64,000 nucleotides of DNA from Asticcacaulis tiandongensis (lineage in GTDB: Bacteria > Pseudomonadota > Alphaproteobacteria > Caulobacterales > Caulobacteraceae): NCBI RefSeq assembly GCF_006475605.1, contig NZ_ML636837.1:500584-564583 (forward strand), given 5' to 3'. The first letter of the stretch is position 1; each line of letters begins with the position of its first letter. Of the stretch, positions 1-64,000 are shown piece by piece. Position numbers and translations under genes: made by a program. Below the pieces are notes generated by a model. That model worked only from the letters and a program-made list of their open reading frames with translations. It searched no databases and was not told the DNA's origin.

Positions 1-1
1 A

Positions 2-361
2 CCTGAGCATGTGTCCGAAGAGGTCAAGCAGGACCGTCTGGCGCGGTTCATGGCCGTGGCGTCGCGTATTTCGGCAAAGAAGCTGGAGCAGAAGGTCGGT
101 CAGGTGGTTGATGTGCTGGTCGATGAGGTGCGCAGCGATGGTGTGGGTGTGGCCCGCACCAAGGGCGATGCGCCGGAAATCGACGGACATATATACCTCA
201 AGGGCTTTAATGGTCTGAAGGCCGGTGAGTTTCAGAAGGCGCGGGTCACGCGGGCCGATGCCTATGATCTGTGGGGCGAGCCGGAGAATATGGTGCGTTT
301 GAACCGTGTGCCGACGGCGCGTCCGGGCGGGCGGGTACACCGGATTATTTCACGAAGCTAA
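2..361 (+). CDS. rimO: RimO C-terminus (ribosomal protein S12 methylthiotransferase), 5'-truncated by window edge
   Basis: The window opens inside this gene; the frame is open from base 2 to the TAA at 359-361, leaving about 119 residues. The readable part begins PEHVSEEVKQDR, the usual linker after the radical-SAM barrel in RimO, and continues into a TRAM-like domain (DGVGVARTKGDAPEIDG, then YLKGF). RimO is a radical-SAM enzyme that puts a methylthio group on an aspartate of ribosomal protein S12. The radical-SAM CxxxCxxC motif lies upstream of the window. MiaB is the alternative relative, but the SKADAPEIDG-like TRAM wording fits RimO better. Confidence 0.85.
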   Translation, partial: PEHVSEEVKQDRLARFMAVASRISAKKLEQKVGQVVDVLVDEVRSDGVGVARTKGDAPEIDGHIYLKGFNGLKAGEFQKARVTRADAYDLWGEPENMVRLNRVPTARPGGRVHRIISRS

Positions 362-370
362 GGGCGTACT

Positions 371-480
371 GAAAAGTAGGAACCGGTTTTCGGAACAGAT
401 GCGCGATAAAACGGCGCTTAAGCAGCGAAGCGGTAGCGCAATAAAGAACGTACATCCCGAAACGAAGTTCGGTGAAGCCA
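371..480. repeat. Degenerate copy of the GAAAAGT..TTTTCGG intergenic repeat
   Basis: Two blocks recall the repeat at 1061-1188: GAAAAGTAGGAACCGGTTTTCGG followed by an ATGCGCGA.AAA block, and then CATCCCGAAACGAAGTTCGG followed by a GAAGCCA tail, which is almost identical to 1120-1146. The two repeat sites flank the small membrane-protein gene on each side. It is of the type common between genes in alphaproteobacteria; function unknown. Confidence 0.6.
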
Positions 481-494
481 ACCGCTGTGGTTTG

Positions 495-554
495 CCCCCT
501 CCGCCTCGACTGCGCTCGGCACCTCCCCCGTACGCTGCGCTACAGGGGAGGATG
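495..554 (+). repeat. Two-hairpin CCTCC..GGAGGATG intergenic repeat, copy 1
   Basis: This is a divergent member of a family that recurs about ten times in the window: CCCCCTCCG, a first (here imperfect) stem, ACCTCCCC, a second stem, and GGGGAGGATG. It lies downstream of rimO and abuts the stop codon of the leftward gene ending at 555. Confidence 0.75.
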
Positions 555-1022
555 TTAGGGGGCGATCCAGAAGCCGAAGCGGGTCAGGGGTTTGGAAATG
601 TCCTTCAGCGGCCAGTTATGGGTTTCGGCCAGCGCCGTGAGTTCGCGGCGGGGGAGCAGTACCCAGCAGCGCTGGGACAGATGCCAGCCCGGCTGGGCGT
701 GATGCTTCGGGATGAACCAGATGTCGCGTGTATCAATTTCGATGCTGGCAAGCTGATCCAGCGGCATTTCGGCACCATTGGGCGCTATAAACAGTTTGCG
801 CTCAGGGTCATAGCTGAACAGGGGCTTATGGATGAGCGACAGGGCAATCAGGCCCGCCAGAAGTAACCACACCAGCCAGGCTGCAACGCCTTCGCCGCGC
901 CAGATAGCTGACGCCGCCCAGAAGGGGGCGAGCAGCAGAAGGGCTACGGTATAGACGTTCAGCACGGTACCGCTCCAGTTCAGGCGGATAAGGCGGTCGG
1001 TATCGGCGTCTGGGGTTGTCAT
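555..1022 (-). CDS. Small inner-membrane protein of unknown function
   Basis: The 155-residue product is not recognised. I start it at the ATG at 1022 (MTTPDADTDR), because the longer open frame upstream runs through the intergenic repeats. Residues about 20-65 contain two adjacent hydrophobic segments (VALLLLAPFWAASAIW and AAWLVWLLLAGLIALSL). The remaining ~80 residues are soluble and beta-rich (LFSYDPERKLFI..IEIDTRDIWFIP), an arrangement like bacterial PH-type membrane proteins. That resemblance is an inference from layout only. The gene is convergent with rimO and boxed in by repeats on both sides. Confidence 0.65.
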   Translation of the reverse strand: MTTPDADTDRLIRLNWSGTVLNVYTVALLLLAPFWAASAIWRGEGVAAWLVWLLLAGLIALSLIHKPLFSYDPERKLFIAPNGAEMPLDQLASIEIDTRDIWFIPKHHAQPGWHLSQRCWVLLPRRELTALAETHNWPLKDISKPLTRFGFWIAP

Positions 1023-1060
1023 TACGCTGTTCTGAAGATTTAAAAATTTGAGCCTAAAGC

Positions 1061-1188
1061 GCATCCCGAAAAGTGTGAAGCACTTTTCGGACAAGATGCG
1101 CGACAAAGCATAAATTATGCATCCCGAAACGAAGTTCGGCGAAGCCAAAAGTGTGAAGCACTTTTCGGACAAGATGCGCGACAAAGCA
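1061..1188. repeat. Two 42-bp direct repeats containing an AAAAGTG/CACTTTT hairpin
   Basis: A 42-bp unit occurs at 1069-1110 and again, identical by eye, at 1147-1188. Each copy contains the inverted repeat AAAAGTG-TGAAG-CACTTTT followed by CGGACAAGATGCGCGACAAAGC. Between the copies lies GCATCCCGAAACGAAGTTCGGCG, itself an imperfect hairpin, and a similar block follows the second copy near 1194-1217. The leftward gene starting at 1022 would be transcribed from just beyond this block, so the hairpins may sit in its leader. Confidence 0.85.
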
Positions 1189-1569
1189 AAGATTGCATCC
1201 CGGAACGCCGTTCGGCGAATAGTGGAGAGACCGTTTTTCCAAGTATGAAATGATTTTTAATTTTCAGCCGTATGGTCAGAAGCGTCTGCTTATTATCTTA
1301 TGTATGATGAAAATCAATGGTTTAACCTTACCGTGTAACCATAAAATAAACCAAATATGCTTTATCGTTCAATATGATATGCGCGTGAAGCAGTGTGATC
1401 ACGTTAAGCATATTAAGGATTTAATTACCAAACGGGTATACACCGCATGCTTGTGTGGCGCGGCTTTCCAATTTTCGCGGCGGGGACATGAAGTCAGTTT
1501 TGACGACAGGCCGATGCAAGTGAAGAGCGTGTTCTCTTTCGGATTTATGCAGGATTTGGCTACAGTAAA
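1189..1569. other. AT-rich intergenic region upstream of the TorF-type gene
   Basis: No credible gene is visible; frames crossing it lack typical codon use. The stretch from about 1240 to 1440 is noticeably AT-richer than its surroundings and probably carries the promoter of the rightward gene at 1570. An 8-bp palindrome GTGATCAC lies near 1394, but nothing around it completes a known operator. Confidence 0.5.
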
Positions 1570-2301
1570 ATGACTTTTGATTATCGTAGTATGAGTGGGT
1601 TTTGTAAGCGTCTGGCTCTGGCGGGTGCCGGATGTCTGCTGGCTATACCGCTGGCGACTCAGGCGCAGGAGGGGAATAATTTCCGCCTGACCGGACAGAT
1701 ATCGGCGCTTAGTGACGGGGTTTTTCGTGGCGTGAGCCAGACCGAGGGTGTGGCGCAGTTTACGGCGGGTGCGCAAGTGGCGCATACCAGCGGAGTCTAT
1801 GCCGGTACGCTGTATAAGACCATGCGCGACCGGGCGACGGGTCTGGATGGCCAGTATCAGGTGTTTGTCGGCTATCGCACGAGCCTTGCCGGAACCGACA
1901 TCAACGGCCGCGTCAATTTCAAGAACTATCTGGGTCTGGCCAAAGGTACGGACGATGATCTGGTGGAATATGAGGTCACGCTGGGGCGCAAGTTGTCGGA
2001 GCGTTTTTCGGGTCGCCTGAACATGGCCTATACGCCCGATCATTACGGCAATCGCGCCAAGGCGGCGAGCTTTGCCGAGATCGGACTGAGCTTTAAGGCG
2101 ACGCCGAAACTGACGCTTCAGGCGGCAAATGGTTTCCGCCATATCGAAAACAGCACCGACTATGCCAGCTATCTGGCTAGTGCACAGTATGCCGTCACCC
2201 CAAGCTTTAATGCGGCCCTGAGCTTCACGACCACAAGTGAGCGTGAACGCGGCGGTAAATTCGACGACACGGTATTCCTCACCCTTCAGAAGCGTTTCTG
2301 A
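1570..2301 (+). CDS. TorF-family putative porin (outer-membrane beta-barrel)
   Basis: The 243-residue product has an N-terminal signal peptide (hydrophobic [15 protein letters not shown], cleavage likely after TQAQ). The mature part begins with the signature [21 protein letters not shown], typical of the TorF/Gcw_chp family of putative outer-membrane proteins. Alternating short beta-strands follow, ending in a C-terminal aromatic (KRF) as in barrels inserted by BAM. Substrate is unknown. Start is either the ATG at 1570 or the ATG at 1591; neither has a strong ribosome site. The chemotaxis receptor gene follows after 14 bp, so the two may be cotranscribed. Confidence 0.85.
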
Positions 2302-2315
2302 GCAGGAGCTCTTTC

Positions 2316-3989
2316 ATGACTATCAAAACACGAATTCTGGCTCTGGTGGCAGCGTTTGCGCTGATGGCCGCAGCGATCACCGGTCTGGGTCTTGTGACTA
2401 TCGGTGACTATAACAAGATTGTCGATGACTATGGCCACGCTTATGAAAACGCCTATAAGGGTGAACGCCTGAACCGGATTGTCACGGCCGTAGTGATGGA
2501 TTCCCGTGGCGTCTATATGGCTCAGGATACGACGGCAGCGACCGCTTTTGCCGACCGCATGGACGCAAGCCTTGATGAGATGCTGACGCTGCTGGCGGAC
2601 TGGAAAAAGGAAGTTCGTCCGGGTGAGTTGCCGGAACTGGCCAAGGTAGAGGCACGTGCGCTGGAGTTTAACACCTTCCGTCGTGAAGTTGCTGATCTTG
2701 GCCGTGATGTGTCGCCGCTTGAGGCCAGCCTTAAGGGGAACAACGACGACAACCGCAACAACCGTCAGGCCTTCCAGGGTGAAATTGATACCATGGTCGA
2801 CATCATTCGTAACGAACTTGAGACGACTCAGGCTTCGGTTGAGGACTATAGCTCAACGCGCAGCGTTTTGTTCCTCGGGCTGGCGCTTTCGGGCATTGTG
2901 CTTCTGGTGGTTCTGGCGCTGTGGATAGCTATCAAGACAATTTCGCGTCCATTGCAGAATGTCAGCCACATTGTGACGAAGCTGTCCGAAGGGGCGCTGG
3001 ATACGGTTATTCCGGAAGGCAAGGGCAAGGATGAAGTGTCAGTGCTGCAACGCGCCATCCGTGTCTTGCGTGACCGGGCCAAGGAGGCTGAGGTTCTGCG
3101 GGCTGATGCGGCGCGTCAGAAAGAACAGTCTGAAGCCGAACGCAAGGCTATGATGTTGTCGATGGCCAATGACTTCGAGGCGGCTGTCGGCGGGATCGTG
3201 GACAGCGTGTCCACGGCGGCGACCAATATGCAGGCCACCGCCCAGCAGCTGAGCGCTTCGGCGCAGGAAACCTCGGCGCAGTCACTGACGGTATCGGCAG
3301 CGGCAGAGCAGGCCTCGGCCAATGTCGGATCTGTGGCCAGCGCTGCGGAGGAGCTGGGGGCTTCGGTGAACGAGATCAGCCGTCAGGTTGAGCGTTCAAG
3401 CGAAATGTCTCAGGCAGCGGTCAACGAGGCCGGTTCAGCCATGACGGTTGTGAGCGAACTGAGTGAGGCGGCGGAAAAGATCGAGGGCATTATTTCGATC
3501 ATCTCTGATATTGCCAGCCAGACTAACCTGCTGGCGCTCAATGCAACCATTGAATCGGCACGGGCCGGTGAGGCCGGTAAGGGCTTTGCGGTTGTGGCCG
3601 CCGAGGTCAAGCAACTGGCCGGTCAGACATCAAAAGCGACGGCTGAGATCGGTGACCAGATCAAGGCTATTCAGTCAACGACCGAAAAGACGGTCGCTGC
3701 CATCAGCGGGATTACCGGTGCTATCCGCGATATCGATCAGGTAGCGGCGGCTATTTCAACGGCTGTCAGCCAGCAAGGGGCAGCCACCAGCGAGATCGTG
3801 GTGGCGGTGACGGAAGCCTCTGCGGGCACGGGTGAAGTTACGGCCAATATTACCGGCGTGGCGCAGGCGGCTGAAGAAACCGGTCAGGGGGCTACCTATG
3901 TGCTTGAGGCCGCTTCGGGTCTGGCGCAGCAGTCGGAACATCTGAAGGCGGAAATGCAAAATTTCCTGGGAACCATACGCGCCGCGTAA
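2316..3989 (+). CDS. Methyl-accepting chemotaxis protein
   Basis: This 557-residue transmembrane chemoreceptor signals to CheA/CheW. TM1 is at about residues 7-29, followed by a periplasmic helical sensor domain (30-183) and TM2 at about 184-207. A HAMP domain follows (about 208-260), then the long MA coiled coil. The hairpin tip is intact: [20 protein letters not shown] and [16 protein letters not shown] at about 396-432. There is no C-terminal NWETF-like CheR/CheB tether. The ligand is not evident. AGGAG precedes the ATG. A strong terminator follows. Confidence 0.95.
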
Positions 3990-4020
3990 GATGCGGCTTC
4001 GTACGAAAGAAGCAAAGAAA

Positions 4021-4053
4021 ACGGGAGACGGTCTGACCATCTCCCGTTTTTTG
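4021..4053 (+). terminator. Rho-independent terminator after the chemoreceptor gene
   Basis: ACGGGAGA (4021-4028) pairs with TCTCCCGT (4040-4047) and is followed by a run of T. It sits between the rightward receptor gene and the convergent ptsN, and with the A-run on its left could act in both directions. Confidence 0.9.
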
Positions 4054-4060
4054 TTCTTTA

Positions 4061-4525
4061 TCAGGCGGCGTCGGAGTGTGCGGTTTCGCTTAAGAGAGCG
4101 AACAGGGCGTCAGCTGTTTCGACCTTACGCAGGGATTCGCGCAAATCCTTTTGACGCAGCAGGCGCGACACCTTGGCCAGTGCGCGCAGGTGCTCGGTGC
4201 CGGCATCTTCGGGGGCAAAAAGGGCGAACAGCAGGTCGACCGGCATGTCGTCTATGGCGTCATATTCAACCGGCGTTTCAAGGCGCACGAAGACGCCGCG
4301 CATCCGGTCAAGCCCTTTGAGGGCGGCGTGGGGCACAGCAACCCCAAGACCGACGCCGGTAGAGCCGAGCTTTTCACGGTCAACCAGCCCCTGAAGAATG
4401 GTGTCAGACTCTATTTCCAGCACGCGCTCGGCCAGATCGGCGACGATCTGAAGGGCGTGACGTTTGGAATTGGCACCAATCGGGCCAATGACCGCATTAC
4501 GCTCAAGCAACTGACTTAGAAACAT
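4061..4525 (-). CDS. ptsN: PtsN, EIIA-Ntr of the nitrogen phosphotransferase system
   Basis: The 154-residue product is a single PTS EIIA type-2 domain. The phosphorylated histidine is His66 in GVAVPHA. EIIA-Ntr takes phosphate from NPr/HPr and works as a regulator (potassium transport, stringent response), not in sugar uptake. It lies downstream of rpoN and hpf in the usual proteobacterial order, and a candidate partner HPr is encoded at 44148. A 188-bp gap with a hairpin separates it from hpf, so it may have its own promoter. Confidence 0.95.
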   Translation of the reverse strand: MFLSQLLERNAVIGPIGANSKRHALQIVADLAERVLEIESDTILQGLVDREKLGSTGVGLGVAVPHAALKGLDRMRGVFVRLETPVEYDAIDDMPVDLLFALFAPEDAGTEHLRALAKVSRLLRQKDLRESLRKVETADALFALLSETAHSDAA

Positions 4526-4652
4526 AAAGGCTATCCACTCAGACTTACGGCAGGCTTTTGCAGCCGTATCAAAAAAGCAATGCAGACAGAGAGGTGCGCC
4601 CTGTTGCGCCCGCCCTTAGCGGGGCGGTGACCGTAAGTCAACCGTCCAGTTA

Positions 4653-4690
4653 GAGCGCGTCGCCCTCAGGGGGGACGCGCTCAGACTTTT
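4653..4690. terminator. Strong hairpin between hpf and ptsN
   Basis: GAGCGCGTC (4653-4661) pairs perfectly with GACGCGCTC (4674-4682). The T-rich tail (AGACTTTT) is on the plus-strand side only. For the leftward hpf message it would be a hairpin without a U-run, so attenuation or mRNA 3'-end protection is as likely as termination. Confidence 0.45.
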
Positions 4691-4713
4691 AGTATGCTTG
4701 CAGGGTGTGGCAT

Positions 4714-5328
4714 TTACGCGGCGGGACGCGCGCGGGTGCGCTCAGGGTCGATCCAGCCAATATTACCATCGGGGCGACGATAAATGACCGACAAACCCCC
4801 ATGGGCCGCATTGCGGAACATGATCACCGGATAGTTGGACAGATCAAGCTCGTCCACGGCCTGTGAGACGCTCAAGGTGCGGATCGGGGCCTCGGTTTCG
4901 GCAATGATCAGCGGTTGCGGCGGGCTGTCGTGATCGAGGCCATCATCAATCTCTTCGGGTTCGTCCTCATAGTCTGCGCCCTGAATGACGGTGAGCGGCA
5001 CCATTTCCTGCTTTTGCGGGGCATTGGTGGGGTAATGGCTCTTGAGACGGCGTTTATACCGGCGGATACGGGTTTCCATGCGGGTCAGCATGGCATCAAG
5101 GGCTGAATGAGCGTCACCGCCGAAATTATGCGCTACGAGCGTTTGACCCGAGGCCAGCCTGACCCAGCAGTCTATACGGAACAGATGGCCTTCCTTGGAG
5201 AGGGTAACGTCGGCATTGGCACCGCCGCGCTCGAAATATTTGTCAATGCGTTGGGTAAGTTCCTCCTCGATACGCTCCTTAAGGGCACTACCGACTTCGA
5301 CTTGTTTGCCACTGACTTGTATCTGCAT
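4714..5328 (-). CDS. hpf: Ribosome hibernation promoting factor, long form
   Basis: The 204-residue product starts MQIQVSGKQVEVGSAL, the beta-alpha-beta-beta-beta-alpha fold that binds the 30S decoding site. It then has an acidic linker (DYEDEPEEIDDGLDHD, about 125-145) and a C-terminal dimerisation domain (HGGLSVIYRRPDGNIGWIDP, about 175-197). Long HPF forms 100S ribosome dimers in stationary phase. Its place directly after rpoN is the classical arrangement. Confidence 0.95.
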   Translation of the reverse strand: MQIQVSGKQVEVGSALKERIEEELTQRIDKYFERGGANADVTLSKEGHLFRIDCWVRLASGQTLVAHNFGGDAHSALDAMLTRMETRIRRYKRRLKSHYPTNAPQKQEMVPLTVIQGADYEDEPEEIDDGLDHDSPPQPLIIAETEAPIRTLSVSQAVDELDLSNYPVIMFRNAAHGGLSVIYRRPDGNIGWIDPERTRARPAA

Positions 5329-5501
5329 AATTCACATGCTCCGTTCTTGGGACGTCTGTCAGGTTTCGAACCGGACGCTGACGTCCAGAGTCTGCGCGCC
5401 GGAGGGTGGCGCGTCCCTTCAGACTAGACCTTTCCGGAGAAGTGTTAAGTCACTTAAATGTGTAGATTAATAAACAAGGTGCAAATAAGCCTTTGATAAG
5501 C

Positions 5502-7025
5502 TTATTTTATCAGTCTCTTACGCTCGACCGATGAGGGAATGCGCAGGGCTTCGCGGTATTTTGCCACAGTACGGCGGGCTATATCCACACCGGCTTCCTT
5601 GAGGATTTCCACGATCCGGTCATCCGACAGGATTTCGCCCGACATCTTTTCGCCGTCGATTAAGGTCTTAATCTTGTGACGCACGGACTCGGCAGAATGG
5701 GCGGCAGTGCCGTCCGAGGAAGATATGGATGAGGTGAAGAAGAATTTCAGCTCAAACACGCCGCGCGGCGTCGAGACATATTTATTGGTGGTCACCCGCG
5801 AGACGGTTGATTCATGCATGCCAATGGCATCGGCCACGGTTTTCAGGTTCAATGGGCGCAGGCTTTCGACGCCGTGCACAAAAAAGCCGTCCTGCTGACG
5901 CACGATTTCCGCTGACACCTTAAGGATGGTGCGGGCGCGCTGATCGAGGCTCTTGATCAGCCAGTTGGCTTGATTCAAACATTCGCTGAGATAGGTTTTT
6001 TCGTTATCCGAGCGGGCCGAACCTGAGACGCGGGCATGGTATTTCTGATCGACCAGTACGCGGGGCAGGGTGTCGGTATTCAGGTCCACCCGCCAGCCAC
6101 CGGTAGCGTCCTGACGGACAAAGACATCGGGCACGACGGTTTGCGATGGTTCTGCGCCGAAGGCGGCCCCCGGACGCGGGGTCAGAGCCTTCAATTCACT
6201 GATCATGTCGCTCAGGTCTTCGTCATCGACGCCGCAGAGCTTTTTCAGGCCATTGAGATCACGGCGGGCCAGAAGTTCCAGATTATCAATCAGGGCTTCC
6301 ATAGCCGGATCGAAGCGGTTGCGCTCAATCAGTTGTAGCTTAAGGCATTCGGGCACCGAACGGGCAAAGACGCCGGTCGGTTCAAAGCCCTGACAGGTGG
6401 TGAGCACCGTTTCAATCAGGTCTGTGCTACAGCCCATGCGTTCGCTGATCTCGGTGAGGTCGGCGCGTAAGTAACCGCCATCATCGACCTCATCAATCAG
6501 GATCTGGGCAATGGCCATTTCAGGGGGGGTAAAACCGGCGATCAGGGCCTGGTCGGTCAGGTGTTCGCTTAAGGATTTTTCGCGGTTGTGGCGGCTTTCA
6601 AGGCCTTCGTCGTCGCCGTCGAAGCTGCCGCCCTTACCGGCGCGGCTCCAGTCGATCATCGGGCCGTCGCCCGCATCGGCGCTGTGGTTTTCGGCTTCAC
6701 GCAAGGTGGGGGCGTCATCGCCGTAAAGATCGGTATTAGAGGCGTCGAGATCGGTATTGGCGCGTAAAGAATCCTGATCGGACAGTTCCAGTTCGCGGTG
6801 ATCGGAAGGGGTGTCAGACTCGCGACTGTCCGTGTCGCCTGAATCGTTATCTGTTAAGGGGTCGCCGTCTTCGCGTTGTAATAAGGGGTTGCGTTCCAGT
6901 TCGGCTTCGACCACGGCCTCAAGCTCAAGGTTAGACAATTGCAGAAGCTTGATAGCCTGCTGCAACTGGGGCGTAATAACCAGCCCCTGCCCTTGTCTAA
7001 GTTCTAATCTTTGCCCCAGTGACAT
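5502..7025 (-). CDS. rpoN: RNA polymerase sigma-54 factor RpoN
   Basis: The 507-residue protein has the three expected parts. Region I is glutamine/leucine-rich (QGLVITPQLQQAIKLLQLSN). An acidic region II (about 55-110) follows, then core-binding and DNA-binding domains with an HTH (ESTVSRVTTNKYVSTPRG) and the RpoN box ARRTVAKYRE at about 483-492. Sigma-54 needs an AAA+ activator; FlbD, encoded at 58547-59917, is one. In Caulobacter RpoN drives late flagellar and stalk genes. It follows lptB by 63 bp. Confidence 0.97.
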   Translation of the reverse strand: MSLGQRLELRQGQGLVITPQLQQAIKLLQLSNLELEAVVEAELERNPLLQREDGDPLTDNDSGDTDSRESDTPSDHRELELSDQDSLRANTDLDASNTDLYGDDAPTLREAENHSADAGDGPMIDWSRAGKGGSFDGDDEGLESRHNREKSLSEHLTDQALIAGFTPPEMAIAQILIDEVDDGGYLRADLTEISERMGCSTDLIETVLTTCQGFEPTGVFARSVPECLKLQLIERNRFDPAMEALIDNLELLARRDLNGLKKLCGVDDEDLSDMISELKALTPRPGAAFGAEPSQTVVPDVFVRQDATGGWRVDLNTDTLPRVLVDQKYHARVSGSARSDNEKTYLSECLNQANWLIKSLDQRARTILKVSAEIVRQQDGFFVHGVESLRPLNLKTVADAIGMHESTVSRVTTNKYVSTPRGVFELKFFFTSSISSSDGTAAHSAESVRHKIKTLIDGEKMSGEILSDDRIVEILKEAGVDIARRTVAKYREALRIPSSVERKRLIK

Positions 7026-7088
7026 ACGCGAAGCCTAAACCTTAACCCCTTATATTGCGTTAAGGCGGTTCGTGTGGCTTGGGAAGGT

Positions 7089-7868
7089 CTATTCGTCGAA
7101 GGTGTTGCCGAGATAAACGCGGCGAACTTCGGGGTCGTTACGCACGTCATCGGCAGAGCCTTCAAACAGCACCGTGCCGGAATGGATGATATAGGCGCGG
7201 TCGATGATATCGAGGGTTTCGCGGACATTGTGATCGGTGATCAGAATGCCGATGCCCTGCTGCTTGAGGTAGGAGACGACATCGCGGATATCGGCAATGG
7301 CCAGAGGATCGATACCGGCGAAAGGCTCATCGAGCAGGATAAAGGAGGGCTTGCCGGCCAGCGCACGGGCAATTTCCACACGACGGCGCTCACCGCCTGA
7401 CAGGGCGGTGGCCGGTGAGGTGCGGATATGGGTGATGCGCAGTTCTTCGAGCAGGCGGGTGACTTCGGCGGCCACCTGCGCCTTATCTTTGGTGTGCAGT
7501 TCGAGCACGGCCAGAAGGTTTTGTTCGACGGTCATGCCGCGAAAGATCGAGGCTTCCTGCGGCAGGTAGCCCAGTCCCATGCGCGCGCGCTGATACATCG
7601 GCTGATGGGTGATGTCGTAACCGTCAAAGGTGATCTTGCCGTAATCGGCTTCGACCAGACCGGTGATCATATAGAAACAGGTGGTCTTACCGGCACCATT
7701 GGGGCCGAGAAGGCCTACGACCTCACCACGGTGCAGGGACAGGCTGACTTCCTTGACGACAACCCGTTCTTTGTAGGCCTTGCCAATGCCGGTGACGAGC
7801 AGACCGTCCGACGCATTATCGGCGGGGGCTTGAGGCTCGGGACGGGAGGCGGTCACGGGGGCGTTCAC
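7089..7868 (-). CDS. lptB: LptB, ATPase of the LPS export ABC transporter
   Basis: The 259-residue ABC ATPase powers LPS extraction from the inner membrane with LptF/LptG. Walker A is GPNGAGKT (55-62), the Q-loop Gln about 104, the signature LSGGE 156-160, Walker B FILLDEP 176-182, and the switch His is in TDHNV about 213. The N-terminal ~20 residues are a variable proline/alanine-rich extension. It is 27 bp downstream of lptA and just upstream of rpoN, the common alphaproteobacterial order. Confidence 0.96.
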   Translation of the reverse strand: MNAPVTASRPEPQAPADNASDGLLVTGIGKAYKERVVVKEVSLSLHRGEVVGLLGPNGAGKTTCFYMITGLVEADYGKITFDGYDITHQPMYQRARMGLGYLPQEASIFRGMTVEQNLLAVLELHTKDKAQVAAEVTRLLEELRITHIRTSPATALSGGERRRVEIARALAGKPSFILLDEPFAGIDPLAIADIRDVVSYLKQQGIGILITDHNVRETLDIIDRAYIIHSGTVLFEGSADDVRNDPEVRRVYLGNTFDE

Positions 7869-7895
7869 GGTCGGATAAGTCCTGTGGCTTCAGTC

Positions 7896-8432
7896 TTAGG
7901 GACGGGCAGGCGTGGGGGCGGTGGTGCCATCAGGGTAGAAGACGCCTCTGACGCGTCCGCCCTGACCCGAAGGGGCACCATCGATGGTACTTTTCTTTAT
8001 GCCGACGACATAGGTCAGGCGTTGGCCGGTCAGGACGTTCTGACCCTGCTTGAGGATCACATCGCCGGTGACGACCATGGTGTCATTGGACTGGGTATAG
8101 ACGGCCTTATCACCGCGCATCACCTGATCATCGACGACGTAATAGATCCTGCCGGTGGCTTCGATGCGCGACAGCTGATCCCAGTTGCCTGAGGCGGATT
8201 GCGTGTAGGTAATCCTGACATTGTCGGCCTGAAGGCTGGCGGTGTCCTGAAGCAACTGAACGCGGCCGGTCAGGACGACACTATGGTCGGTGTTGTCGGC
8301 CTGCATATTATCGGCACTGTACATGATCGGGCCGCCATTACTGCTGGTGCCGGCCAGTTGCGCCACGGCAAAAGGTGCGGTGAGACCGGTCACCGCCATC
8401 AAAAGAGCGGTAAGGAGTGCCTTCTTATTCAT
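7896..8432 (-). CDS. lptA: LptA/OstA-type periplasmic LPS transport protein
   Basis: I start at the ATG at 8432 because it gives a clean signal peptide (MNKKALLTALLMAVTGLTAP..AVAQ); an upstream in-frame start at 8456 would add eight charged residues. The mature protein has the OstA beta-jellyroll pattern (MYSADNMQADNTDHSVVLTG, then MVVTGDVILKQGQNVLTG). LptA bridges LptC to the outer-membrane LptD. The tail is proline-rich. It lies between lptC and lptB. Confidence 0.92.
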   Translation of the reverse strand: MNKKALLTALLMAVTGLTAPFAVAQLAGTSSNGGPIMYSADNMQADNTDHSVVLTGRVQLLQDTASLQADNVRITYTQSASGNWDQLSRIEATGRIYYVVDDQVMRGDKAVYTQSNDTMVVTGDVILKQGQNVLTGQRLTYVVGIKKSTIDGAPSGQGGRVRGVFYPDGTTAPTPARP

Positions 8433-8461
8433 TCTGCCAGACCTTGTGTTGCGCACCGATG

Positions 8462-9130
8462 TCAGTTTCCGTTCCTGAGGGTTCCGGTGACCTTTTGTTC
8501 ACCCTTACCATTAAAATGTACCCGATTGCCATTGTCTTCTATGCGGAAGCTCTGGGCCTTGATGTCGCCATTGGCCCATTCGCCTTCGACATAGCTGTTG
8601 CCGACAACTGTGGAATTTTTAAGATCAATCCGCGCATCCTGCGTTTTCAGGACAAATTCCTGAGAGGAGTTAACCACCACGTCTTTTTTGAAGGTGATGG
8701 TGCGGTTATCATTATTGTAGATGCCGGTCGCGGCCTCAAGTTGCGAGGTGCTGGCGTTTTCCGAGCGGATATCGACGCGTGGCGCGGTGAGGGTAATCAC
8801 CGGCGTATTGCCGCGCCGTATCGCCTCGACGCCGCGCAGGGTGTAGCGGCTGCCGTCGTCACCGCGATCGGTATAGAGCGGATTCAACATGCGGATGTCG
8901 GTGGTATTGGCCCCGTAGACATTGAGAGAATTCAGCACGCTCTGGACGATGACCCAGACCACAAGCAACAAAACGATGCCGATAATCAGTCCGGGCAGCA
9001 GAACGCGCAGACGATGAATGCGCCGCGCCCGCTTTTTCCACGCCCGTGCCTGAACCTGACGGCGATGGATGTCGGCGTCGATGGATTCAGGTGTGGCGAC
9101 CGGATGGATATCGTCTAAAAGCTGGGCCAT
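8462..9130 (-). CDS. lptC: LptC, LPS export membrane-anchored protein
   Basis: The 222-residue bitopic protein has a cytoplasmic basic N-terminus, one TM helix at about 46-68 (VLLPGLIIGIVLLLVVWVIV) and a periplasmic jellyroll (LQAATGIYNNDNRTITFKKD-like strands). LptC receives LPS from LptBFG and hands it to LptA. It starts 24 bp after rnd ends and runs into lptA. Confidence 0.9.
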   Translation of the reverse strand: MAQLLDDIHPVATPESIDADIHRRQVQARAWKKRARRIHRLRVLLPGLIIGIVLLLVVWVIVQSVLNSLNVYGANTTDIRMLNPLYTDRGDDGSRYTLRGVEAIRRGNTPVITLTAPRVDIRSENASTSQLEAATGIYNNDNRTITFKKDVVVNSSQEFVLKTQDARIDLKNSTVVGNSYVEGEWANGDIKAQSFRIEDNGNRVHFNGKGEQKVTGTLRNGN

Positions 9131-9154
9131 TGAAGGTGCCGGTAAACTTCCCGC

Positions 9155-9775
9155 TTAATTCCATGAATGGGCAAAGATATCGCAATCTTCCCAGCCTGCC
9201 AAATCGAGTTTGACGCGCTGCGGCAGAAAATCGAAACAGGCCTGCGCCAGGGCATTGCGGCCTTCGCGTTCCAGCATAGTATCGAGCTTTGTTTTCAGGG
9301 CGTGCAGATGCAGCACATCGGAGGCAGCATAGGCCAGTTGTTCCGGCGACAGGGTGGCAGCACCCCAGTCGGAGCTTTGTTGTGCCTTGGAGATATCGAC
9401 GCTTAAAAGTTCGCGCACCAGATCCTTGAGGCCGTGGCGGTCGGTATAGGTACGCGCCAGTTTCGAGGCGATCTTGGTGCAATAGACCGGCGCGGTGGTG
9501 ACGCCTAAGTGCAGCTCAAACATGCCGATATCGAAGCGGCCAAAGTGAAACAGTTTTAAGACCTCAGGGTCGGCCAGCAGGCGTTTCAGGTTCGGGCAGT
9601 CATAGGCCGGACGGTTCAGGCGCACGACATGGGCGTCGCCGTCACCGGCGGACAACTGAACCACGCAGAGATCATCACGACGAAAGCGCAGGCCCATGGT
9701 TTCGGAATCGATGGCCACGCTGGCTCCCAGATCGAGACCGTCAGGGAGGTCACCTTCGTGATAATGAATAGCCAC
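9155..9775 (-). CDS. rnd: Short RNase D-type 3'-5' exonuclease
   Basis: This 206-residue protein consists only of a DEDDy exonuclease domain: DxE in AIDSETMG (about 22-29), FHFGRFDIGMF (about 76-86) and the YAASDV motif with Tyr/Asp (about 148-153). The two HRDC domains of E. coli RNase D (375 aa) are absent, as is usual for the short alphaproteobacterial form. It trims RNA 3' ends. It leads the leftward lptC-lptA-lptB-rpoN run. Confidence 0.9.
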   Translation of the reverse strand: MAIHYHEGDLPDGLDLGASVAIDSETMGLRFRRDDLCVVQLSAGDGDAHVVRLNRPAYDCPNLKRLLADPEVLKLFHFGRFDIGMFELHLGVTTAPVYCTKIASKLARTYTDRHGLKDLVRELLSVDISKAQQSSDWGAATLSPEQLAYAASDVLHLHALKTKLDTMLEREGRNALAQACFDFLPQRVKLDLAGWEDCDIFAHSWN

Positions 9776-9854
9776 GCACTTTATCCTTGATCAACTTAAG
9801 TTCCAGAACACAGGGCCTAAGCCAAATGGCCTTAGAGGTCAATTCAGATAAGAC

Positions 9855-11693
9855 TTACCAGCCGCAGTTCTGACCCTTGTTTTCCTGCGTCAGCCAGTCA
9901 TTGAGCGGGGCGAAATAGGCGGCTATGGCCGCGGCATCAGTTTCGCGGGTGCCGGTAAAGGCCTCAAGGGCGTCCGGCCAGGGCTGTGACGCGCCCATCT
10001 CCATCATGGCGTTGAATTTCTGCCCGACATCGCGGCGGCCATAGATGGAGCAGCGGTGCAGCGGCCCTTGCCAGCCCATCTGGTCGCAGGCGGCCTTATG
10101 GAACTGAAACTGATAGATGTGGGCCAGGAAATAGCGGGTATAGGGCACATTGGCGGGGACGTGATATTTGGCACCGGGGTCGAAGGCGTCACGCGGGCGC
10201 ACGCCCGGCGGGGTCAGGCCCTGATAGTCATTCACCAGCTGCCACCAGCGCTCATTGTAGCGGTTCGGTGTGATCTGGCCGGAATAGACCTCCCAGCGCC
10301 AGCGATCGACGACGACGCTGAAGGGCAGGAAGGCGATCTTTCCGAGCGCCATTTTCAGCAGATAGGGGATGTCTTCGGAGGCGTCAGGCACCTTATCGAG
10401 CAGGCCGATCTGATTGAGATAGACGGGGGTGACGGAGCTTAAGCCGATAAAGTCGCCAATAGCTTCGTGGAAGCCGTCATTGGCGCCGTTCTTGAACAGG
10501 AACGGCTGATCCTTATAGGCGCGCTGATAGTAGTTATGTCCCAGTTCGTGGTGGATGGTGTAGAAGTCTTCGGCATTGACCTGTGTGCACATTTTGACGC
10601 GCACATCGTCGCGGTTATCGAGGTCCCACGCCGAGGCATGGCAGACGACTTCGCGGTCACGCGGGCGGGTGATCATCGACCTTTGCCAGAAGCTTTCGGG
10701 CAGAGGGGCGAGGCCTAGGGATGTATAGAAGGCCTCACCGGTGCGCATCATCTTTTCCGGCGTGTATTTCTTTTGGGTCAGCAGGCGGTCGAGGCTGTAG
10801 GCGGATTTGGGCAGGGATTTCGGGGCGACTATGTCATAGATATTGGCCCAGTCCTGCGCCCACATATTGCCGAGCAGATCCGCACGGATCGGGCCATGCT
10901 TGGGTTGCACCGCATCGCCGTAATGGGCGTTCAGTTGACGGCGCACATAGCAGTGCAGGTTTTTATAGAACGGATTGACCTGTGCCCACAGGCGGTCGGT
11001 TTCCGAGGCAAAGGCGTCGGGCGACATGTCATAACCGGAACGCCACAAGGCCCCTGTGTCGGCAAAGCCGAGCCCCTGTGCGCCTTCGTTGGTCAGGCCA
11101 ACAAGGCGGGCATAGTCGGCCTTCATGGGCACAGACACGGTGCGCCAGCCTTCGAACATGGCACGCAACAGGGCCGGATCACGTGAGGTGGCGAGAATCT
11201 GCGAGGCCTCATCAAGGGTGTAGGTCTTGCCCTTATGGGTGAACCTGCCGGTGGCATAGGTGGAATCAAGGCGGGTGGAGATGTCGGCGATTTCGGCGGC
11301 GGCACCGGCACGGTCGGCGGCAGGCACGACGAGGGATAATTTCAGCAGGTTCAGCTTGCGGCGGGTTTCGGGATCGGTATTTACGTCATTAAAGCGTGCC
11401 GCGCCGGTGGCCAGTCGGACACTTTCTTCGGTGAAGGCGGCGGTGGCCTTTGATTCCAGCCACATGGTGTCATGGGTAATATAGGTGTTGCGCACCCACG
11501 CGACGCGGGCGGCATATTCGCTTAGGTCGCCGAGCTTGGCTTCGGCGGCCTCAACGTAGGCTTTGGCGTCAGCCGCGGTGGGGGCGGTCTCAGAGACAGG
11601 TCTTTCAGGGGGTGGGGTGACGGTGGCGGTGGTGGCGCAACCGGTGATTAAGGCGATACAGGCACAGGACAGCAGCAGACGCTTGATCATCAC
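9855..11693 (-). CDS. M2-family peptidyl-dipeptidase, lipoprotein
   Basis: The 612-residue zinc metallopeptidase is related to angiotensin-converting enzyme. The zinc motif is HELGH at 382-386 and the third ligand is probably Glu410 in GFHEAIGD. An N-terminal lipobox (LITGC, Cys19) predicts a lipid-anchored envelope protein. The length matches bacterial M2 peptidases. It is monocistronic by spacing and faces away from rnd. A role in peptide scavenging is an inference. Confidence 0.92.
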   Translation of the reverse strand: MMIKRLLLSCACIALITGCATTATVTPPPERPVSETAPTAADAKAYVEAAEAKLGDLSEYAARVAWVRNTYITHDTMWLESKATAAFTEESVRLATGAARFNDVNTDPETRRKLNLLKLSLVVPAADRAGAAAEIADISTRLDSTYATGRFTHKGKTYTLDEASQILATSRDPALLRAMFEGWRTVSVPMKADYARLVGLTNEGAQGLGFADTGALWRSGYDMSPDAFASETDRLWAQVNPFYKNLHCYVRRQLNAHYGDAVQPKHGPIRADLLGNMWAQDWANIYDIVAPKSLPKSAYSLDRLLTQKKYTPEKMMRTGEAFYTSLGLAPLPESFWQRSMITRPRDREVVCHASAWDLDNRDDVRVKMCTQVNAEDFYTIHHELGHNYYQRAYKDQPFLFKNGANDGFHEAIGDFIGLSSVTPVYLNQIGLLDKVPDASEDIPYLLKMALGKIAFLPFSVVVDRWRWEVYSGQITPNRYNERWWQLVNDYQGLTPPGVRPRDAFDPGAKYHVPANVPYTRYFLAHIYQFQFHKAACDQMGWQGPLHRCSIYGRRDVGQKFNAMMEMGASQPWPDALEAFTGTRETDAAAIAAYFAPLNDWLTQENKGQNCGW

Positions 11694-11754
11694 ACCCTCC
11701 CTCTTATGACAAGGCAGAGGGTGCCTTCATTTAGGCTTTGGCGTCAAGGCATAG

Positions 11755-11782
11755 AAAAAGCCGCCCCGTGATGGAGCGGCTT
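11755..11782 (-). terminator. Rho-independent terminator for mdh
   Basis: Read on the minus strand, AAGCCGCTCC pairs with GGGGCGGCTT around a short loop and is followed by TTTTTC. It lies about 90 bp beyond the mdh stop, with a two-hairpin repeat between them. Confidence 0.8.
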
Positions 11783-11807
11783 CGTTCTTTATGATCTGAG
11801 GCGTATG

Positions 11808-11864
11808 CCCCCGCCGTCGCGGACTTACGCCGCGACACCTCCCCCGATAAATCAGGGGAGGATG
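11808..11864 (+). repeat. Two-hairpin intergenic repeat, copy 2
   Basis: First stem GTCGCGG..CCGCGAC with loop ACTTACG, then ACCTCCCC, second stem CCCC..GGGG, then GGAGGATG. It lies immediately past the mdh stop codon and before the terminator. Confidence 0.9.
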
Positions 11865-11871
11865 TATTCGT

Positions 11872-12837
<966 letters not shown>

Positions 12838-13010
12838 CTATCCCTTTTTTCGTGAGTTTACATCCCCGCGCGGCGAGGCTGTTTAAAGATTAACGGGTGC
12901 CCATAATCCTGTTGATGAAACCGCGCAAGACCTTGCGCCGCAACATGGCGATAATGTGATAGGTTTTTTGTTTCCCTTGCGCGTTATGCTCACCCTCATG
13001 GCAAGGTTTT

Positions 13011-13048
13011 GCCCCTCACCCTAACCCTCTCCCCCGTGGGGAGAGGGG
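13011..13048. repeat. CCCTAACCC-type hairpin repeat
   Basis: GCCCCTCACCCTAACCCTC followed by the inverted repeat CCCTCTCCCC/GGGGAGAGGG is a widely dispersed proteobacterial intergenic element, distinct from the two-hairpin family. It lies 20 bp beyond the 3' end of the gene at 13068-13652. Confidence 0.75.
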
Positions 13049-13067
13049 ATTTCAGGGCGGCTCCTGC

Positions 13068-13652
13068 CTATTGGGCGGTCATGGTGACGGCGGTGCGGCC
13101 ACCGGAGGAATCGGTCAGTATACCTTTCCAGCGCCGATCCGTTTCTTTTTGCAGATCAAGCTGATAGGTCTTGCCAGCCCCTTTGTAATCAATGCGCAGG
13201 GTATCGGTGCCGGTCACAATGCGCTCCACAAGGCCCGAGCGGTTATAGGCGGCCGTGTTTTCCAGCGAGCGCCAGGCCCCCTCAGGGCTTGCGCCGCCGC
13301 GCAGTTGCAGGGCCACCAGCCCCTGACCGGTGGCATTGGTGACCACCCACCCACCTTCGAGTGCACCGGCGCGGGCATTGCGGCTGACGTGGCCGGACAG
13401 GACGCGGTTATCATACTGATGTTCGCTGGCTGATTTTTCACCTTCGTAGTCACGGCTGTAGACATCGACGGTCACAGCCCCTTCGGGCACCGATGGCGTG
13501 GTGGTGTTGGGAACCGTCGGGGCGTTGCCGCGTATCGACTGATAGGGAACAGGATTTGACGGCAGGGTTTGCGCCAGAAGCGGGGTTGAGGCCAGAAGCA
13601 TAAGGGTCGGGGCCACGAGGGCGGCAGCGGGCAACCGGACTGATGTGCGCAT
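13068..13652 (-). CDS. Exported protein of unknown function
   Basis: The 194-residue product has a signal peptide (LMLLASTPLLAQ, cleavage about residue 28). A proline/threonine-rich linker follows (VPNTTTPSVPEG), then a compact domain of about 130 residues with many strand-like segments (GGWVVTNATGQGLVALQLRG, then WKGILTDSSGGRTAVTMTAQ). No cysteine pairs or catalytic motif is visible and I do not recognise the family. It stands alone between mdh and the divergent sdh operon. Confidence 0.8.
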   Translation of the reverse strand: MRTSVRLPAAALVAPTLMLLASTPLLAQTLPSNPVPYQSIRGNAPTVPNTTTPSVPEGAVTVDVYSRDYEGEKSASEHQYDNRVLSGHVSRNARAGALEGGWVVTNATGQGLVALQLRGGASPEGAWRSLENTAAYNRSGLVERIVTGTDTLRIDYKGAGKTYQLDLQKETDRRWKGILTDSSGGRTAVTMTAQ

Positions 13653-13787
13653 AATTCTGAAAATCCTGAAATCCTGTGGCGACCGTGGGGAATGATACTT
13701 GTGACGCCAAATGTCCTAATTGCCTGCTAATTTTGGCAAAGCTTGGGCCATATGAGGCTATCCGCGGCAAAAAACCGCGCCCGCTTG

Positions 13788-13816
13788 TTGACAGGTTTGT
13801 CTTAAGGACTAAAAGA
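13788..13816 (+). promoter_or_regulatory. Possible promoter of the sdh operon
   Basis: TTGACA at 13788-13793 is followed, 16 bp on, by TAAAAG (13810-13815), a moderate -10 match. It lies about 110 bp before sdhC in the divergent region. There is no direct evidence that this is the start. Confidence 0.4.
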
Positions 13817-13924
13817 CAGCACAAAACAGATGAAGGCTAACGCTTTCATCACACAAAATCTCTATGCACCGAGTATGCCCTTTGCTCTGAAAAAAAGGGC
13901 GATGAACACAAGGCCAGAGTACTT

Positions 13925-14368
13925 ATGTCAAAGCCGCCTACCGCGTCCGCACCGCCCAGAGCCCTGCATCGGCCCCTGTCGCCGCATTTGCAAATCTGGC
14001 GTTATCACATCACCATGTTCACCTCGATCCTGCACCGCATCACCGGTGTGGCGACGATTGCCGGGCTTTTGCTCGGGGCCGGATGGCTGGTGGCGCTCGG
14101 GGCCACGGCGTCGGGCATTTGCCCCGAAGCCTATACGGTCTATCTGACCTTTGCCGCTTCGCCGTTCGGACTTCTGGTCTGGGTGGGGGTGACACTGGCG
14201 GGGTTCCTGCACCTGACCGGCGGCCTGCGTCACCTGATCTGGGACATGGGGCTGGGCTTTGACCTTAAGACATCGAACCTGATGGCCTGGTCGGGACTTC
14301 TGACCGCTGTGCTGGCGACCATCGCCGTGTGGTTTTATCTGTTTGCGACGGGCAAGGTGGTGCTATGA
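13925..14368 (+). CDS. sdhC: Succinate dehydrogenase cytochrome b556 subunit
   Basis: The 147-residue membrane anchor has three TM helices (about 36-58, 76-98, 115-137). The SdhC signature HLQIWRYHITMFTSILHRITG (about 22-41) includes the quinone-site Ser, and the heme-ligand His is in GGLRHLIWD (about 98-106). Together with SdhD it binds heme b and ubiquinone. It is the first gene of sdhCDAB; its stop overlaps the sdhD start. Confidence 0.95.
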   Translation: MSKPPTASAPPRALHRPLSPHLQIWRYHITMFTSILHRITGVATIAGLLLGAGWLVALGATASGICPEAYTVYLTFAASPFGLLVWVGVTLAGFLHLTGGLRHLIWDMGLGFDLKTSNLMAWSGLLTAVLATIAVWFYLFATGKVVL

Positions 14369-14748
14369 GCGACTCTTATCTGACCGAGCGGTCTGCGAAA
14401 GACTGGAAAAAGTCTGTAAAGCACGGGGCTGGCGAATGGCTGGCCGAGCGCGGTACGTCTGTGGCGCTTATTCCGCTGGTATTGTGGGCGGTGTTCAGCG
14501 GTATCGGGCTGGCTAATCAGGGCTATGAGGCGTCGCTGGCTTTTGTACGGGTTCCCCTCAATGCCGGACTGATTGCGCTGTTGTTCCTCATCAGCGGCTG
14601 GCACATGTTCATGGGCCTGAAAGTGATCATTGACGACTATATCGGCAAGCCCGGCACACGCGGCCTGCTCAATCTCGTCAATCTGTTGTTCTGTCTGGCG
14701 GTGGTGGTTGCCGTGCTGGGCGGGCTTTACTTCGTTTTCAAGGCGTAA
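14365..14748 (+). CDS. sdhD: Succinate dehydrogenase membrane anchor subunit
   Basis: I place the start at the ATG at 14365, which overlaps the sdhC stop (ATGA), giving 127 residues with three TM helices. The heme-ligand His and partner residues are in SGWHMFMGLKVIIDDYI. An in-frame upstream start at 14329 would lie inside sdhC and is unlikely. The downstream sdhA follows after 6 bp. Confidence 0.93.
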   Translation: MSDSYLTERSAKDWKKSVKHGAGEWLAERGTSVALIPLVLWAVFSGIGLANQGYEASLAFVRVPLNAGLIALLFLISGWHMFMGLKVIIDDYIGKPGTRGLLNLVNLLFCLAVVVAVLGGLYFVFKA

Positions 14749-14754
14749 CCTGAC

Positions 14755-16545
14755 ATGACCAAAGCCTATACAGTTATCGAACACGAATATGATGTCGTGG
14801 TGGTGGGTGCCGGTGGTTCGGGTCTGCGCGCCGCGCTTGGGGCCGGTCAGGCGGGTCTGAAGACCGCCTGTGTCACCAAGGTTTTCCCGACACGCTCGCA
14901 CACGGTTGCCGCGCAAGGTGGTGTGGCCGCTTCGCTTGGGAATATGGGTGAAGACAAGTGGGAATGGCACATGTACGACACCGTCAAGGGGTCGGACTGG
15001 CTGGGGGATCAGGACGCCATTGAATATCTTGTGCGTAACGCCCCTGAGGCGGTTTACGAGCTGGAACACTGGGGTGTGCCCTTCTCGCGTACCGAAGACG
15101 GCAAGATCTATCAGCGTCCGTTCGGCGGTATGACCAAGAACTTCGGCGAAGGCCCTGTGCAGCGTACCTGCGCCGCGGCTGACCGTACCGGTCACGCCAT
15201 GCTGCATACGCTTTATGGCCAGTCCCTGCGCGAAGATGTTGAGTTCTTCATTGAATATTTCGCCCTTGATCTGATCATGGATGACGGCGTGTGTCGTGGG
15301 GTGACCTGCCTGAAGCTCGATGACGGTACGATCCACGTGTTCCGGGCGCATCTGGTTATTCTGGCGACCGGCGGTTATGGCCGCGCCTACTTCTCGGCGA
15401 CTTCGGCGCACACTTGTACGGGTGACGGTAACGCCATGGTGCTGCGGGCCGGTCTGCCGCTTCAGGACCTTGAGTTCATTCAGTTCCACCCGACCGGCAT
15501 CTATGGCTCGGGCTGTCTGATTACTGAGGGGGCGCGTGGTGAAGGCGGTTACCTGACCAACTCCGAGGGTGAGCGCTTCATGGAGCGTTATGCGCCGTCG
15601 GCCAAGGATCTGGCGTCGCGTGACGTGGTGTCGCGTTCGATGACCATGGAAATCCGTGAAGGGCGCGGTGTCGGCCCGAACAAGGACCACATCTTCCTGC
15701 ATCTGGATCACCTGCCGCCTGATTTGCTGCACAAGCGTCTGCCAGGGATTTCGGAATCGGCGAAAATCTTTGCCGGTGTTGATGTGACCAAGGAGCCGAT
15801 TCCGGTTATCCCGACTGTCCATTACAACATGGGTGGTATTCCGACTAACTATCACGGCGAAGTCCTGACCAAGGTCGGTGACAATGCCGACACCGTGGTG
15901 CCCGGCCTGATGGCCGTCGGTGAAGCGGCCTGTGTGTCGGTTCACGGCGCGAACCGTCTGGGGTCCAATTCGCTGATCGACCTTGTGGTGTTTGGCCGTG
16001 CCTGTGGTCTCAGGGCCAAGGAAATCGTCAAGCCGAACGTCCCGCACAAGGATATCGGCAAGTCGGCGGTCGATGCGCATCTGGCGCGTCTTGAGAAATT
16101 CCGCACGGCATCGGGGTCTACCCCTACGGCGGAATTACGTATGAAGATGCAGCGCGCCATGCAGGAAGATGCCGCCGTGTTCCGTACCGAAGAGACACTG
16201 CGTTCGGGCGTTGAGCGTCTGGCGGAAATCTTTGCGGCGTCTGCGGATATCGGTATCAAGGATCGCGGTCTGGTCTGGAATACCGATCTGATCGAGGCGC
16301 TTGAGTATGACAACCTGCTCGGTCAGGCAGTGGTGTCGGTTAATTCGGCGCTCAACCGTCAGGAATCGCGCGGTGCCCATGCCCGTGAGGACTTCCCGAA
16401 CCGGAATGACGAGGAGTGGATGAAGCACACCCTGTCATGGATCGATCTCAATACGGGTAAGGTCAGCATCGATTATCGTCCGGTGCATACCTACACGCTG
16501 ACCAACGACATTGCCTATATCGCGCCTAAGGCGCGGGTCTATTAA
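14755..16545 (+). CDS. sdhA: Succinate dehydrogenase flavoprotein subunit
   Basis: The 596-residue catalytic subunit oxidises succinate to fumarate. The FAD dinucleotide loop is [20 protein letters not shown] (15-34), the covalent flavin site is His49 in [10 protein letters not shown], and the substrate region is [10 protein letters not shown] with [11 protein letters not shown] further on. Length and C-terminus (APKARVY) match alphaproteobacterial SdhA. Confidence 0.98.
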
Positions 16546-16559
16546 GGGGAGCATGGAAC

Positions 16560-17333
16560 ATGGTTGAACTGACACTCCCTAAGCATTCGCAGATCAGGAA
16601 CGGCAAGCGTTTCAAGGCCGCTTCCGGCACGAAGAACGTCCGCGTCTACAAGATCTATCGCTTTGATCCGGAAAGCGGTGAAAATCCGCGCTGGGACAAG
16701 TATGAGGTGGATTCCAAGGCCCACGGCCCGATGCTGCTCGATGCCCTGATCCATATCAAGAATTCGATCGACTCGACGCTGTCGTTCCGTCGTTCGTGCC
16801 GCGAAGGTATCTGTGGCTCATGCGCCATGAATATCGGTGGACGTAACACACTGGCCTGTACCAAGGGCTGGGACGAGTTTTCCGGCGAGATCACCATTGC
16901 ACCCCTGCCGCACATGCCGGTGGTTAAGGACCTTGTGCCTGACCTCAGCGGTTTCTATGCGCAATATGCGTCGGTGGAGCCTTACCTGCAATCGACGACG
17001 CCCGATCCACAGAAAGAGCGTCTGCAAAGCCCGCAGAACCGTGACAAGCTTGATGGGCTTTATGAGTGCATCCTGTGCGCCTGCTGCTCGACGTCTTGCC
17101 CAAGCTACTGGTGGAATCAGGACAAATATCTTGGCCCTGCGGCCCTGCTTCAGGCCTATCGCTGGATAGCCGATTCACGTGATGATCAGACCAAGGCGCG
17201 TCTTGAGGCCCTCGAAGACCCGTTCAAGCTCTATCGTTGCCATACGATCATGAACTGTGCGCAGGTTTGTCCGAAGGGCCTTAATCCGGCCAAGGCGATT
17301 GCGGAAATCAAGAAGATGATGCCGGGTAAATAA
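16560..17333 (+). CDS. sdhB: Succinate dehydrogenase iron-sulfur subunit
   Basis: The 257-residue electron-transfer subunit has an N-terminal 2Fe-2S domain with [14 protein letters not shown] and a later LAC. The C-terminal domain has [17 protein letters not shown] (4Fe-4S) and [13 protein letters not shown] (3Fe-4S). It passes electrons from SdhA to quinone. It is the last gene of the operon and a terminator follows. Confidence 0.98.
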
Positions 17334-17356
17334 GCCCCTGTGCATCGATGATTATG

Positions 17357-17404
17357 AAATCCCCGTAGTGGCCCTTAGGTGATCTGCGGGGATTTTGCTT
17401 TTTT
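17357..17404 (+). terminator. Rho-independent terminator after sdhB
   Basis: AAATCCCCG (17357-17365) pairs with CGGGGATTT (17387-17395), followed by GCTTTTTT. It closes sdhCDAB before the ferredoxin gene. Confidence 0.85.
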
Positions 17405-17429
17405 CGGATAAGGTTGGTATAGGCCCGTC

Positions 17430-17750
17430 ATGCCCACAATCATCTATATTGAACATAATGGCACCAAACATGAGATCGATGTCCGTTCGGGTAATTCGGT
17501 CATGGAAGGCGCTATCAAGCACAACATCCCCGGCATTGACGCCGATTGCGGCGGGGCCTGCGCTTGCGCGACCTGTCACGTCTATGTCGATCCTGAGTGG
17601 TTTGAAAAAACCGGCGGACCTTCGGTAATGGAAGAGTCGATGCTCGATTTCGCGCAGGACGTGGAGCCGACCTCGCGTCTGTCGTGCCAGATACGGGTGA
17701 GCGACGATCTGGATGGGCTGATTGTGCGTTTGCCGGAAAATCAGCACTAA
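17430..17750 (+). CDS. 2Fe-2S ferredoxin (adrenodoxin type)
   Basis: The 106-residue ferredoxin has cluster ligands in [12 protein letters not shown] (three Cys at about 39, 45, 48) and a fourth in RLSCQIR (about 85). This is the vertebrate/ISC-like adrenodoxin group that serves Fe-S assembly or cytochrome P450s. No isc genes adjoin it, so its partner is unknown. The sequence resembles the Caulobacter FdxB-type ferredoxin (from memory). Confidence 0.93.
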
Positions 17751-17810
17751 CATATATAAGAAGCGCCCTATATAACAGTGCTATAGATTGGGGTGGGGTA
17801 GTCACAGACC

Positions 17811-18932
17811 ATGTCCGTCACATTGAACGCATGGCTTGAGGCATTAAAACCCAAGCCCCTGCCGGTGTCATTTGCCGAGCGTGTCAAAAGCGCTGGCGGT
17901 GCGATGATCGGTATCGGCCTGACGGCACTTCTCAGCATATTCATTGCCCGTTTTTACGGCCTGTCGCTTTGGCTGGTGGCCCCGCTCGGGGCTTCGGCGG
18001 TGCTGGTGTTTGCGGTGCCGGCCTCCCCTCTGGCGCAACCCTGGTCAGTTGTCGGGGGCAATACGCTTTCGGCCATAGTCGGTGTCATCTGCGTCTGGCT
18101 CATTCCCGAACAGGCGCTGGCGGCGGCGGTGGCTGTCGGATTGGCGATTGCCGTCATGTTCGCCAGCCGCAGCTTGCATCCGCCGGGGGGCGCTATGGCG
18201 CTTCTGGTGGTGATGAGTGATGTGCATAGCCTTAGCTATGCCCTGTTTCCCGCCTTTACCAATTCGTTGCTGCTGGTGCTGGCGGGGATTGTGTTCAATA
18301 CGCTGGCGGGGCGCAGCTATCCGCATGTGACGCCGGTTTCGGTGGCCGATAGCAACACCCTGCACCGTGTCAGCGAAGTGGATATCGAGGCGGCGCTCAA
18401 GCAGTTTAATACGGTGCTGGATATCAGCACGGACGATGTCGAAAAGCTGCTGGTTTTGAGTGAGCGCCATGCCTATCAGCGGCTGATGGATCATGTGCGG
18501 GCCGCCGATATCATGACGCCCGAGCCGATCAGCGTCAGTCCGCGCACGCCCCTTGAGAAGGTGCACGCCCTGATGAACCGGCAGGACCTTTGGATATTAC
18601 CGGTGATCGATTCCGAGAAGCAGATTCTGGGGGTCATTACCGCCGATAATTTCCTCAATCTGTCGATGAGTGAGCCGGCAGGGCTGGCGGGCGGTTTTCG
18701 CAACCTGATCCGCAAACCGACCAAGAGCGCGGCCCATATGGCGGCGCATATCATGTCGGATGATTTCAACACCGCCCATGTGCAGGCTGAGGTGGCCAGT
18801 CTGGTGCCGATGTTTGCCGATCGCGGCCGTCACCACATGTTGATTGTTGATGACGAGCAGAAGCTGTGCGGCATCATCAGCGCTTCGGACGTCATGCGGG
18901 CAGTGTATCATGTGACGCGCAAGGCGTCGTAA
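17811..18932 (+). CDS. HPP-family membrane protein with paired CBS domains
   Basis: The 373-residue product has two parts. Residues about 25-160 hold four to five TM helices with the HPP signature (SRSLHPPGGAMALLVVM); plant HPP proteins transport nitrite. Residues about 220-370 carry two CBS domains (AADIMTPEPISVSPRTPLEKVHALM; AHIMSDDFNTAHVQAEVASL), which usually sense adenine nucleotides. The fusion is common in proteobacteria. Whether it moves nitrite is not shown. It begins about 60 bp after the ferredoxin gene, with its own weak leader. Confidence 0.88.
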   Translation: MSVTLNAWLEALKPKPLPVSFAERVKSAGGAMIGIGLTALLSIFIARFYGLSLWLVAPLGASAVLVFAVPASPLAQPWSVVGGNTLSAIVGVICVWLIPEQALAAAVAVGLAIAVMFASRSLHPPGGAMALLVVMSDVHSLSYALFPAFTNSLLLVLAGIVFNTLAGRSYPHVTPVSVADSNTLHRVSEVDIEAALKQFNTVLDISTDDVEKLLVLSERHAYQRLMDHVRAADIMTPEPISVSPRTPLEKVHALMNRQDLWILPVIDSEKQILGVITADNFLNLSMSEPAGLAGGFRNLIRKPTKSAAHMAAHIMSDDFNTAHVQAEVASLVPMFADRGRHHMLIVDDEQKLCGIISASDVMRAVYHVTRKAS

Positions 18933-19022
18933 AACCTTCATCTGAGCGGCAAGTCTCCGCCCTAGATTAGACACAATTCTTCGTGAAATGAACATTGTTC
19001 AATTTTCATTGAGGGGACGGGT

Positions 19023-20381
19023 ATGAACCAGTCTGTGTCTAAACCGATGCGGCTTACGGGTCGGTCAAAAGGAAATAAGCTGCTGATCGTTTGCGCTCTG
19101 GCGGTGCTGATGGTCATACCGGCGCTGCTGGTCTTTGGCTTGCTGACGGAGCGCACCCATCGCGCCGAGCAGGTGGCCACCGAAGTCGGGGGCCTGATGG
19201 GGGGGCCGCAAGTCTTTATGGGGCCGGTCATTCAGGTGCCCTATGTCATCTTACCGGTGACGCGCACCGATGAGAACGGTGTCGCAACGCGGTTGGTGGG
19301 GGAGCGCGGGCATCTGATTGTCTTTCCCGAAACCGGTGAAGCGCGGGCGGTGACCCACAGCGAGGTTCGCTCACGCTCTATATTCCGTGTACCGGTCTAT
19401 ACGTCCGATCTGCATTTCGAGGCGCAATTTGACCTGAAGAACGTGGCGGCGCCCAAACCCGGTGCGCTGATCATGTGGGACAAGGCGAGCCTGATTACCG
19501 GTGCGTCGGATTCGCGCGGCGCGAGACGCGATATTCTGGCGAAGGTCGGTGACAAGACCCTGACGGTGGCACCTTCGGGAAAGAACGATGTCAATGGTAC
19601 GGCGTTTGATCTGTTTGCCGCGCCCATGGCGATTGAGGATGCCAATCTGCCGGTCAAGGTCGATGTGCGCATGAACTTCACCGGTGCGCAGAAGCTCGGG
19701 ATACTCGCCTATGGTAAGTCGTCAAAGGCCACCATTACCGGTGACTGGAAGCATCCGTCCTTTGGCGGTGGCTTCCTGCCCGAAACGCGTGAGACAGATC
19801 GGGCGACTAATAAGGGGTTCAGCGCCACCTGGTCGGTGCCGTTCATTGCACGCGGGCTTCCGGCGGTGATCGATGCGGGCCAGCTTAGTAGCCTCAATGC
19901 GTCGGAGTTGTCGGTGACCTTTGTGGAGCCAACAAACCCATATCAGAGTGTCGGGCGCTCGTTGAAATACGCCATGCTGTTTGTCGGGCTGGTGTTTCTG
20001 ACCTATTTCCTGTTTGAGAGCACCTCAAAGAAGGAACTGCATCCGGCGCAATATATTCTGGTCGGTCTGGCGCAGATTACCTTTTATCTGTTGCTGCTGT
20101 CCTTTGCTGAACATATCGGATTTGATGCGGCTTTTGCCATCGCGGCGACGGCGACCATTTTGCTGATTGCCGGATATGCGGGACTGATTTTTGCCAGCAA
20201 ACTGAGGTTTGTGGCGGCTTTGGGGGTATTCAGTGCGCTCTATGGCCTGATCTATCTGCTGATGCGTATGGAAGACTATGCCCTGATGGTCGGGGCGGTG
20301 TCAGCCTTCCTTGTGATCGCAGCGGTGATGATCCTGACACGGAATATAAACTGGTTCGGAAAGGATCGGGCAGAGCCTTAG
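19023..20381 (+). CDS. creD: CreD-like inner-membrane protein
   Basis: The 452-residue product has an N-terminal TM (LLIVCALAVLMVIPALLVFGLL), a large periplasmic domain with the CreD wording QVFMGPVIQVPYV, and a C-terminal block of about five TM helices starting FVGLVFLTYFLFE. CreD/Cet proteins affect envelope integrity and beta-lactam or colicin tolerance. No creBC two-component pair adjoins, so it is an orphan here. GAGGGGACGG precedes the ATG. Confidence 0.9.
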   Translation: MNQSVSKPMRLTGRSKGNKLLIVCALAVLMVIPALLVFGLLTERTHRAEQVATEVGGLMGGPQVFMGPVIQVPYVILPVTRTDENGVATRLVGERGHLIVFPETGEARAVTHSEVRSRSIFRVPVYTSDLHFEAQFDLKNVAAPKPGALIMWDKASLITGASDSRGARRDILAKVGDKTLTVAPSGKNDVNGTAFDLFAAPMAIEDANLPVKVDVRMNFTGAQKLGILAYGKSSKATITGDWKHPSFGGGFLPETRETDRATNKGFSATWSVPFIARGLPAVIDAGQLSSLNASELSVTFVEPTNPYQSVGRSLKYAMLFVGLVFLTYFLFESTSKKELHPAQYILVGLAQITFYLLLLSFAEHIGFDAAFAIAATATILLIAGYAGLIFASKLRFVAALGVFSALYGLIYLLMRMEDYALMVGAVSAFLVIAAVMILTRNINWFGKDRAEP

Positions 20382-20411
20382 AGCATGAGTGAGGGGTATT
20401 TGTGAAAGAAT

Positions 20412-20470
20412 CCCCCTCCGTCATTTCGCTTCGCTCAATGCTACCTCCCCCAACAAGTTAGGGGAGTATG
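20412..20470 (+). repeat. Two-hairpin intergenic repeat, copy 4
   Basis: CCCCCTCCGTCATT..(TTCGCTTCGCT)..AATGCTACCTCCCC followed by AACAAGTT and GGGGAGTATG. It lies between the convergent creD and divL genes. Confidence 0.85.
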
Positions 20471-20486
20471 AAGGAAGTCTTATCCA

Positions 20487-23066
20487 TTAGAGCATACCCA
20501 GTATGCGGCGGGCTTCGGCGAGGGTTTCGGCGTTGAGGCCCAAAGGGTTTGATTGGGGGTTTTGCTCCGGTTTGCTTTGCGCAGGCACGGGAGCCGGTTC
20601 CGGAGTGGGTTTCGGGGCCGGTTCCTGCGGTTTGGCCTCAGGCACGGATTGAGGCCGGGGCTTTGCGATAACCGCCACCGGTTCAGGTGTCAGTACCGGC
20701 ATATCGGCATCCATGCCGGTGCCGGTCTGGTGCGGCAGGTGCAGGGTAAAGGTGGCACCTGTCTGCGGATCGGACTCAAGCGTAATCCAGCCGTCATGCA
20801 GTTCGACCAGCGCCTTGACGAGCGCCAGCCCAAGGCCCGGCCCGCCGCGTTCGCGTCCGACATAGCGGTCGAAAATATGCGCCTGTGTATGATAGGGAAT
20901 GCCGCGACCGGTATAGCCGATCTCAAGGGCCAGGGTGTCGGCGTCCTTGCGGCTGCGGATAAAGATTTGGCCCTCGGTTTGGGTGTTGATCAGGGCGTAG
21001 TCGAGCAGGTGCTCAATGACCTGTGTCAGGCGGCGGGCATCGACCTTGACGCGGGCGCGGGTGTCGAGGCCTTCGTAGGTGAAGCGAATGGCCTTGGCGG
21101 TCAGGGCAGCTTCGCGGTGAGTGCGTGACCGGGCCACCAGTTGCGCCAGATTGACCTCGGTAAGGCTGACGTCCATCTCACCGGCATCGATCTGGGCCAT
21201 ATCCAGCACGTCATCGATCGAACGGGCCAGTGCTGTGGCGGCGGACTGGATGGAGTCAAGATAGTCGCGATTGCGGTCGTCCAGCGCATCTGCCTGACGT
21301 TGCAGCATCTCGGCATAGCCGACAATGGTCGTCAGGGGCGTGCGCAGTTCATAGGAGACATTGCCGACAAATTCACGTTTGAGGCGCACGGAATCGGTCA
21401 GCGCGGTGTCGCGGGCCTCGATGGCCTGTTCGAGGGCGCGGCGACTGGTGATATCGGCAAAGGCTACCAGCGTCGCCCCGTCCGGCAAGGGCTGGGTGCG
21501 CCATTGCGCCAGCCGGTCATCCGAGGTTTTGACCTCACCGGTTTGCGGGGCGCGGGCAACCGGGTCGGTGTCGGTGATACGCGCCTTAAGCTCTGACCAG
21601 AAGCCGCGATCATGTACCAGCGGCAGGCACATGCCTGACAGGTGGCTGAATTCGGCATCCGGCGTAATCTCGTCGCTGTTCAGGTGCCAGAAATCGTCAA
21701 ACGCCTTGTTGCGCAGGCGCAGGCGACCATCCGAGCCAAACACGCTGACGGCATCGGTCAGTTGATCGAGCGTGGCGCGTTGCACCTGAATGAGCGAGTT
21801 GAACTGCGATTTCAGCGCCAGCTCACCGGTCTTGTCGGAATAGAGCAGAAGAAGGCCGCCGAGCGGGTGCGGCTGGCGTACAACGCGTAAGGCGCGGCCA
21901 TTGGGCAGCGACCATATCTCATCGGGGGCGGTATCGGTCAGGCCGTAAAAGTCAAGCTCCTGCGCCTTCCATTTGCTGAAGTCGCTGGTTTCAGGCAGCT
22001 TGCGTTTCTGCCTGAGGCGTTCAAGGATTTCGCCATGAGTCGGGCGTTCGGCCAGCCAGGGGGTGTCAAGGCCCCACAGGGTTTCAAAGGCGCGGTTATG
22101 GAAGGTCAGGCGCTTTTCCGGCCCGAAAATAGCCACCGCGTCTTCGAGGCGATCAAGGGTTTCATCATGGGCCTTGGCGTGGCGTCTTAAGGCCTCGCGG
22201 CTTTCCTCGCCTTCGGTGACGTCAATGGCATAGGCGGCGACATGGCCCTCGGTCAGGGGCTCGACAATGACCTGAAAGGCGCGTCTCTGGCCGTCTATGG
22301 TCAGCCAGCGGAAGCCTTCGCGGCGCATGTTCTGGGCAAGCGCTTCGGAGACCAGAATGTCAGCGGAACGGTCAAGCCCGAGATGATCGTCCTGCGCCTG
22401 TTCAAGGCTTTGGGCATCGACAGCCTTGAGCCATGCCGCATTGGCCCAGATCATCTGGTTGCTGCCTTCGGTGGGACCGCGCGTGGCGACCCAGCACGGA
22501 TAGGGCAGGAGATTGGCCATCTGGGCGAACGGGCCCGACGACAGGGATTTTCGGGCACCGGCAATGGCCAGCCTGATCCAGGCGGTGGCCCCTGAGACGC
22601 GGCCTTCGACGAGCAGGGTAATGCCGGACGGCCTGAGCGCATTAATGGCGCTTCCGGCCTCGGCAAAGACTTCGAAATGACAGGACTTGCCCTGAGTGAT
22701 CAGGGCCGTCAGGGCGGCGGCGGCTTCGGGGGAGGTATTACCTATGGCCTCAATGACCTGAGGGGCGGTAACGGTATCGCTTTTTAGGCCCAGCGCCTGA
22801 GCGCAGGTTTGCAGGGTTTCGTCGCCCCAGACTAGCCGCACCAGATTGTCTTCGACGGCGACAAAGGCCTCATCAAAGGCCGAGGTGGCGGCATCAAGCT
22901 CACCGAGAACTGTCTGGCCGCCTGAAAGCTCGGACTTAAGGGTGTCACGCTCACCGATCAGCTTCGAGCGCACGCGCCACGACAGAACCGTGGTGGAGAG
23001 CGCCAGAGCCATAGCCCCTGCCGCCGCCGCAAAGGCTATTGTGGTGACAGTCATTATACCGCTCAA
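20487..23066 (-). CDS. divL: DivL-type atypical sensor kinase (tyrosine in the H-box)
   Basis: The 859-residue protein has an N-terminal TM (about 6-28), several PAS-like modules (about 180-540) and a HisKA-HATPase core. The H-box reads SYELRTPLT with Tyr572 in place of the phospho-acceptor His, the hallmark of Caulobacter DivL. The ATP domain is also altered: the N-box is HLLDYALINT (about 686-695), lacking the usual NxxxN pattern, and the G1 box is GYTGRGI with Tyr718 where Asp is expected. A GPGLGLALV G2 box remains. DivL binds phosphorylated DivK and controls CckA, and so CtrA, in the cell cycle (established for Caulobacter). The C-terminal ~85 residues are Pro/Glu-rich, making it longer than the ~770-residue Caulobacter protein. 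The start is the ATG at 23066 or 23054. Confidence 0.9.
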   Translation of the reverse strand: MSGIMTVTTIAFAAAAGAMALALSTTVLSWRVRSKLIGERDTLKSELSGGQTVLGELDAATSAFDEAFVAVEDNLVRLVWGDETLQTCAQALGLKSDTVTAPQVIEAIGNTSPEAAAALTALITQGKSCHFEVFAEAGSAINALRPSGITLLVEGRVSGATAWIRLAIAGARKSLSSGPFAQMANLLPYPCWVATRGPTEGSNQMIWANAAWLKAVDAQSLEQAQDDHLGLDRSADILVSEALAQNMRREGFRWLTIDGQRRAFQVIVEPLTEGHVAAYAIDVTEGEESREALRRHAKAHDETLDRLEDAVAIFGPEKRLTFHNRAFETLWGLDTPWLAERPTHGEILERLRQKRKLPETSDFSKWKAQELDFYGLTDTAPDEIWSLPNGRALRVVRQPHPLGGLLLLYSDKTGELALKSQFNSLIQVQRATLDQLTDAVSVFGSDGRLRLRNKAFDDFWHLNSDEITPDAEFSHLSGMCLPLVHDRGFWSELKARITDTDPVARAPQTGEVKTSDDRLAQWRTQPLPDGATLVAFADITSRRALEQAIEARDTALTDSVRLKREFVGNVSYELRTPLTTIVGYAEMLQRQADALDDRNRDYLDSIQSAATALARSIDDVLDMAQIDAGEMDVSLTEVNLAQLVARSRTHREAALTAKAIRFTYEGLDTRARVKVDARRLTQVIEHLLDYALINTQTEGQIFIRSRKDADTLALEIGYTGRGIPYHTQAHIFDRYVGRERGGPGLGLALVKALVELHDGWITLESDPQTGATFTLHLPHQTGTGMDADMPVLTPEPVAVIAKPRPQSVPEAKPQEPAPKPTPEPAPVPAQSKPEQNPQSNPLGLNAETLAEARRILGML

Positions 23067-23132
23067 AACGAATCAGTTAAAATGCCATATTAACCATAAG
23101 TTCCCCTGTCGCCATAGGTTTTAACCCTATAA

Positions 23133-23783
23133 TCACTGTGTCTTGAGCTGTCGGGCATAGAAATAGGAGACAATGACGCTGCTCAGGGCAGCCGCAAGGA
23201 TGGCGCTTAACATCAGGCCGGTGAAATAGGGGGCGGGTGCCCACAGGCCTGCGCCGGTAATGATCAGACCGGCAACTATGAACAGAAGACCGGAAAGGCG
23301 ATGGGTTTTGTCCCATACGCGCTCATCGGCCAGCGTCCAGGCCGTGCGTATGCCCATGAAGTAGTTGTAGCGTATCTTGGGCAGGAAATTGCCGATGACG
23401 ATAAACATCAGGCCGGGGGACAGGCGTACCCATTCGGCATCGGGTGCGCGGCCAAAGGCATGGCCTATGATATAGAAATGCGCAAAGCTTAAGATCACAA
23501 TCAGGCTGATCCAGATGGCGCTATAGGCCTTTTCGGAGCGTTCAAGGCGGGCATTGGCGGGGGAAAGGGCCGGTAACACCCAGAACAGGGCGGTCATGAA
23601 TATCAGCATGGCGGGGCCGAAGCTGAGCGCGGCATCACGCGACATAAACCCATCAGGCACACCTTCGGCATTGAAGTGTGTGGCTATGGGGGTGTCGGGA
23701 AGCTGCGTGCGGGCATAGAGGCTCAGGCCCACGCTAAAGGCAATGCCAAACAGGCTTAAGATTTTAGCGACGGGCCATTTCAT
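23133..23783 (-). CDS. SdpI-like membrane protein
   Basis: The 216-residue product has about six TM helices. Its opening resembles the SdpI/DUF1648 domain (LPDTPIATHFNAEGVPDGF), and NYFMGIRTAWTLADERVWDKTHRL is the SdpI signature. In Bacillus SdpI is an immunity protein to the SdpC toxin and sequesters the repressor SdpR. In proteobacteria the pair is common without sdpC, and none is seen here. Its start overlaps the stop of the repressor gene (ATGA), so the two are translationally coupled. Confidence 0.9.
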   Translation of the reverse strand: MKWPVAKILSLFGIAFSVGLSLYARTQLPDTPIATHFNAEGVPDGFMSRDAALSFGPAMLIFMTALFWVLPALSPANARLERSEKAYSAIWISLIVILSFAHFYIIGHAFGRAPDAEWVRLSPGLMFIVIGNFLPKIRYNYFMGIRTAWTLADERVWDKTHRLSGLLFIVAGLIITGAGLWAPAPYFTGLMLSAILAAALSSVIVSYFYARQLKTQ

Positions 23784-24094
23784 AGCTTGCTGCCTTTCAG
23801 GATGGCGGCGGTTGGCGTGGGGGCCTGATCGGGCTGGCCGATACGGAAGGTGCGCATCAGTGACATCAGGGCGTCTTCGAGTACGGAGACGTTGAGGCGG
23901 TAGATCATGCGGGTGCCGTCGCGGGTGACATCGACAAGGCCTGCGTTTTTGAGGACGTTCAGGTGGCCTGACAGGGTGGGTTTGGAGACAGGCACATGGG
24001 TCGACAGATCTCCGGCGGTTAGTTCGCCGTCTCTTAATAGCTCAAGTATCTGCCGTCGCGTCGGGTCGCTTAAGGCCTTATAGATTTCAGACAT
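23780..24094 (-). CDS. ArsR/SdpR-family autorepressor
   Basis: The 104-residue winged-helix repressor has MSEIYKALSDPTRRQILELL at the N-terminus, a recognition helix in VSKPTLSGHLNVLKNAGLV (about 36-54) and a wing RDGTRMIYRLN. No metal-binding Cys motif (ELCVCDL) is present, so it is of the SdpR type, not a metal sensor. An 18-bp perfect palindrome lies 19 bp before its start. It is the first gene of the repressor-SdpI pair. Confidence 0.92.
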   Translation of the reverse strand: MSEIYKALSDPTRRQILELLRDGELTAGDLSTHVPVSKPTLSGHLNVLKNAGLVDVTRDGTRMIYRLNVSVLEDALMSLMRTFRIGQPDQAPTPTAAILKGSKL

Positions 24095-24113
24095 GAGGTG
24101 TTTCCATTATTTT

Positions 24114-24131
24114 GTTAATTTGCAAATTAAC
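24114..24131. promoter_or_regulatory. 18-bp perfect palindrome, probable operator of the SdpR-like repressor
   Basis: GTTAATTTGCAAATTAAC is its own reverse complement. It sits between the repressor gene (start 24094) and the divergent gene at 24238, the place expected for an autoregulatory ArsR/SdpR site. Binding by this repressor is inferred. Confidence 0.75.
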
Positions 24132-24237
24132 GAAATAAAGGGCGCCGTCAAGTGGTCTGTGTAATAGTGTGTTTTGCGTGCTGAGCGGCGGTGTTGTAAA
24201 CCAGAGCTTAACACCGAAGCTATTATGCAAGACTTCC

Positions 24238-24798
24238 ATGTCCGCCATCTCTCACCCTGTTGCCCATAATGCGCTTGAAGTCCTGCAAAAGCCGGACCTG
24301 CCCCGGGCTGTGCGTGAACGGGAGGCCAGCGACCTCAGCGGCAAGACGGTGGCCTTCGTCAATGAGACGGTCGAGCCGGGCTTTGCCAGTGAGGCGGAGG
24401 CGCAGGGCGTCTATAAGGCATTGCTTGATGCAGGTGTCGGGCGTCTGGCCTGTACCTTTGAGCGCACCCGCAAAGCGCCGAAGCCTCTGAAGCCCATTAT
24501 GAAAGATGGCAAGCGCTGGGGCGAACCGCTTTCGCCGCCCGATGTGCGCTGGAAGCTGGTCTTAAGTTACTGGAAGATTATTCCCCGCGCACGCAAGGCG
24601 GCCCCGCCGTCTATTGAGCCACATCTTCAGGCCCGTGCGGTGCGCAAAAAAGCGCTGGATGTTGCCCTGACGCCAGAGGAGGTGCGGGCGCTGGCCCATG
24701 CGCCGCTTATGGCCTATCGCCCGCAAAAGGCGCTCGATCACGGCCTGTTTGAGGTCGTGCTGCCGGAAAATCCGGATATTATTATTCCTGACGAATAA
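24238..24798 (+). CDS. Conserved-looking protein of unknown function
   Basis: I start at the ATG at 24238 (MSAISHPVAHNAL), giving 186 residues; a longer frame from 24169 runs through the divergent promoter region. The protein is soluble, basic in the middle (ERTRKAPKPLKPIMKDGKRWG) and ends PENPDIIIPDE. I do not recognise the family. An imperfect inverted repeat GGTGTT/AACACC (24190-24215) lies in its leader. It is divergent from the SdpR-like repressor and could share its operator. Confidence 0.7.
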   Translation: MSAISHPVAHNALEVLQKPDLPRAVREREASDLSGKTVAFVNETVEPGFASEAEAQGVYKALLDAGVGRLACTFERTRKAPKPLKPIMKDGKRWGEPLSPPDVRWKLVLSYWKIIPRARKAAPPSIEPHLQARAVRKKALDVALTPEEVRALAHAPLMAYRPQKALDHGLFEVVLPENPDIIIPDE

Positions 24799-24803
24799 AG
24801 CTT

Positions 24804-25346
24804 TTAGTGCTGCGTCGGGCGGATCAGGGCCGTGTCATAGCCCAGCGCCTTGACGCGGGTCATCAGACCCTGTCGCGTGCTTTCGGACGGGTTAGGGTCG
24901 CGGGTCAGTATCCAGAGATATTTACCGCGCGGTTCACCGACGATCGACCAGGAATAGTCGTCGGCGCGGTCCAGCACCCAATAGTCCCCGACGAAAAACG
25001 GCCCGAAGAACGAGACCTTGAGCTTGGCGTTCTGGCTGTTTTCGACGATTTTGGCCTTGCCCTGTGAGACCTTCACCGGCCCGTCAGTCGCGCCCTGACG
25101 GCAGCTGTTCACGACCTGAACCAGTCCGTCATCGCGCAGGCTGTATTGGGCGGTAACGGCTTCGCAGCCTTTTTCAAAGCGGTTTTCATAACGCCCGATT
25201 TCGTACCACAGGCCCGCATAGGCTTTGAGGTCAACGGGTTTTGACGGTTGCGGTACGGTCGGATTGCCGACAGGCATGTGCATGCACGCACTCAGAAGCA
25301 GGGCGGTTCCGCCGAGCAATACCAGAGGCACGAGGGCTTTTCTCAT
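24804..25346 (-). CDS. Bacterial lipocalin (Blc-like lipoprotein)
   Basis: The 180-residue lipoprotein has a lipobox LSAC (Cys21). The lipocalin signature follows: GLWYEIGRYENRFEKGCEAVTAQY (about 46-69), then a central VDRADDYSWSIVGEPRGKYLWILTR region, as in E. coli Blc. These proteins bind fatty acids or lysophospholipids in the outer membrane. The stop is 5 bp from the stop of the convergent gene at 24798. Confidence 0.93.
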   Translation of the reverse strand: MRKALVPLVLLGGTALLLSACMHMPVGNPTVPQPSKPVDLKAYAGLWYEIGRYENRFEKGCEAVTAQYSLRDDGLVQVVNSCRQGATDGPVKVSQGKAKIVENSQNAKLKVSFFGPFFVGDYWVLDRADDYSWSIVGEPRGKYLWILTRDPNPSESTRQGLMTRVKALGYDTALIRPTQH

Positions 25347-25409
25347 CTCATTTGTCCTGAAAGACGGCGCTTAAGATGAGGGGAGCCTGCCTGTAATATT
25401 GTAAGGGCG

Positions 25410-25441
25410 CAATTACGGTCTGGGGCAATTACGGTCTGGGG
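25410..25441. repeat. 16-bp tandem duplication over a stop codon
   Basis: CAATTACGGTCTGGGG occurs twice in a row (25410-25425, 25426-25441). The second copy contains the stop codon of the leftward VOC gene; the first is a duplicate just outside it. It is probably a recent slippage or duplication event. Confidence 0.9.
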
Positions 25442-25830
25442 CTGCGGAAATTCAGTTCCAGCAGGACATTGTTCGGGTCATTGACGAACAGTTGTCTGAG
25501 GCCGATGGCGGGAATATCGTTACAGGCATAGTGAAGGCCCCGCGCCTCGATCTTGGCTATGGTGTCGTCATAGCCGTCGCATTCAAAGGCCACATGATGG
25601 ATGGCCCCGGTCGGATCGCCCGGAATCACGTCGCGCGGGATTGTATTGTCTGTGCCGAACAGGTTGAGGTGGATCACCGCCCGCTCGCCGACATAGAGCC
25701 ATTGACGCTCACTGGGGTCACGCTGCGGGGCGGTGCGCGCCTCAAGGCCCAGAAACTCGGCATAGAAGGCGATGGTGCCTGCCATGTCGTGGGTCTGGAT
25801 ATTGATGTGGTCGAGGTGTCTGGCGGTCAT
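25429..25830 (-). CDS. VOC-family (glyoxalase-fold) protein
   Basis: The 133-residue protein has two beta-alpha-beta-beta-beta modules. Likely metal ligands are His7 in HLDHINIQT, His70 region in GAIHHVAFEC, and the C-terminal Glu in NNVLLELNF. It is the size of dioxygenase- or glyoxalase-like VOC enzymes of unknown substrate. Its start directly adjoins the stop of the Kelch gene (25831), so the two are probably cotranscribed, Kelch first. Confidence 0.88.
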   Translation of the reverse strand: MTARHLDHINIQTHDMAGTIAFYAEFLGLEARTAPQRDPSERQWLYVGERAVIHLNLFGTDNTIPRDVIPGDPTGAIHHVAFECDGYDDTIAKIEARGLHYACNDIPAIGLRQLFVNDPNNVLLELNFRSPRP

Positions 25831-26811
25831 CTATTTGAGTACCCAATGATCGGAAAGTTCTGGCCCGCCGCCGCGATCACCGCTTCCGGCGATGACATGG
25901 ATGTTGCCGTCAATCACCAGTGCCTGAAAGCCGTGGCGACCGACCGGCATGGGCGGCAGGGTTTGCCATGTGCCGGTTTGCGGGTCAAAGGCTTCAACCT
26001 CTGAGTGGGCGGGCACTTGAACGGCGCTTTCGCCGCCAAGGATGATGATTGTGTTGTTTGCGGTGATTGCCGAGGCACCGGCGCGCGGGGTCGGAATGGG
26101 CGCGGTGGTCGTTGACCAGCTTTGGGTGGCGATATCATAGACATCAACTTCGGGGATGGTCAGGCTCAGGCTGTCGCCGGTGTCGGCGGCACTCAGGCGG
26201 CCACCGGCAGCGTAGATTTTTCCGTCAAGTACGGCGGCATAGACGTGGTCGCGCGGGCGCGGGGCATCGGGCAGGGTCGTCCACTGACCGGTGGCGGGAT
26301 CATAGGCATCGAGATAAGGCACGAAGCCTGAATTATGGCCGCGTTTATTGCCGCCGACAAAATAGATCAGACCATCAGACACCACCAAACCGGCCCCGCC
26401 GCGACGGCGGTCGGCTGGGATTTCGTGGGATTGAGACCAGACATCTGTTTTGGGGTCATAGATCCAGACGTGGGAGATGATCTCTTCTTCGGGATAAGGG
26501 CCGTGCAAGGCCCCGATAATATAGATCTTATCCTCATGCACGATCGCCTGCATGTGGTTCATTTCGGACGGTGGGGCGGCTCCCACTGACCATGTGTTGG
26601 TCGCGTGATCCAAGATATCCAGTGGTCGGTCACCGCGTCCGCCAATGACAAAGGTGCGCCCGTCAACATGGGCGGCAGCGCTTTCGTGACGGGCGGTCGG
26701 CTTGCCCGTGGCCTCAAGCTTGTGCCAGCTCTGGGCCAGTGCCGAAAGCGGCAGACCTCCGGCTAAAATCCCTGCCGCAAAGGCAGCGGTAAACAGATGG
26801 CGCAAGGTCAT
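25831..26811 (-). CDS. Exported Kelch-repeat protein
   Basis: I start at the ATG at 26811, giving a clear signal peptide (MTLRHLFTAAFAAGILAGGLPLSALAQS) and 326 residues. About five Kelch repeats follow, each with a GG pair and spaced Tyr/Trp (RTFVIGGRGD; KIYIIGALHG; LIYFVGGNKRG; KIYAAGGRLS; TIIILGGESA; NIHVIAGSGD), forming a beta-propeller. The substrate is unknown. Periplasmic Kelch propellers include sialate epimerases, but no sialic acid genes are nearby. Confidence 0.9.
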   Translation of the reverse strand: MTLRHLFTAAFAAGILAGGLPLSALAQSWHKLEATGKPTARHESAAAHVDGRTFVIGGRGDRPLDILDHATNTWSVGAAPPSEMNHMQAIVHEDKIYIIGALHGPYPEEEIISHVWIYDPKTDVWSQSHEIPADRRRGGAGLVVSDGLIYFVGGNKRGHNSGFVPYLDAYDPATGQWTTLPDAPRPRDHVYAAVLDGKIYAAGGRLSAADTGDSLSLTIPEVDVYDIATQSWSTTTAPIPTPRAGASAITANNTIIILGGESAVQVPAHSEVEAFDPQTGTWQTLPPMPVGRHGFQALVIDGNIHVIAGSGDRGGGPELSDHWVLK

Positions 26812-26938
26812 GGGTTTAACTCCTTGGGTCAGCAGAGGGCCTATTGAGGCCACACAATGCTTTTGCTCGCAAGCTTAAACCCTGCGTTTCTCCATTCAAA
26901 AGTACACTGAGGCGCAGCCGAAGGACTTTTGAATGAAG

Positions 26939-29785
26939 CTAGTGGGCCTCATCCCAGTTGCTGGCGGCCTTGGCTTCGACCTCAAGCGGTACGGAAATGT
27001 CCTGAGCGGGCAGGGCAGCGTGTTTCATGACGTCCGTAATGATCGGAATGGCGCGGGCGATTTCGGTTTCGGGGGCCTCGAAGATCAGTTCGTCGTGCAC
27101 CTGAAGCAGCATGGTCGTCTCAAGACCGGCCTGTTTCAAAGCGTCGGGCATACGGATCATGGCGCGGCGGATGATGTCTGCGGCGGTGCCCTGAATGGGG
27201 GCATTGATGGCGGCGCGTTCGGCAAAGGCGCGTTGTCCGGCGGCCTTGGCATGGATATCCGGAATATGGATGCGCCGACCGAAGATGGTTTCAACGTAGC
27301 CTGTTTCCTTCACCTGTGCCTTGGTGGTGTCCATATAGGCCTTGATGCCGGGGAAGCGTTCGAAATAGGTTTTGATGTAGCGTGCGGCCTCGGCATTATC
27401 GATGCCCAGCTGATTGCCGAGACCAAAGGCCGAGATGCCATAGATAATGCCGAAGTTAATCGCCTTGGCGCGGCGGCGCACGTCCGAGGGCATACCTTCG
27501 ACCGGCACGCCGAACATTTCAGAGGCCGTCATGGCGTGAATGTCGATGCCGTCACGGAAGGCTTTTTTCAGTGGCTCGATATTTCCGATATGGGCTAGCA
27601 GGCGCAGTTCGATCTGGCTGTAGTCGGCGGAGATCAGCTTATGGCCGTCTTTGGCGATAAAGGCGGTTCTGATCTTGCGGCCTTCGGCGGTGCGGATCGG
27701 GATATTTTGCAGGTTGGGTTCATTGGACGACAGACGCCCCGTGGTCGTCGCCGCCAGATGATAGCTGGTGTGGATGCGCTGGGCCGGATTATTGGCGTGT
27801 TCAACCAGTGCGTCCGTATAGGTGCCTTTAAGCTTGGCCAGTTGCCGGTAATCGAGCAGCAGATTGGCCAGTGGCTCACCGCGCTCGGCCAGTTCCTCAA
27901 GCACCTTGACGTCGGTCGCCCATGTACCTGAGGCGGTGCGCTTGCCGCCCGCAAGTTTTAGTTCATCAAAGAAGATTTCGCCCAGTTGTTTGGGCGAGTT
28001 CAGGTTGAACGGTCGGCCAACGATCTCCTGTGCTTTGGCTTCGAGCTCACCCATGCGCCCGCCGAAATCCTGTGAGAGCTGGCGCAGCACCTGAGGGTCA
28101 ACGCGCACGCCTTCAAGTTCCATGTCCGACAGCACCTGCGGCATGGCGCGTTCAAGGGTCTCATAGACGGTCAGCTTGCCGGCCTTTTGCAGGCGGGCTT
28201 TGAGGACGTGCCACAGGCGCAAGGTGACATCGGCATCTTCGGCGGCATAGGCGGTCGCTTCTTTTAAGGCCACGTCCTTAAAGGATTTTTGCGCCTTGCC
28301 GGAACCGGCGACCTGCTTGAAGGGGATCGGGGTGTGGCCGAGATGCAGTTCGGACAGTTCATCCATGCCGTGGCCGTGCTGACCGGCCTCAAGGACATAG
28401 GAAATGAGCATGGTGTCATCATAGGGGGCGACACGGATGCCGTAACGCGACAGCACGCTGAGGTCATATTTCAGGTTCTGGCCGACCTTGAGGACGCCTT
28501 CGTCCTCCAAAAGCGGTTTGAGGGCGGCCAGAGCTTCGCCCAGCGGAATCTGTTTCAGGTCTTCGCCGGACAGGGCCAGACCGCCATCATCGGCCCTGTG
28601 GCCAAGGGGAATATAGGCGGCGGTGTTGACATCATAGCTTAGGGACACGCCGACAAGGTTGGAATGGGTGGAACTCAAGGAATCAGTTTCGGTATCGACA
28701 GCGACCACGCCTGCGGCCTGACATTGCGCCACAAAGGCCGTCAGGGCATCGATGTCCTGAAGGCAGAGATAGCCGTCATAGTTGACGGGCGCGAGCAGGG
28801 CTTCGGAGGTGACGGCCTTGGGGGCCGAAGCCGCGCCATTGGTGCCGAACAGGGGCTTGCTAACGGGAGCGGCCATCGAGCGGTTATGCGTCACCGCGCC
28901 TTCCATAGCGCTTAAGGTGCCGCCGACACGGCGGGCGAGGGTGGCAAATTCCATTTCGGCGAGGAAGGCCGTCAGTTCTTCGGTATCGGGGTCGCGAAGG
29001 ACGAAATCTTCGATCGGATAGGGCGGGGTGACGTGGGCATCGAGTGTCACCAGCTGGCGTGACATCAGAATCTGGTCACGGAAATCGATCAGGGTTTCAC
29101 GACGTTTGGGCTGTTTGATCTCACCGGCACGTTCCAGAAGCGTATCCAGATCGCCGTATTCCAGCAGCAATTGCGCGGCGGTTTTTACGCCGATGCCCGG
29201 TGCACCCGGAACATTATCGACCGCGTCGCCGATCAGGGATTGCGCATCGACCACCAGTTCGGGGGGCACGCCGAATTTTTCAATAACCTGTTCGCGGCGC
29301 ATGGGGATGGATTTAACCGGCTCAAGCATCGATACCTGATCGGTGATCAGCTGCATCAGGTCTTTGTCGGAGGAGATGATTGTCACCTCAAAGCCCTGTT
29401 CGGCCGCAAGCCGCGCATAGGTGGCGATCAGGTCGTCGGCCTCAAAACCGGCCAGTTCGACGCAAGGCGCGCCGAAAGCCTTGGTTGCCTTACGGATCAG
29501 GGGGAACTGCGGGATCAGGTCTTCGGGAGCAGGGGGGCGGTTGGCCTTATAGCCGGCATAGATTTCGTTGCGGAAGGTCTTTGAACCGGCATCAAAAATG
29601 ACCGCCAGATGCGAGGGCGCGTCGTCGCCACGGTTTTCTTTGATGAGCTTATAGAGCATGTTGCAGAAGCCCGCCACAGCACCCACCGGCAGGCCGTCGG
29701 ATTTGCGCGTCAGGGGCGGCAGGCCATGATAGGCGCGGAAAATATAGCCGGAACCGTCAATGAGGACGAGGCGTTTTGCAGACAT
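26939..29785 (-). CDS. polA: DNA polymerase I
   Basis: The 948-residue protein has all three domains. The 5'-nuclease domain (1-290) carries IFDAGSKTFRNEIYAGYKAN. The 3'-5' exonuclease domain is active by motif: DTETDSL near 360 and a YAAEDADV motif. The polymerase domain has motif A ISADYSQIELRLLAH, motif B RRRAKAINFGIIYG and motif C VHDELIF. It replaces RNA primers and fills repair gaps. It is preceded by a repeat and followed by an intergenic gap of about 130 bp. Confidence 0.98.
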   Translation of the reverse strand: MSAKRLVLIDGSGYIFRAYHGLPPLTRKSDGLPVGAVAGFCNMLYKLIKENRGDDAPSHLAVIFDAGSKTFRNEIYAGYKANRPPAPEDLIPQFPLIRKATKAFGAPCVELAGFEADDLIATYARLAAEQGFEVTIISSDKDLMQLITDQVSMLEPVKSIPMRREQVIEKFGVPPELVVDAQSLIGDAVDNVPGAPGIGVKTAAQLLLEYGDLDTLLERAGEIKQPKRRETLIDFRDQILMSRQLVTLDAHVTPPYPIEDFVLRDPDTEELTAFLAEMEFATLARRVGGTLSAMEGAVTHNRSMAAPVSKPLFGTNGAASAPKAVTSEALLAPVNYDGYLCLQDIDALTAFVAQCQAAGVVAVDTETDSLSSTHSNLVGVSLSYDVNTAAYIPLGHRADDGGLALSGEDLKQIPLGEALAALKPLLEDEGVLKVGQNLKYDLSVLSRYGIRVAPYDDTMLISYVLEAGQHGHGMDELSELHLGHTPIPFKQVAGSGKAQKSFKDVALKEATAYAAEDADVTLRLWHVLKARLQKAGKLTVYETLERAMPQVLSDMELEGVRVDPQVLRQLSQDFGGRMGELEAKAQEIVGRPFNLNSPKQLGEIFFDELKLAGGKRTASGTWATDVKVLEELAERGEPLANLLLDYRQLAKLKGTYTDALVEHANNPAQRIHTSYHLAATTTGRLSSNEPNLQNIPIRTAEGRKIRTAFIAKDGHKLISADYSQIELRLLAHIGNIEPLKKAFRDGIDIHAMTASEMFGVPVEGMPSDVRRRAKAINFGIIYGISAFGLGNQLGIDNAEAARYIKTYFERFPGIKAYMDTTKAQVKETGYVETIFGRRIHIPDIHAKAAGQRAFAERAAINAPIQGTAADIIRRAMIRMPDALKQAGLETTMLLQVHDELIFEAPETEIARAIPIITDVMKHAALPAQDISVPLEVEAKAASNWDEAH

Positions 29786-29863
29786 ATTGGCTCACTTGGG
29801 AAACTGAGGGTTTCTTCATAGAGCGATATGGGAGGGATGCCAAGGTGGGGTGGCTATAAGTGA

Positions 29864-29923
29864 CCCCTCCGTCACGGCCTTTCAGGCCGCGCCACCTCCC
29901 CGCTAAGCAGGGAGGAGAGTATG
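29864..29923 (+). repeat. Two-hairpin intergenic repeat, copy 5
   Basis: CCCCTCCGTCACGGCCTTTCAGGCCGCGCC gives the first stem (CGGCCT/AGGCCG). Then ACCTCCCC, a short second stem and GGAGGAGAGTATG. It lies between polA and gloA. Confidence 0.88.
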
Positions 29924-29933
29924 GGTAAGGTCG

Positions 29934-29980
29934 GTGACGTCTGCCTCGGGGCTAAGGGGTGCAGGGCCTGAGGCCCTGCG
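29934..29980. repeat. CCTCGGGGC..palindrome extension after repeat copy 5
   Basis: CCTCGGGGCTAAGGGGT followed by the perfect palindrome GCAGGGCCTGAGGCCCTGC (29961-29979) lies right at the gloA stop codon. The same arrangement, also directly after a two-hairpin repeat, occurs at 34007-34052 at the recQ stop. Confidence 0.85.
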
Positions 29981-29981
29981 G

Positions 29982-30443
29982 TTACCATTCGCCGATATTG
30001 GGGGCGCTGGCCCACGGTTCCTGTGGCGGCAGGGCGTCGCCTTTTTGCAGGAACTCGATGCTGATATTGTCCGGTGAGCGGACAAAGGCCATGTGGCCGT
30101 CGCGTGGCGGGCGGTTGATGACCACACCCATGTCAGACAGGTGCTGGCAGAGGGCATAGATGTCATCGACCTGATAGGCCAGATGGCCGAAATTGCGTCC
30201 GCCGCTATAGGTTTCGGCGTTTCCGTCGGCGTCCGGCCAGTTATAGGTCAGTTCAAGCTCTGGCGCACGATTGGCGCGGGCGTCGGCCTCATCGTGCGGG
30301 GCGCTAAGATAGACCAGCGTGAAGCGGCCCTTTTCGGAGTCCATGCGGTGGGTTTCAATCAGGCCCAGACCATCGCGGTAGAATTTCAGCGACGCCTCAA
30401 GGTCATGGACACGCACCATAGTGTGCAGATAACGCGAACTCAT
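29982..30443 (-). CDS. gloA: Glyoxalase I-type lyase
   Basis: The 153-residue VOC protein carries the glyoxalase I pattern: HTMVRVHDLEASLKFYRDGLGL (His7), the glutathione-contact LELTYNW with Glu about 75, GHLAYQVDDIY (His about 92) and SPDNISIEFLQKG (Glu about 130). It converts the methylglyoxal-glutathione hemithioacetal to lactoylglutathione. The zinc-finger protein gene follows upstream within 220 bp on the same strand and is likely cotranscribed. Confidence 0.88.
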   Translation of the reverse strand: MSSRYLHTMVRVHDLEASLKFYRDGLGLIETHRMDSEKGRFTLVYLSAPHDEADARANRAPELELTYNWPDADGNAETYSGGRNFGHLAYQVDDIYALCQHLSDMGVVINRPPRDGHMAFVRSPDNISIEFLQKGDALPPQEPWASAPNIGEW

Positions 30444-30452
30444 GCGGCGACC

Positions 30453-30662
30453 CTAGTGCGCTTCGTGACGCGGGGAGGGATCGGCATAGTCTTGTGCGTG
30501 ATCCTTATGGACGAATTTGCGGTCGCAATAGCCGCATTCGGCTTCGCCATCGCCGCCGAGTTCAAGATAAACCAGCGGATGGCCAAGCGCCCCACCGCCG
30601 CCGTTACAGGCAACCTTATGGGTATCGACATAGATGACTTCGGGCGGGGGTACGGTGCTCAT
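30453..30662 (-). CDS. Small zinc-finger protein (zf-CHCC, NDUFS6-like)
   Basis: The 69-residue protein starts at the ATG at 30662. Likely ligands are Cys in HKVACNGG, His in LGHPLVYL and CxxC in ECGYCDRKF, the pattern of the alphaproteobacterial relatives of the complex I assembly/accessory subunit NDUFS6. It ends with a basic/acidic tail. A TTG at 30698 would add twelve residues with no better ribosome site. It lies 9 bp before gloA. Confidence 0.85.
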   Translation of the reverse strand: MSTVPPPEVIYVDTHKVACNGGGGALGHPLVYLELGGDGEAECGYCDRKFVHKDHAQDYADPSPRHEAH

Positions 30663-30737
30663 ATTTTTATCAGCCACATTAACGGGGATATTGCCCAAAG
30701 CCTTACTGTAAAACGCCTCATGTCGTCAAATACGAAA

Positions 30738-30766
30738 AACCCCTCTGCCGTTGCCGGAGAGGGGTT
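30738..30766 (-). terminator. Terminator after the AraD1/GguC gene
   Basis: AACCCCTCT (30738-30746) pairs with AGAGGGGTT (30758-30766). On the minus strand it is followed by TTTCGTATT, so it fits termination of the leftward gene that ends at 30794. Confidence 0.8.
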
Positions 30767-30793
30767 TCGAAAAGGTCAGGCTCTAACCATGAC

Positions 30794-31792
30794 TTAGAGC
30801 TGGATGACCTTCGAGTCTTTTTCGGCGTCGGTTTTCAGCGGGTTTTCCAGACCGTGTACAAAGGGTTTGGCACCGATTTCAAACACGTCACCATCCTTGG
30901 TCTGAATGCCGTCAGCAAACGACGCTGTGGCGGTGCCGAAGCAATGGACATGAACTTCGCCAGGTTGGCGGAACAGGTCGTATTTGAAGTGGTGATGCTC
31001 AAGATTGGCGATGGTGTGAGACATATTGTCTTCGCCGGAGATGAACGGCTTTTCCCAGATGATTTCATTGCCGCGACGGATGCGGGCATAACCTTCGACG
31101 TGTGACGGCAGTTCACCGGTCAGGATTTCCGCGCCAATCGAGGCGACGCGCAGCTTTGAGTGGGCCAGCCACAGATAGTTTTGTTTCTCGGTGACGTGGT
31201 CAGAGAACTCGTTGGCCAGCGCAAAACCGATGCGATAGGCCTTGTGGTCGTCACCGATGATATAGATGCCGGCCATTTCAGGCTCTTCGCCACCGTCTTC
31301 AGCAAAGGAGGGTGAGGTGAGGGGATCGCGTGGCCCGACCAGTGTGTTGCCGTTGCCCTTATAGAACCATTCCGGTTGCGCGCCGACTTCACCTTCGGCG
31401 GGCTTGCCGCCCTTGACGCCCATCAGGAACATGCGCATCGAATCGGTGAGGTTTTCTTCGCCTGCGGTGGCGGCCTTATGCATCTTGTCACGGCCTTCGG
31501 CGGAACCAAGGTGGGTCAGGCCGGTGCCGGTGACGTGCAGGTGGGCGGGATCGGGATGATCGATCGGGGCCAGAACACGGCCTTCGGATAGGGCCAGTGC
31601 CACGTCAACCGCTTCGCCCAGACCCTGCTGCGCGACCTGATCAGCCAGTGAGCGTTTGGCGGCAATGGCGGCACGCGCCAGTTCATAGGTCGAGGTCACG
31701 CCCTCAATGCGACGGGCAGAGCCATCATCTTCGCCGGCCGCAACACCGCGCGCACCATCTTTGCCGACATACTGGATCAGACGTAAGGTCAT
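30794..31792 (-). CDS. AraD1/GguC-family sugar-acid enzyme (fumarylacetoacetase-like fold)
   Basis: The 332-residue protein begins MTLRLIQYVGKDGARGVAA and has PDPAHLHVTGTGLTHLGSAE (about 80-100) and GDDHKAYRIGFALANEFSDH, the metal-binding region of the FAH fold. It resembles the AraD1/GguC group. GguC lies in sugar-transport loci of Agrobacterium, and some AraD1 proteins dehydrate 2-keto-3-deoxy-sugar acids. The precise substrate is unproven. It is divergent from a FadR-type regulator, its likely controller. Confidence 0.85.
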   Translation of the reverse strand: MTLRLIQYVGKDGARGVAAGEDDGSARRIEGVTSTYELARAAIAAKRSLADQVAQQGLGEAVDVALALSEGRVLAPIDHPDPAHLHVTGTGLTHLGSAEGRDKMHKAATAGEENLTDSMRMFLMGVKGGKPAEGEVGAQPEWFYKGNGNTLVGPRDPLTSPSFAEDGGEEPEMAGIYIIGDDHKAYRIGFALANEFSDHVTEKQNYLWLAHSKLRVASIGAEILTGELPSHVEGYARIRRGNEIIWEKPFISGEDNMSHTIANLEHHHFKYDLFRQPGEVHVHCFGTATASFADGIQTKDGDVFEIGAKPFVHGLENPLKTDAEKDSKVIQL

Positions 31793-31829
31793 GGGGTTTC
31801 CTCAGGATTATAACTCAGACAATTAAAAG

Positions 31830-31899
31830 GGAAATAGGCTGCCATTTCCAATTTGTCAAATCCTGTTTATGCTATGACTATTGCCCTGATTTAAACAGG
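31830..31899. promoter_or_regulatory. Two inverted repeats between the AraD1 gene and the FadR-type regulator
   Basis: GGAAAT/ATTTCC (31830-31835, 31844-31849) is a 20-bp operator-sized palindrome. CCTGTTTA/TAAACAGG (31862-31869, 31892-31899) is a perfect 8-bp pair with a 22-bp gap. Both lie in the 133-bp divergent region, where the regulator at 31926 would be expected to act. Confidence 0.6.
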
Positions 31900-31925
31900 G
31901 CCATTCGGGAATAATAATAAAGCTC

Positions 31926-32714
31926 ATGACGACTTCCACGCCACGCACACCCCTGAGACGGCAGTCTAAATCCATGTCTCCGGCGGGGGCTCAAAGCTTT
32001 GGGTTAAATTTTCAGGGCCGACTGCATGGCGCGCTGGCGCATCGATTGGGGGTGGATATCCTTAAAGGGGTGTATCAGCCCGGTCAGGTCTTACCGAACG
32101 AAATTGATTCGTCGGCCAATCTGGATATTTCGCGCTCTGCTTATCGCGAGGCTATCCGTATTCTGGCGGCCAAGGGTATGGTCGAAAGCCGACCCAAGGC
32201 CGGTACACGCGTTACCGACCGTAAACGCTGGAACCTGCTTGATCCCGAAGTTCTGGGCTGGATGTTTGAGACCGAGCCTTCGGATGATTTCGTCAAGGGT
32301 TTGTTTGAGCTGCGTCTGATCACCGAACCTGCGGCGGCGGAACTGGCGGCGTTGCGGCGGACAGATGCGCATCTGAAGATCATGGGCAAGGCGCTCGATG
32401 ATATGGATACCTATACGCTGGCGACCGAAGCGGGGCGCAAGGCGGATCTGGATTTCCATGATGCTTTGATGAATGCGACGAATAATGAGGCGCTGGCCAG
32501 CCTGTCGCATTCGATTGGTGCGGCGGTGGCCTGGTCGACCCGGTTTAAACAGCGTCATCAGGCTTTGACGCGTGATCCGGTGCCGGATCACCGGCGGGTG
32601 TTCGACGCCATTGCGCGTCAGGATTCAAGTGCGGCGCGGTGGTGCATGGAATCGCTGATCCGTATGGCGCTTGAGGACACACAGAAGTCGATGAATATCC
32701 AGTATTTAGATTAG
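31926..32714 (+). CDS. FadR-subfamily GntR transcriptional regulator
   Basis: The 262-residue regulator has an N-terminal winged HTH (about 42-105; LPNEIDSSANLDISRSAYREAI then SRPKAGTRV) and an all-helical FCD ligand domain (about 120-250). Metal/ligand residues are in LDFHDALMNATNNE and the C-terminal VPDHRRVFDAI. The FadR group usually senses organic acids or sugar acids. The N-terminal ~35 residues are a basic extension. The adjacent AraD1-type gene is its probable target. Confidence 0.92.
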   Translation: MTTSTPRTPLRRQSKSMSPAGAQSFGLNFQGRLHGALAHRLGVDILKGVYQPGQVLPNEIDSSANLDISRSAYREAIRILAAKGMVESRPKAGTRVTDRKRWNLLDPEVLGWMFETEPSDDFVKGLFELRLITEPAAAELAALRRTDAHLKIMGKALDDMDTYTLATEAGRKADLDFHDALMNATNNEALASLSHSIGAAVAWSTRFKQRHQALTRDPVPDHRRVFDAIARQDSSAARWCMESLIRMALEDTQKSMNIQYLD

Positions 32715-32718
32715 GGCT

Positions 32719-33219
32719 CTAAAAGTTCCGGCTTTCCCAATACCATTGGCTGGGGAGGGATTCGAGCGCCTTAACCTGATGCTCGGGCGATTGGCGTTCC
32801 ATGTGCGGACCACTATCGGGCACGTAAAGTAAGGATATGCTTCTTCCGGAAACGCCAAGGCCTTGAGTATACAGGACGAACTCAACGCGGTCGCTTCTGT
32901 TCTCAAGGTTCAGGCTGAAGTTCACTATGGGGATCTCTAACGCCCGCATCTGCGTCCTGATATCGGATATGGATATATTCGTATTGGCCTGACAAACAGT
33001 AGCATCATTCGCTGCGGCGTTCAGGGTTGTAACCGCCTGCTCTCTGTCCCGTGAATGGGCGGGCCTGCATTCTTCCAGACTTTCAACAAGGTGCAGGAGG
33101 GGGGCTTTGTTCGTATTCAGAAAAGTACGCGTGTGTGCCGCCGTGAGGTCCCTGCCTTCACCGCAGCTTGATAAGGCTGCAAAGCTTCCTGCTAAAACAA
33201 ATAATTTGTGAGCCTTCAT
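32719..33219 (-). CDS. Small lipoprotein of unknown function
   Basis: I start at the ATG at 33219 (MKAHKLF), giving a 166-residue lipoprotein with lipobox LSSC (Cys19). The mature part has two further cysteines (EECRPA, TVCQANT) that may pair, and a C-terminal strand-rich half (IPIVNFSLNLENRSDRVEFVLYT). I do not recognise it. It is convergent with the FadR-type gene and shares the region with another orphan lipoprotein. Confidence 0.7.
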   Translation of the reverse strand: MKAHKLFVLAGSFAALSSCGEGRDLTAAHTRTFLNTNKAPLLHLVESLEECRPAHSRDREQAVTTLNAAANDATVCQANTNISISDIRTQMRALEIPIVNFSLNLENRSDRVEFVLYTQGLGVSGRSISLLYVPDSGPHMERQSPEHQVKALESLPSQWYWESRNF

Positions 33220-33285
33220 GCCCCGTCCCCCCGTTTCAGGCAGCATCAGGTGTACAGCTTAGTGAGTCAAGCGGGTCGGAGGCTG

Positions 33286-33327
33286 TTATGGGCGGAGATA
33301 GATACGGGTGTCGTTGCGGAGCAGGGC
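33286..33327 (-). pseudogene. Relic of a recQ 3' end
   Basis: Read on the minus strand these 14 codons encode ALLRNDTRIYLRP and a TAA stop. The intact recQ at 34053 ends ALFRNDTRLYLRP-TAA. Six of 42 bases differ, and protein changes are conservative. Weaker, frame-shifted similarity seems to continue to about 33355. This is a second, separate copy of the end of recQ, 767 bp away, in the same orientation. Confidence 0.8.
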
Positions 33328-33391
33328 TCTGGGGCTGCGCCGTCACTGAGACGGCCTTTACATCTTGCGACACAACCCGTTAATTACACCA

Positions 33392-33859
33392 TTATTTAAG
33401 TCGAACTTCATTTGTTCTAACGGTAGCACCAAGCATACTACCGCCACGGCCATACATGCAAAGCGAACGATTATTTAGCAAAATTTCACTCGACACATAA
33501 ACACTCGCTTTTGTTCCACCAGATATATTCTCGTTAGAAATACTTCCACCGTTTCTAATGGAATCCATAGACAAAGAATTCACATAAAATTCGTCGGTAG
33601 AAATATTATTTTCTGCACAGTTTGTTATCTCAGCTCTAAATGTCGATGTGCTGCTCCTTAGATAATTTACGATATCACCTTTAATCAAGACGTCGTATTT
33701 TTTCCATTTCTTGTCGGCTTCATTTTCTTCTTCAGGCCCTATGGTTGAAACAGGCCTTTCGGAAACAACTTCTGAAGATAACACGCTAAGTTTGTATGAT
33801 TTGGAACAAGCGCTTAGCGATATGAGAAAAGCCAAGCATAAGAGCAGTCTATTGATCAT
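33392..33859 (-). CDS. AT-rich orphan lipoprotein
   Basis: The 155-residue lipoprotein has lipobox LSAC (Cys18). The mature part is rich in Ser, Asn and Glu (EEENEADKKWKKYDVLIKGD), with two cysteines (TNCAENN, RSLCMYG). Base composition is clearly more AT-rich than all neighbours, with AAA/AAT-type codons rare elsewhere in the window, which suggests acquisition. No family is recognised. It lies between the relic and the real recQ 3' ends. Confidence 0.75.
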   Translation of the reverse strand: MINRLLLCLAFLISLSACSKSYKLSVLSSEVVSERPVSTIGPEEENEADKKWKKYDVLIKGDIVNYLRSSTSTFRAEITNCAENNISTDEFYVNSLSMDSIRNGGSISNENISGGTKASVYVSSEILLNNRSLCMYGRGGSMLGATVRTNEVRLK

Positions 33860-33946
33860 TGCTTTTTCCTTATCTGGCGACTCCAGCCGGAGCTACCTTA
33901 TATATTTTTTCTACATGCAGTGAAGAATAAGGGGGGGATTGCAATT

Positions 33947-34002
33947 CCCCCCTCCGTCGCGGACTGGCGCCGCGACACCTCCCCCGTAAACAGGGGAGGA
34001 TG
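33947..34002 (+). repeat. Two-hairpin intergenic repeat, copy 6
   Basis: First stem GTCGCGG..CCGCGAC with loop ACTGGCG (one arm differs from copy 2 only in the loop), ACCTCCCC, second stem CCCC..GGGG, GGAGGATG. It lies between the AT-rich lipoprotein and recQ. Confidence 0.9.
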
Positions 34003-34006
34003 GAAG

Positions 34007-34052
34007 ATGTCACCCACCTCGGGGCAAACGGGTGCAGGGCCTGAGGCCCTGC
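34007..34052. repeat. CCTCGGGGC..palindrome extension after repeat copy 6
   Basis: CCTCGGGGCAAACGGGT then the perfect palindrome GCAGGGCCTGAGGCCCTGC, ending at the recQ stop codon. It matches 29934-29980. With no T-run on the minus strand it is not a classical terminator for recQ. Confidence 0.85.
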
Positions 34053-35624
34053 TTAGGGGCGGAGGTAGAGGCGGGTGTCGTTGCGGAACAGGGCGCGCAG
34101 AGCGTCGGCGTCGTTCAGAGCGATGATTGGTTTATTGCCGTCGAACATTTCTTCGGCCACCAGACCGAGCGCTTCGCAGTAATCAAGAGTCTGGGTCAGG
34201 AAATCGGCCTTGTACTGACCGGCGGCGATGCCAAAGGTCTTAAGGCGCGCACCATAGTCCTCAGGATTTTTGCCCAGAACATGCTCAATCAGCTTTTTAC
34301 GTCCGCGCGGGCCATTGAAACGATAAAGAGCCGACATCAGCATCTGGGCGGCTTCGGTGGCGTCAGAAGGTTCGCCACGGGCCAGACAGTTGTCACAACT
34401 GCCGCAGGCCTGACCGGTGGTATCGCCGAAATAGCGGCGCACGCCCTGACGGCGGCAGGTGGCCCCGAGCATGAACTGAAAGAAGTCGCGGGCCTTTTGT
34501 TTCTGGATGCCGAGGTCTGCGCCGGTTTCGTTTTCCCGCATGGTCAGACGACGCAAGGCCCAACCAAGATCGGTCGAGGAATAAAGACAGACACCTGAAG
34601 CCGGTTTGCCGTCACGACCGGCGCGGCCTACCTCCTGCCAGTAGGCTTCGATAGAGGACGGCGGATCGGCGTGGATGACAAAGCGCACATCGGGTTTGTT
34701 GATGCCCATACCAAAGGCAATCGTGGCGACCATGACGCGGGTCTTGTCGGCCATGAAGTCTTTGAGGCGCTGTTCGCGGGTATGGGCAGGCAGGCCTGCG
34801 TGATAGGCATCGGCCTTGAAACCTTCGGCACTCAGGAGGCGGGCCAGTTTCTCGGAACCGTCGCGTGATCCGCAATAGATGATGCCGGACGCCTGTTTCT
34901 GACGACGCAGCATCTCAACGATGGTTTTGGCGGCGCTGCCCTGACGGCGCATCAGACGTAAGGACAGGTTCGGGCGGTCGAAGCTGTCTATGGCCTCACG
35001 GGCGTTATCGATATGCAGAGCGCGTTTGATGTCGGCGCGGGTGTGCGGGTCAGCGGTCGCCGTCAGGGCCAGGGTCGGCACATCAGGAAACAGGCCCTTG
35101 AGTTGACCAAGCGCGCGATATTCGGGCCTGAAATCATGGCCCCATTGCGAGACACAGTGGGCTTCGTCGATAGCCACCAGATTGACCGGCAGGCGCGATA
35201 GTTTATCGAGAACGAAGGGTTGCAGCAGGGCTTCGGGCGACAGATAGAGAAGGTCAAACTGCCCGTCGCGCGCCTGATCCCACAGGTCATAACGCGCGTC
35301 CATCGACAGGGAGGAATCGAGTCTGGCGGCGCGCACGCCTTTGTCCTGAAGGGCCTGCACCTGATCGCTCATCAGGGCAATCAGCGGCGAGATAACAAGG
35401 CCAAAGCCGCGCTGCATCAGGGCCGGTATCTGATAGCACAGACTTTTGCCGCCGCCGGTCGGCATGACCGCCAGCACGTCTTCGCCGTTCAGGATGGCGC
35501 TGATGACCTCGGCCTGTCGTCCGCGAAAATCACTGTAGCCAAAGACCGTTTTCAGGACGTCACGTGCCGCATCCACGCCGGTTTCGGCAGGCGCGGGACG
35601 TTCGGTAGTGCGGTCAAGAAACAT
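34053..35624 (-). CDS. recQ: RecQ-family ATP-dependent DNA helicase without HRDC domain
   Basis: The 523-residue 3'-5' helicase has Walker A MPTGGGKSLCYQIPAL (about 56-71), DEAHCVSQWGHDFRPEY with the RecQ loop, LTATADP, and motif VI GRAGRDG. A zinc-binding region CRRQGVRRYF..CGSCDNC follows. The C-terminal RQC winged helix appears short and the HRDC domain of E. coli RecQ (610 aa) is missing. RecQ acts in recombination and fork repair. Its last 14 codons are duplicated at 33286. Confidence 0.94.
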   Translation of the reverse strand: MFLDRTTERPAPAETGVDAARDVLKTVFGYSDFRGRQAEVISAILNGEDVLAVMPTGGGKSLCYQIPALMQRGFGLVISPLIALMSDQVQALQDKGVRAARLDSSLSMDARYDLWDQARDGQFDLLYLSPEALLQPFVLDKLSRLPVNLVAIDEAHCVSQWGHDFRPEYRALGQLKGLFPDVPTLALTATADPHTRADIKRALHIDNAREAIDSFDRPNLSLRLMRRQGSAAKTIVEMLRRQKQASGIIYCGSRDGSEKLARLLSAEGFKADAYHAGLPAHTREQRLKDFMADKTRVMVATIAFGMGINKPDVRFVIHADPPSSIEAYWQEVGRAGRDGKPASGVCLYSSTDLGWALRRLTMRENETGADLGIQKQKARDFFQFMLGATCRRQGVRRYFGDTTGQACGSCDNCLARGEPSDATEAAQMLMSALYRFNGPRGRKKLIEHVLGKNPEDYGARLKTFGIAAGQYKADFLTQTLDYCEALGLVAEEMFDGNKPIIALNDADALRALFRNDTRLYLRP

Positions 35625-35700
35625 TGGCGGTCCAGAGATTACGTAACAGGGCCTGACCTAATAGGCTGCTTCGGGGGGCAGGCAAAGCAAAGAAAGATAC

Positions 35701-35754
35701 CCCACCCGTCATCGCCAAGGCGATGCCACCCCCCCCCATCGAGATGGGGAGGTA
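35701..35754 (+). repeat. Two-hairpin intergenic repeat, copy 7
   Basis: CCCACCCGTCATCGCCAAGGCGATGCC (stem CATCGCC/GGCGATG), then CCCCATC/GATGGGG and GGAGGTAC. It lies in the divergent region between recQ and the PBP gene. Confidence 0.85.
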
Positions 35755-35925
35755 CGAAGATGGAATTGAACGTAGTTCATTTATATATTGAACGATGTTC
35801 AATTTCGTGATAAGGCTACAGCGACAGGCAAAATTTTGCCGAAATTAACTGGCTATGTATCCGTTCAGGGGTCGAGGATGAAAATCGGTGCAGACAGGAC
35901 TGCACAAAATCTTTGGGGGTGATAT
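35755..35925. other. Intergenic region upstream of the PBP gene
   Basis: The rest of the 376-bp recQ-PBP gap before the small frame at 35926. It contains an AT-rich segment with TATATATTGAACG-like text near 35780-35800 and no recognisable gene. It probably holds the promoters of both divergent genes. Confidence 0.4.
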
Positions 35926-35991
35926 ATGCTTAACCTGAAATTGACACACGTGCCCCTTAAGCTGACCGATGGGTGGATTAAGGGGACATAA
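35926..35991 (+). CDS. Possible 21-codon leader frame before the PBP gene
   Basis: ATG at 35926 is preceded at good spacing by GGGGGTG (35915-35921). The frame reads MLNLKLTHVPLKLTDGWIKG, then Thr and TAA (35989-35991). The stop lies 9 bp before the PBP start and overlaps its AAGGA ribosome site. An 8-bp perfect hairpin lies inside it. Whether it is translated is unknown; spacing suggests a leader peptide with translational coupling. Confidence 0.4.
   Translation: MLNLKLTHVPLKLTDGWIKGT
35953..35985 (+). promoter_or_regulatory. Hairpin just upstream of the PBP ribosome site
   Basis: CCCCTTAA (35953-35960) pairs perfectly with TTAAGGGG (35978-35985), loop 17 nt. It ends 4 nt before the AAGGA of the PBP gene and lies within the small frame, so ribosome movement over the frame would open it. 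Confidence 0.6.
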
Positions 35992-36000
35992 GGACATCTG

Positions 36001-37989
36001 ATGGCAAACGGCACCAAGGCAAAGCGCCCGCTTTTCAAGTCGCTGATCTATTGGGGATCGGTGCTGGCCATATGGGCCGTGATCTTCTGTATCGGCTTTC
36101 TGGCGATCTTTGCCATTGGTCTGCCGGATACCTCGTCGCTCGATAAGGTCGATCGTAATCCGTCGATCACCTATCTTGACCGTTCGGGGGCCCTGATTGC
36201 GGTGCGCGGTTCTCAGTTTGCGCCGCCGGTGACCATTGATGAACTGCCCGACTATGTGCCGGCGGCCTTTATTGCCATCGAAGATCGCCGTTTTTATCAT
36301 CATTTTGGTTTTGACCCGATTGGTATTTCCCGCGCTCTGGTGCGTAACCTGACGAAAAAGGGCGGTAATCTGGCCGGTGGCTCGACCATCACCCAGCAGC
36401 TGGCGCGGAATCTGTTTTTGTCAGCCGATCAGAACATGAAGCGCAAGGTGCAGGAGCTTATTCTCGCCGTCTGGCTTGAGATCAAATATTCCAAGAAGGA
36501 AATCCTCGCGCTCTATATGAACCGCGTCTATTTCGGAGCCGGGGCCTATGGCATCGAGGCGGCTTCGCAACGCTATTTCAACAAACAGGCCAAGGATCTG
36601 AGCATTGGCGAAGCGGCTATGCTGGCGGGGATGATGAAGGGGCCTTCGCGTTATTCGCCTCTGTCGGATCAGGAACGCGCCGTCAACCGCACGACTGTGG
36701 TGCTCAACGAGATGGTGCGCGCCAAGGTTATTACGGTCGAGCAGCGCGATGAGGTCTTCAAGCAGGGCGTGAAGGTGACGCGCACGCTGGCGACCGAACA
36801 CGCGCAGTATTTCGTCGACTGGCTGGATGTCGAAATTCGCCGCGTCATTGACCTGTCGACGCTTGAGGACGATCTGATTGTCGAAACGACGCTTGATCTG
36901 CCGATCCAGACCGATGCCGAACGCGCCGTCAAAGCGATGATGGCGCGGGATGCCGGTAAAAAGGTTGAGCAGGCGGCCCTTGTGGCAGTGGATGGCGAGG
37001 GACGTATACGCGCCTTGATCGGTGGGGTGTCCTATACCGAAAGCCAGTTTAACCGCGCCACCGAAGCGCGTCGTCAGGCCGGTTCTGCCTTTAAGCCCTT
37101 TGTGTATCTGGCGGCGATGGAGGCGGGCTATACGCCCCAGACGCCGGTGGTGGATGAGCCCTATTCGATAGGGAGTTGGGCGCCGGAGAACTACACGAAG
37201 AAATATATGGGCGATATCACCATCCAGACGGCCTTAAGCCAGTCGATCAACACGGTGGCGGCGAAGCTTGCCAATGATGTCGGGCGTAACAATGTCGCCG
37301 CCGTGGCCAGACGGCTGGGGATTGAGTCCAAGATCAATACTGATCCGGCCATGGCGCTGGGGACGGCGGATGTGACGCCGATTGAAATGGCGCAGGCCTA
37401 TGTGCCGTTCTCCAACGGCGGCTATAAGGCCAATGCCCACGGCATCATCCGTATCCGCACCACCAAGGGCAAGATTCTTTATCAGTACCGGATGCGCGAA
37501 GACGGCAAGCGGGTTCAGGTCATTAATAACCCGTCCTTGACCTATATGAACGATATGATGCGCGATGTGGTGCGTTCAGGCACCGGTTCCGGCGTGCGTC
37601 TGACCAACTATGATATTGCGGGCAAGACCGGCACGACCTCTGATTACCGTGATGCCTGGTTTGTCGGCTATACGGGTGGCTTTACGACGGCGGTGTGGGT
37701 CGGGCGCGATAACAATAGCCAGATGAGCCGAGTGACCGGTGGCGGGACTCCGGCGGCGATCTGGCGCGAATTTATGACCAAGGCCCTGACGCGTATCAAG
37801 GTCAGTCCGATTCCGGCGGGGGCGGCGGGCGAGATGCCCATGGTTGATCCGGTGACGGAGCTTCTGGGGGTTGATGCCAGTGCCGGTGCGGGGGAGCCGG
37901 TGCCGGTGACGGTAGAGCCTGCGCCCCAGGTTGAAGCACCGAACGCAGTCGATGATCTGTTCTCGGAAGCGCAGCAGAACGCGGAATAG
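36001..37989 (+). CDS. Class A penicillin-binding protein (PBP1 family)
   Basis: The 662-residue bifunctional peptidoglycan synthase has a short cytoplasmic tail, a TM (about 15-40), and a glycosyltransferase domain with catalytic Glu94 in AIEDRRFYHH and GGSTITQQLARN (126-137). The transpeptidase domain has Ser362 in SAFK, SIN 415-417 and KTGTT from 542. The C-terminus is a Pro/Val/Ala-rich tail. It polymerises and cross-links glycan strands. AAGGACATCTG precedes the ATG. Confidence 0.96.
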   Translation: MANGTKAKRPLFKSLIYWGSVLAIWAVIFCIGFLAIFAIGLPDTSSLDKVDRNPSITYLDRSGALIAVRGSQFAPPVTIDELPDYVPAAFIAIEDRRFYHHFGFDPIGISRALVRNLTKKGGNLAGGSTITQQLARNLFLSADQNMKRKVQELILAVWLEIKYSKKEILALYMNRVYFGAGAYGIEAASQRYFNKQAKDLSIGEAAMLAGMMKGPSRYSPLSDQERAVNRTTVVLNEMVRAKVITVEQRDEVFKQGVKVTRTLATEHAQYFVDWLDVEIRRVIDLSTLEDDLIVETTLDLPIQTDAERAVKAMMARDAGKKVEQAALVAVDGEGRIRALIGGVSYTESQFNRATEARRQAGSAFKPFVYLAAMEAGYTPQTPVVDEPYSIGSWAPENYTKKYMGDITIQTALSQSINTVAAKLANDVGRNNVAAVARRLGIESKINTDPAMALGTADVTPIEMAQAYVPFSNGGYKANAHGIIRIRTTKGKILYQYRMREDGKRVQVINNPSLTYMNDMMRDVVRSGTGSGVRLTNYDIAGKTGTTSDYRDAWFVGYTGGFTTAVWVGRDNNSQMSRVTGGGTPAAIWREFMTKALTRIKVSPIPAGAAGEMPMVDPVTELLGVDASAGAGEPVPVTVEPAPQVEAPNAVDDLFSEAQQNAE

Positions 37990-37992
37990 GGT

Positions 37993-38424
37993 TTATCGCG
38001 TCAGGTGCAGGATGGGAAACGGGCGACCCTGATCGTCCATTTCCGAACGGCCTGTGATGCGGAACCCCATGTGTTGATAAAAGCCAGTGGCCTCCGGGTT
38101 CTGTTCATTGACATCGGTGCTCAGGCCACTGCCCAGGACAAGGGCGTGTTCGACCAGTTTCCGGCCTGTGCCTTGTCCTCGCACCTCTGGATCAAGGAAC
38201 AGGCTGTCGATATGAGAACCGCTCAGGCCCATGAAACCTAAGATCCGGCCATCGCGTTCGGCGAGCCAGAATTCGGCCTGAGGCAGATAGGCTTCGGTCA
38301 TCTGCTGTTCGATTTCGGTGAAGGCGGTGTCATCTAGAAAGTGATGTGTCGCCTTGACCGAGCGTCGCCAGATGTCGGCCAGAGTGTGTATATCGGCAGG
38401 CGTCGATAGGCGCAGATGGATCAT
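37993..38424 (-). CDS. GNAT-family N-acetyltransferase
   Basis: The 143-residue single GNAT domain has the acetyl-CoA loop DPEVRGQGTGRKLVEHAL (about 77-94) and a C-terminal ATGFYQHMGFRITGRSE, the usual beta-bulge region. It resembles the YjaB/PhnO-like small acetyltransferases; substrate unknown. Its start overlaps the pheA stop (ATGA), so it is translated with pheA. Confidence 0.88.
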   Translation of the reverse strand: MIHLRLSTPADIHTLADIWRRSVKATHHFLDDTAFTEIEQQMTEAYLPQAEFWLAERDGRILGFMGLSGSHIDSLFLDPEVRGQGTGRKLVEHALVLGSGLSTDVNEQNPEATGFYQHMGFRITGRSEMDDQGRPFPILHLTR

Positions 38425-39290
38425 GCGCCGATCTGGTTCAGCCGGAAAGGATCAGCGGCATAGACGCCCAGAATCTCGACCTCGTCGGCGAAGAAGGCCA
38501 GTTCTTCAAAGGCCAGTCTCAGGGCCGGATCGGACGGTTGGCCGGTGACTTCGGCATAGAAGAAGCTTGAGGCAAAAATGCCGTCGCGGATGTAGGATTC
38601 CAGTCGCACCATATTGATGCCGTTGGTGGCGAAACCGCCCAGCGCCTTATAGAGGGCGGCGGGAATATTACGCACGGCAAAGACGAAGCTGGTCATCATG
38701 TGGTCGGTGGCCGGTTCATTGTCATGGCCCTGTGTCGTCAGCACCAAAAAACGCGTGGTGTTGTTATGCGCGTCCTCAAGATTGCGGCGCAGGATTTTCA
38801 GGCCATAAAGCTCGGCGGCGATTTCCGGCGCAATGGCGGCGCGTTCAGGGTCAGGGTTTTGGCTTAAGGCGCGCGCGGCACCGGCGGTGTCGTGAAACTG
38901 TTCAGAGCGGATACCAAGGGCCGACAGGGTTTTGCGGCACTGCATCAGAGCCATGGTGTGCGAAAAGGCCACCTTGATGTTGCCCAGTTCGCTGTCCGGA
39001 TTGCCCATCAGGGTCATTTCGATGGGCAGGAAACGTTCGCCAATGATCTTCAGGCCCGAATGCGGCAGGAGGTGGTGGACATCGGCCACCCGACCGGCCA
39101 GCGCATTTTCTACGGGAATCATACCAAGCGCACATTCCCCAGAGGCGATGGCGTCAAAGGCGGCTTCGAACGACGGGAAGGGGGTTGGCTCATAATCGGG
39201 GAACCAGCGGCGGCAGGATTGATGACTGAAGGCACCGGCCTCACCCTGATAGGCAATTTTTTTCGGGTTTGGGCTGGCGGGCGTCGTCAT
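38421..39290 (-). CDS. pheA: Prephenate dehydratase
   Basis: The 289-residue monofunctional enzyme converts prephenate to phenylpyruvate for phenylalanine synthesis. It opens IAYQGEAGAFSHQSC, carries the catalytic NNTTRFLVL near 185, and has a C-terminal ACT domain with GFATNGINMVRLESYI for Phe feedback. No chorismate mutase is fused. It is divergent from the cytochrome c gene, the usual alphaproteobacterial arrangement. Confidence 0.95.
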   Translation of the reverse strand: MTTPASPNPKKIAYQGEAGAFSHQSCRRWFPDYEPTPFPSFEAAFDAIASGECALGMIPVENALAGRVADVHHLLPHSGLKIIGERFLPIEMTLMGNPDSELGNIKVAFSHTMALMQCRKTLSALGIRSEQFHDTAGAARALSQNPDPERAAIAPEIAAELYGLKILRRNLEDAHNNTTRFLVLTTQGHDNEPATDHMMTSFVFAVRNIPAALYKALGGFATNGINMVRLESYIRDGIFASSFFYAEVTGQPSDPALRLAFEELAFFADEVEILGVYAADPFRLNQIGA

Positions 39291-39514
39291 GAGGGTTTCC
39301 GGTCACTGATATAACGGCTTCGTGCATGCGCCAGTTTTGCCGCTTTTTCAAGTGCGGGGCGGTTTTGCACAGGTGATCAGGTGTGACGATTTGACACGGC
39401 GGGGCTGATTTTAAGCCGGATTTTGGGTCTCGGTCGGAAAACGACCTTGCGTCTTTGGCGGGCACGTGTCAGAGAGCCGCATATAAAAGCTTTAATTCGC
39501 GGCGAAAACCGCGT

Positions 39515-39526
39515 GGTGACGTCACC
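39515..39526. promoter_or_regulatory. GGTGACGTCACC palindrome ahead of the cytochrome c gene
   Basis: A perfect 12-bp palindrome, 8 bp before TTGACA (39534-39539) and about 75 bp before the cytochrome c start. The position suits an activator or repressor site between the divergent pheA and cytochrome genes. The binding protein is unknown. Confidence 0.5.
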
Positions 39527-39601
39527 CTATCTGTTGACAGGGCCGCCATCCGCTTTAAGTTTCGCCGCACCACCGAAATTGAGTCAGGACGTCTGAGCGG
39601 C

Positions 39602-40288
39602 ATGAGCGGAGACCTTCAGTTAAACAAAATTTTCGGCGCTGGCCTTGCGGCGGCGCTGGTGATCGTAGGCGTGCGTGTAGGCGTTGACGCGCTCTATCAC
39701 ACCGACGCGCCTGAAAAGCCCGGCTATTTCGTCGATGTGCCCGAAGAGGCCGCTGGCGGTGGCGCGACGGCTGAGGTTGAGCTTCTGCCCGATTGGGGTA
39801 CGGTTCTGCCGGCCGCTGATCAGGCTGCCGGTCAAAAGGCCTTTGCCAAGTGCGTCTCGTGCCACAATGTGGCGTCGGGTGGTGCGGACATGACCGGCCC
39901 CGGTCTTTGGGGCATTGTGGGTCGTCCTTTGGCCGCACATGCAGGCTTTGCCTATTCGGACGCCATGGTCGCTCATAAGGCCGAGGCACCGAACTGGACC
40001 TATGATGAGCTTTATGGCTTCCTGTCGTCGCCATCCAAGCACATCAAGGGCACCAAGATGGCCTTTGCCGGTATCAAGAACAAGGATGAGAAGATCAACC
40101 TGATCGCTTATCTGCACGCGCAGGGTTCTGCGGGTTACGCTATTCCGGCACCGGACGCTTCGCGTCAGCCGGGTGCGGCCCCTGCGGCTGATGCCCCTGC
40201 CGAAGGCGCTGCGGACGTTGCACCGGTATCGACGCCGCCGTCCAATCCGGCGACGACCCCTGCAGGTGATCCGGCTCCGGCTAACTAA
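39602..40288 (+). CDS. Membrane-anchored cytochrome c
   Basis: I start at the ATG at 39602, giving 228 residues; the long upstream frame is not coding-like. An uncleaved N-terminal helix (IFGAGLAAALVIVGVRVGVDAL, about 9-30) anchors a periplasmic class I cytochrome c: heme motif CVSCH (about 85-89), GPGLWGIVGR, and the Met ligand in TKMAFAG. It is similar to CycM/c552, which links bc1 to the oxidase. The C-terminal ~50 residues are a Pro/Ala tail. A perfect terminator follows. Confidence 0.92.
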   Translation: MSGDLQLNKIFGAGLAAALVIVGVRVGVDALYHTDAPEKPGYFVDVPEEAAGGGATAEVELLPDWGTVLPAADQAAGQKAFAKCVSCHNVASGGADMTGPGLWGIVGRPLAAHAGFAYSDAMVAHKAEAPNWTYDELYGFLSSPSKHIKGTKMAFAGIKNKDEKINLIAYLHAQGSAGYAIPAPDASRQPGAAPAADAPAEGAADVAPVSTPPSNPATTPAGDPAPAN

Positions 40289-40304
40289 GCGGTTTGTCAG
40301 TTAA

Positions 40305-40346
40305 AATAAGAAACCTCCGTCGGTTATCCGGCGGAGGTTTCTTATT
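40305..40346. terminator. Strong bidirectional terminator after cytochrome c
   Basis: AATAAGAAACCTCCG (40305-40319) is perfectly complementary to CGGAGGTTTCTTATT (40332-40346), a 15-bp stem with A/T-rich flanks on both sides. It ends the cytochrome c message and could also serve leftward transcripts. Confidence 0.93.
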
Positions 40347-40390
40347 GTCTGTGCGTCGTGGGTTAGGTGGGCGGCTTAAAAAGTAAGAAT

Positions 40391-40496
40391 CCCCATCCGT
40401 CTTTGAGGTCTTTCAGACCTCAAATCCACCTTCCCCATCAGAGATGGGGAAGTATGTTAGTCCTTGGCCCCATCAGAGATGGGGAAGTATGTTAGT
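40391..40496 (+). repeat. Two-hairpin intergenic repeat, copy 8, with duplicated second hairpin
   Basis: First stem TTTGAGGTCT/AGACCTCAAA, second stem CCCCATC/GATGGGG and the AAGTATG end. The second hairpin is then repeated: a 29-bp segment at 40433-40461 recurs exactly at 40468-40496, a 35-bp tandem unit. It lies between cytochrome c and the convergent nrdB. Confidence 0.9.
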
Positions 40497-40515
40497 TTTG
40501 GCCCTTATGTTCAGT

Positions 40516-41565
40516 CTAGGCGTTAATGCCCTTGGTGGCTTCGGTACGCTTTTTTAGAAGCGTGTCAAACGCATCCCAGACGCCTTCCTGACCGGTCCAC
40601 TGACCCTTGGTGGCGGCCTTTGAATATTCCGTGGCGCGGGCTTCGAAGAAGTTGGCGTGTTCCACACCCGACAGAAGCACCTGAAGCCAGGGCAGCGGGT
40701 TTTCCTTGACGCCGAACACTTCGGGCAGTTCCAGCTGGCGCAGACGCCAGTCGGCGATGTAGCGGATATATTGCTTGATATCGTCCGGCGTCATACCTTC
40801 GACCGGCCCCATTTCAAAGGACAGGTCGATGAACTTGTCTTCAAGGCTGACCACGGTCTTGCAGCAATCAACGATATCGTCGGCCACCGCCTTGGTGACC
40901 GCACCGGTTTCCTTGTTGAAGGCGTGGTAGAGCTTGATGATGCCTTCGCAGTGCAGGCTTTCGTCACGCACTGACCATGAGACGATCTGGCCCATGCCCT
41001 TCATCTTGTTGAAGCGGGGGAAGTTCATCAGCATGGCGAAAGACGCAAACAATTGCAGGCCTTCGGTGAAGCCGCCGAACATAGCAAGCGTACGGCAGAT
41101 ATCGGCATCGGTATCGACGCCGAATTTCTGCATGAAGTCGTGCTTGTCGCGCATGGCTTCATATTCCATGAACGCGCCAAATTCCGATTCGGGCATACCA
41201 ATGGTTTCAAGCAGGAGCGCATAGGCGGCGATATGGACGGTTTCCATATTGCCGAAAGCGGCCAGCATCATCTTGATTTCGGTCGGTTTGAAGACGCGAC
41301 CGTATTTTTCCATGTAGTTGTCCTGCACCTCAATGTCGGATTGGGTGAAGAAGCGGAAAATCTGCGTCAGAAGATTGCGTTCGCTGTCGTTGAGCTTTGA
41401 GGCCCAGTCCTTACAGTCCTCACCCAGCGGCACTTCTTCGGGGAGCCAGTGAACCTGTTGCTGCTTTTGCCAGAAGTCAAAAGCCCACGGATAGCGGAAA
41501 GGCTTATAGGCCGCGGAGGGCGTCAGAAGACCGGCTCTGGGGGCAGAGGGGATGATAAGGCTCAT
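40516..41565 (-). CDS. nrdB: Class Ia ribonucleotide reductase small subunit
   Basis: The 349-residue R2 protein starts at the ATG at 41565. Metal-site motifs are visible: ERNLLTQIFRFFTQSDIEVQ, MEYEAMRDKHDFMQ, and SVRDESLHCEG with the second Glu and His. The C-terminus lies after VWDAFDTLLKKR. It holds the tyrosyl radical for dNTP synthesis; nrdA is not in the window. A sequence very like an NrdR box lies 45 bp upstream. Confidence 0.95.
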   Translation of the reverse strand: MSLIIPSAPRAGLLTPSAAYKPFRYPWAFDFWQKQQQVHWLPEEVPLGEDCKDWASKLNDSERNLLTQIFRFFTQSDIEVQDNYMEKYGRVFKPTEIKMMLAAFGNMETVHIAAYALLLETIGMPESEFGAFMEYEAMRDKHDFMQKFGVDTDADICRTLAMFGGFTEGLQLFASFAMLMNFPRFNKMKGMGQIVSWSVRDESLHCEGIIKLYHAFNKETGAVTKAVADDIVDCCKTVVSLEDKFIDLSFEMGPVEGMTPDDIKQYIRYIADWRLRQLELPEVFGVKENPLPWLQVLLSGVEHANFFEARATEYSKAATKGQWTGQEGVWDAFDTLLKKRTEATKGINA

Positions 41566-41609
41566 GGTGAAAATTCCCGAATCGTACGGCAAGGTTACTT
41601 TAGCTCATA

Positions 41610-41625
41610 TCACCACATATTGTGT
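41610..41625 (-). promoter_or_regulatory. Candidate NrdR box upstream of nrdB
   Basis: TCACCACATATTGTGT agrees with the NrdR consensus acaCwAtATaTwGtgt at about 13 of 16 positions. NrdR is the ATP/dATP-sensing repressor of reductase genes. A second box at the typical ~31-bp spacing is not evident; a poorer match lies near 41697. Confidence 0.55.
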
Positions 41626-41753
41626 CTGCGCGGCAAGAACTAGCTAAATGTGCGACAATTTAACCTGTGAGTTGTCTTAAAAAGTCGTTAACCGGAACAT
41701 AGCACATAGTGCGGCTGAGGCCCATAAGAGTCTGAAACTATCCGCTGTTTAAG

Positions 41754-42548
41754 CTATCCCCCGCCGAGGCTATCCCATGTTCGGTTTTGCGGGGTCGCGG
41801 GCTTGAGGGCGGTTTGTAGCCACACAAGGTTGGCGTCGGCGATATCCGGTGGCAGGTCCTGACGCAGCAGGCGTTCGGCTTCGGGCAGCTTGCCTTGCAG
41901 GCCTAGCACCAGTGCCAGATTTTGCCTTACCTGAATAGTGGCGGCGGGTTGTGTCAGGGCGCGTCTCAGGAGTTGCTCAGCCTGAGCCAGATCGCCGCGC
42001 GTTGACAGGAACATGGCCTGATTGGTCAGGACAGCAGGGTTGTCGGGCGACAGGGTCAGGGCCTTGGCCCACATGCCCCACGCTTCGTCACTGCGTTTCA
42101 CCTGATCAAGGGCGACGCCCAAAAGCGACCAGGCGCGCCAGTCCTTGGGCCGCAGTTCCGTGGCCCGTTGCAGGGAATCGATGCCATAGAAGCCGTTATT
42201 GCCACCGATATGGCCTTTGGCGGCGCTCAGGAGGGCGTCGTAATTATCCGGCGCGAACAAAAGCACCCTGTGGGCGGCGTCGGCAGCTTCGTTATAGCGG
42301 CCGAGTGCGCGCAGGGCGTCGGACAGGGCCAGCCCCGCCTCGGCATCAGTGGGGTTACGGTCAAATTCACGGTTAAAGAAAGCGGCGCGGGCCAATGGCT
42401 CCATGCGCAGGGCGGCGGCGCGTTCTTCAGGCGTAGCAATGCGCGGGGCTTCGGCAGGCGCGGGGGCTGTCGTTTGGGCCAGCACCTGAAGCGGCGCAAG
42501 AGCGAGCAGGGCAAAACAACACAAGGGGCGGAGCGTCAGGCGAGGCAT
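41754..42548 (-). CDS. Exported TPR protein, TadD-like
   Basis: The 264-residue product has a signal peptide (LLALAPLQVLAQT). It contains about four to five TPR motifs (for example DAEAGLALSDALRALGRYNEAADAAHRVLLFAPDN at about 73-107) and ends with IQVRQNLALVLGLQGKLPEAE, wording typical of TadD-type pilus assembly TPR proteins. No tad/cpa cluster is next to it, so a role in Flp/tad pili is an inference. Confidence 0.85.
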   Translation of the reverse strand: MPRLTLRPLCCFALLALAPLQVLAQTTAPAPAEAPRIATPEERAAALRMEPLARAAFFNREFDRNPTDAEAGLALSDALRALGRYNEAADAAHRVLLFAPDNYDALLSAAKGHIGGNNGFYGIDSLQRATELRPKDWRAWSLLGVALDQVKRSDEAWGMWAKALTLSPDNPAVLTNQAMFLSTRGDLAQAEQLLRRALTQPAATIQVRQNLALVLGLQGKLPEAERLLRQDLPPDIADANLVWLQTALKPATPQNRTWDSLGGG

Positions 42549-42674
42549 AGGGGAACCCTGAAAAAACAGAAACCGGAGGCGTTCTGACCCCGTGCCATAT
42601 GGTTAATTTAAGTTTTGGTTGATACTCTTAAACATAAGGTTAAGGCTCGCATTACCGGTTGAAGGTTCGCATTC

Positions 42675-44081
42675 ATGTTGTCACAAAACGCCTCATCGTC
42701 AGATCACAAGGTTTTCGCTGTCTTTGAGGAAGGGCTGGAGCAAGCTTTTGCGGCGCTTGGGCCGGTCGAAGCCGCGTTTTTAAAGGCGCAGGGTTTCAAG
42801 GCCAAGGCGCGGTCGCTGGTGGTACTGCCGGACGGGGACACAGGTCAGCTCAGGGCCTGGTACGGGTTGGGGACGCGAAAGGACTATAGTCCGGCGCTGT
42901 TTCGGGCGCTGACCAAGCAATTGCCGGACGGCGTGTGGGCGCTTGAGGCGGAGGCGTCGCTTGCGAGGGCCGCGATCCATGTCGCCTTTGCGCAGGGGCG
43001 GTATAGCTTTGATCGTTATAAGGCGTCGCCCGTGACTGCCGATGCCGTGCGGCTGACGGATCATGACCTTACGGATGAGGCGCGTACCGAGGTTGAAATC
43101 GAGGTCGCTGCGGACAGGTGGGTGCGGGATCTGGTCAATACGCCTGCCAATGACATGGGCCCTGCCGAGATCGAGGCAGCGGCGCGTCAGCTGGCGGACG
43201 CGCATCAGGCGCGGATTACCGTCATTACCGGGGATGAACTGCTGACCGAGAATTTTCCGGCGGTGCATGCTGTGGGGCGGGCCGCAGAGGCGCATCGGGC
43301 CCCGCGCTTTATTGAGATCGACTGGGAGCCGCCGGTCGAAGACATATCGTCCGCACCCAAGCCGGTGGTGGTGCTGGTGGGTAAGGGGGTGGCCTTTGAT
43401 ACGGGCGGGCTGAATATCAAGCTCGGAGCCGGTATGGGGTTGATGAAAAAAGATATGGGCGGGGCGGCCCATGTGCTCGGGCTGGCGCAATGGATCATGG
43501 CGTCCAATCTCAGGGTCAGGCTGCATGTCCTGATCAGTGCGGTGGAAAACGCTATTTCCGGTGATGCCTTCCGTCCGGGTGATGTGATTGGCTCACGCGC
43601 CGGGGTTTCGATCGAGGTGGGTAATACCGATGCCGAGGGGCGGCTGATACTGGCCGATGCCCTGACGCGGGCGGCGGAGCTTACGCCTGATCTTACCATA
43701 GATTTTGCCACCCTGACCGGTGCGGCGCGCATAGCGCTGGGGCCTGAGGTGGTGCCCTTCTATACCGATGACGAGAGCGTGGCGCGGCGTCTTACGCAGG
43801 CGGCGGAAGAGGTGCACGATCCTTTGTGGCGTATGCCGCTGTGGGCGGGCTATGCGGCGGCACTGGAGTCTGACATTGCCGATATCCGTAATGATGCAGC
43901 GGGTTGGGCGCAGGCAGGCTCAGTGACGGCGGCGCTGTTCCTGCAACGCTTTGCGCCGAAAACCGGTGCCTGGGTGCATTTCGACCTCTATGCCTGGAAC
44001 CCGCGCAGTCAGTCGGGCAAGCCGGTCGGGGCCGAGGTGCAGGCGATCCGCGCCGTTTATCGTCTGATCGACGAACTGTAG
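42675..44081 (+). CDS. M17 leucyl aminopeptidase family protein
   Basis: The 468-residue di-metal aminopeptidase has VLVGKGVAFDTGGLNIK (metal Lys/Asp, about 237-253) and the M17 signature NTDAEGRLILADAL (about 321-334). It is shorter than E. coli PepA at its N-terminal domain. It releases N-terminal residues from peptides in the cytoplasm. It is followed after 66 bp by HPr on the same strand. Confidence 0.94.
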   Translation: MLSQNASSSDHKVFAVFEEGLEQAFAALGPVEAAFLKAQGFKAKARSLVVLPDGDTGQLRAWYGLGTRKDYSPALFRALTKQLPDGVWALEAEASLARAAIHVAFAQGRYSFDRYKASPVTADAVRLTDHDLTDEARTEVEIEVAADRWVRDLVNTPANDMGPAEIEAAARQLADAHQARITVITGDELLTENFPAVHAVGRAAEAHRAPRFIEIDWEPPVEDISSAPKPVVVLVGKGVAFDTGGLNIKLGAGMGLMKKDMGGAAHVLGLAQWIMASNLRVRLHVLISAVENAISGDAFRPGDVIGSRAGVSIEVGNTDAEGRLILADALTRAAELTPDLTIDFATLTGAARIALGPEVVPFYTDDESVARRLTQAAEEVHDPLWRMPLWAGYAAALESDIADIRNDAAGWAQAGSVTAALFLQRFAPKTGAWVHFDLYAWNPRSQSGKPVGAEVQAIRAVYRLIDEL

Positions 44082-44147
44082 GCGTTGTGCGAAGCGGCCA
44101 ACAGCGTTAACAGGGTGCTAATATAAAAGACTATATTACAGGGTATC

Positions 44148-44420
44148 ATGACAATAACGGCACGAATCGACATCATTAACGACAAGGGACTGCACGCCCG
44201 CGCCTCGGCCAAGTTTGTAAAAACTGCCGCGCTTTATGATGCGCAGGTGACCGTCATCAAGGACGACAGCCGCGTCGATGCGCAGTCGATCATGGGCCTT
44301 TTGATGCTGGCGGCTTCAAAAGGCACGTCAATTGAGCTTGAGGCCGAGGGCAAACAGGCCGAGGCTGCGGTTCAGGCGCTGGTGACGCTGGTGGGTGATC
44401 GTTTCGGTGAGGAGTCCTGA
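44148..44420 (+). CDS. ptsH: HPr-family phosphocarrier protein
   Basis: The 90-residue protein has phospho-His16 in KGLHARASA and the regulatory serine region VDAQSIMGLLML (Ser46). In alphaproteobacteria this HPr usually feeds EIIA-Ntr (PtsN, encoded at 4061), not a sugar PTS. No ptsP or EIIA-Man gene is adjacent here. Its stop is 2 bp before the next gene, with the ribosome site GAGGAG inside the HPr end. Confidence 0.93.
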   Translation: MTITARIDIINDKGLHARASAKFVKTAALYDAQVTVIKDDSRVDAQSIMGLLMLAASKGTSIELEAEGKQAEAAVQALVTLVGDRFGEES

Positions 44421-44422
44421 AG

Positions 44423-45217
44423 ATGAAGCAATGGGCGCGGTGTGGATTGATGGTTCTGCTTCTGGCCGTTTCCGCACCTGTGGCCATGGCCGAGGACGAG
44501 GACGGTTCCGAATATGATGAAATCGTCGCCAAACCCGTAGCTGCGGCCAAGCCGCGCCCCAGAGCGCGGGTCGCGCCGGTTAAAAAGGCGGAACCGGCCC
44601 CGAAGTTGCCGGACGCGCCGATCCCTTATCAGACTCTGCCGGGGGCTGTGTCGGCACCGGCGGGGGTGACGGGGGCTATGGAACACAAGGTGGTGCCAAG
44701 CTTGCCGACACCGGCAAAGGTGCATAACCTGCCTGAAGCCATCACAGCGCCGGACGCATTGAGGCCGCTGCCCGCGCCAATGCGGTCATTTGAATCTGAG
44801 CCTTTGCCGCCACCCCCTGCGCCACCGGCATTTGTTTCAGGCGATGTGCTGAACCTTAAGTGTGAGACGCAAGTGATATCGGCCAATCGGGTGGTGACAA
44901 ACGGCGCGTTCTTTATTGAGGTCAAACCGTCCGAGGTCTTTGGTGACAGTGCACGCTTCAAGGTAATGTTTGCCGATCCACGGCATGAAAGCCTGATCAA
45001 GGAGACCCTGTGCGAGACGGTCAGCTGTAATATCCGTATCAGTGCCAATTTCTATGAGCTGTTCAATCAGCGCACAAAAAAGGGCAAGAGCCTCAAGGTG
45101 ACGCTTGATCGGCGTAACGGGGCCTATCTGGCGCAAAACCGCGACGGGGAAACCGATACGGGGGACTACGAGCAGGGCTATTGCCTGCCGCAGGTCGAAG
45201 GCCGCAAGCTGTTTTAA
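44423..45217 (+). CDS. Exported protein of unknown function cotranscribed with HPr
   Basis: The 264-residue product has a signal peptide (LMVLLLAVSAPVAMA), a Pro/Ala/Lys-rich linker (about 25-130) and a C-terminal domain of about 125 residues (LNLKCETQVISANRVV..VMFADPRHESLIKETLCETVSCNIRISANFYE). Four cysteines there could form two disulfides. I do not recognise it. The 2-bp gap to HPr indicates one transcript. Confidence 0.8.
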   Translation: MKQWARCGLMVLLLAVSAPVAMAEDEDGSEYDEIVAKPVAAAKPRPRARVAPVKKAEPAPKLPDAPIPYQTLPGAVSAPAGVTGAMEHKVVPSLPTPAKVHNLPEAITAPDALRPLPAPMRSFESEPLPPPPAPPAFVSGDVLNLKCETQVISANRVVTNGAFFIEVKPSEVFGDSARFKVMFADPRHESLIKETLCETVSCNIRISANFYELFNQRTKKGKSLKVTLDRRNGAYLAQNRDGETDTGDYEQGYCLPQVEGRKLF

Positions 45218-45234
45218 GAGTTTGCGCTCACCGC

Positions 45235-46641
45235 TTAGGCGGTGGCTGAGCCATAGGCGGACATGAGTACCTCCGATACGGCCCCCATGGTGTCACGTGC
45301 GGCGTCATTGGCGCAAGCTGCGCAGACGACGCCGGTATTCGGGTCAATGAGAACTTCTGCGTACCACATGGTGTTTGAGCCGTTATGGAACAGGGCACCG
45401 TCTTCGCGTTTCATCCAGCCTAAGGCATAGTTGCCGCCGAAATGGGGTATATGCAACATGGCCCAGTTTTGCGCCTTCAGGAATTTGGCGGGCTGGTCGC
45501 GGTGCGCCGTCAGATAGGTGATCATGTCGGCTAATGGCATATGCACGCGTCCGGCCGGGCCAATGGCGACGACATTGTCGCTGCCGGGCACACCTGCCGG
45601 ATCGGGAACGCGTATGCCGTCCTTAACCGTGTGGCCCAGTGGCTGGTCGATCTGGCCTTTACGGCCCGGTGCGCCCTGTCCGGCATGTCTGATGCCCAGC
45701 GGTTTGAACACTTCGGTCTGGATCAGGGTTTCCCATGACGTGCCGGTCAGCTTTTCCAGCATGGCACCGGCAACCGCATAGCCGTTATTGCTGTAGACCA
45801 TCTGTTTGCCGATAGCGTCAGCGGGGGGAAAGGCCAGTGCCGTTCGGGCGAATCTCAGGCGTTCTTTGCGTGCGTCGTCAAGTTCGTGGCTGAATTCGAC
45901 GCCGTTGACATTGGGCTGTAGACCTGAGCGGTGGCTCAGGAGATGCAGGAGCGTGGCGTCACGATAGGCCTCAGGGACGCTGAAGTCGGGTGTATCGAGC
46001 ACCTGACCAATCGTGGTGTCCCACTTGATGACGCCTGCCTCAACCAGACGGGCGCACAGGGTGGCGGTCATGGACTTGGTAATCGAACCCCAGTGCCATT
46101 GATCCTCAGGCTGCGCCGCGATTTCATCGTCGCTGGAGCGTGCACCACGCACGATCAGGTCTGAACCGTTGCGGCTTGCCCACGCCGCGCCGATGGCAGG
46201 TGTTTTTGCTTCGATGCGGTGTGCATTAAGGGATTCCGGGGTAAGGCGACGCCAGGCCGAAGACGGCACGATGGCCATGCCGCGCGCCAGACGCATATGG
46301 AAGACCTGTCCTTGCGTGAAGGTGCCATCGATAAAGCCATCCGGCGTCAGGTGTCCGTCGAAACTGGCATTGATGCGCTTGGATACAAGACGGATACGGT
46401 CCGCTGTGAGGGTGACCTCGTCAGGCGTGATAACGGCACCGCCCTGATCAACGCTGATCACATCGATCCGGTCATCGGCAACGACCAGCCGCACGGTCAG
46501 GCGGGTGCGGCCTGATTCCAGAAGGCCCGTCCATGTGCCCTCAAACGGTGAGGTGGCGGATGCTGAAGCGCCGGTGGCCCCGACGCCAAGGCTTGCGATA
46601 AGGCCGGTAAGGTGGGCGCGCCGTGTATGGGTAAAGGTCAC
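45235..46641 (-). CDS. Serine hydrolase of the beta-lactamase/DD-peptidase fold
   Basis: The 468-residue protein has an exported N-terminus (HLTGLIASLGVGATGASASA), an extra N-terminal beta domain (about 32-118), then a class C-like core: SITK (Ser186, Lys189), the YSN motif in MVYSNNGYAV, and HNG near the end (FHNGSNTMW) in place of KTG. Such proteins act on D-amino peptides or esters rather than being true beta-lactamases. It stands alone. Confidence 0.88.
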   Translation of the reverse strand: MTFTHTRRAHLTGLIASLGVGATGASASATSPFEGTWTGLLESGRTRLTVRLVVADDRIDVISVDQGGAVITPDEVTLTADRIRLVSKRINASFDGHLTPDGFIDGTFTQGQVFHMRLARGMAIVPSSAWRRLTPESLNAHRIEAKTPAIGAAWASRNGSDLIVRGARSSDDEIAAQPEDQWHWGSITKSMTATLCARLVEAGVIKWDTTIGQVLDTPDFSVPEAYRDATLLHLLSHRSGLQPNVNGVEFSHELDDARKERLRFARTALAFPPADAIGKQMVYSNNGYAVAGAMLEKLTGTSWETLIQTEVFKPLGIRHAGQGAPGRKGQIDQPLGHTVKDGIRVPDPAGVPGSDNVVAIGPAGRVHMPLADMITYLTAHRDQPAKFLKAQNWAMLHIPHFGGNYALGWMKREDGALFHNGSNTMWYAEVLIDPNTGVVCAACANDAARDTMGAVSEVLMSAYGSATA

Positions 46642-46743
46642 AATAAGCCCCTGAGCTATGTTTATGACCCTATTTAGTCATAGCTCAATATGAATGGCGA
46701 ATGAATTGCCAGCGCATTGCCAGTCAGGGGCCTCTAAGTATTT

Positions 46744-47607
46744 TTACAGACGGCGGAAGGCGGTAGGCTGGCCGACACCGGCGGCGGCAATGCGGTCAAC
46801 CGCGTCACGCAGGGGTTCGATCACCGTCTTCATGTGGTGGCCGTTGGCGTGCACGATGTGATCTTCGTCAGCCATGATGGCGACGTGGCCCTTCCAGAAT
46901 ACCAGATCGCCGCGATAAAGACCTTTGAGGTCGGGGCCGATCTCTAAGGCATGGCCAAGGGCGGTCTGCATGTCCGAATCACGCGGGCAGGCGCGACCGG
47001 TGGCATAGAGGGCCTGTTGCACCAGACCTGAGCAGTCAAGGCCATCGCTTTCGCGTCCGCCCCATTGGTAGGGGGCGTTGAGATAGCTTTCGGCCACCGT
47101 GACATAGTCGCCGGAGAAATGGCTGAAGTCGCTGATGTGGCCGAGATAGATCCAGCCCATATCATTGATGCGGGCAAACTTGCCGTCCGTCTCATCGACG
47201 CTGACGAGGGCATTGAGGCTTAAGGCCGTGACAATGGCGGATTTCAGATTGGGCTGGCTGAAGACATAGGTGCGTAAGGTCGACACAAAATGCGTCGGTA
47301 CGCGCCAGTCCTGCGTCAGATCGCTTTCGCGCACATAGCCGACATAGCCGTCGCGAAGGGCCTGACCCCAGACATAGTCACGTGATTTTTCGATGACGCG
47401 GAAGCGTTCGCCAAACAGAAGCTGATTAACCTGTTCGGCGGAATCGTTCGGGCCGGTACGGATCGCCGTCGCGGCGCGCGCACAGCCGAGTGTATCGCCG
47501 ACAACGAAGGTTTTGGCCCGGAAAAGGCCCTGCAATGCCTGATCCGCCTTGCCGTCCTTATAGGGCGTCATACGGGGATCGAAACCTTGAAAATCGTCCT
47601 GAGCCAT
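46744..47607 (-). CDS. NlpC/P60 cysteine peptidase with SH3-like domains
   Basis: The 287-residue protein has SH3b-like modules (about 45-160; ERFRVIEKSRDYVWGQ, then DGYVGYVRESDL) and a C-terminal NlpC/P60 domain with Cys192 in DGLDCSGLVQQAL and His241 in WKGHVAIM. It resembles the dipeptidyl-peptidase VI-like murein peptide recyclers. No signal peptide is visible, which suits a cytoplasmic recycler. Confidence 0.9.
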   Translation of the reverse strand: MAQDDFQGFDPRMTPYKDGKADQALQGLFRAKTFVVGDTLGCARAATAIRTGPNDSAEQVNQLLFGERFRVIEKSRDYVWGQALRDGYVGYVRESDLTQDWRVPTHFVSTLRTYVFSQPNLKSAIVTALSLNALVSVDETDGKFARINDMGWIYLGHISDFSHFSGDYVTVAESYLNAPYQWGGRESDGLDCSGLVQQALYATGRACPRDSDMQTALGHALEIGPDLKGLYRGDLVFWKGHVAIMADEDHIVHANGHHMKTVIEPLRDAVDRIAAAGVGQPTAFRRL

Positions 47608-47756
47608 TCAGAATCCGCCTTGGGCTACCATCACTAAATTCGTTATGCTGCCCTTAAGGAATGTGAAAAAAGCATTAACACATAAGGGCTTATACTGCTA
47701 CCATAGACCGAAGGTACGAACTTCCGGTTAATGGCGCCGGTAAATAAGAGGGCGTA

Positions 47757-48230
47757 ATGGCACTATTGTCCAAAGACCGCGCATCAAGGTTCCGGCTGAT
47801 TAATTTTTACCCGCCGATGATCGGGGCGGGGATAAGGGTGACGAAGGTTTCGCCTGATTTTACGCGTATAGATGTCGAGATGAAGTTGCGCTGGTGGAAC
47901 CGCAATGTGGTTGGCACGCAGTTCGGTGGATCACTCTATATGATGTGCGATCCGTTCTTTATGGCCATACTGATGACGAATCTGGGGGTGGACTATATTG
48001 TCTGGGACAAGGCGGCGCGGATTGAGTTTGTGCGCCCCGGACGCGGGCGGGTGACGGCGCATTTTCATATTCCTCAGGCAGAGATAGAGCGCATCCGTAA
48101 GGTGGCGGACGAAAGCCACAAGATTGAGCCTGAATTTGAGATTGACGTCCTTAATGATGCCGGTGAGGTGGTCGCCAGAGTGCATAAAACCCTTTATGTG
48201 CGACGCAAGCGAGACCGTGCGACCGGCTGA
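47757..48230 (+). CDS. DUF4442 hotdog-fold protein, possible acyl-CoA thioesterase
   Basis: The 157-residue protein has the PaaI/DUF4442 hotdog pattern (NRNVVGTQFGGSLYMMCDPFF, about 48-69; the Asn/Gly-rich start of the hotdog helix) and a C-terminal beta-sheet (FEIDVLNDAGEVVARVHKTLYVRRKR). Such proteins are often annotated as thioesterases without proof. It precedes the enoyl-CoA hydratase-like gene by 93 bp on the same strand. Confidence 0.85.
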   Translation: MALLSKDRASRFRLINFYPPMIGAGIRVTKVSPDFTRIDVEMKLRWWNRNVVGTQFGGSLYMMCDPFFMAILMTNLGVDYIVWDKAARIEFVRPGRGRVTAHFHIPQAEIERIRKVADESHKIEPEFEIDVLNDAGEVVARVHKTLYVRRKRDRATG

Positions 48231-48323
48231 AAATTATTCATTTAAAAATAACCAATTATATGGCTAACTTCTAAAAATGCTGCACTTTATTGTGCGCAAT
48301 AAAAAGCATAAGGAGGATGCCTG

Positions 48324-49400
48324 ATGACAGGTCTTATGGCGGCGGACAAACCGCTTATGGCGGCGGTGACGGGCAGGGCAGGGCTAATCCGGTTGAACCG
48401 GCCCGAAGCGCTGCATGCCCTGACGACCAACATGTGTCAGGTCTTCTCGGATGCCCTGTCGCGCTGGGAGGCGGATGATGGGGTGGCCTTGGTGATGATC
48501 GATCATGCGCCTGAGACGCGCGGCTTCTGTGCCGGTGGGGATATTCGGGCCGTGGCCGAAAGTGCGCGTCTGGCCCGCAGTGGTCTGGGGGATGCGGCGG
48601 CGGCGAGGCGTTTCTTCCGCACGGAGTACAGCCTGAATACGCGGCTTAAATATTACAGCAAGCCGCTGATCGCCTTTATGGACGGGGTCGTCATGGGCGG
48701 CGGGGTCGGTATATCGGTGCACGGGGCCTATCGCATTGCCACGGAAAATACGCTGTTTGCCATGCCTGAGACAGGGATCGGTTTGTTTCCCGATATTGGG
48801 GGCGGCTGGTTTCTGCCGCGCCTTAAAGGGGAACTGGGTATGTGGCTGGCCCTGACGGGGGAGCGCCTGAAGGGGGCCGATGTCAAGGCGGCAGGCATTG
48901 CCACCCATTATGTGGCATCAAAGGATCTGCCGGCGCTGAAGGCGGCCTTAAGTGAGTCGTCATCCGAAACCATAGAAGACATTCTGGCCCGTTATGACCG
49001 GCCCGTTAGTGCGCCGTCCTATGCGGAACATATCGAGGCGATCAATCGTATTTTTGGCAAGCCGACGCTGACTGATATTGCGCTGGCGCTCAAGCTTGAG
49101 GACAGCGACTGGGCGCAGCATCAGGGCGAAGTGCTGGCGACCCGTTCGCCTCTGTCTCTGGCCGTGACGCACCGGCAATTGCGCGTGGGGCGACAGATGC
49201 AGCGGTTTGAGGAGGTCATGCGCATGGAATATCGCATTGCCTGCCGGATGTGCCTGAGCAATGACTTTGTCGAAGGCGTGCGAGCGGTGCTTGAGGAAAA
49301 GGATATGTCCCCGCGCTGGTCGCCGGTATCCATAGGCTGTGTGCCGGAAGCGACCGTGGCCATGATGTTCGCCCCGCTTGATGTCGAGCTTTATGATTAG
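48324..49400 (+). CDS. 3-hydroxyisobutyryl-CoA hydrolase-type enoyl-CoA hydratase/isomerase
   Basis: The 358-residue protein has the crotonase fold with RGFCAGGDIRAVAES (oxyanion hole) and the longer HIBCH signature MPETGIGLFPDIGGGWFLPRL (about 148-168), plus a C-terminal helical extension. HIBCH hydrolyses 3-hydroxyisobutyryl-CoA in valine degradation. A strong AAGGAGG ribosome site lies 7 bp before the ATG at 48324. Other steps of the pathway are not in the window. Confidence 0.9.
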   Translation: MTGLMAADKPLMAAVTGRAGLIRLNRPEALHALTTNMCQVFSDALSRWEADDGVALVMIDHAPETRGFCAGGDIRAVAESARLARSGLGDAAAARRFFRTEYSLNTRLKYYSKPLIAFMDGVVMGGGVGISVHGAYRIATENTLFAMPETGIGLFPDIGGGWFLPRLKGELGMWLALTGERLKGADVKAAGIATHYVASKDLPALKAALSESSSETIEDILARYDRPVSAPSYAEHIEAINRIFGKPTLTDIALALKLEDSDWAQHQGEVLATRSPLSLAVTHRQLRVGRQMQRFEEVMRMEYRIACRMCLSNDFVEGVRAVLEEKDMSPRWSPVSIGCVPEATVAMMFAPLDVELYD

Positions 49401-49435
49401 GCGTTGAGACGCAGCGTGTGCGACCCAGATAGCGC

Positions 49436-49475
49436 TTGACAGAATCGGTTGTGCGCCCCTATGTTAGCGCTAACA
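49436..49475 (+). promoter_or_regulatory. Promoter with overlapping LacI-type operator
   Basis: TTGACA (49436-49441) and TATGTT (49460-49465) are 18 bp apart. The perfect palindrome TGTTAGCGCTAACA (49462-49475) covers the -10 and start site, as in LacI/GalR-repressed promoters; the xylose operators of Caulobacter have a similar core (from memory). It points rightward, away from the HIBCH gene and toward the convergent GH28 gene. No LacI-type gene lies in the window. Confidence 0.7.
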
Positions 49476-49692
49476 ATAAATAGAGACTACGGGAAGAAAC
49501 CTTATTTCGGACGCGCGACTTCGTGCTGCGCCGCTTGCCGAATCTTGTACTTTTATGATCCAGCCTCCCTTGCGCGTTACCCTAAGGACGCGGAGGAAAC
49601 TTTGCCGGTACGCCTTCCCATGGCCGGTGCGCCTTCCTGACGGTTTCATCCGTCATCCCTGGTTAGTTTACCGTCAGGAAGGCGTGTTTTTT
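49472..49692 (+). ncRNA. Candidate short regulated transcript
   Basis: From the LacI-type promoter to the terminator is about 215 nt with no gene on this strand. It contains a 12-codon frame from TTG at 49602 with GGAGG (49592-49596) in good position, whose TGA lies in the terminator stem. A direct repeat GCCGGTNCGCCTTCC (49604, 49624) and an alternative TGACGG/CCGTCA hairpin (49638-49655) also occur. It is attenuator-like, but without a downstream structural gene on this strand. Confidence 0.4.
49630..49692 (+). terminator. Rho-independent terminator of the short transcript
   Basis: CGCCTTCCTGACGG (49630-49643) pairs perfectly with CCGTCAGGAAGGCG (49671-49684), followed by TG and six T. It is plus-strand only; the minus-strand side has no T-run. 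Its end touches the GH28 stop codon (49691). Confidence 0.9.
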
Positions 49693-51097
49693 ATCCGGCA
49701 ATAATGATCTTTTCGCGGGCGTCAGGTTGGTCGGTCCTAAGTCTTATGTCGTTCAGGCTCAGGTTTTTGACATGACGTGCCCACAGGCCCCATGCGGGCG
49801 TTATGCCGAACATGGACGGCTCCGGATAGGCGCGGGGCAAATCGTCGGTAAAGGGCGCGATCTGATCTGAGGTGATGCCGCCGCGATAGGTCAGGTCGAT
49901 ATTGTCCAGCGTCACATCTTCAATCGGGCTTTCGGGCTGTCCCATCAAAAGCGCGCAGTAATCCGGCAATATGTCTGTGGCTGTCAGATTGCGGATGCGC
50001 ACCCTGCGGATGTTACCGACCTTAGTCCCTTCCGGCCCCCTGAGGCGTGCGCCGATGCGTAAGAATATCGGCGCGGTGGTGATTTCGGTCAGGGTGAGGT
50101 TTTCGACCTCTATGTCTTCAATGGTGCCGCCATCGACGGTTTCCAGCGCCAGTCCGCGCGAGCGTTCAAAGTGGCAGTTACTGATGCGGATGCGCCGGAA
50201 ATCACCGTTTGATTCGGTGCCGATCTTGATGCGTCCGGTGACGCGATCCTGATCGGGCGACAGTGCCTGCGTGCGGCCTTTGGTGTCATCGAGCATGGTG
50301 CCGAGGTCGTAACCGGATACGGTGCAGTCGGTAATGGTGATGTCTTCGCACGGATTGAGGTGCCCCAGCGCGAAGCTCGATTTCAGAACTATGGCGTCGT
50401 CATTGGGGGTGTTGACGCGGCAGCCTGTTATCGTCACGCGACGGCAGCCGTCGATATCCAGACCGTCGCGGTTGGTATCAACCGTCAGGTTTTCGATGGA
50501 CATATCTTCGACGCCGGTGGCCAGAAGGGCGAAATGTCCGCCGTTTCTGATAGTGAAATCGCTTAAGGTTACATGGCGGCATTGTTTCAGGGCAATCGCC
50601 TTGTTGCCGAGGCCGCGCATGGCCTCCAGTTCCGGCACAAGTTCGGCCATGACTTCCGCCGACAGGCCGCGCATGGATAGGGGAAATTCACCGGCCTGAG
50701 CGCTCCAGCGCGAGCCGGGGCCTTCGCGGGTCATGGCCGAGCCGTCAATCACGCCCGCGCCGGTAATGGCGATATGTTCGGCGTCTTCGGCCCAGATCAG
50801 GCTGTTGCGCCAGTGCGAGTGGCCAAAGTCCTGATAGAGATCGTGCGGGTTATCCTCGAACATGTCGTAGGCCCCGTCATGTATTTCCGGGTCGGCAGCT
50901 ATCAGTCCTGCGCCGTCCTCAAGGTGCAGGGTGACGCCGGACAACAGGCGGATGGAAAAGCTTAGGTAGCGTCCGGCAGGAAAGATGACCTGACCGCCTC
51001 CGGCCTGATGGGCGGCGATGATGGCGGCATTAATGGCATCGGTGTCGGGGTGCGCGCCTTCACCGGAAGCCCCGTACGCTTTTACTGAATAGGTCAT
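49691..51097 (-). CDS. GH28 polygalacturonase-like protein, apparently cytoplasmic
   Basis: The 468-residue right-handed beta-helix protein starts with the pectate-type motif AYGASGEGAHPDTDAINAAI. Catalytic-type acids are seen in VDTNRDGLDID (about 206-216) and NTPNDDAIVLKS (Asp233/Asp234), and the RIK motif in GRIKIGTESNG. The canonical GHG motif is not clear; the corresponding region reads TVSGYDLGTM. No signal peptide is present. It probably acts on pectin-derived oligomers; substrate is unproven. Confidence 0.88.
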   Translation of the reverse strand: MTYSVKAYGASGEGAHPDTDAINAAIIAAHQAGGGQVIFPAGRYLSFSIRLLSGVTLHLEDGAGLIAADPEIHDGAYDMFEDNPHDLYQDFGHSHWRNSLIWAEDAEHIAITGAGVIDGSAMTREGPGSRWSAQAGEFPLSMRGLSAEVMAELVPELEAMRGLGNKAIALKQCRHVTLSDFTIRNGGHFALLATGVEDMSIENLTVDTNRDGLDIDGCRRVTITGCRVNTPNDDAIVLKSSFALGHLNPCEDITITDCTVSGYDLGTMLDDTKGRTQALSPDQDRVTGRIKIGTESNGDFRRIRISNCHFERSRGLALETVDGGTIEDIEVENLTLTEITTAPIFLRIGARLRGPEGTKVGNIRRVRIRNLTATDILPDYCALLMGQPESPIEDVTLDNIDLTYRGGITSDQIAPFTDDLPRAYPEPSMFGITPAWGLWARHVKNLSLNDIRLRTDQPDAREKIIIAG

Positions 51098-51230
51098 AAT
51101 GCGGATCGTCCCTTTTTTATCTTATAGGTCAAGCCATAGCCACGTCGGACAGACAGGTAAACCGTCCTTGCGACTTTCTGTGAATATGCGAGGAATAGGC
51201 GTAGGCAAAATAACAACAGGGAAACGATCG

Positions 51231-52082
51231 ATGCTGAAAACCGTTCTGGCTATCTTTGCGACCGCAGCCATAGGCCTGACTACGCCGGTGCTGGCCGACA
51301 CGGCACCGGTGCGTGTGCTGATTGTTTCCGGTGGCGGCTGGCATGACTATGCGGCGCAGCGCGACATTCTTGAGGCGGGCCTTAAGGCGCGGCTTAATGT
51401 GACCATCGATCACGTCTTTTATGACGTCACGCCTGAGGATGATAAGGAAAAGCCTGCCCTGCCGATTTTTGGCAATCCCGATTATGCCAAAGGCTATGAT
51501 GTGGTGATCCATAATGAATGTGCGGCAGGCATTACCGATCAGGCGATTATAGACACGGTTCTGGCGCCGCACATCAAAGGTATACCCGCCGTCAACCTGC
51601 ATTGCGCCATGCACTCCTATCGCTGGGGGGACTGGCGCAAACCCGTGGCCGAGGACGCGCCCAATGCCAAATGGTATGCGTTTACGGGTATGCAATCGAC
51701 GGGTCACGGGCCTCAGGCGCCGATAGTGCTGTCGAAAGTATCAAATGCGCCGGTACTCAAGGGGCTTGAGATGTGGACGACGCCGGATGAGGAGCTTTAT
51801 AACACCCTGACCGATTTCGGTGTGATCCCGCTTATGGTCGGGACACAGCCGGATATGTCGGATGAAAACTGGCGTAATAAAACCTTTGCCGTTGCCTGGC
51901 TGCATTATTATGGCCCCAAGCGTACCCGCGTTTTCAGCACCACTCTGGCGCATAACGAAGACAGTATGCGCGATGCACGTTATCTCGATCTGGTGGCCAG
52001 AGGTGTGGCCTGGGCAGTTGGGGGGCTGGATGAAGCCGGAAACCTAACCGATTACTTGCAGCCGGTAGGGTTGAAAGAATAG
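51231..52082 (+). CDS. Exported ThuA-domain protein
   Basis: The 283-residue protein begins at the ATG at 51231 (MLKTVLAIFATAAIGLTTP, signal peptide to VLA). It has the ThuA (class I glutamine amidotransferase-like) fold: VRVLIVSGGGWHDY (about 24-37), GYDVVIHNECAAGI and IPAVNLHCAMHSYR. ThuA is linked to trehalose/disaccharide use, and relatives occur in polysaccharide loci. It is divergent from the GH28 gene, so a shared control is likely. Confidence 0.88.
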   Translation: MLKTVLAIFATAAIGLTTPVLADTAPVRVLIVSGGGWHDYAAQRDILEAGLKARLNVTIDHVFYDVTPEDDKEKPALPIFGNPDYAKGYDVVIHNECAAGITDQAIIDTVLAPHIKGIPAVNLHCAMHSYRWGDWRKPVAEDAPNAKWYAFTGMQSTGHGPQAPIVLSKVSNAPVLKGLEMWTTPDEELYNTLTDFGVIPLMVGTQPDMSDENWRNKTFAVAWLHYYGPKRTRVFSTTLAHNEDSMRDARYLDLVARGVAWAVGGLDEAGNLTDYLQPVGLKE

Positions 52083-52108
52083 CGGGAAGAATGCAAATCA
52101 TAATACCT

Positions 52109-52516
52109 TCAGGCATTGTCGCGAAGTGCCAATGTATCGCCACACCAAAAGCGGAGCAATTTCCCCCACCATTCCAAAGAAACCGGTAGCAACCAAGTTT
52201 CGAAAGATGGGGTTGGGGCATCTCCAAGTCTTCGGGATGCCTCAAAGTGTTGCAACCCTTGTTGAAGCGCCTCTAGCAGGCCAATTGTTGCGGCTTCCTG
52301 AACGTAGGCGTCACCGCTGGTATGCCATTGCTCTATAACAGAGAAAACCGCACTGAAATCTGCTACGTCTTCCTTGATTAGTCTATCCAATAGATGTTGA
52401 GCCAGATCACTGAGAGCCAAATATAGAGGTAAATCAGGCTCATCGCTCCACATGTCTACAAACGCCCGCCATTCAGGTTCAAATGACGGACATGCAGATA
52501 GCATGGGGTCAAACAT
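52109..52516 (-). CDS. Small cytoplasmic protein resembling DUF7674 proteins
   Basis: I start at the ATG at 52516 (MFDPMLSACPSFEPEW), giving 135 helical residues. The wording RAFVDMWSDEPDLPLYLALSDLAQHLLDRL..VFSVIEQWHTSGDAYVQEAATIGLLEAL resembles the DUF7674 family, whose members are found singly or near contact-dependent toxins. No toxin gene is seen nearby. The family call is from memory, so treat it as tentative. Confidence 0.65.
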   Translation of the reverse strand: MFDPMLSACPSFEPEWRAFVDMWSDEPDLPLYLALSDLAQHLLDRLIKEDVADFSAVFSVIEQWHTSGDAYVQEAATIGLLEALQQGLQHFEASRRLGDAPTPSFETWLLPVSLEWWGKLLRFWCGDTLALRDNA

Positions 52517-52700
52517 ATTTGTTCTCGTTATTGCGGCCATAAGGCATATAAGCATTAAGATGTTTCGTATTCAACTCGGATGCCTCCGCTAGTAACTATA
52601 GCCCAACTAATGCAGACAGGGCCGATCCGGTGATAATAGCACCGCTTTCTGCGATAGTTTCGTAAGTGGCCTTCCAACAATATCTATCAAAACCTAAACC

Positions 52701-52716
52701 CTAACAGCTTGTTAAC
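52701..52716 (+). promoter_or_regulatory. Candidate CtrA box for fliI
   Basis: CTAA-CAGCTTG-TTAAC matches the CtrA consensus TTAA-N7-TTAAC except at the first base. It ends 46 bp before the fliI start, and Caulobacter fliI is a known CtrA target. Confidence 0.7.
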
Positions 52717-52762
52717 CATAATTGCCTAGGGTCTGATCGATATTTTATGAACGACAGGCCCC

Positions 52763-54121
52763 ATGCAAGACCTTCTCAACACCGCGCGAAATATTGACCC
52801 GCTACAGGTCTATGGACGCGTGGCGGTGGTCAATGGTTTGCTGATTGAGGCCAAGGGCGGCATGTCTTTCATGGAGGTCGGATCGCGCTGTCTGATCATG
52901 CGGCGTCATGATGCCCCGCTGCCGGTCGAGGTGGTGGGTTTTCGCGAAGATCGTGCCCTGATGATGCCGTTTGGCCCCGTCGAAGGCGTGGCACCGGGAG
53001 CGGAAATCCGTATCTCGAACGAAGGGGCCAAGGTCTATCCGACAACGGGGTGGATGGGGCGGATCATTGACGCCTTTGGTGACCCGATCGACGGGGGCGG
53101 GCCTCTGCCTAAAGGCGGGGTCGGCTATATGCTGAAGGCCGCGCCGCCGCCAGCCCATTCGCGGGCGCGGGTGGGTGAGCGGCTCGATCTGGGGGTTCGG
53201 GCGATGAACGTCTTTACCACCTGCTGTCGCGGGCAGCGGTTGGGGGTGTTTGCCGGTTCCGGTGTGGGTAAGTCAGTTCTGTTGTCCATGCTGGCGCGTG
53301 AAGCGGCCTGTGATGCGGTGGTCGTTGGCCTGATCGGTGAGCGCGGCCGTGAGGTGCGTGAATTTGTTGAGGAAACCCTGGGTGAGGCCGGTATTTCGCG
53401 GGCCATTGTCGTGGTGGCGACCTCGGACGAACCAGCGCTGAAACGTCGTCAGGCGGCCTATATGACGCTGGCCCTTTCGGAATATCTCAGGGATCAGGGG
53501 CTGGAAGTCCTGTGTCTGATGGACTCGGTGACGCGTTTTGCCATGGCCCAACGCGAGATTGGTCTGGCGACGGGCGAACCGCCGACGACCAAGGGCTATA
53601 CGCCGACCTGCTTTGCCGAACTGCCGAAATTGCTGGAACGGGCAGGGCCGGGGCCTGTGCGCGAAGACGGCACCCAGACGGGGCCGATTACCGGCCTGTT
53701 TACCGTTCTGGTCGATGGTGATGATCATAATGAGCCGATTGCCGATGCCGTGCGCGGTATTCTCGATGGCCATATTGTCATGAGCCGCAATATTGCGGAA
53801 CGCGGACGTTTTCCCGCCATTGATGTACTGAAATCCATCAGCCGTACCATGCCTGCCTGTCAGACGCCGCCGGAGCGCGAGGTGGTGCGCACGGCACGGG
53901 CGGTGATGTCAGCTTATAGCAATATGGAAGAACTGATCCGCATCGGGGCCTATCGCACCGGTGCTGATCCCTTGGTGGATCAGGCGATTGCGCTTAATCC
54001 GCATATTGAGCAGTTTTTAACCCAAAGCCCCGAAGAAGCCACAAGTCTTGACGAGTCGTTTACGATTTTGGCGCACATTCTGAACGGGTCGGGTGAGGAT
54101 TATAACGGGGCTGACGTCTGA
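52763..54121 (+). CDS. fliI: Flagellar export ATPase
   Basis: The 452-residue F1-beta-like ATPase has Walker A GSGVGKS (165-171), Walker B in [20 protein letters not shown] (about 249-268) and a C-terminal domain. With FliH and FliJ it feeds unfolded flagellar proteins to FlhA/FlhB. Its TGA overlaps the fliJ ATG by one base. A CtrA-type box precedes it. Confidence 0.97.
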
Positions 54122-54534
54122 TGGCTAAATGGGTTAAATCTCTGGTGCGTATTTCGACCTATGAGGTCGAGACCTTGCAGAAACGTCTGGCAGAGGTGGC
54201 GGCGCGGCGCACGCAGGTCGAGATGCGTATTTCTACGCTCGATGCCGAATTCGCCCTTGAAATCGCCCGTAACAACGAAGACCCGTTTATGGCCGCCCAG
54301 ATACCGGCCTATCGCAAGGGCTGGGTCATGCGCCGCGAACAGGCTGTGTCCGAGCTTGAGCTGATTGCCCACGAAGAAGCCGGTATCCGTGACGAACTGG
54401 GCACCGCCTTTGAGGGCCTCAAGAAGTTTGAGCATGTCGCCGAGGTCACGCGTCTGAAGCGTATGGCGGCGGAACTGAAGCGTGAGAATGCGGCGCTGGA
54501 TGAGGCGGCCCTAAGAATGAAACGCGCTGGATGA
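54121..54534 (+). CDS. fliJ: Flagellar export chaperone FliJ
   Basis: The 137-residue protein is almost entirely a long antiparallel coiled coil (YEVETLQKRLAEVAARRTQVEMRI; RREQAVSELELIAHEEAGIRDEL), as in FliJ, the stalk of the export ATPase. The assignment leans on position after fliI and the coiled-coil form. Its stop overlaps the start of the following xylanase gene (ATGA). Confidence 0.85.
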   Translation: MAKWVKSLVRISTYEVETLQKRLAEVAARRTQVEMRISTLDAEFALEIARNNEDPFMAAQIPAYRKGWVMRREQAVSELELIAHEEAGIRDELGTAFEGLKKFEHVAEVTRLKRMAAELKRENAALDEAALRMKRAG

Positions 54535-55589
54535 TTACGCGCCGCAAGGCTCTGGTCACGTCTTTAGGGGCTGCGTTGATGACGGCCTGTGATGGGGCCG
54601 CGCAGGGCGATCCGGCTGCCGTTAAACCACTTAAGGATATTACACCGTTCCCGCTGGGGGTTTGCGCCATGACGGCGCAGCTTAACGACCCGCAGTGGAA
54701 GTCACTTGTTGCCACCCATTTCGACCGCCTGACGCCGGAATGGGAAATGAAGATGGAATATATTCTTCAGGACGACGGGTCGCTGAAATTCGATGCGCCG
54801 GATCGGCTGGTGAGCTTTGCGCGTCAAAACCGGCAACAGGTGATTGGGCATAATCTGATCTGGTATGTGCAGGATGGCCCTTATTTTCAGAAGCTGAAAG
54901 GTAATCGCGCGGCGTTTCAGAAAGCTTATGAAGCCTACGTGACCGATGTTGTGACCCATTTCAAAGGCCTACCCGCCTGGGATGTGGTCAATGAACCGAT
55001 CCTCAATGATGGTTCGGCCTTACGCGATTGCCTGTGGCGGGAGGTTCTGGGGGATCACTATATCGATATCGCCTATCGCGCGGCGCATCGGGCCGATCCG
55101 GCCTGTGAGCTTATTCTCAACGACTATAATCTTGAATATACGCCCGCCAAGCGCAAGACCTTCCTCAGGTTGGTTGAGCGTTTGCAGAAAGAGAATGTAC
55201 CTGTGCATGTGCTGGGCACCCAGACACATATTTCAGCCGATCTGCCCAAGGGCGCTATCCGCACGGCCATTCAGGAACTAGCGGCGACGGGGCTGAAAAT
55301 CCATGTTTCAGAAGTTGATATCAGCCTGAGGGATGCCACCAAGGGACTGGTGGATTTTGCCGGTTATCGCAAGAAGCAAAGCGCGCTGATGGAAGAGATC
55401 ATCGACAGCTTTCTGGCCTTGCCCAAGGCGCAGCAGTTCGGTGTCACTATCTGGGCGGCACGCGACAAGGATAACTGGATGAACCGCAAGACCAGGCCCT
55501 TGTCGGATGAACCTGTGCTGTTTGACGATCTGGGGGGGCTTAAGCCGATGGGCCAGACCCTTGTGCAGGCGGTAAAAGACCGGGGCTGA
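54531..55589 (+). CDS. GH10 endo-1,4-beta-xylanase, lipoprotein-like
   Basis: The 352-residue GH10 barrel has acid/base Glu155 in WDVVNEPIL and nucleophile Glu261 in KIHVSEVDI, with QTHIS between. The N-terminus (RRKALVTSLGAALMTAC) combines a twin-arginine-like start and a lipobox (Cys20), so it may be exported and lipid-anchored. It cleaves xylan backbones. The start overlaps the fliJ stop by four bases (ATGA), so it appears translationally coupled to flagellar genes. Confidence 0.92.
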   Translation: MITRRKALVTSLGAALMTACDGAAQGDPAAVKPLKDITPFPLGVCAMTAQLNDPQWKSLVATHFDRLTPEWEMKMEYILQDDGSLKFDAPDRLVSFARQNRQQVIGHNLIWYVQDGPYFQKLKGNRAAFQKAYEAYVTDVVTHFKGLPAWDVVNEPILNDGSALRDCLWREVLGDHYIDIAYRAAHRADPACELILNDYNLEYTPAKRKTFLRLVERLQKENVPVHVLGTQTHISADLPKGAIRTAIQELAATGLKIHVSEVDISLRDATKGLVDFAGYRKKQSALMEEIIDSFLALPKAQQFGVTIWAARDKDNWMNRKTRPLSDEPVLFDDLGGLKPMGQTLVQAVKDRG

Positions 55590-55618
55590 GCCTGCTCTTC
55601 AGGAAGATATGCAAGATA

Positions 55619-55679
55619 CCCCACCCGTCATTTGGCTCAAGCCAAATGCCACCCTCCCCGCCAAAGGCAGGGAGGTATG
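55619..55679 (+). repeat. Two-hairpin intergenic repeat, copy 9
   Basis: CCCACCCGTCATTTGGCTCAAGCCAAATGCC gives stem CATTTGGCT/AGCCAAATG. The second stem is CCTCCC..GGGAGG, followed by TATGA. It lies between the convergent xylanase and DUF4282 genes. Confidence 0.9.
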
Positions 55680-55689
55680 AAGGATGAAT

Positions 55690-56199
55690 TTAACCGCGTG
55701 GTGGGGTTGAATAGAAGGGGCTTTCAAGCACGTCTTCGGAAGCGGATTGTGTCGCGGTTTCTGTGGCGGGTGTATCGGCAACAGGCGTGGTTGCCGGTTC
55801 AGACCATTCGCTGGCTGGATGCGTATCTGTGGGCACACCCTTAGCCTGAGCGGCCTGTTCAGTGGTCACGCGCAAAAAGCGCAGATCCTCGGCAATGCGG
55901 AAAATGGCGACATAGAATTCACAGAACGAGCGCCACAGCAAAAGCGCCGCCAGGATAAACAGCGATCCACCGACCAGAAACGGCAGGGCGAGGAAAAAGC
56001 CCCACGGGGTTTCTTCGCGAATGGCGATCCCTGCCGCACCACCGACGACGCCGAACATGGCCAGTGTGATCAGCGCCAGACCGGCCCAGTAGATGATATG
56101 GATCACCGGGCGCGTCATCAGCCGGTCAAAGGTCAGAAGATCAAGAAACAGGTCTCTGGGTTTGCTCTTGCCAAAGGCTTTGTTGATTACGCGGTTCAT
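55690..56199 (-). CDS. DUF4282 membrane protein
   Basis: The 169-residue protein has FDRLMTRPVIHIIYWAGLALITLAMFG (TM1, about 24-50) and a second long TM (about 67-92; FFLALPFLVGGSLFILAALLLW), then the DUF4282 ending RSFCEFYVAIFRIAEDLRFL. A polar Pro/Thr/Glu tail follows. Function unknown. It lies next to flhA on the same strand. Confidence 0.9.
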   Translation of the reverse strand: MNRVINKAFGKSKPRDLFLDLLTFDRLMTRPVIHIIYWAGLALITLAMFGVVGGAAGIAIREETPWGFFLALPFLVGGSLFILAALLLWRSFCEFYVAIFRIAEDLRFLRVTTEQAAQAKGVPTDTHPASEWSEPATTPVADTPATETATQSASEDVLESPFYSTPPRG

Positions 56200-56278
56200 A
56201 CGGTCTTGCCCTTAAACTTCTGCCGCCTGATATGATTTATGCCGACTCATAACCTAATTTCCCGAAAGACATAAGGCC

Positions 56279-58372
56279 CTATACCTGCCCTACGGTTCTC
56301 AGGCGAACCTTGGGGTGGATTTCGTTCTGGCTCATGACCACGGTGCTGCCTCTGAAACGCTCTACGATGGAGCGCACATAGGGCCGCACGCCCGGACTGG
56401 TCAGCAGCACCGCCACATCGCCGTTCATAGATACGCGCTCAAACGTATCGCGGACGGCGCGAATGAAGTCCTGTAGCTGCGACGGGGCCATACTGAGCTG
56501 GCGTTCTTCGCCCGCCCCAACCAGCGATCCGGCAAAGGCATTTTCCCAGTCATTTGACAGGGTTACGATGGGCAGCGCGCCGTCTTCGGCGCGGTTCTGC
56601 CAGCACAGTTGCCGCGCCAGACGCGCCCGCACATGCTCGACCATATGGGAAATGCTTTTGGTGTGCGGAGCGACTTCGCCCAGACCTTCGAGAATGGCCG
56701 GAAGGTCGCGAATCGAGACGCGTTCTTTCAGAAGCGCCTGTAGCACGCGTTGCAGGGTGGCGACCGTCACCACAGAAGGGATCAGGTCTTCGATCAGTTT
56801 TTTCTGATCGGTCGGGGCATCGCGCAGAAGTTTTGAGACATCGGCATAGGACAGAAGCTCCGGCATATTGTCCTTGAGGATTTCCGTCAGGTGGGTGGTG
56901 ATGACGGTCGCCGGATCGACAATGGTGTAACCGAGGAAGGTGGCTTCTTCGCGCAGGGCATTGTCGATCCATGTGGCTGGCAGGCCGAAGGCCGGTTCTT
57001 TCATATGCTCACCGGGCAGTTCCACCTGACGACCGGCGGGGTCCATGGCCATCAGATGCCCGATACGCACCTCACCGGCACCGGCCTCCATCTCCTTGAT
57101 GCGTATAGTGTAGCCCTGAGAGTTGAGGCGCATATTGTCCATCAGGCGCACCGACGGCATGACGAAGCCATATTCCTGCGCCAGTGTGCGGCGCAGGGCC
57201 TTGATCTGGTCGGTCAGGCGGTGGGCCTCAAGGTCGTTGATCAGGGTCAGAAGGCCGAGGCCCAGTTCGATCTTGACCTCGTCTATGGCGAGACTGGCGG
57301 CGATGGATTCTTCTTCGGCTTCGGTCTCGGTCTGTACCGGCACGATTTCTTCGACAACCGGCGGCGGTTTTCGCCCCTGCTTCCAGGCCATAAAACCGGC
57401 CGCGAGAGAAATGGCGGCGAACGGTATCAGGGGCATGCCGGGCACCAGCCCGAGAACGCCCGAGGCGGCAGACACCATGCCGAGCACCACCGGATTGGTC
57501 GACAGCTGGGCCGCCAGCGCCTTATCGGCGGCCCCATCAACACCGGCCTTGGAGACAAGGAAACCGGCAGCGATAGAGATGATCAGGGCCGGTATCTGCG
57601 TTACCAGACCGTCACCAACCGTCAGGCCTACATAGACACTGGCCGCTTCACCGGCAGGCAGGCCGTGGGTGAGGATACCGATCAGAATGCCGCCAACAAT
57701 ATTGATGGCGGTGATGATCAGACCGGCAATGGCGTCACCGCGCACGAATTTCGAGGCACCGTCCATGGCCCCGAAGAAGCTCGATTCCTGTTCGACCTCC
57801 TTGCGACGGCGTTTGGCTTCTTCCTGATCGATCAGGCCGGAACTGAGGTCGGCGTCGATCGCCATCTGCTTGCCGGGCATGGAATCGAGGCTGAAGCGCG
57901 CCGAGACTTCGGCGATACGGCCGGAGCCCTTGGTGATGACGACAAAGTTCACCAGCACCAGAATGGCAAAGATGATCACGCCGATAATAAAATTACCCTG
58001 CATGATCAGCTGGCCGAAGGCCTGAATGACCTGACCGGCGGCGTCAGTGCCTTCGTGGCCATGTGTTAGCACAAGGCGCGTCGAGGCGAGATTAAGCGCC
58101 AGCCGGAACAGGGTCGCAATCAACAGAACCGTCGGGAAGGCCGAGAACTCAAGCGGTTTCTTGATCAGCACCGCCGTCATCAGGATAAGCACAGACGAGG
58201 TGATCGATATCGCCAGAAGGATATCGAGCAGCATCGACGGCAGGGGTACGATGAGCATCACCACGGTCAGGATGATCCCGACCGCGAGTAAAACCTCGGT
58301 ACGCTTCAGCCAGCCCCAGATTTCACCGGCCTTGAAGGGCGCTACGCCTGATGTCGCCGTGGCTTCAGCCAT
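56279..58372 (-). CDS. flhA: Flagellar export gate protein FlhA
   Basis: The 697-residue protein starts at the ATG at 58372. Eight TM helices lie in the N-terminal half (about 22-330), with the FHIPEP region LFRLALNLASTRLVL and PGKQMAIDADLSSGLIDQEEAKRRR. The large cytoplasmic domain occupies 360-697. It binds chaperones and late substrates in the export gate. In Caulobacter it is FlbF. It lies downstream of flbD on the same strand, separated by two repeat elements; AGGGGAGG from one of them serves as a likely ribosome site. Confidence 0.97.
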   Translation of the reverse strand: MAEATATSGVAPFKAGEIWGWLKRTEVLLAVGIILTVVMLIVPLPSMLLDILLAISITSSVLILMTAVLIKKPLEFSAFPTVLLIATLFRLALNLASTRLVLTHGHEGTDAAGQVIQAFGQLIMQGNFIIGVIIFAILVLVNFVVITKGSGRIAEVSARFSLDSMPGKQMAIDADLSSGLIDQEEAKRRRKEVEQESSFFGAMDGASKFVRGDAIAGLIITAINIVGGILIGILTHGLPAGEAASVYVGLTVGDGLVTQIPALIISIAAGFLVSKAGVDGAADKALAAQLSTNPVVLGMVSAASGVLGLVPGMPLIPFAAISLAAGFMAWKQGRKPPPVVEEIVPVQTETEAEEESIAASLAIDEVKIELGLGLLTLINDLEAHRLTDQIKALRRTLAQEYGFVMPSVRLMDNMRLNSQGYTIRIKEMEAGAGEVRIGHLMAMDPAGRQVELPGEHMKEPAFGLPATWIDNALREEATFLGYTIVDPATVITTHLTEILKDNMPELLSYADVSKLLRDAPTDQKKLIEDLIPSVVTVATLQRVLQALLKERVSIRDLPAILEGLGEVAPHTKSISHMVEHVRARLARQLCWQNRAEDGALPIVTLSNDWENAFAGSLVGAGEERQLSMAPSQLQDFIRAVRDTFERVSMNGDVAVLLTSPGVRPYVRSIVERFRGSTVVMSQNEIHPKVRLRTVGQV

Positions 58373-58379
58373 TACCGGG

Positions 58380-58403
58380 CATCCTCCCCTGCGAAGCGGG
58401 GGC
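58380..58403 (-). repeat. Inverted half-copy of the two-hairpin repeat at the flhA ribosome site
   Basis: Read on the minus strand, CCCCCGCTTCGCAGGGGAGG plus ATG is identical to the second hairpin of copy 10 but in the opposite orientation. Its AGGGGAGG lies about 10 bp before the flhA ATG at 58372. Confidence 0.85.
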
Positions 58404-58479
58404 AAAGTATAAGTTTCGTTAGCGTAGAGTATGGAGCGCAAGCGGACATGACGCAGGAGGCAAAACCACCGCCGCTATG

Positions 58480-58534
58480 CCCCCTCCGTCGCAGACTTCG
58501 CTGCGACACCTCCCCCGCTTCGCAGGGGAGGATG
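58480..58534 (+). repeat. Two-hairpin intergenic repeat, copy 10
   Basis: CCCCCTCCGTCGCAGACTTCGCTGCGACACCTCCCCCGC: stem GTCGCAG/CTGCGAC, then CCCC..GGGG and GGAGGATG. It lies just beyond the flbD stop. Confidence 0.92.
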
Positions 58535-58546
58535 TTATGTTTGATC

Positions 58547-59917
58547 TCAGGCGACATGGGTGCCGGACTGTGGGGCAGGCACGTCGATGCCGGCGTCGGA
58601 ATATTCCTTCAGCTTGTTGCGCAAGGTGCGGATCGAGATGCCGAGAATATTGGCCGCATGGGTGCGGTTGCCGAGGCAGTGGCTTAGGGTATCAAGGATC
58701 AGGGTCTGTTCGACCTGAGCGACCGTTGAGCCAACAAAGGTGCGGGCGGCGCTTTCGGCGGCTTGTGAGGCGCGGTTGATATAGTCCATGCCGATGGGGG
58801 CGGTGGCATTGAGCGGCTGGCCGTCCGGCAGACGGATAGCCTCGGCGTCAATCTCATCGCCCATAGACAGCAGCACGGCGCGGTGCATGGCGTTTTCCAG
58901 TTCCCGCACATTGCCCGGCCATGAATGGGCCTGAAGGCGGCGTTTGGCCTCAAGCGAGATGGGTTTGAGCGGGATGGCATTGGCTTCGGAATATTTTTTG
59001 GCGAAATAATCCGACAGGGCGAGAATGTCTGCCGGACGTTCCCGCAGGGGCGGCAGGGCCAGATTGATGACGTTCAGGCGATACAGCAAATCTTCGCGGA
59101 AAGAACCTTCCTTGACGGCACCGGCGAGATTGCGGTTCGAGGTGGCCAGTACGCGGATATTGACTGGCACAGGCTTTGCGCCGCCGACGCGGTCAATGAC
59201 GCGTTCCTGAAGGGCGCGCAGCAGCTTGGCCTGCAGGCGCACATCCATTTCCGAGATTTCATCGAGCAGCAATGTGCCGCCGTCAGCTTCCTCGAACTTG
59301 CCGATGCGTCGTGCGGCGGCACCGGTAAAGGCCCCTTTTTCGTGGCCGAACAGCTCGGATTCCAGCAGATTGTCAGGGATGGCGGCGCAGTTGACCGAGA
59401 TAAACGGCTTTTGTGCGCGCTTTGATTTTTCGTGCAGGTATCGGGCAATGACTTCCTTACCGACACCGCTTTCGCCGGTGATCAGCACCGAAGCGTCAGA
59501 ACCCGCGACCTGATCGGCCAGTTTCAGCACCGCCTGCATGGCCGGATCCTTGGTGACCAGCGGGCGCTGATCATCAGATACAGCGGCCAGCACGGCGGCA
59601 ATCAGTTCGGCATCGGGCGGCAAAGGAATAAATTCCTTGGCCCCGGCGCTGATGGCCTGAGCCGCCTTGCGCGGATCGGGATTGACGCCACAGGCGACGA
59701 TCTGAACGTGGATACGTTCGCGCTCATTGGCGGCGATCAGACCGGCAATGTCGAGCTCATAATCGACCAGCAACAGATCCGCGCCCTGACCTTTGCGCAG
59801 GGCCTCGGTCGCCTGTTCGACAGTTTCGACATGGGCGACCTTGGCGCCGGTATCCATCGCTATTTTCACAGCGGCGGAAAGCTGACCGCTTAAACGTCCT
59901 ACAACCAGAAGTCTCAT
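58547..59917 (-). CDS. flbD: FlbD, sigma-54 activator of flagellar genes
   Basis: The 456-residue protein has a receiver-like N-terminal domain (1-115) with Asp52 in LLVDYELD but without the N-terminal acidic pair (LLVVGRLSG). The AAA+ domain has Walker A GESGVGKE (148-155), GAFTGA loop (195-200) and LLLDEISEM Walker B. A Fis-type HTH lies at the C-terminus ([26 protein letters not shown]). In Caulobacter FlbD activates class III/IV genes and represses fliF, controlled by FliX. It is the last gene of the fliF operon by order. Confidence 0.96.
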
Positions 59918-59934
59918 CTTACGGCCTCCTTTCC

Positions 59935-60267
59935 TTACACATTATCTTCGGATTTGATGATTTCGGTCATGGTTACCCCAAGGCGCTCATCGACCACCAC
60001 GACTTCGCCACGGGCCACCAGCCGGTTATTGACATAGATATCAATGGCTTCACCGACCTTGCGATCCAGTTCAAGCACGCTGCCCTGACCAAGTTTCAGC
60101 AATTGCGAGACCGACATATAGGCGCGACCGAGAACCGCAGAAATATTGACCGGCACATCAAACACCGGCTCAAGATCGGCGGCGGTTTTGTCACCTTCGT
60201 CGTCGGCAACGACCGGCAGGGTCTGATCGTCACCGAACTCTTCGAGTTGAAATTGATCATTCGCCAT
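59935..60267 (-). CDS. fliN: Flagellar switch protein FliN
   Basis: The 110-residue protein has an acidic N-terminal tail ([20 protein letters not shown]) and a SpoA domain (about 35-105: [31 protein letters not shown], then [22 protein letters not shown]). It forms the C-ring with FliM and FliG. It starts 2 bp after the flbE stop. Confidence 0.97.
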
Positions 60268-60269
60268 GG

Positions 60270-60932
60270 TCAGGCTCCTTTTGCGAGGGGTTGCCCCATC
60301 GCCTTTTGCTTGTGATAGGCCTCAGCCAGCAGAACCTCTTTCAGGGCGCTGCGCAGGGCCTCATAGACTTTCGAGGGGTCGTAGGCGGCCCGTCCGTCGG
60401 GCCACTGGATTTCAAAGGCCCCTTTGGCGGCGTGGGGCTGGTCGCGGAACTGAATGGCACCGGTAAAGCCGGTCAGGGCGGCGGCTTCGCGCACGGCCTT
60501 TTGCAGGGCGGCGTCAGGGCTTTGGGCGGAAACGATCAGGCGCGGACTGCCGGAGACTTCGTCGCCCAGTGCCGCAAGCGCCGCCTTGATGGCCGCGTCA
60601 GGAAACAGATCAAGCGCGTGTGAGGCAATCTTGTGGGCACAGACCAGCGCCAGCTCAACGCATTCTTCCTTATGCTGCGCCAGAACGCTGTGCAGGGTCT
60701 CAAGGCCTTGTCCGGCGGCATCGGCGAGCGCCTGAACGGCCTCGGCCTGTAAGGCCTGCGAAGCGGCCAGCGCTGAGAGTTCGCCCTGTGTGTAGGCCTG
60801 CTGGCGAATTTGCTCAACTTCTTCGGGGGTGAAGTATTTTTTCGGGCGTGGCGGCGGGGCAGAGGTGACGCGGCCGCCTTCGTCATAGACCGTACCGAAG
60901 TCGAATTTCTTGTATTTGGGGGCATCACTCAT
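60270..60932 (-). CDS. fliH: FliH/FlbE, flagellar export ATPase regulator
   Basis: The 220-residue protein starts at the ATG at 60932 (MSDAPKYKKFDFGT), the FlbE opening. A helical middle (TPEEVEQIRQQAYTQGELSALAASQALQAEAVQAL, about 40-75) carries the FliH coiled coil, and a V-ATPase E-subunit-like C-terminal part follows. It binds FliI and docks it to the C-ring. It lies between fliG and fliN, as flbE does in Caulobacter. Confidence 0.9.
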   Translation of the reverse strand: MSDAPKYKKFDFGTVYDEGGRVTSAPPPRPKKYFTPEEVEQIRQQAYTQGELSALAASQALQAEAVQALADAAGQGLETLHSVLAQHKEECVELALVCAHKIASHALDLFPDAAIKAALAALGDEVSGSPRLIVSAQSPDAALQKAVREAAALTGFTGAIQFRDQPHAAKGAFEIQWPDGRAAYDPSKVYEALRSALKEVLLAEAYHKQKAMGQPLAKGA

Positions 60933-60985
60933 AGGGTGTCTCCCTGAAGTGTAGCCGACAATGGGTCTTGGCAGGCATCGCAAGA

Positions 60986-61049
60986 TACCCCACCACCCCG
61001 CCGGTGAACCGGCGCGGTCCCCCTCCCCGCCAGAGGCAGGGAGGAGTGA
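60986..61049 (+). repeat. Two-hairpin intergenic repeat, copy 11, inside the fliF operon
   Basis: CCCCACCACCCCGCCGGTGAACCGGCGCGG contains stem CGCCGGT/ACCGGCG, then CCCTCCCC and second stem GCC/GGC..GGGAGG. It lies in the 162-bp gap between fliG and flbE, oriented as the other full copies. Confidence 0.88.
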
Positions 61050-61094
61050 ACGGCGACAAAATCACACGCTTGCGCCCTGTCGGTGAAGCCGAGC

Positions 61095-62117
61095 TTAATA
61101 GATAAGTTCATCATCACCTCCCTGACCGGCCAGCATGATTTCACCCTTGGCGGCCAGATCCTTGGCTACCTGAACCATGGTCATCTGGGCGTTATCAACG
61201 TCCTTGAGGCGCACCGGCCCCATGGAGTCCATGTCATCGCGCATGATCTTGGCGGCGCGCTCGGACATATTCGAGAAGAACATATCCCTGAGGCCATCCG
61301 ATGCGCCTTTGAGGGCTAGGGCCAGCTGATCCTTTTCCACGGCGCGCAGCAGGGTCTGGACGCCGCCGGGATCAAGCTTGCCCAGATCCTCGAAGACGAA
61401 CATCAGGGCACGGATGCGTTCGGCGGACTCGCGGTTTCTTTCTTCGAGCGCGGTGACGAAGCGGCTTTCGGTCTGGCGGTCGAAATTGTTGAAAATTTCA
61501 GCCATCAGTTCGTGGGAGTCACGCTTTGAGGTACGTGCCAGATTCGACATGAATTCAACGCGCAGGGTCTGTTCGATCTTGTCGAGGATTTCGCGCTGTA
61601 CCGGTTCCATGCGCAACATGCGTTGCACGCACTCGAGGGCAAAGTCTTCGGGCAGGGACGACAGAACGCGGGCGGCATGGTCGGCCTTGATCTTGGACAG
61701 CACCACGGCGACGGTTTGCGGGTACTCGTTTTTCAGATAGTTGGCGAGGACGGCCTCGTTCACATTGCCGAGCTTGTCCCACATGGTGCGACCGGCCGGG
61801 CCGCGAATTTCTTCCATAAGGGCGTCAACCTTATCGGCGGGAAGAAAGGATGACAGAAGGCGTTGGGTCTGCTCAAAGCTGCCCATGATGGTGCCGGACG
61901 ATGACATGCCCGACACAAATTCAACCAGCAGTTCCTCAACTACGTTTGAGGTCACCGTGCCCAGACCGGACATGGCCTGAGACACTTCCTTGATTTCTTC
62001 TTCGTCAAGCTGTGCCCACAGGTCTGTGTGCTCTTCGCCGAGCGCCAGCATCACCACAGCGGCTTTTTCAGCCCCGCTCAGCTTCTTTGGATCATCAATG
62101 ACATTCGCACGCGCCAT
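61095..62117 (-). CDS. fliG: Flagellar motor switch protein FliG
   Basis: The 340-residue protein has the N-terminal FliF-binding domain ([18 protein letters not shown], about 13-30), middle domain with [13 protein letters not shown] (EHPQ variant), and C-terminal torque helix with charged residues ([33 protein letters not shown]). It starts 3 bp after the fliF stop. A 162-bp repeat-bearing gap follows. Confidence 0.97.
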
Positions 62118-62120
62118 GAT

Positions 62121-63776
62121 CTATCCTTGGGTTTCATGCAGCCATGACCGGAGAATCGAGATCGATTCTTCGGGGTGGCGGTCTACAAATTCGGATACCC
62201 GTTTGACGGAGGATGCCTTAACCTGACCTTCGATGCGGGCAATATCGATGCGTGAATCCATCTCACTCGGCAGGTTGGCATCGCCATTATAGGCAATGGC
62301 GGCATTGTCGCCTGTAGGGCCGGCAAGGGCTGCGCCACCGGCGATAGCTGGCCCGCCCAGCGCAGGGGTTCGCAGACCACCGCCATTGGCCGGATTGATA
62401 TATTTCAGCATCGGACGGGCGACAAAGAAGATGATCAGCAGGGCGACGAGCGCCAGCACCAGCATCTCGACGGCACGCATGATGTCGTCCTTGGTAAAGT
62501 CAAACATGCCCGCACTGGCGGAGGTACCGCCTGCGGCCACGGCGGCATCATGGCTGAAGCGTACGTTCAGTACCTCGACCGTGTCGCCGCGATCGGCACT
62601 GAAGCCGACGGCAGCCTTAACCAGCTGATCAAGACGCTGCATGTCCTCGGCTGAGCGCGGGGCATAGGTGGGAGCGGCATTGGCGTCGGCGGCAGGGGTC
62701 AGGACGCCATCGACGACCACGGCCACAGCCAGTTTTTTGACGCCGCCGGGCATGATGACTTCGGTGGTGCGAGTATTGGAAATCTCATAGTTGGTCAGTT
62801 CGTCGGTCTGATCGCTTGAGGAGCCGTTCACACCGGCACCGGGCTGGGCATTGACGTCGCCGGGGATATTGGCCTCGGCGGTGACCAGACCATCGGGTGA
62901 CGGCTCGGTTGAGGTATCGGTGGCCGAGGTGGTGCGGGTTGAACGGACAACCTGACCGTCAGGATCGAACTGGGTCTGCTCACGGGTGATGGAGTTCATA
63001 TCGAGTTCGGCGGTCACGGTGACGCGCGCGGCCCCTGTACCGACCACGCCTTCGACGATTTCTTTAACGCGACGACGCAGGTTTTCTTCGATTTCGGTGC
63101 GCTTTTCGGCACCAGCCGCCCCAAGAAGCGGGTCGTCCTCGCCACCGGCGGCCAGAAGACGGTTCTTGTCGTCCACCAAGGTCACATTGCTGGCTTTCAG
63201 GCCCGGCACGGCACCGGCCACCAGATTACGGATCGAGCGTACCTGTTCGCCGCTCAGGTCCTGACCGGAGAGGCCGACGACCACTGAGCCGGTAGGCTGG
63301 GCGGCTTCTTCCTGAAACAGTTCACGGCGCGGCATGACCAGATGCACGCGCGCAGAACTTATGCCCTTAAGGGAGGCGATGGTGCGGGCCAGTTCGCCTT
63401 CGAGGGCGCGTTTGTTATTAATGTTCTGGACAAATTCGGTCTGACCGAGGGCGGGGGCATTATCAAACACCTCATAACCCACCGATCCGGCGGTCGGCAG
63501 GCCCTTTGAGGCCAGCATAAGGCGGGTGGAGGCGACATTATCGCGGTCAACCATTACGGTCGAGCCGTCACCCTTGGCCTGATACTTGATGCCCGCCTGA
63601 TCAAGGGCGGCGGTGATTTCAGCGGCTTCTTTAAGATCGAGATTGGAATAGAGCAGGGATTGCGGCTTGCCGCCCATATTCAGCATGACGGCGGCCAGCA
63701 CGGCGACCACGCCTATTGCGACGCCCGCAATAGCCGCCAGACGGCCTATACCGAATTGTTTGATAAACGAATCCAC
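62121..63776 (-). CDS. fliF: MS-ring protein FliF
   Basis: The 551-residue protein starts at a GTG (63776; MDSFIKQFGIGRL). TM1 is at about 15-33 and TM2 at about 445-465, with the large periplasmic ring-building domains between (SARVHLVMPRRELFQEE; RIRTLVAGAVPGLKASNV-like). The C-terminal cytoplasmic tail binds FliG. It heads the fliF-fliG-flbE-fliN-flbD run. A CtrA-type box lies 87 bp upstream. Confidence 0.97.
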   Translation of the reverse strand: MDSFIKQFGIGRLAAIAGVAIGVVAVLAAVMLNMGGKPQSLLYSNLDLKEAAEITAALDQAGIKYQAKGDGSTVMVDRDNVASTRLMLASKGLPTAGSVGYEVFDNAPALGQTEFVQNINNKRALEGELARTIASLKGISSARVHLVMPRRELFQEEAAQPTGSVVVGLSGQDLSGEQVRSIRNLVAGAVPGLKASNVTLVDDKNRLLAAGGEDDPLLGAAGAEKRTEIEENLRRRVKEIVEGVVGTGAARVTVTAELDMNSITREQTQFDPDGQVVRSTRTTSATDTSTEPSPDGLVTAEANIPGDVNAQPGAGVNGSSSDQTDELTNYEISNTRTTEVIMPGGVKKLAVAVVVDGVLTPAADANAAPTYAPRSAEDMQRLDQLVKAAVGFSADRGDTVEVLNVRFSHDAAVAAGGTSASAGMFDFTKDDIMRAVEMLVLALVALLIIFFVARPMLKYINPANGGGLRTPALGGPAIAGGAALAGPTGDNAAIAYNGDANLPSEMDSRIDIARIEGQVKASSVKRVSEFVDRHPEESISILRSWLHETQG

Positions 63777-63862
63777 GTCCGCTTAGCCCCATAATCCACA
63801 TGCACGGGACACACATCCACCAGGCTGACGCGATCCACTAGGCAGTAATTTCCCAGTGAAGC

Positions 63863-63888
63863 GTAAACGAGGTGTTAACGGGCGTTAA
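63863..63888 (-). promoter_or_regulatory. Candidate CtrA box(es) for the fliF operon
   Basis: On the minus strand TTAA-CACCTCG-TTTAC (63878-63863) matches TTAA-N7-TTAAC with one base changed. The same TTAA also forms the near palindrome TTAACG-GG-CGTTAA (63875-63888). In Caulobacter the fliF operon is a CtrA-controlled class II unit, which fits this position. Confidence 0.65.
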
Positions 63889-64000
63889 TTTTTCGGATTA
63901 TTTGGAGACAAGACGGGGACTTAGGGCCTGGAACAAGGAACCTGTAAGTCCTGAGGTTTGCCTGAGGGTTCGCAGAAACAGAAATGGCCCCGTTCTTCAC
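63889..64000. other. End of window: no gene recognised
   Basis: The last ~110 bp, upstream of the fliF promoter, hold no recognisable coding end. Short open frames enter from the right edge on the minus strand but match nothing I know. Confidence 0.3.

Follow-up and report, generated by a model that had tools for sequence, protein, structure and literature searches.

The last 42 bases of recQ in Asticcacaulis tiandongensis recur as a diverged copy on the same strand, and the space between the two copies holds an AT-rich lipoprotein gene, lipo1, which within the genus was found in this genome only. lipo1 probably came from outside as a small shield gene, perhaps through recombination at the recQ end, and its product is most likely, judging by sequence and by the gene context of its homologues, an orphan lipoprotein of the Rhs-immunity type, kept without a cognate toxin. 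The mechanism that we favour, recombination at the 3' end of recQ with DNA from a near relative, is put forward tentatively, at somewhat less than an even chance. A small acquired islet had already been proposed at this place by a sequence-only reading, which is partly supported: the repeat and the AT-richness that it described were borne out, the restriction within the genus and a junction unlike those of the relatives speak for it, the likely identity of the cargo has been added, and the mechanism it suggested now takes its place among several readings.

The locus was analysed in a window of 64,000 bases (the whole stretch of DNA studied, to which all plain coordinates refer), located on a contig of 756,523 bases within a 3.22-Mb assembly. 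Read along the minus strand, the locus comprises recQ, two dispersed repeats, lipo1, the diverged recQ-end copy (hereafter the relic) and a second lipoprotein gene, lipo2, after which come a plus-strand GntR-family regulator and an AraD1-family gene. The recQ gene (34053–35624, minus strand, 523 aa) matched the Pfam models DEAD, Helicase_C, RecQ_Zn_bind and RQC above their cut-offs, and its present 3' end (ALFRNDTRLYLRP-stop, 34053–34094, minus strand) constitutes the first copy of the repeat. A dispersed hairpin element, repeat unit A (34000–34052, minus strand), begins directly 3' of the recQ stop codon and is followed by dispersed repeat unit B (33945–34002, minus strand) and by lipo1 (33392–33859, minus strand, 155 aa). 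Between lipo1 and the relic (ALLRNDTRIYLRP-stop, 33286–33327, minus strand), a small inverted repeat, GCCGTC-TCAGT-GACGGC, was noted by eye at 33339–33355. lipo2 follows at 32719–33219 on the minus strand, its reading frame being open to 33246, and the GntR-family regulator with its FCD domain (31926–32714, plus strand) forms the right boundary of ordinary genes; its divergent partner is the AraD1 (GguC) family gene (30794–31792, minus strand, NF040903 above cut-off). A second copy of the regulator gene, 74% identical and containing one in-frame TAG, is located at another site in the same genome (G000:C10:1282926-1283618), and two near-identical copies of the gene are found in several relatives.

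Aligned without gaps, the relic and the present recQ end are identical at 37 of 42 positions, with an identical core of 16 bases and a spacing of 767 bp, and the repeat stops exactly at the recQ stop codon. The repeat is thus real, on the same strand and spaced as first described, with the earlier count of 36 identities corrected to 37. Extension of the similarity beyond the 42 bases was unsupported, as 266 and 169 of 1000 shuffles equalled the scores of the two flanks. When the relic and its flanks (33270–33390) were searched against the genome, the relic itself was recovered and, as the second hit, the recQ end (E 1.5e-8), the only further matches standing at E 0.10 and 0.63. As a control, 441 mechanically called ORFs of at least 150 aa from 404 kb of the organism's own DNA were assessed for recurrence of their last 42 bases within 3 kb downstream at 30 or more identities; recQ was the sole case, with 37 identities against 29 for the next best. 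On these two grounds a chance match, which the sequence-only reading had named as an outcome that would speak against it, was rejected: the relic is unique in its own genome, and the 441 ORF ends yielded no second case. Nor was a relic present behind recQ in the 24 relatives from the genus, where the best alignments reached 24 of 42 identities on the same strand and 25 on the opposite one.

Both copies encode RNDTR-x-YLRP, and the five differences between them comprise three silent changes and two conservative ones (F to L and L to I). In 20000 trials of random change, a peptide kept this similar was obtained in 3.6% of cases (P 0.036) when starting from the recQ end and in 2.3% (P 0.023) when starting from the relic, a weak sign that both copies may have diverged as working recQ ends, five changes being too few to separate functional from neutral divergence firmly. 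The degenerate RNDTR-x-YLRP pattern occurred at two places in the genome itself and at none in 298 other genomes of the family; it was also absent from the genome_contigs and viral_contigs collections, which may leave out near-identical records, and the recQ genes of the 24 other genus genomes have different 3' ends. Since the pattern was found in no other genome searched, the copy should stem either from this lineage or from an unsampled near relative. Under the favoured reading, the incoming molecule would have come from such a relative and would have carried a diverged recQ 3' end together with lipo1. One crossover at the recQ 3' end would then yield the observed order, leaving recQ whole with one end, while the other end would have been displaced 767 bp downstream to its position before lipo2.

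The pattern of differences also bears on the strongest alternative, namely a local duplication, in which slippage or unequal exchange would have doubled the final 42 bases of recQ on the spot, lipo1 and the dispersed repeats entering later and separately. A copy made in this way is non-coding and should drift freely, yet three of the five differences are silent and the other two conservative (P 0.02–0.04). Local copying would moreover require two independent events at one spot, and no such copy was seen at the other ORF ends among the 441. The repeat is nevertheless short and local, its motif is confined to two places in this one genome, and unit A, which adjoins recQ at its present 3' end, is characteristic of the organism's own DNA. 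We regard local duplication as possible but rather unlikely.

Unit A was found in nine copies in 444 kb of the organism's own DNA and in none in 331 kb around recQ of 20 relatives. Because the present recQ end abuts an element that belongs to this genome and is lacking from those relatives, that end looks long resident, which counts against the favoured exchange. Within the window, copies of unit A are located at 34000–34052 and from 29979 downward (minus strand). Six of the nine start between -1 and +5 nt from the stop codon of an ORF of at least 100 aa, positions that make up 1.8% of those available, and a seventh follows a TGA. Units A and B have many more copies in the genome than these, at least 47 places having been scored.

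The AT-rich lipoprotein gene described in the sequence-only reading was confirmed at 33392–33859. Its GC content is 0.378 against a background of 0.565, and equally low values were found in 0.15% of 7918 overlapping windows of the same length, so that the composition difference, whose absence would have told against acquisition, is present. The encoded protein has a lipobox, LSAC, with the cysteine at position 18 (motif identified by eye). No homologue was detected in the 24 other genus genomes, and the gene is thereby restricted to one genome in 25, which supports the earlier reading. Searches against Pfam and NCBIfam gave nothing above cut-off, and the best PHROGs match had an E-value of 0.04. 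A phage, plasmid or viral origin was considered and rejected, as lipo1 had no match in phage, plasmid and viral collections; the homologue in genome G286, searched in plasmids, likewise gave none. A single-sequence structure model of the mature protein was unusable (mean pLDDT 30.8).

The statement that lipo1 has no recognised homologue had to be changed, as three distant ones were found among 390 genomes of the family (in G286, G223 and G030; E 4e-14 to 5e-10, 27–32% identity), two of them in Rhs loci. A profile built from the four proteins recovered lipo1 itself from 385 genomes of the class, together with a single match of marginal significance (G715, E 8e-4), and it had no match among solved structures. 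When aligned, the four proteins are invariant in 17 columns, including Cys18, Cys81, Cys134 and a GG-x-M motif, and the lipobox cysteine was seen by eye to be common to all of them. The sequence-only reading had further held that a lipoprotein occurring without a relic in related genomes would weigh against it; such occurrences were limited to these homologues located elsewhere, and at 27–32% identity they are too distant to count as the same gene.

In G286, the first base of the homologue immediately follows the stop codon of an Rhs gene encoding 1426 aa, the product of which contains RHS repeats and an Rhs core domain at 1181–1253. The last 177 residues of this protein, analysed alone, matched Abhydrolase_8 at 22.3 bits (cut-off 20.5), whereas the whole protein scored 19.3, below the cut-off. 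The C-terminal part contains the motif GHSYG, and weak PDB matches to pancreatic-type lipases were obtained for it (E 0.02 and 0.09). The G223 homologue closes an rhs array (G223:C1:3653000-3668000), which consists of a full rhs frame of 1636 codons, a small lipoprotein-like gene and then two rhs pieces, namely a fragment backed by the RHS model and a further rhs-like piece, along with small AT-richer genes; the homologue lies about 1 kb further on, after small genes, and five small frames of the array had no Pfam match. The G030 homologue has no Rhs gene in view; on one side the contig ends after approximately 130 bases, and on the other there is a gene of the carboxylesterase family. All three are poorer in GC than their loci (0.44 in 0.66, 0.49 in 0.65 and 0.59 in 0.71), and low GC alone is therefore no proof of an AT-rich donor for lipo1.

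The location of two of the three homologues in Rhs loci points to a likely function, and the family is best read, from gene context, as Rhs-immunity-type lipoproteins. The lipo1 product would accordingly act in the envelope, where it would stop an Rhs-borne toxin on its way in, which may be a lipase. In the organism's own genome, all 15 RHS_repeat matches fell on contig C18. The two readable Rhs C-termini there are without GxSxG, and a search of 40 kb of this contig gave no match to the lipase-like portion of the Rhs protein from G286. As far as the Rhs genes on C18 go, lipo1 would thus be an orphan. The Rhs genes at C18:1-40000 surround a split set of type II secretion genes (secretin, T2SSE, T2SSF and prepilin peptidase), and behind one of the Rhs genes stands a gene of 35% GC with an RraB domain.

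The second lipoprotein gene, lipo2, was not mentioned in the sequence-only reading. Its product carries the lipobox LSSC (by eye) and appears unlike that of lipo1 on inspection. A homologue was found in one of the 24 other genus genomes (G023), where it adjoins an ATP-binding-cassette-like gene, and another on the Sphingopyxis indica plasmid pMC4 (24% identity, E 6e-6), in an unannotated stretch between the malic enzyme and mutS genes. A role of lipo2 as an Rhs immunity gene was considered and is unsupported, both relatives found in the genus set and in plasmids being situated beside ordinary genes and not beside Rhs genes.

The directly repeated gene end, which stops at the stop codon and retains an identical core of 16 bases, brackets 767 bp of odd composition, and the whole could also be what is left of an integrative element, which would have entered the recQ 3' end by means of its own integrase, restored that end with a copy it carried, and lost everything apart from lipo1. 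The gene-end repeat expected at both borders of such an element is present; an integrase inside or near it was not found in the window, as the sequence-only reading had noted. No tyrosine recombinase lay in the window among the six of the eight PF00589 matches of the genome that were listed, and a Xer-based profile run against 284 frames of the window gave none (best E 0.46). A Xer-type recombinase gene does occur directly 3' of recQ in one relative and within 1.9 kb of it in five more; we take it to be the housekeeping Xer gene, and its counterpart in the present genome is 53 kb from recQ. The picture of a decayed element is further weakened by the want of any larger relative and of a match to lipo1 in the phage, plasmid and viral collections, and the Rhs context of the homologues requires no element, which together make this origin doubtful.

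The flanks of recQ were compared with those in the 24 relatives. On the upstream side, a PBP1A-family gene was located within 2.6 kb of recQ in all 24, directly adjoining it in 20 and lying 1.4 to 2.6 kb apart in four. The 3' side varies, with one gene family in eight relatives, another in seven and other genes in the rest. None of the relatives carries lipo1 or shows the AraD1/GntR pair in the recQ flank examined (at most 8 kb in 20 loci and at most 1.5 kb in the other four); in 16 of 19 of the relatives' loci, the two genes are found together in another place. The recQ 3' junction of this genome differs from all 24, and the variable 3' side together with the missing pair marks the present join as lineage-specific; since other genes stand behind recQ in the relatives, no empty site with a single recQ end joined to the 33240 side was seen among them. 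In one relative, a second recQ-like fragment (51% identical, with one in-frame TAG) was located at a contig end (G022:C135:1-453). The constant PBP1A side, the differing 3' genes and the AraD1/GntR pair residing elsewhere would suit a rearrangement scar, the relic being simply the seam at which a chromosomal rearrangement brought recQ next to the AraD1/GntR genes and having nothing in particular to do with lipo1. This appears improbable, as such a scar does not account for a recQ-end copy that is diverged and coding-like, and no relic or lipo2-like DNA was found in the relatives' loci examined.

Several observations also count against the favoured recombination with a near relative's DNA, beside the long residence suggested for the present recQ end. 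Homologous recombination would have had only 42 bp to work with, which is short, and the pattern was seen only once among the 441 ORF ends and the recQ genes of the 24 relatives. On the side of the predicted function, lipo1 is only distantly related to its homologues, one of which has no Rhs gene in view, the relatives of lipo2 are not Rhs-linked, and the lipase-like match in G286 rises above the Pfam cut-off only with the C-terminal part alone. A role in immunity to Rhs-borne toxins, lipase-like in one case, is suggested for a lipoprotein family that matched no Pfam or NCBIfam model above cut-off here, and the relic may show, as a scar, how a gene of this type comes to lie 3' of a conserved one with no integrase in sight. 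A bolder version, to which we give only a slim chance, is that the recQ end serves as an anchor at which shield genes are stacked, each lipoprotein bringing a recQ end and pushing the older pair downstream as at rhs and cdiA loci, so that recQ end, lipo1, old recQ end and lipo2 would be the product of two rounds; genomes could then be searched for orphan immunity genes by their gene-end scars.

Integrative elements that insert into gene 3' ends, such as e14 in icd, keep the gene end whole and leave a diverged copy as a direct repeat. The present locus has the same arrangement, and differs from e14-type elements in that no integrase was found, the stretch spans 767 bp only and no larger form is known. 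In Tle/Tli lipase effector-immunity pairs, an envelope-borne immunity protein counteracts a lipase-type effector. lipo1 is likened to these by description and not by sequence, and its toxin would be Rhs-borne and is missing here. A literature search for Asticcacaulis with Rhs returned nothing about this subject by title. Orphan immunity genes without a toxin have been described both behind complete Rhs-immunity pairs (PMC10539506) and in an islet away from toxins (PMC7400221). Such Rhs and T6SS orphans and lipo1 are alike in being small immunity-type genes without a toxin, whereas lipo1 is located behind recQ, outside an rhs locus and beside a displaced end of a housekeeping gene, and its immunity function is predicted. 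Exchange within the shared part of a gene is reported to displace modules at rhs loci (PMC3967940, PMC10539506). The displaced rhs-CT/immunity modules resemble the present locus in that a truncated end of the upstream gene marks each older module pushed downstream (PMC3967940); the shared part there is the toxin gene itself, with 522 bp at 95% identity, compared to 42 bp of recQ at 88% in the case presented here.
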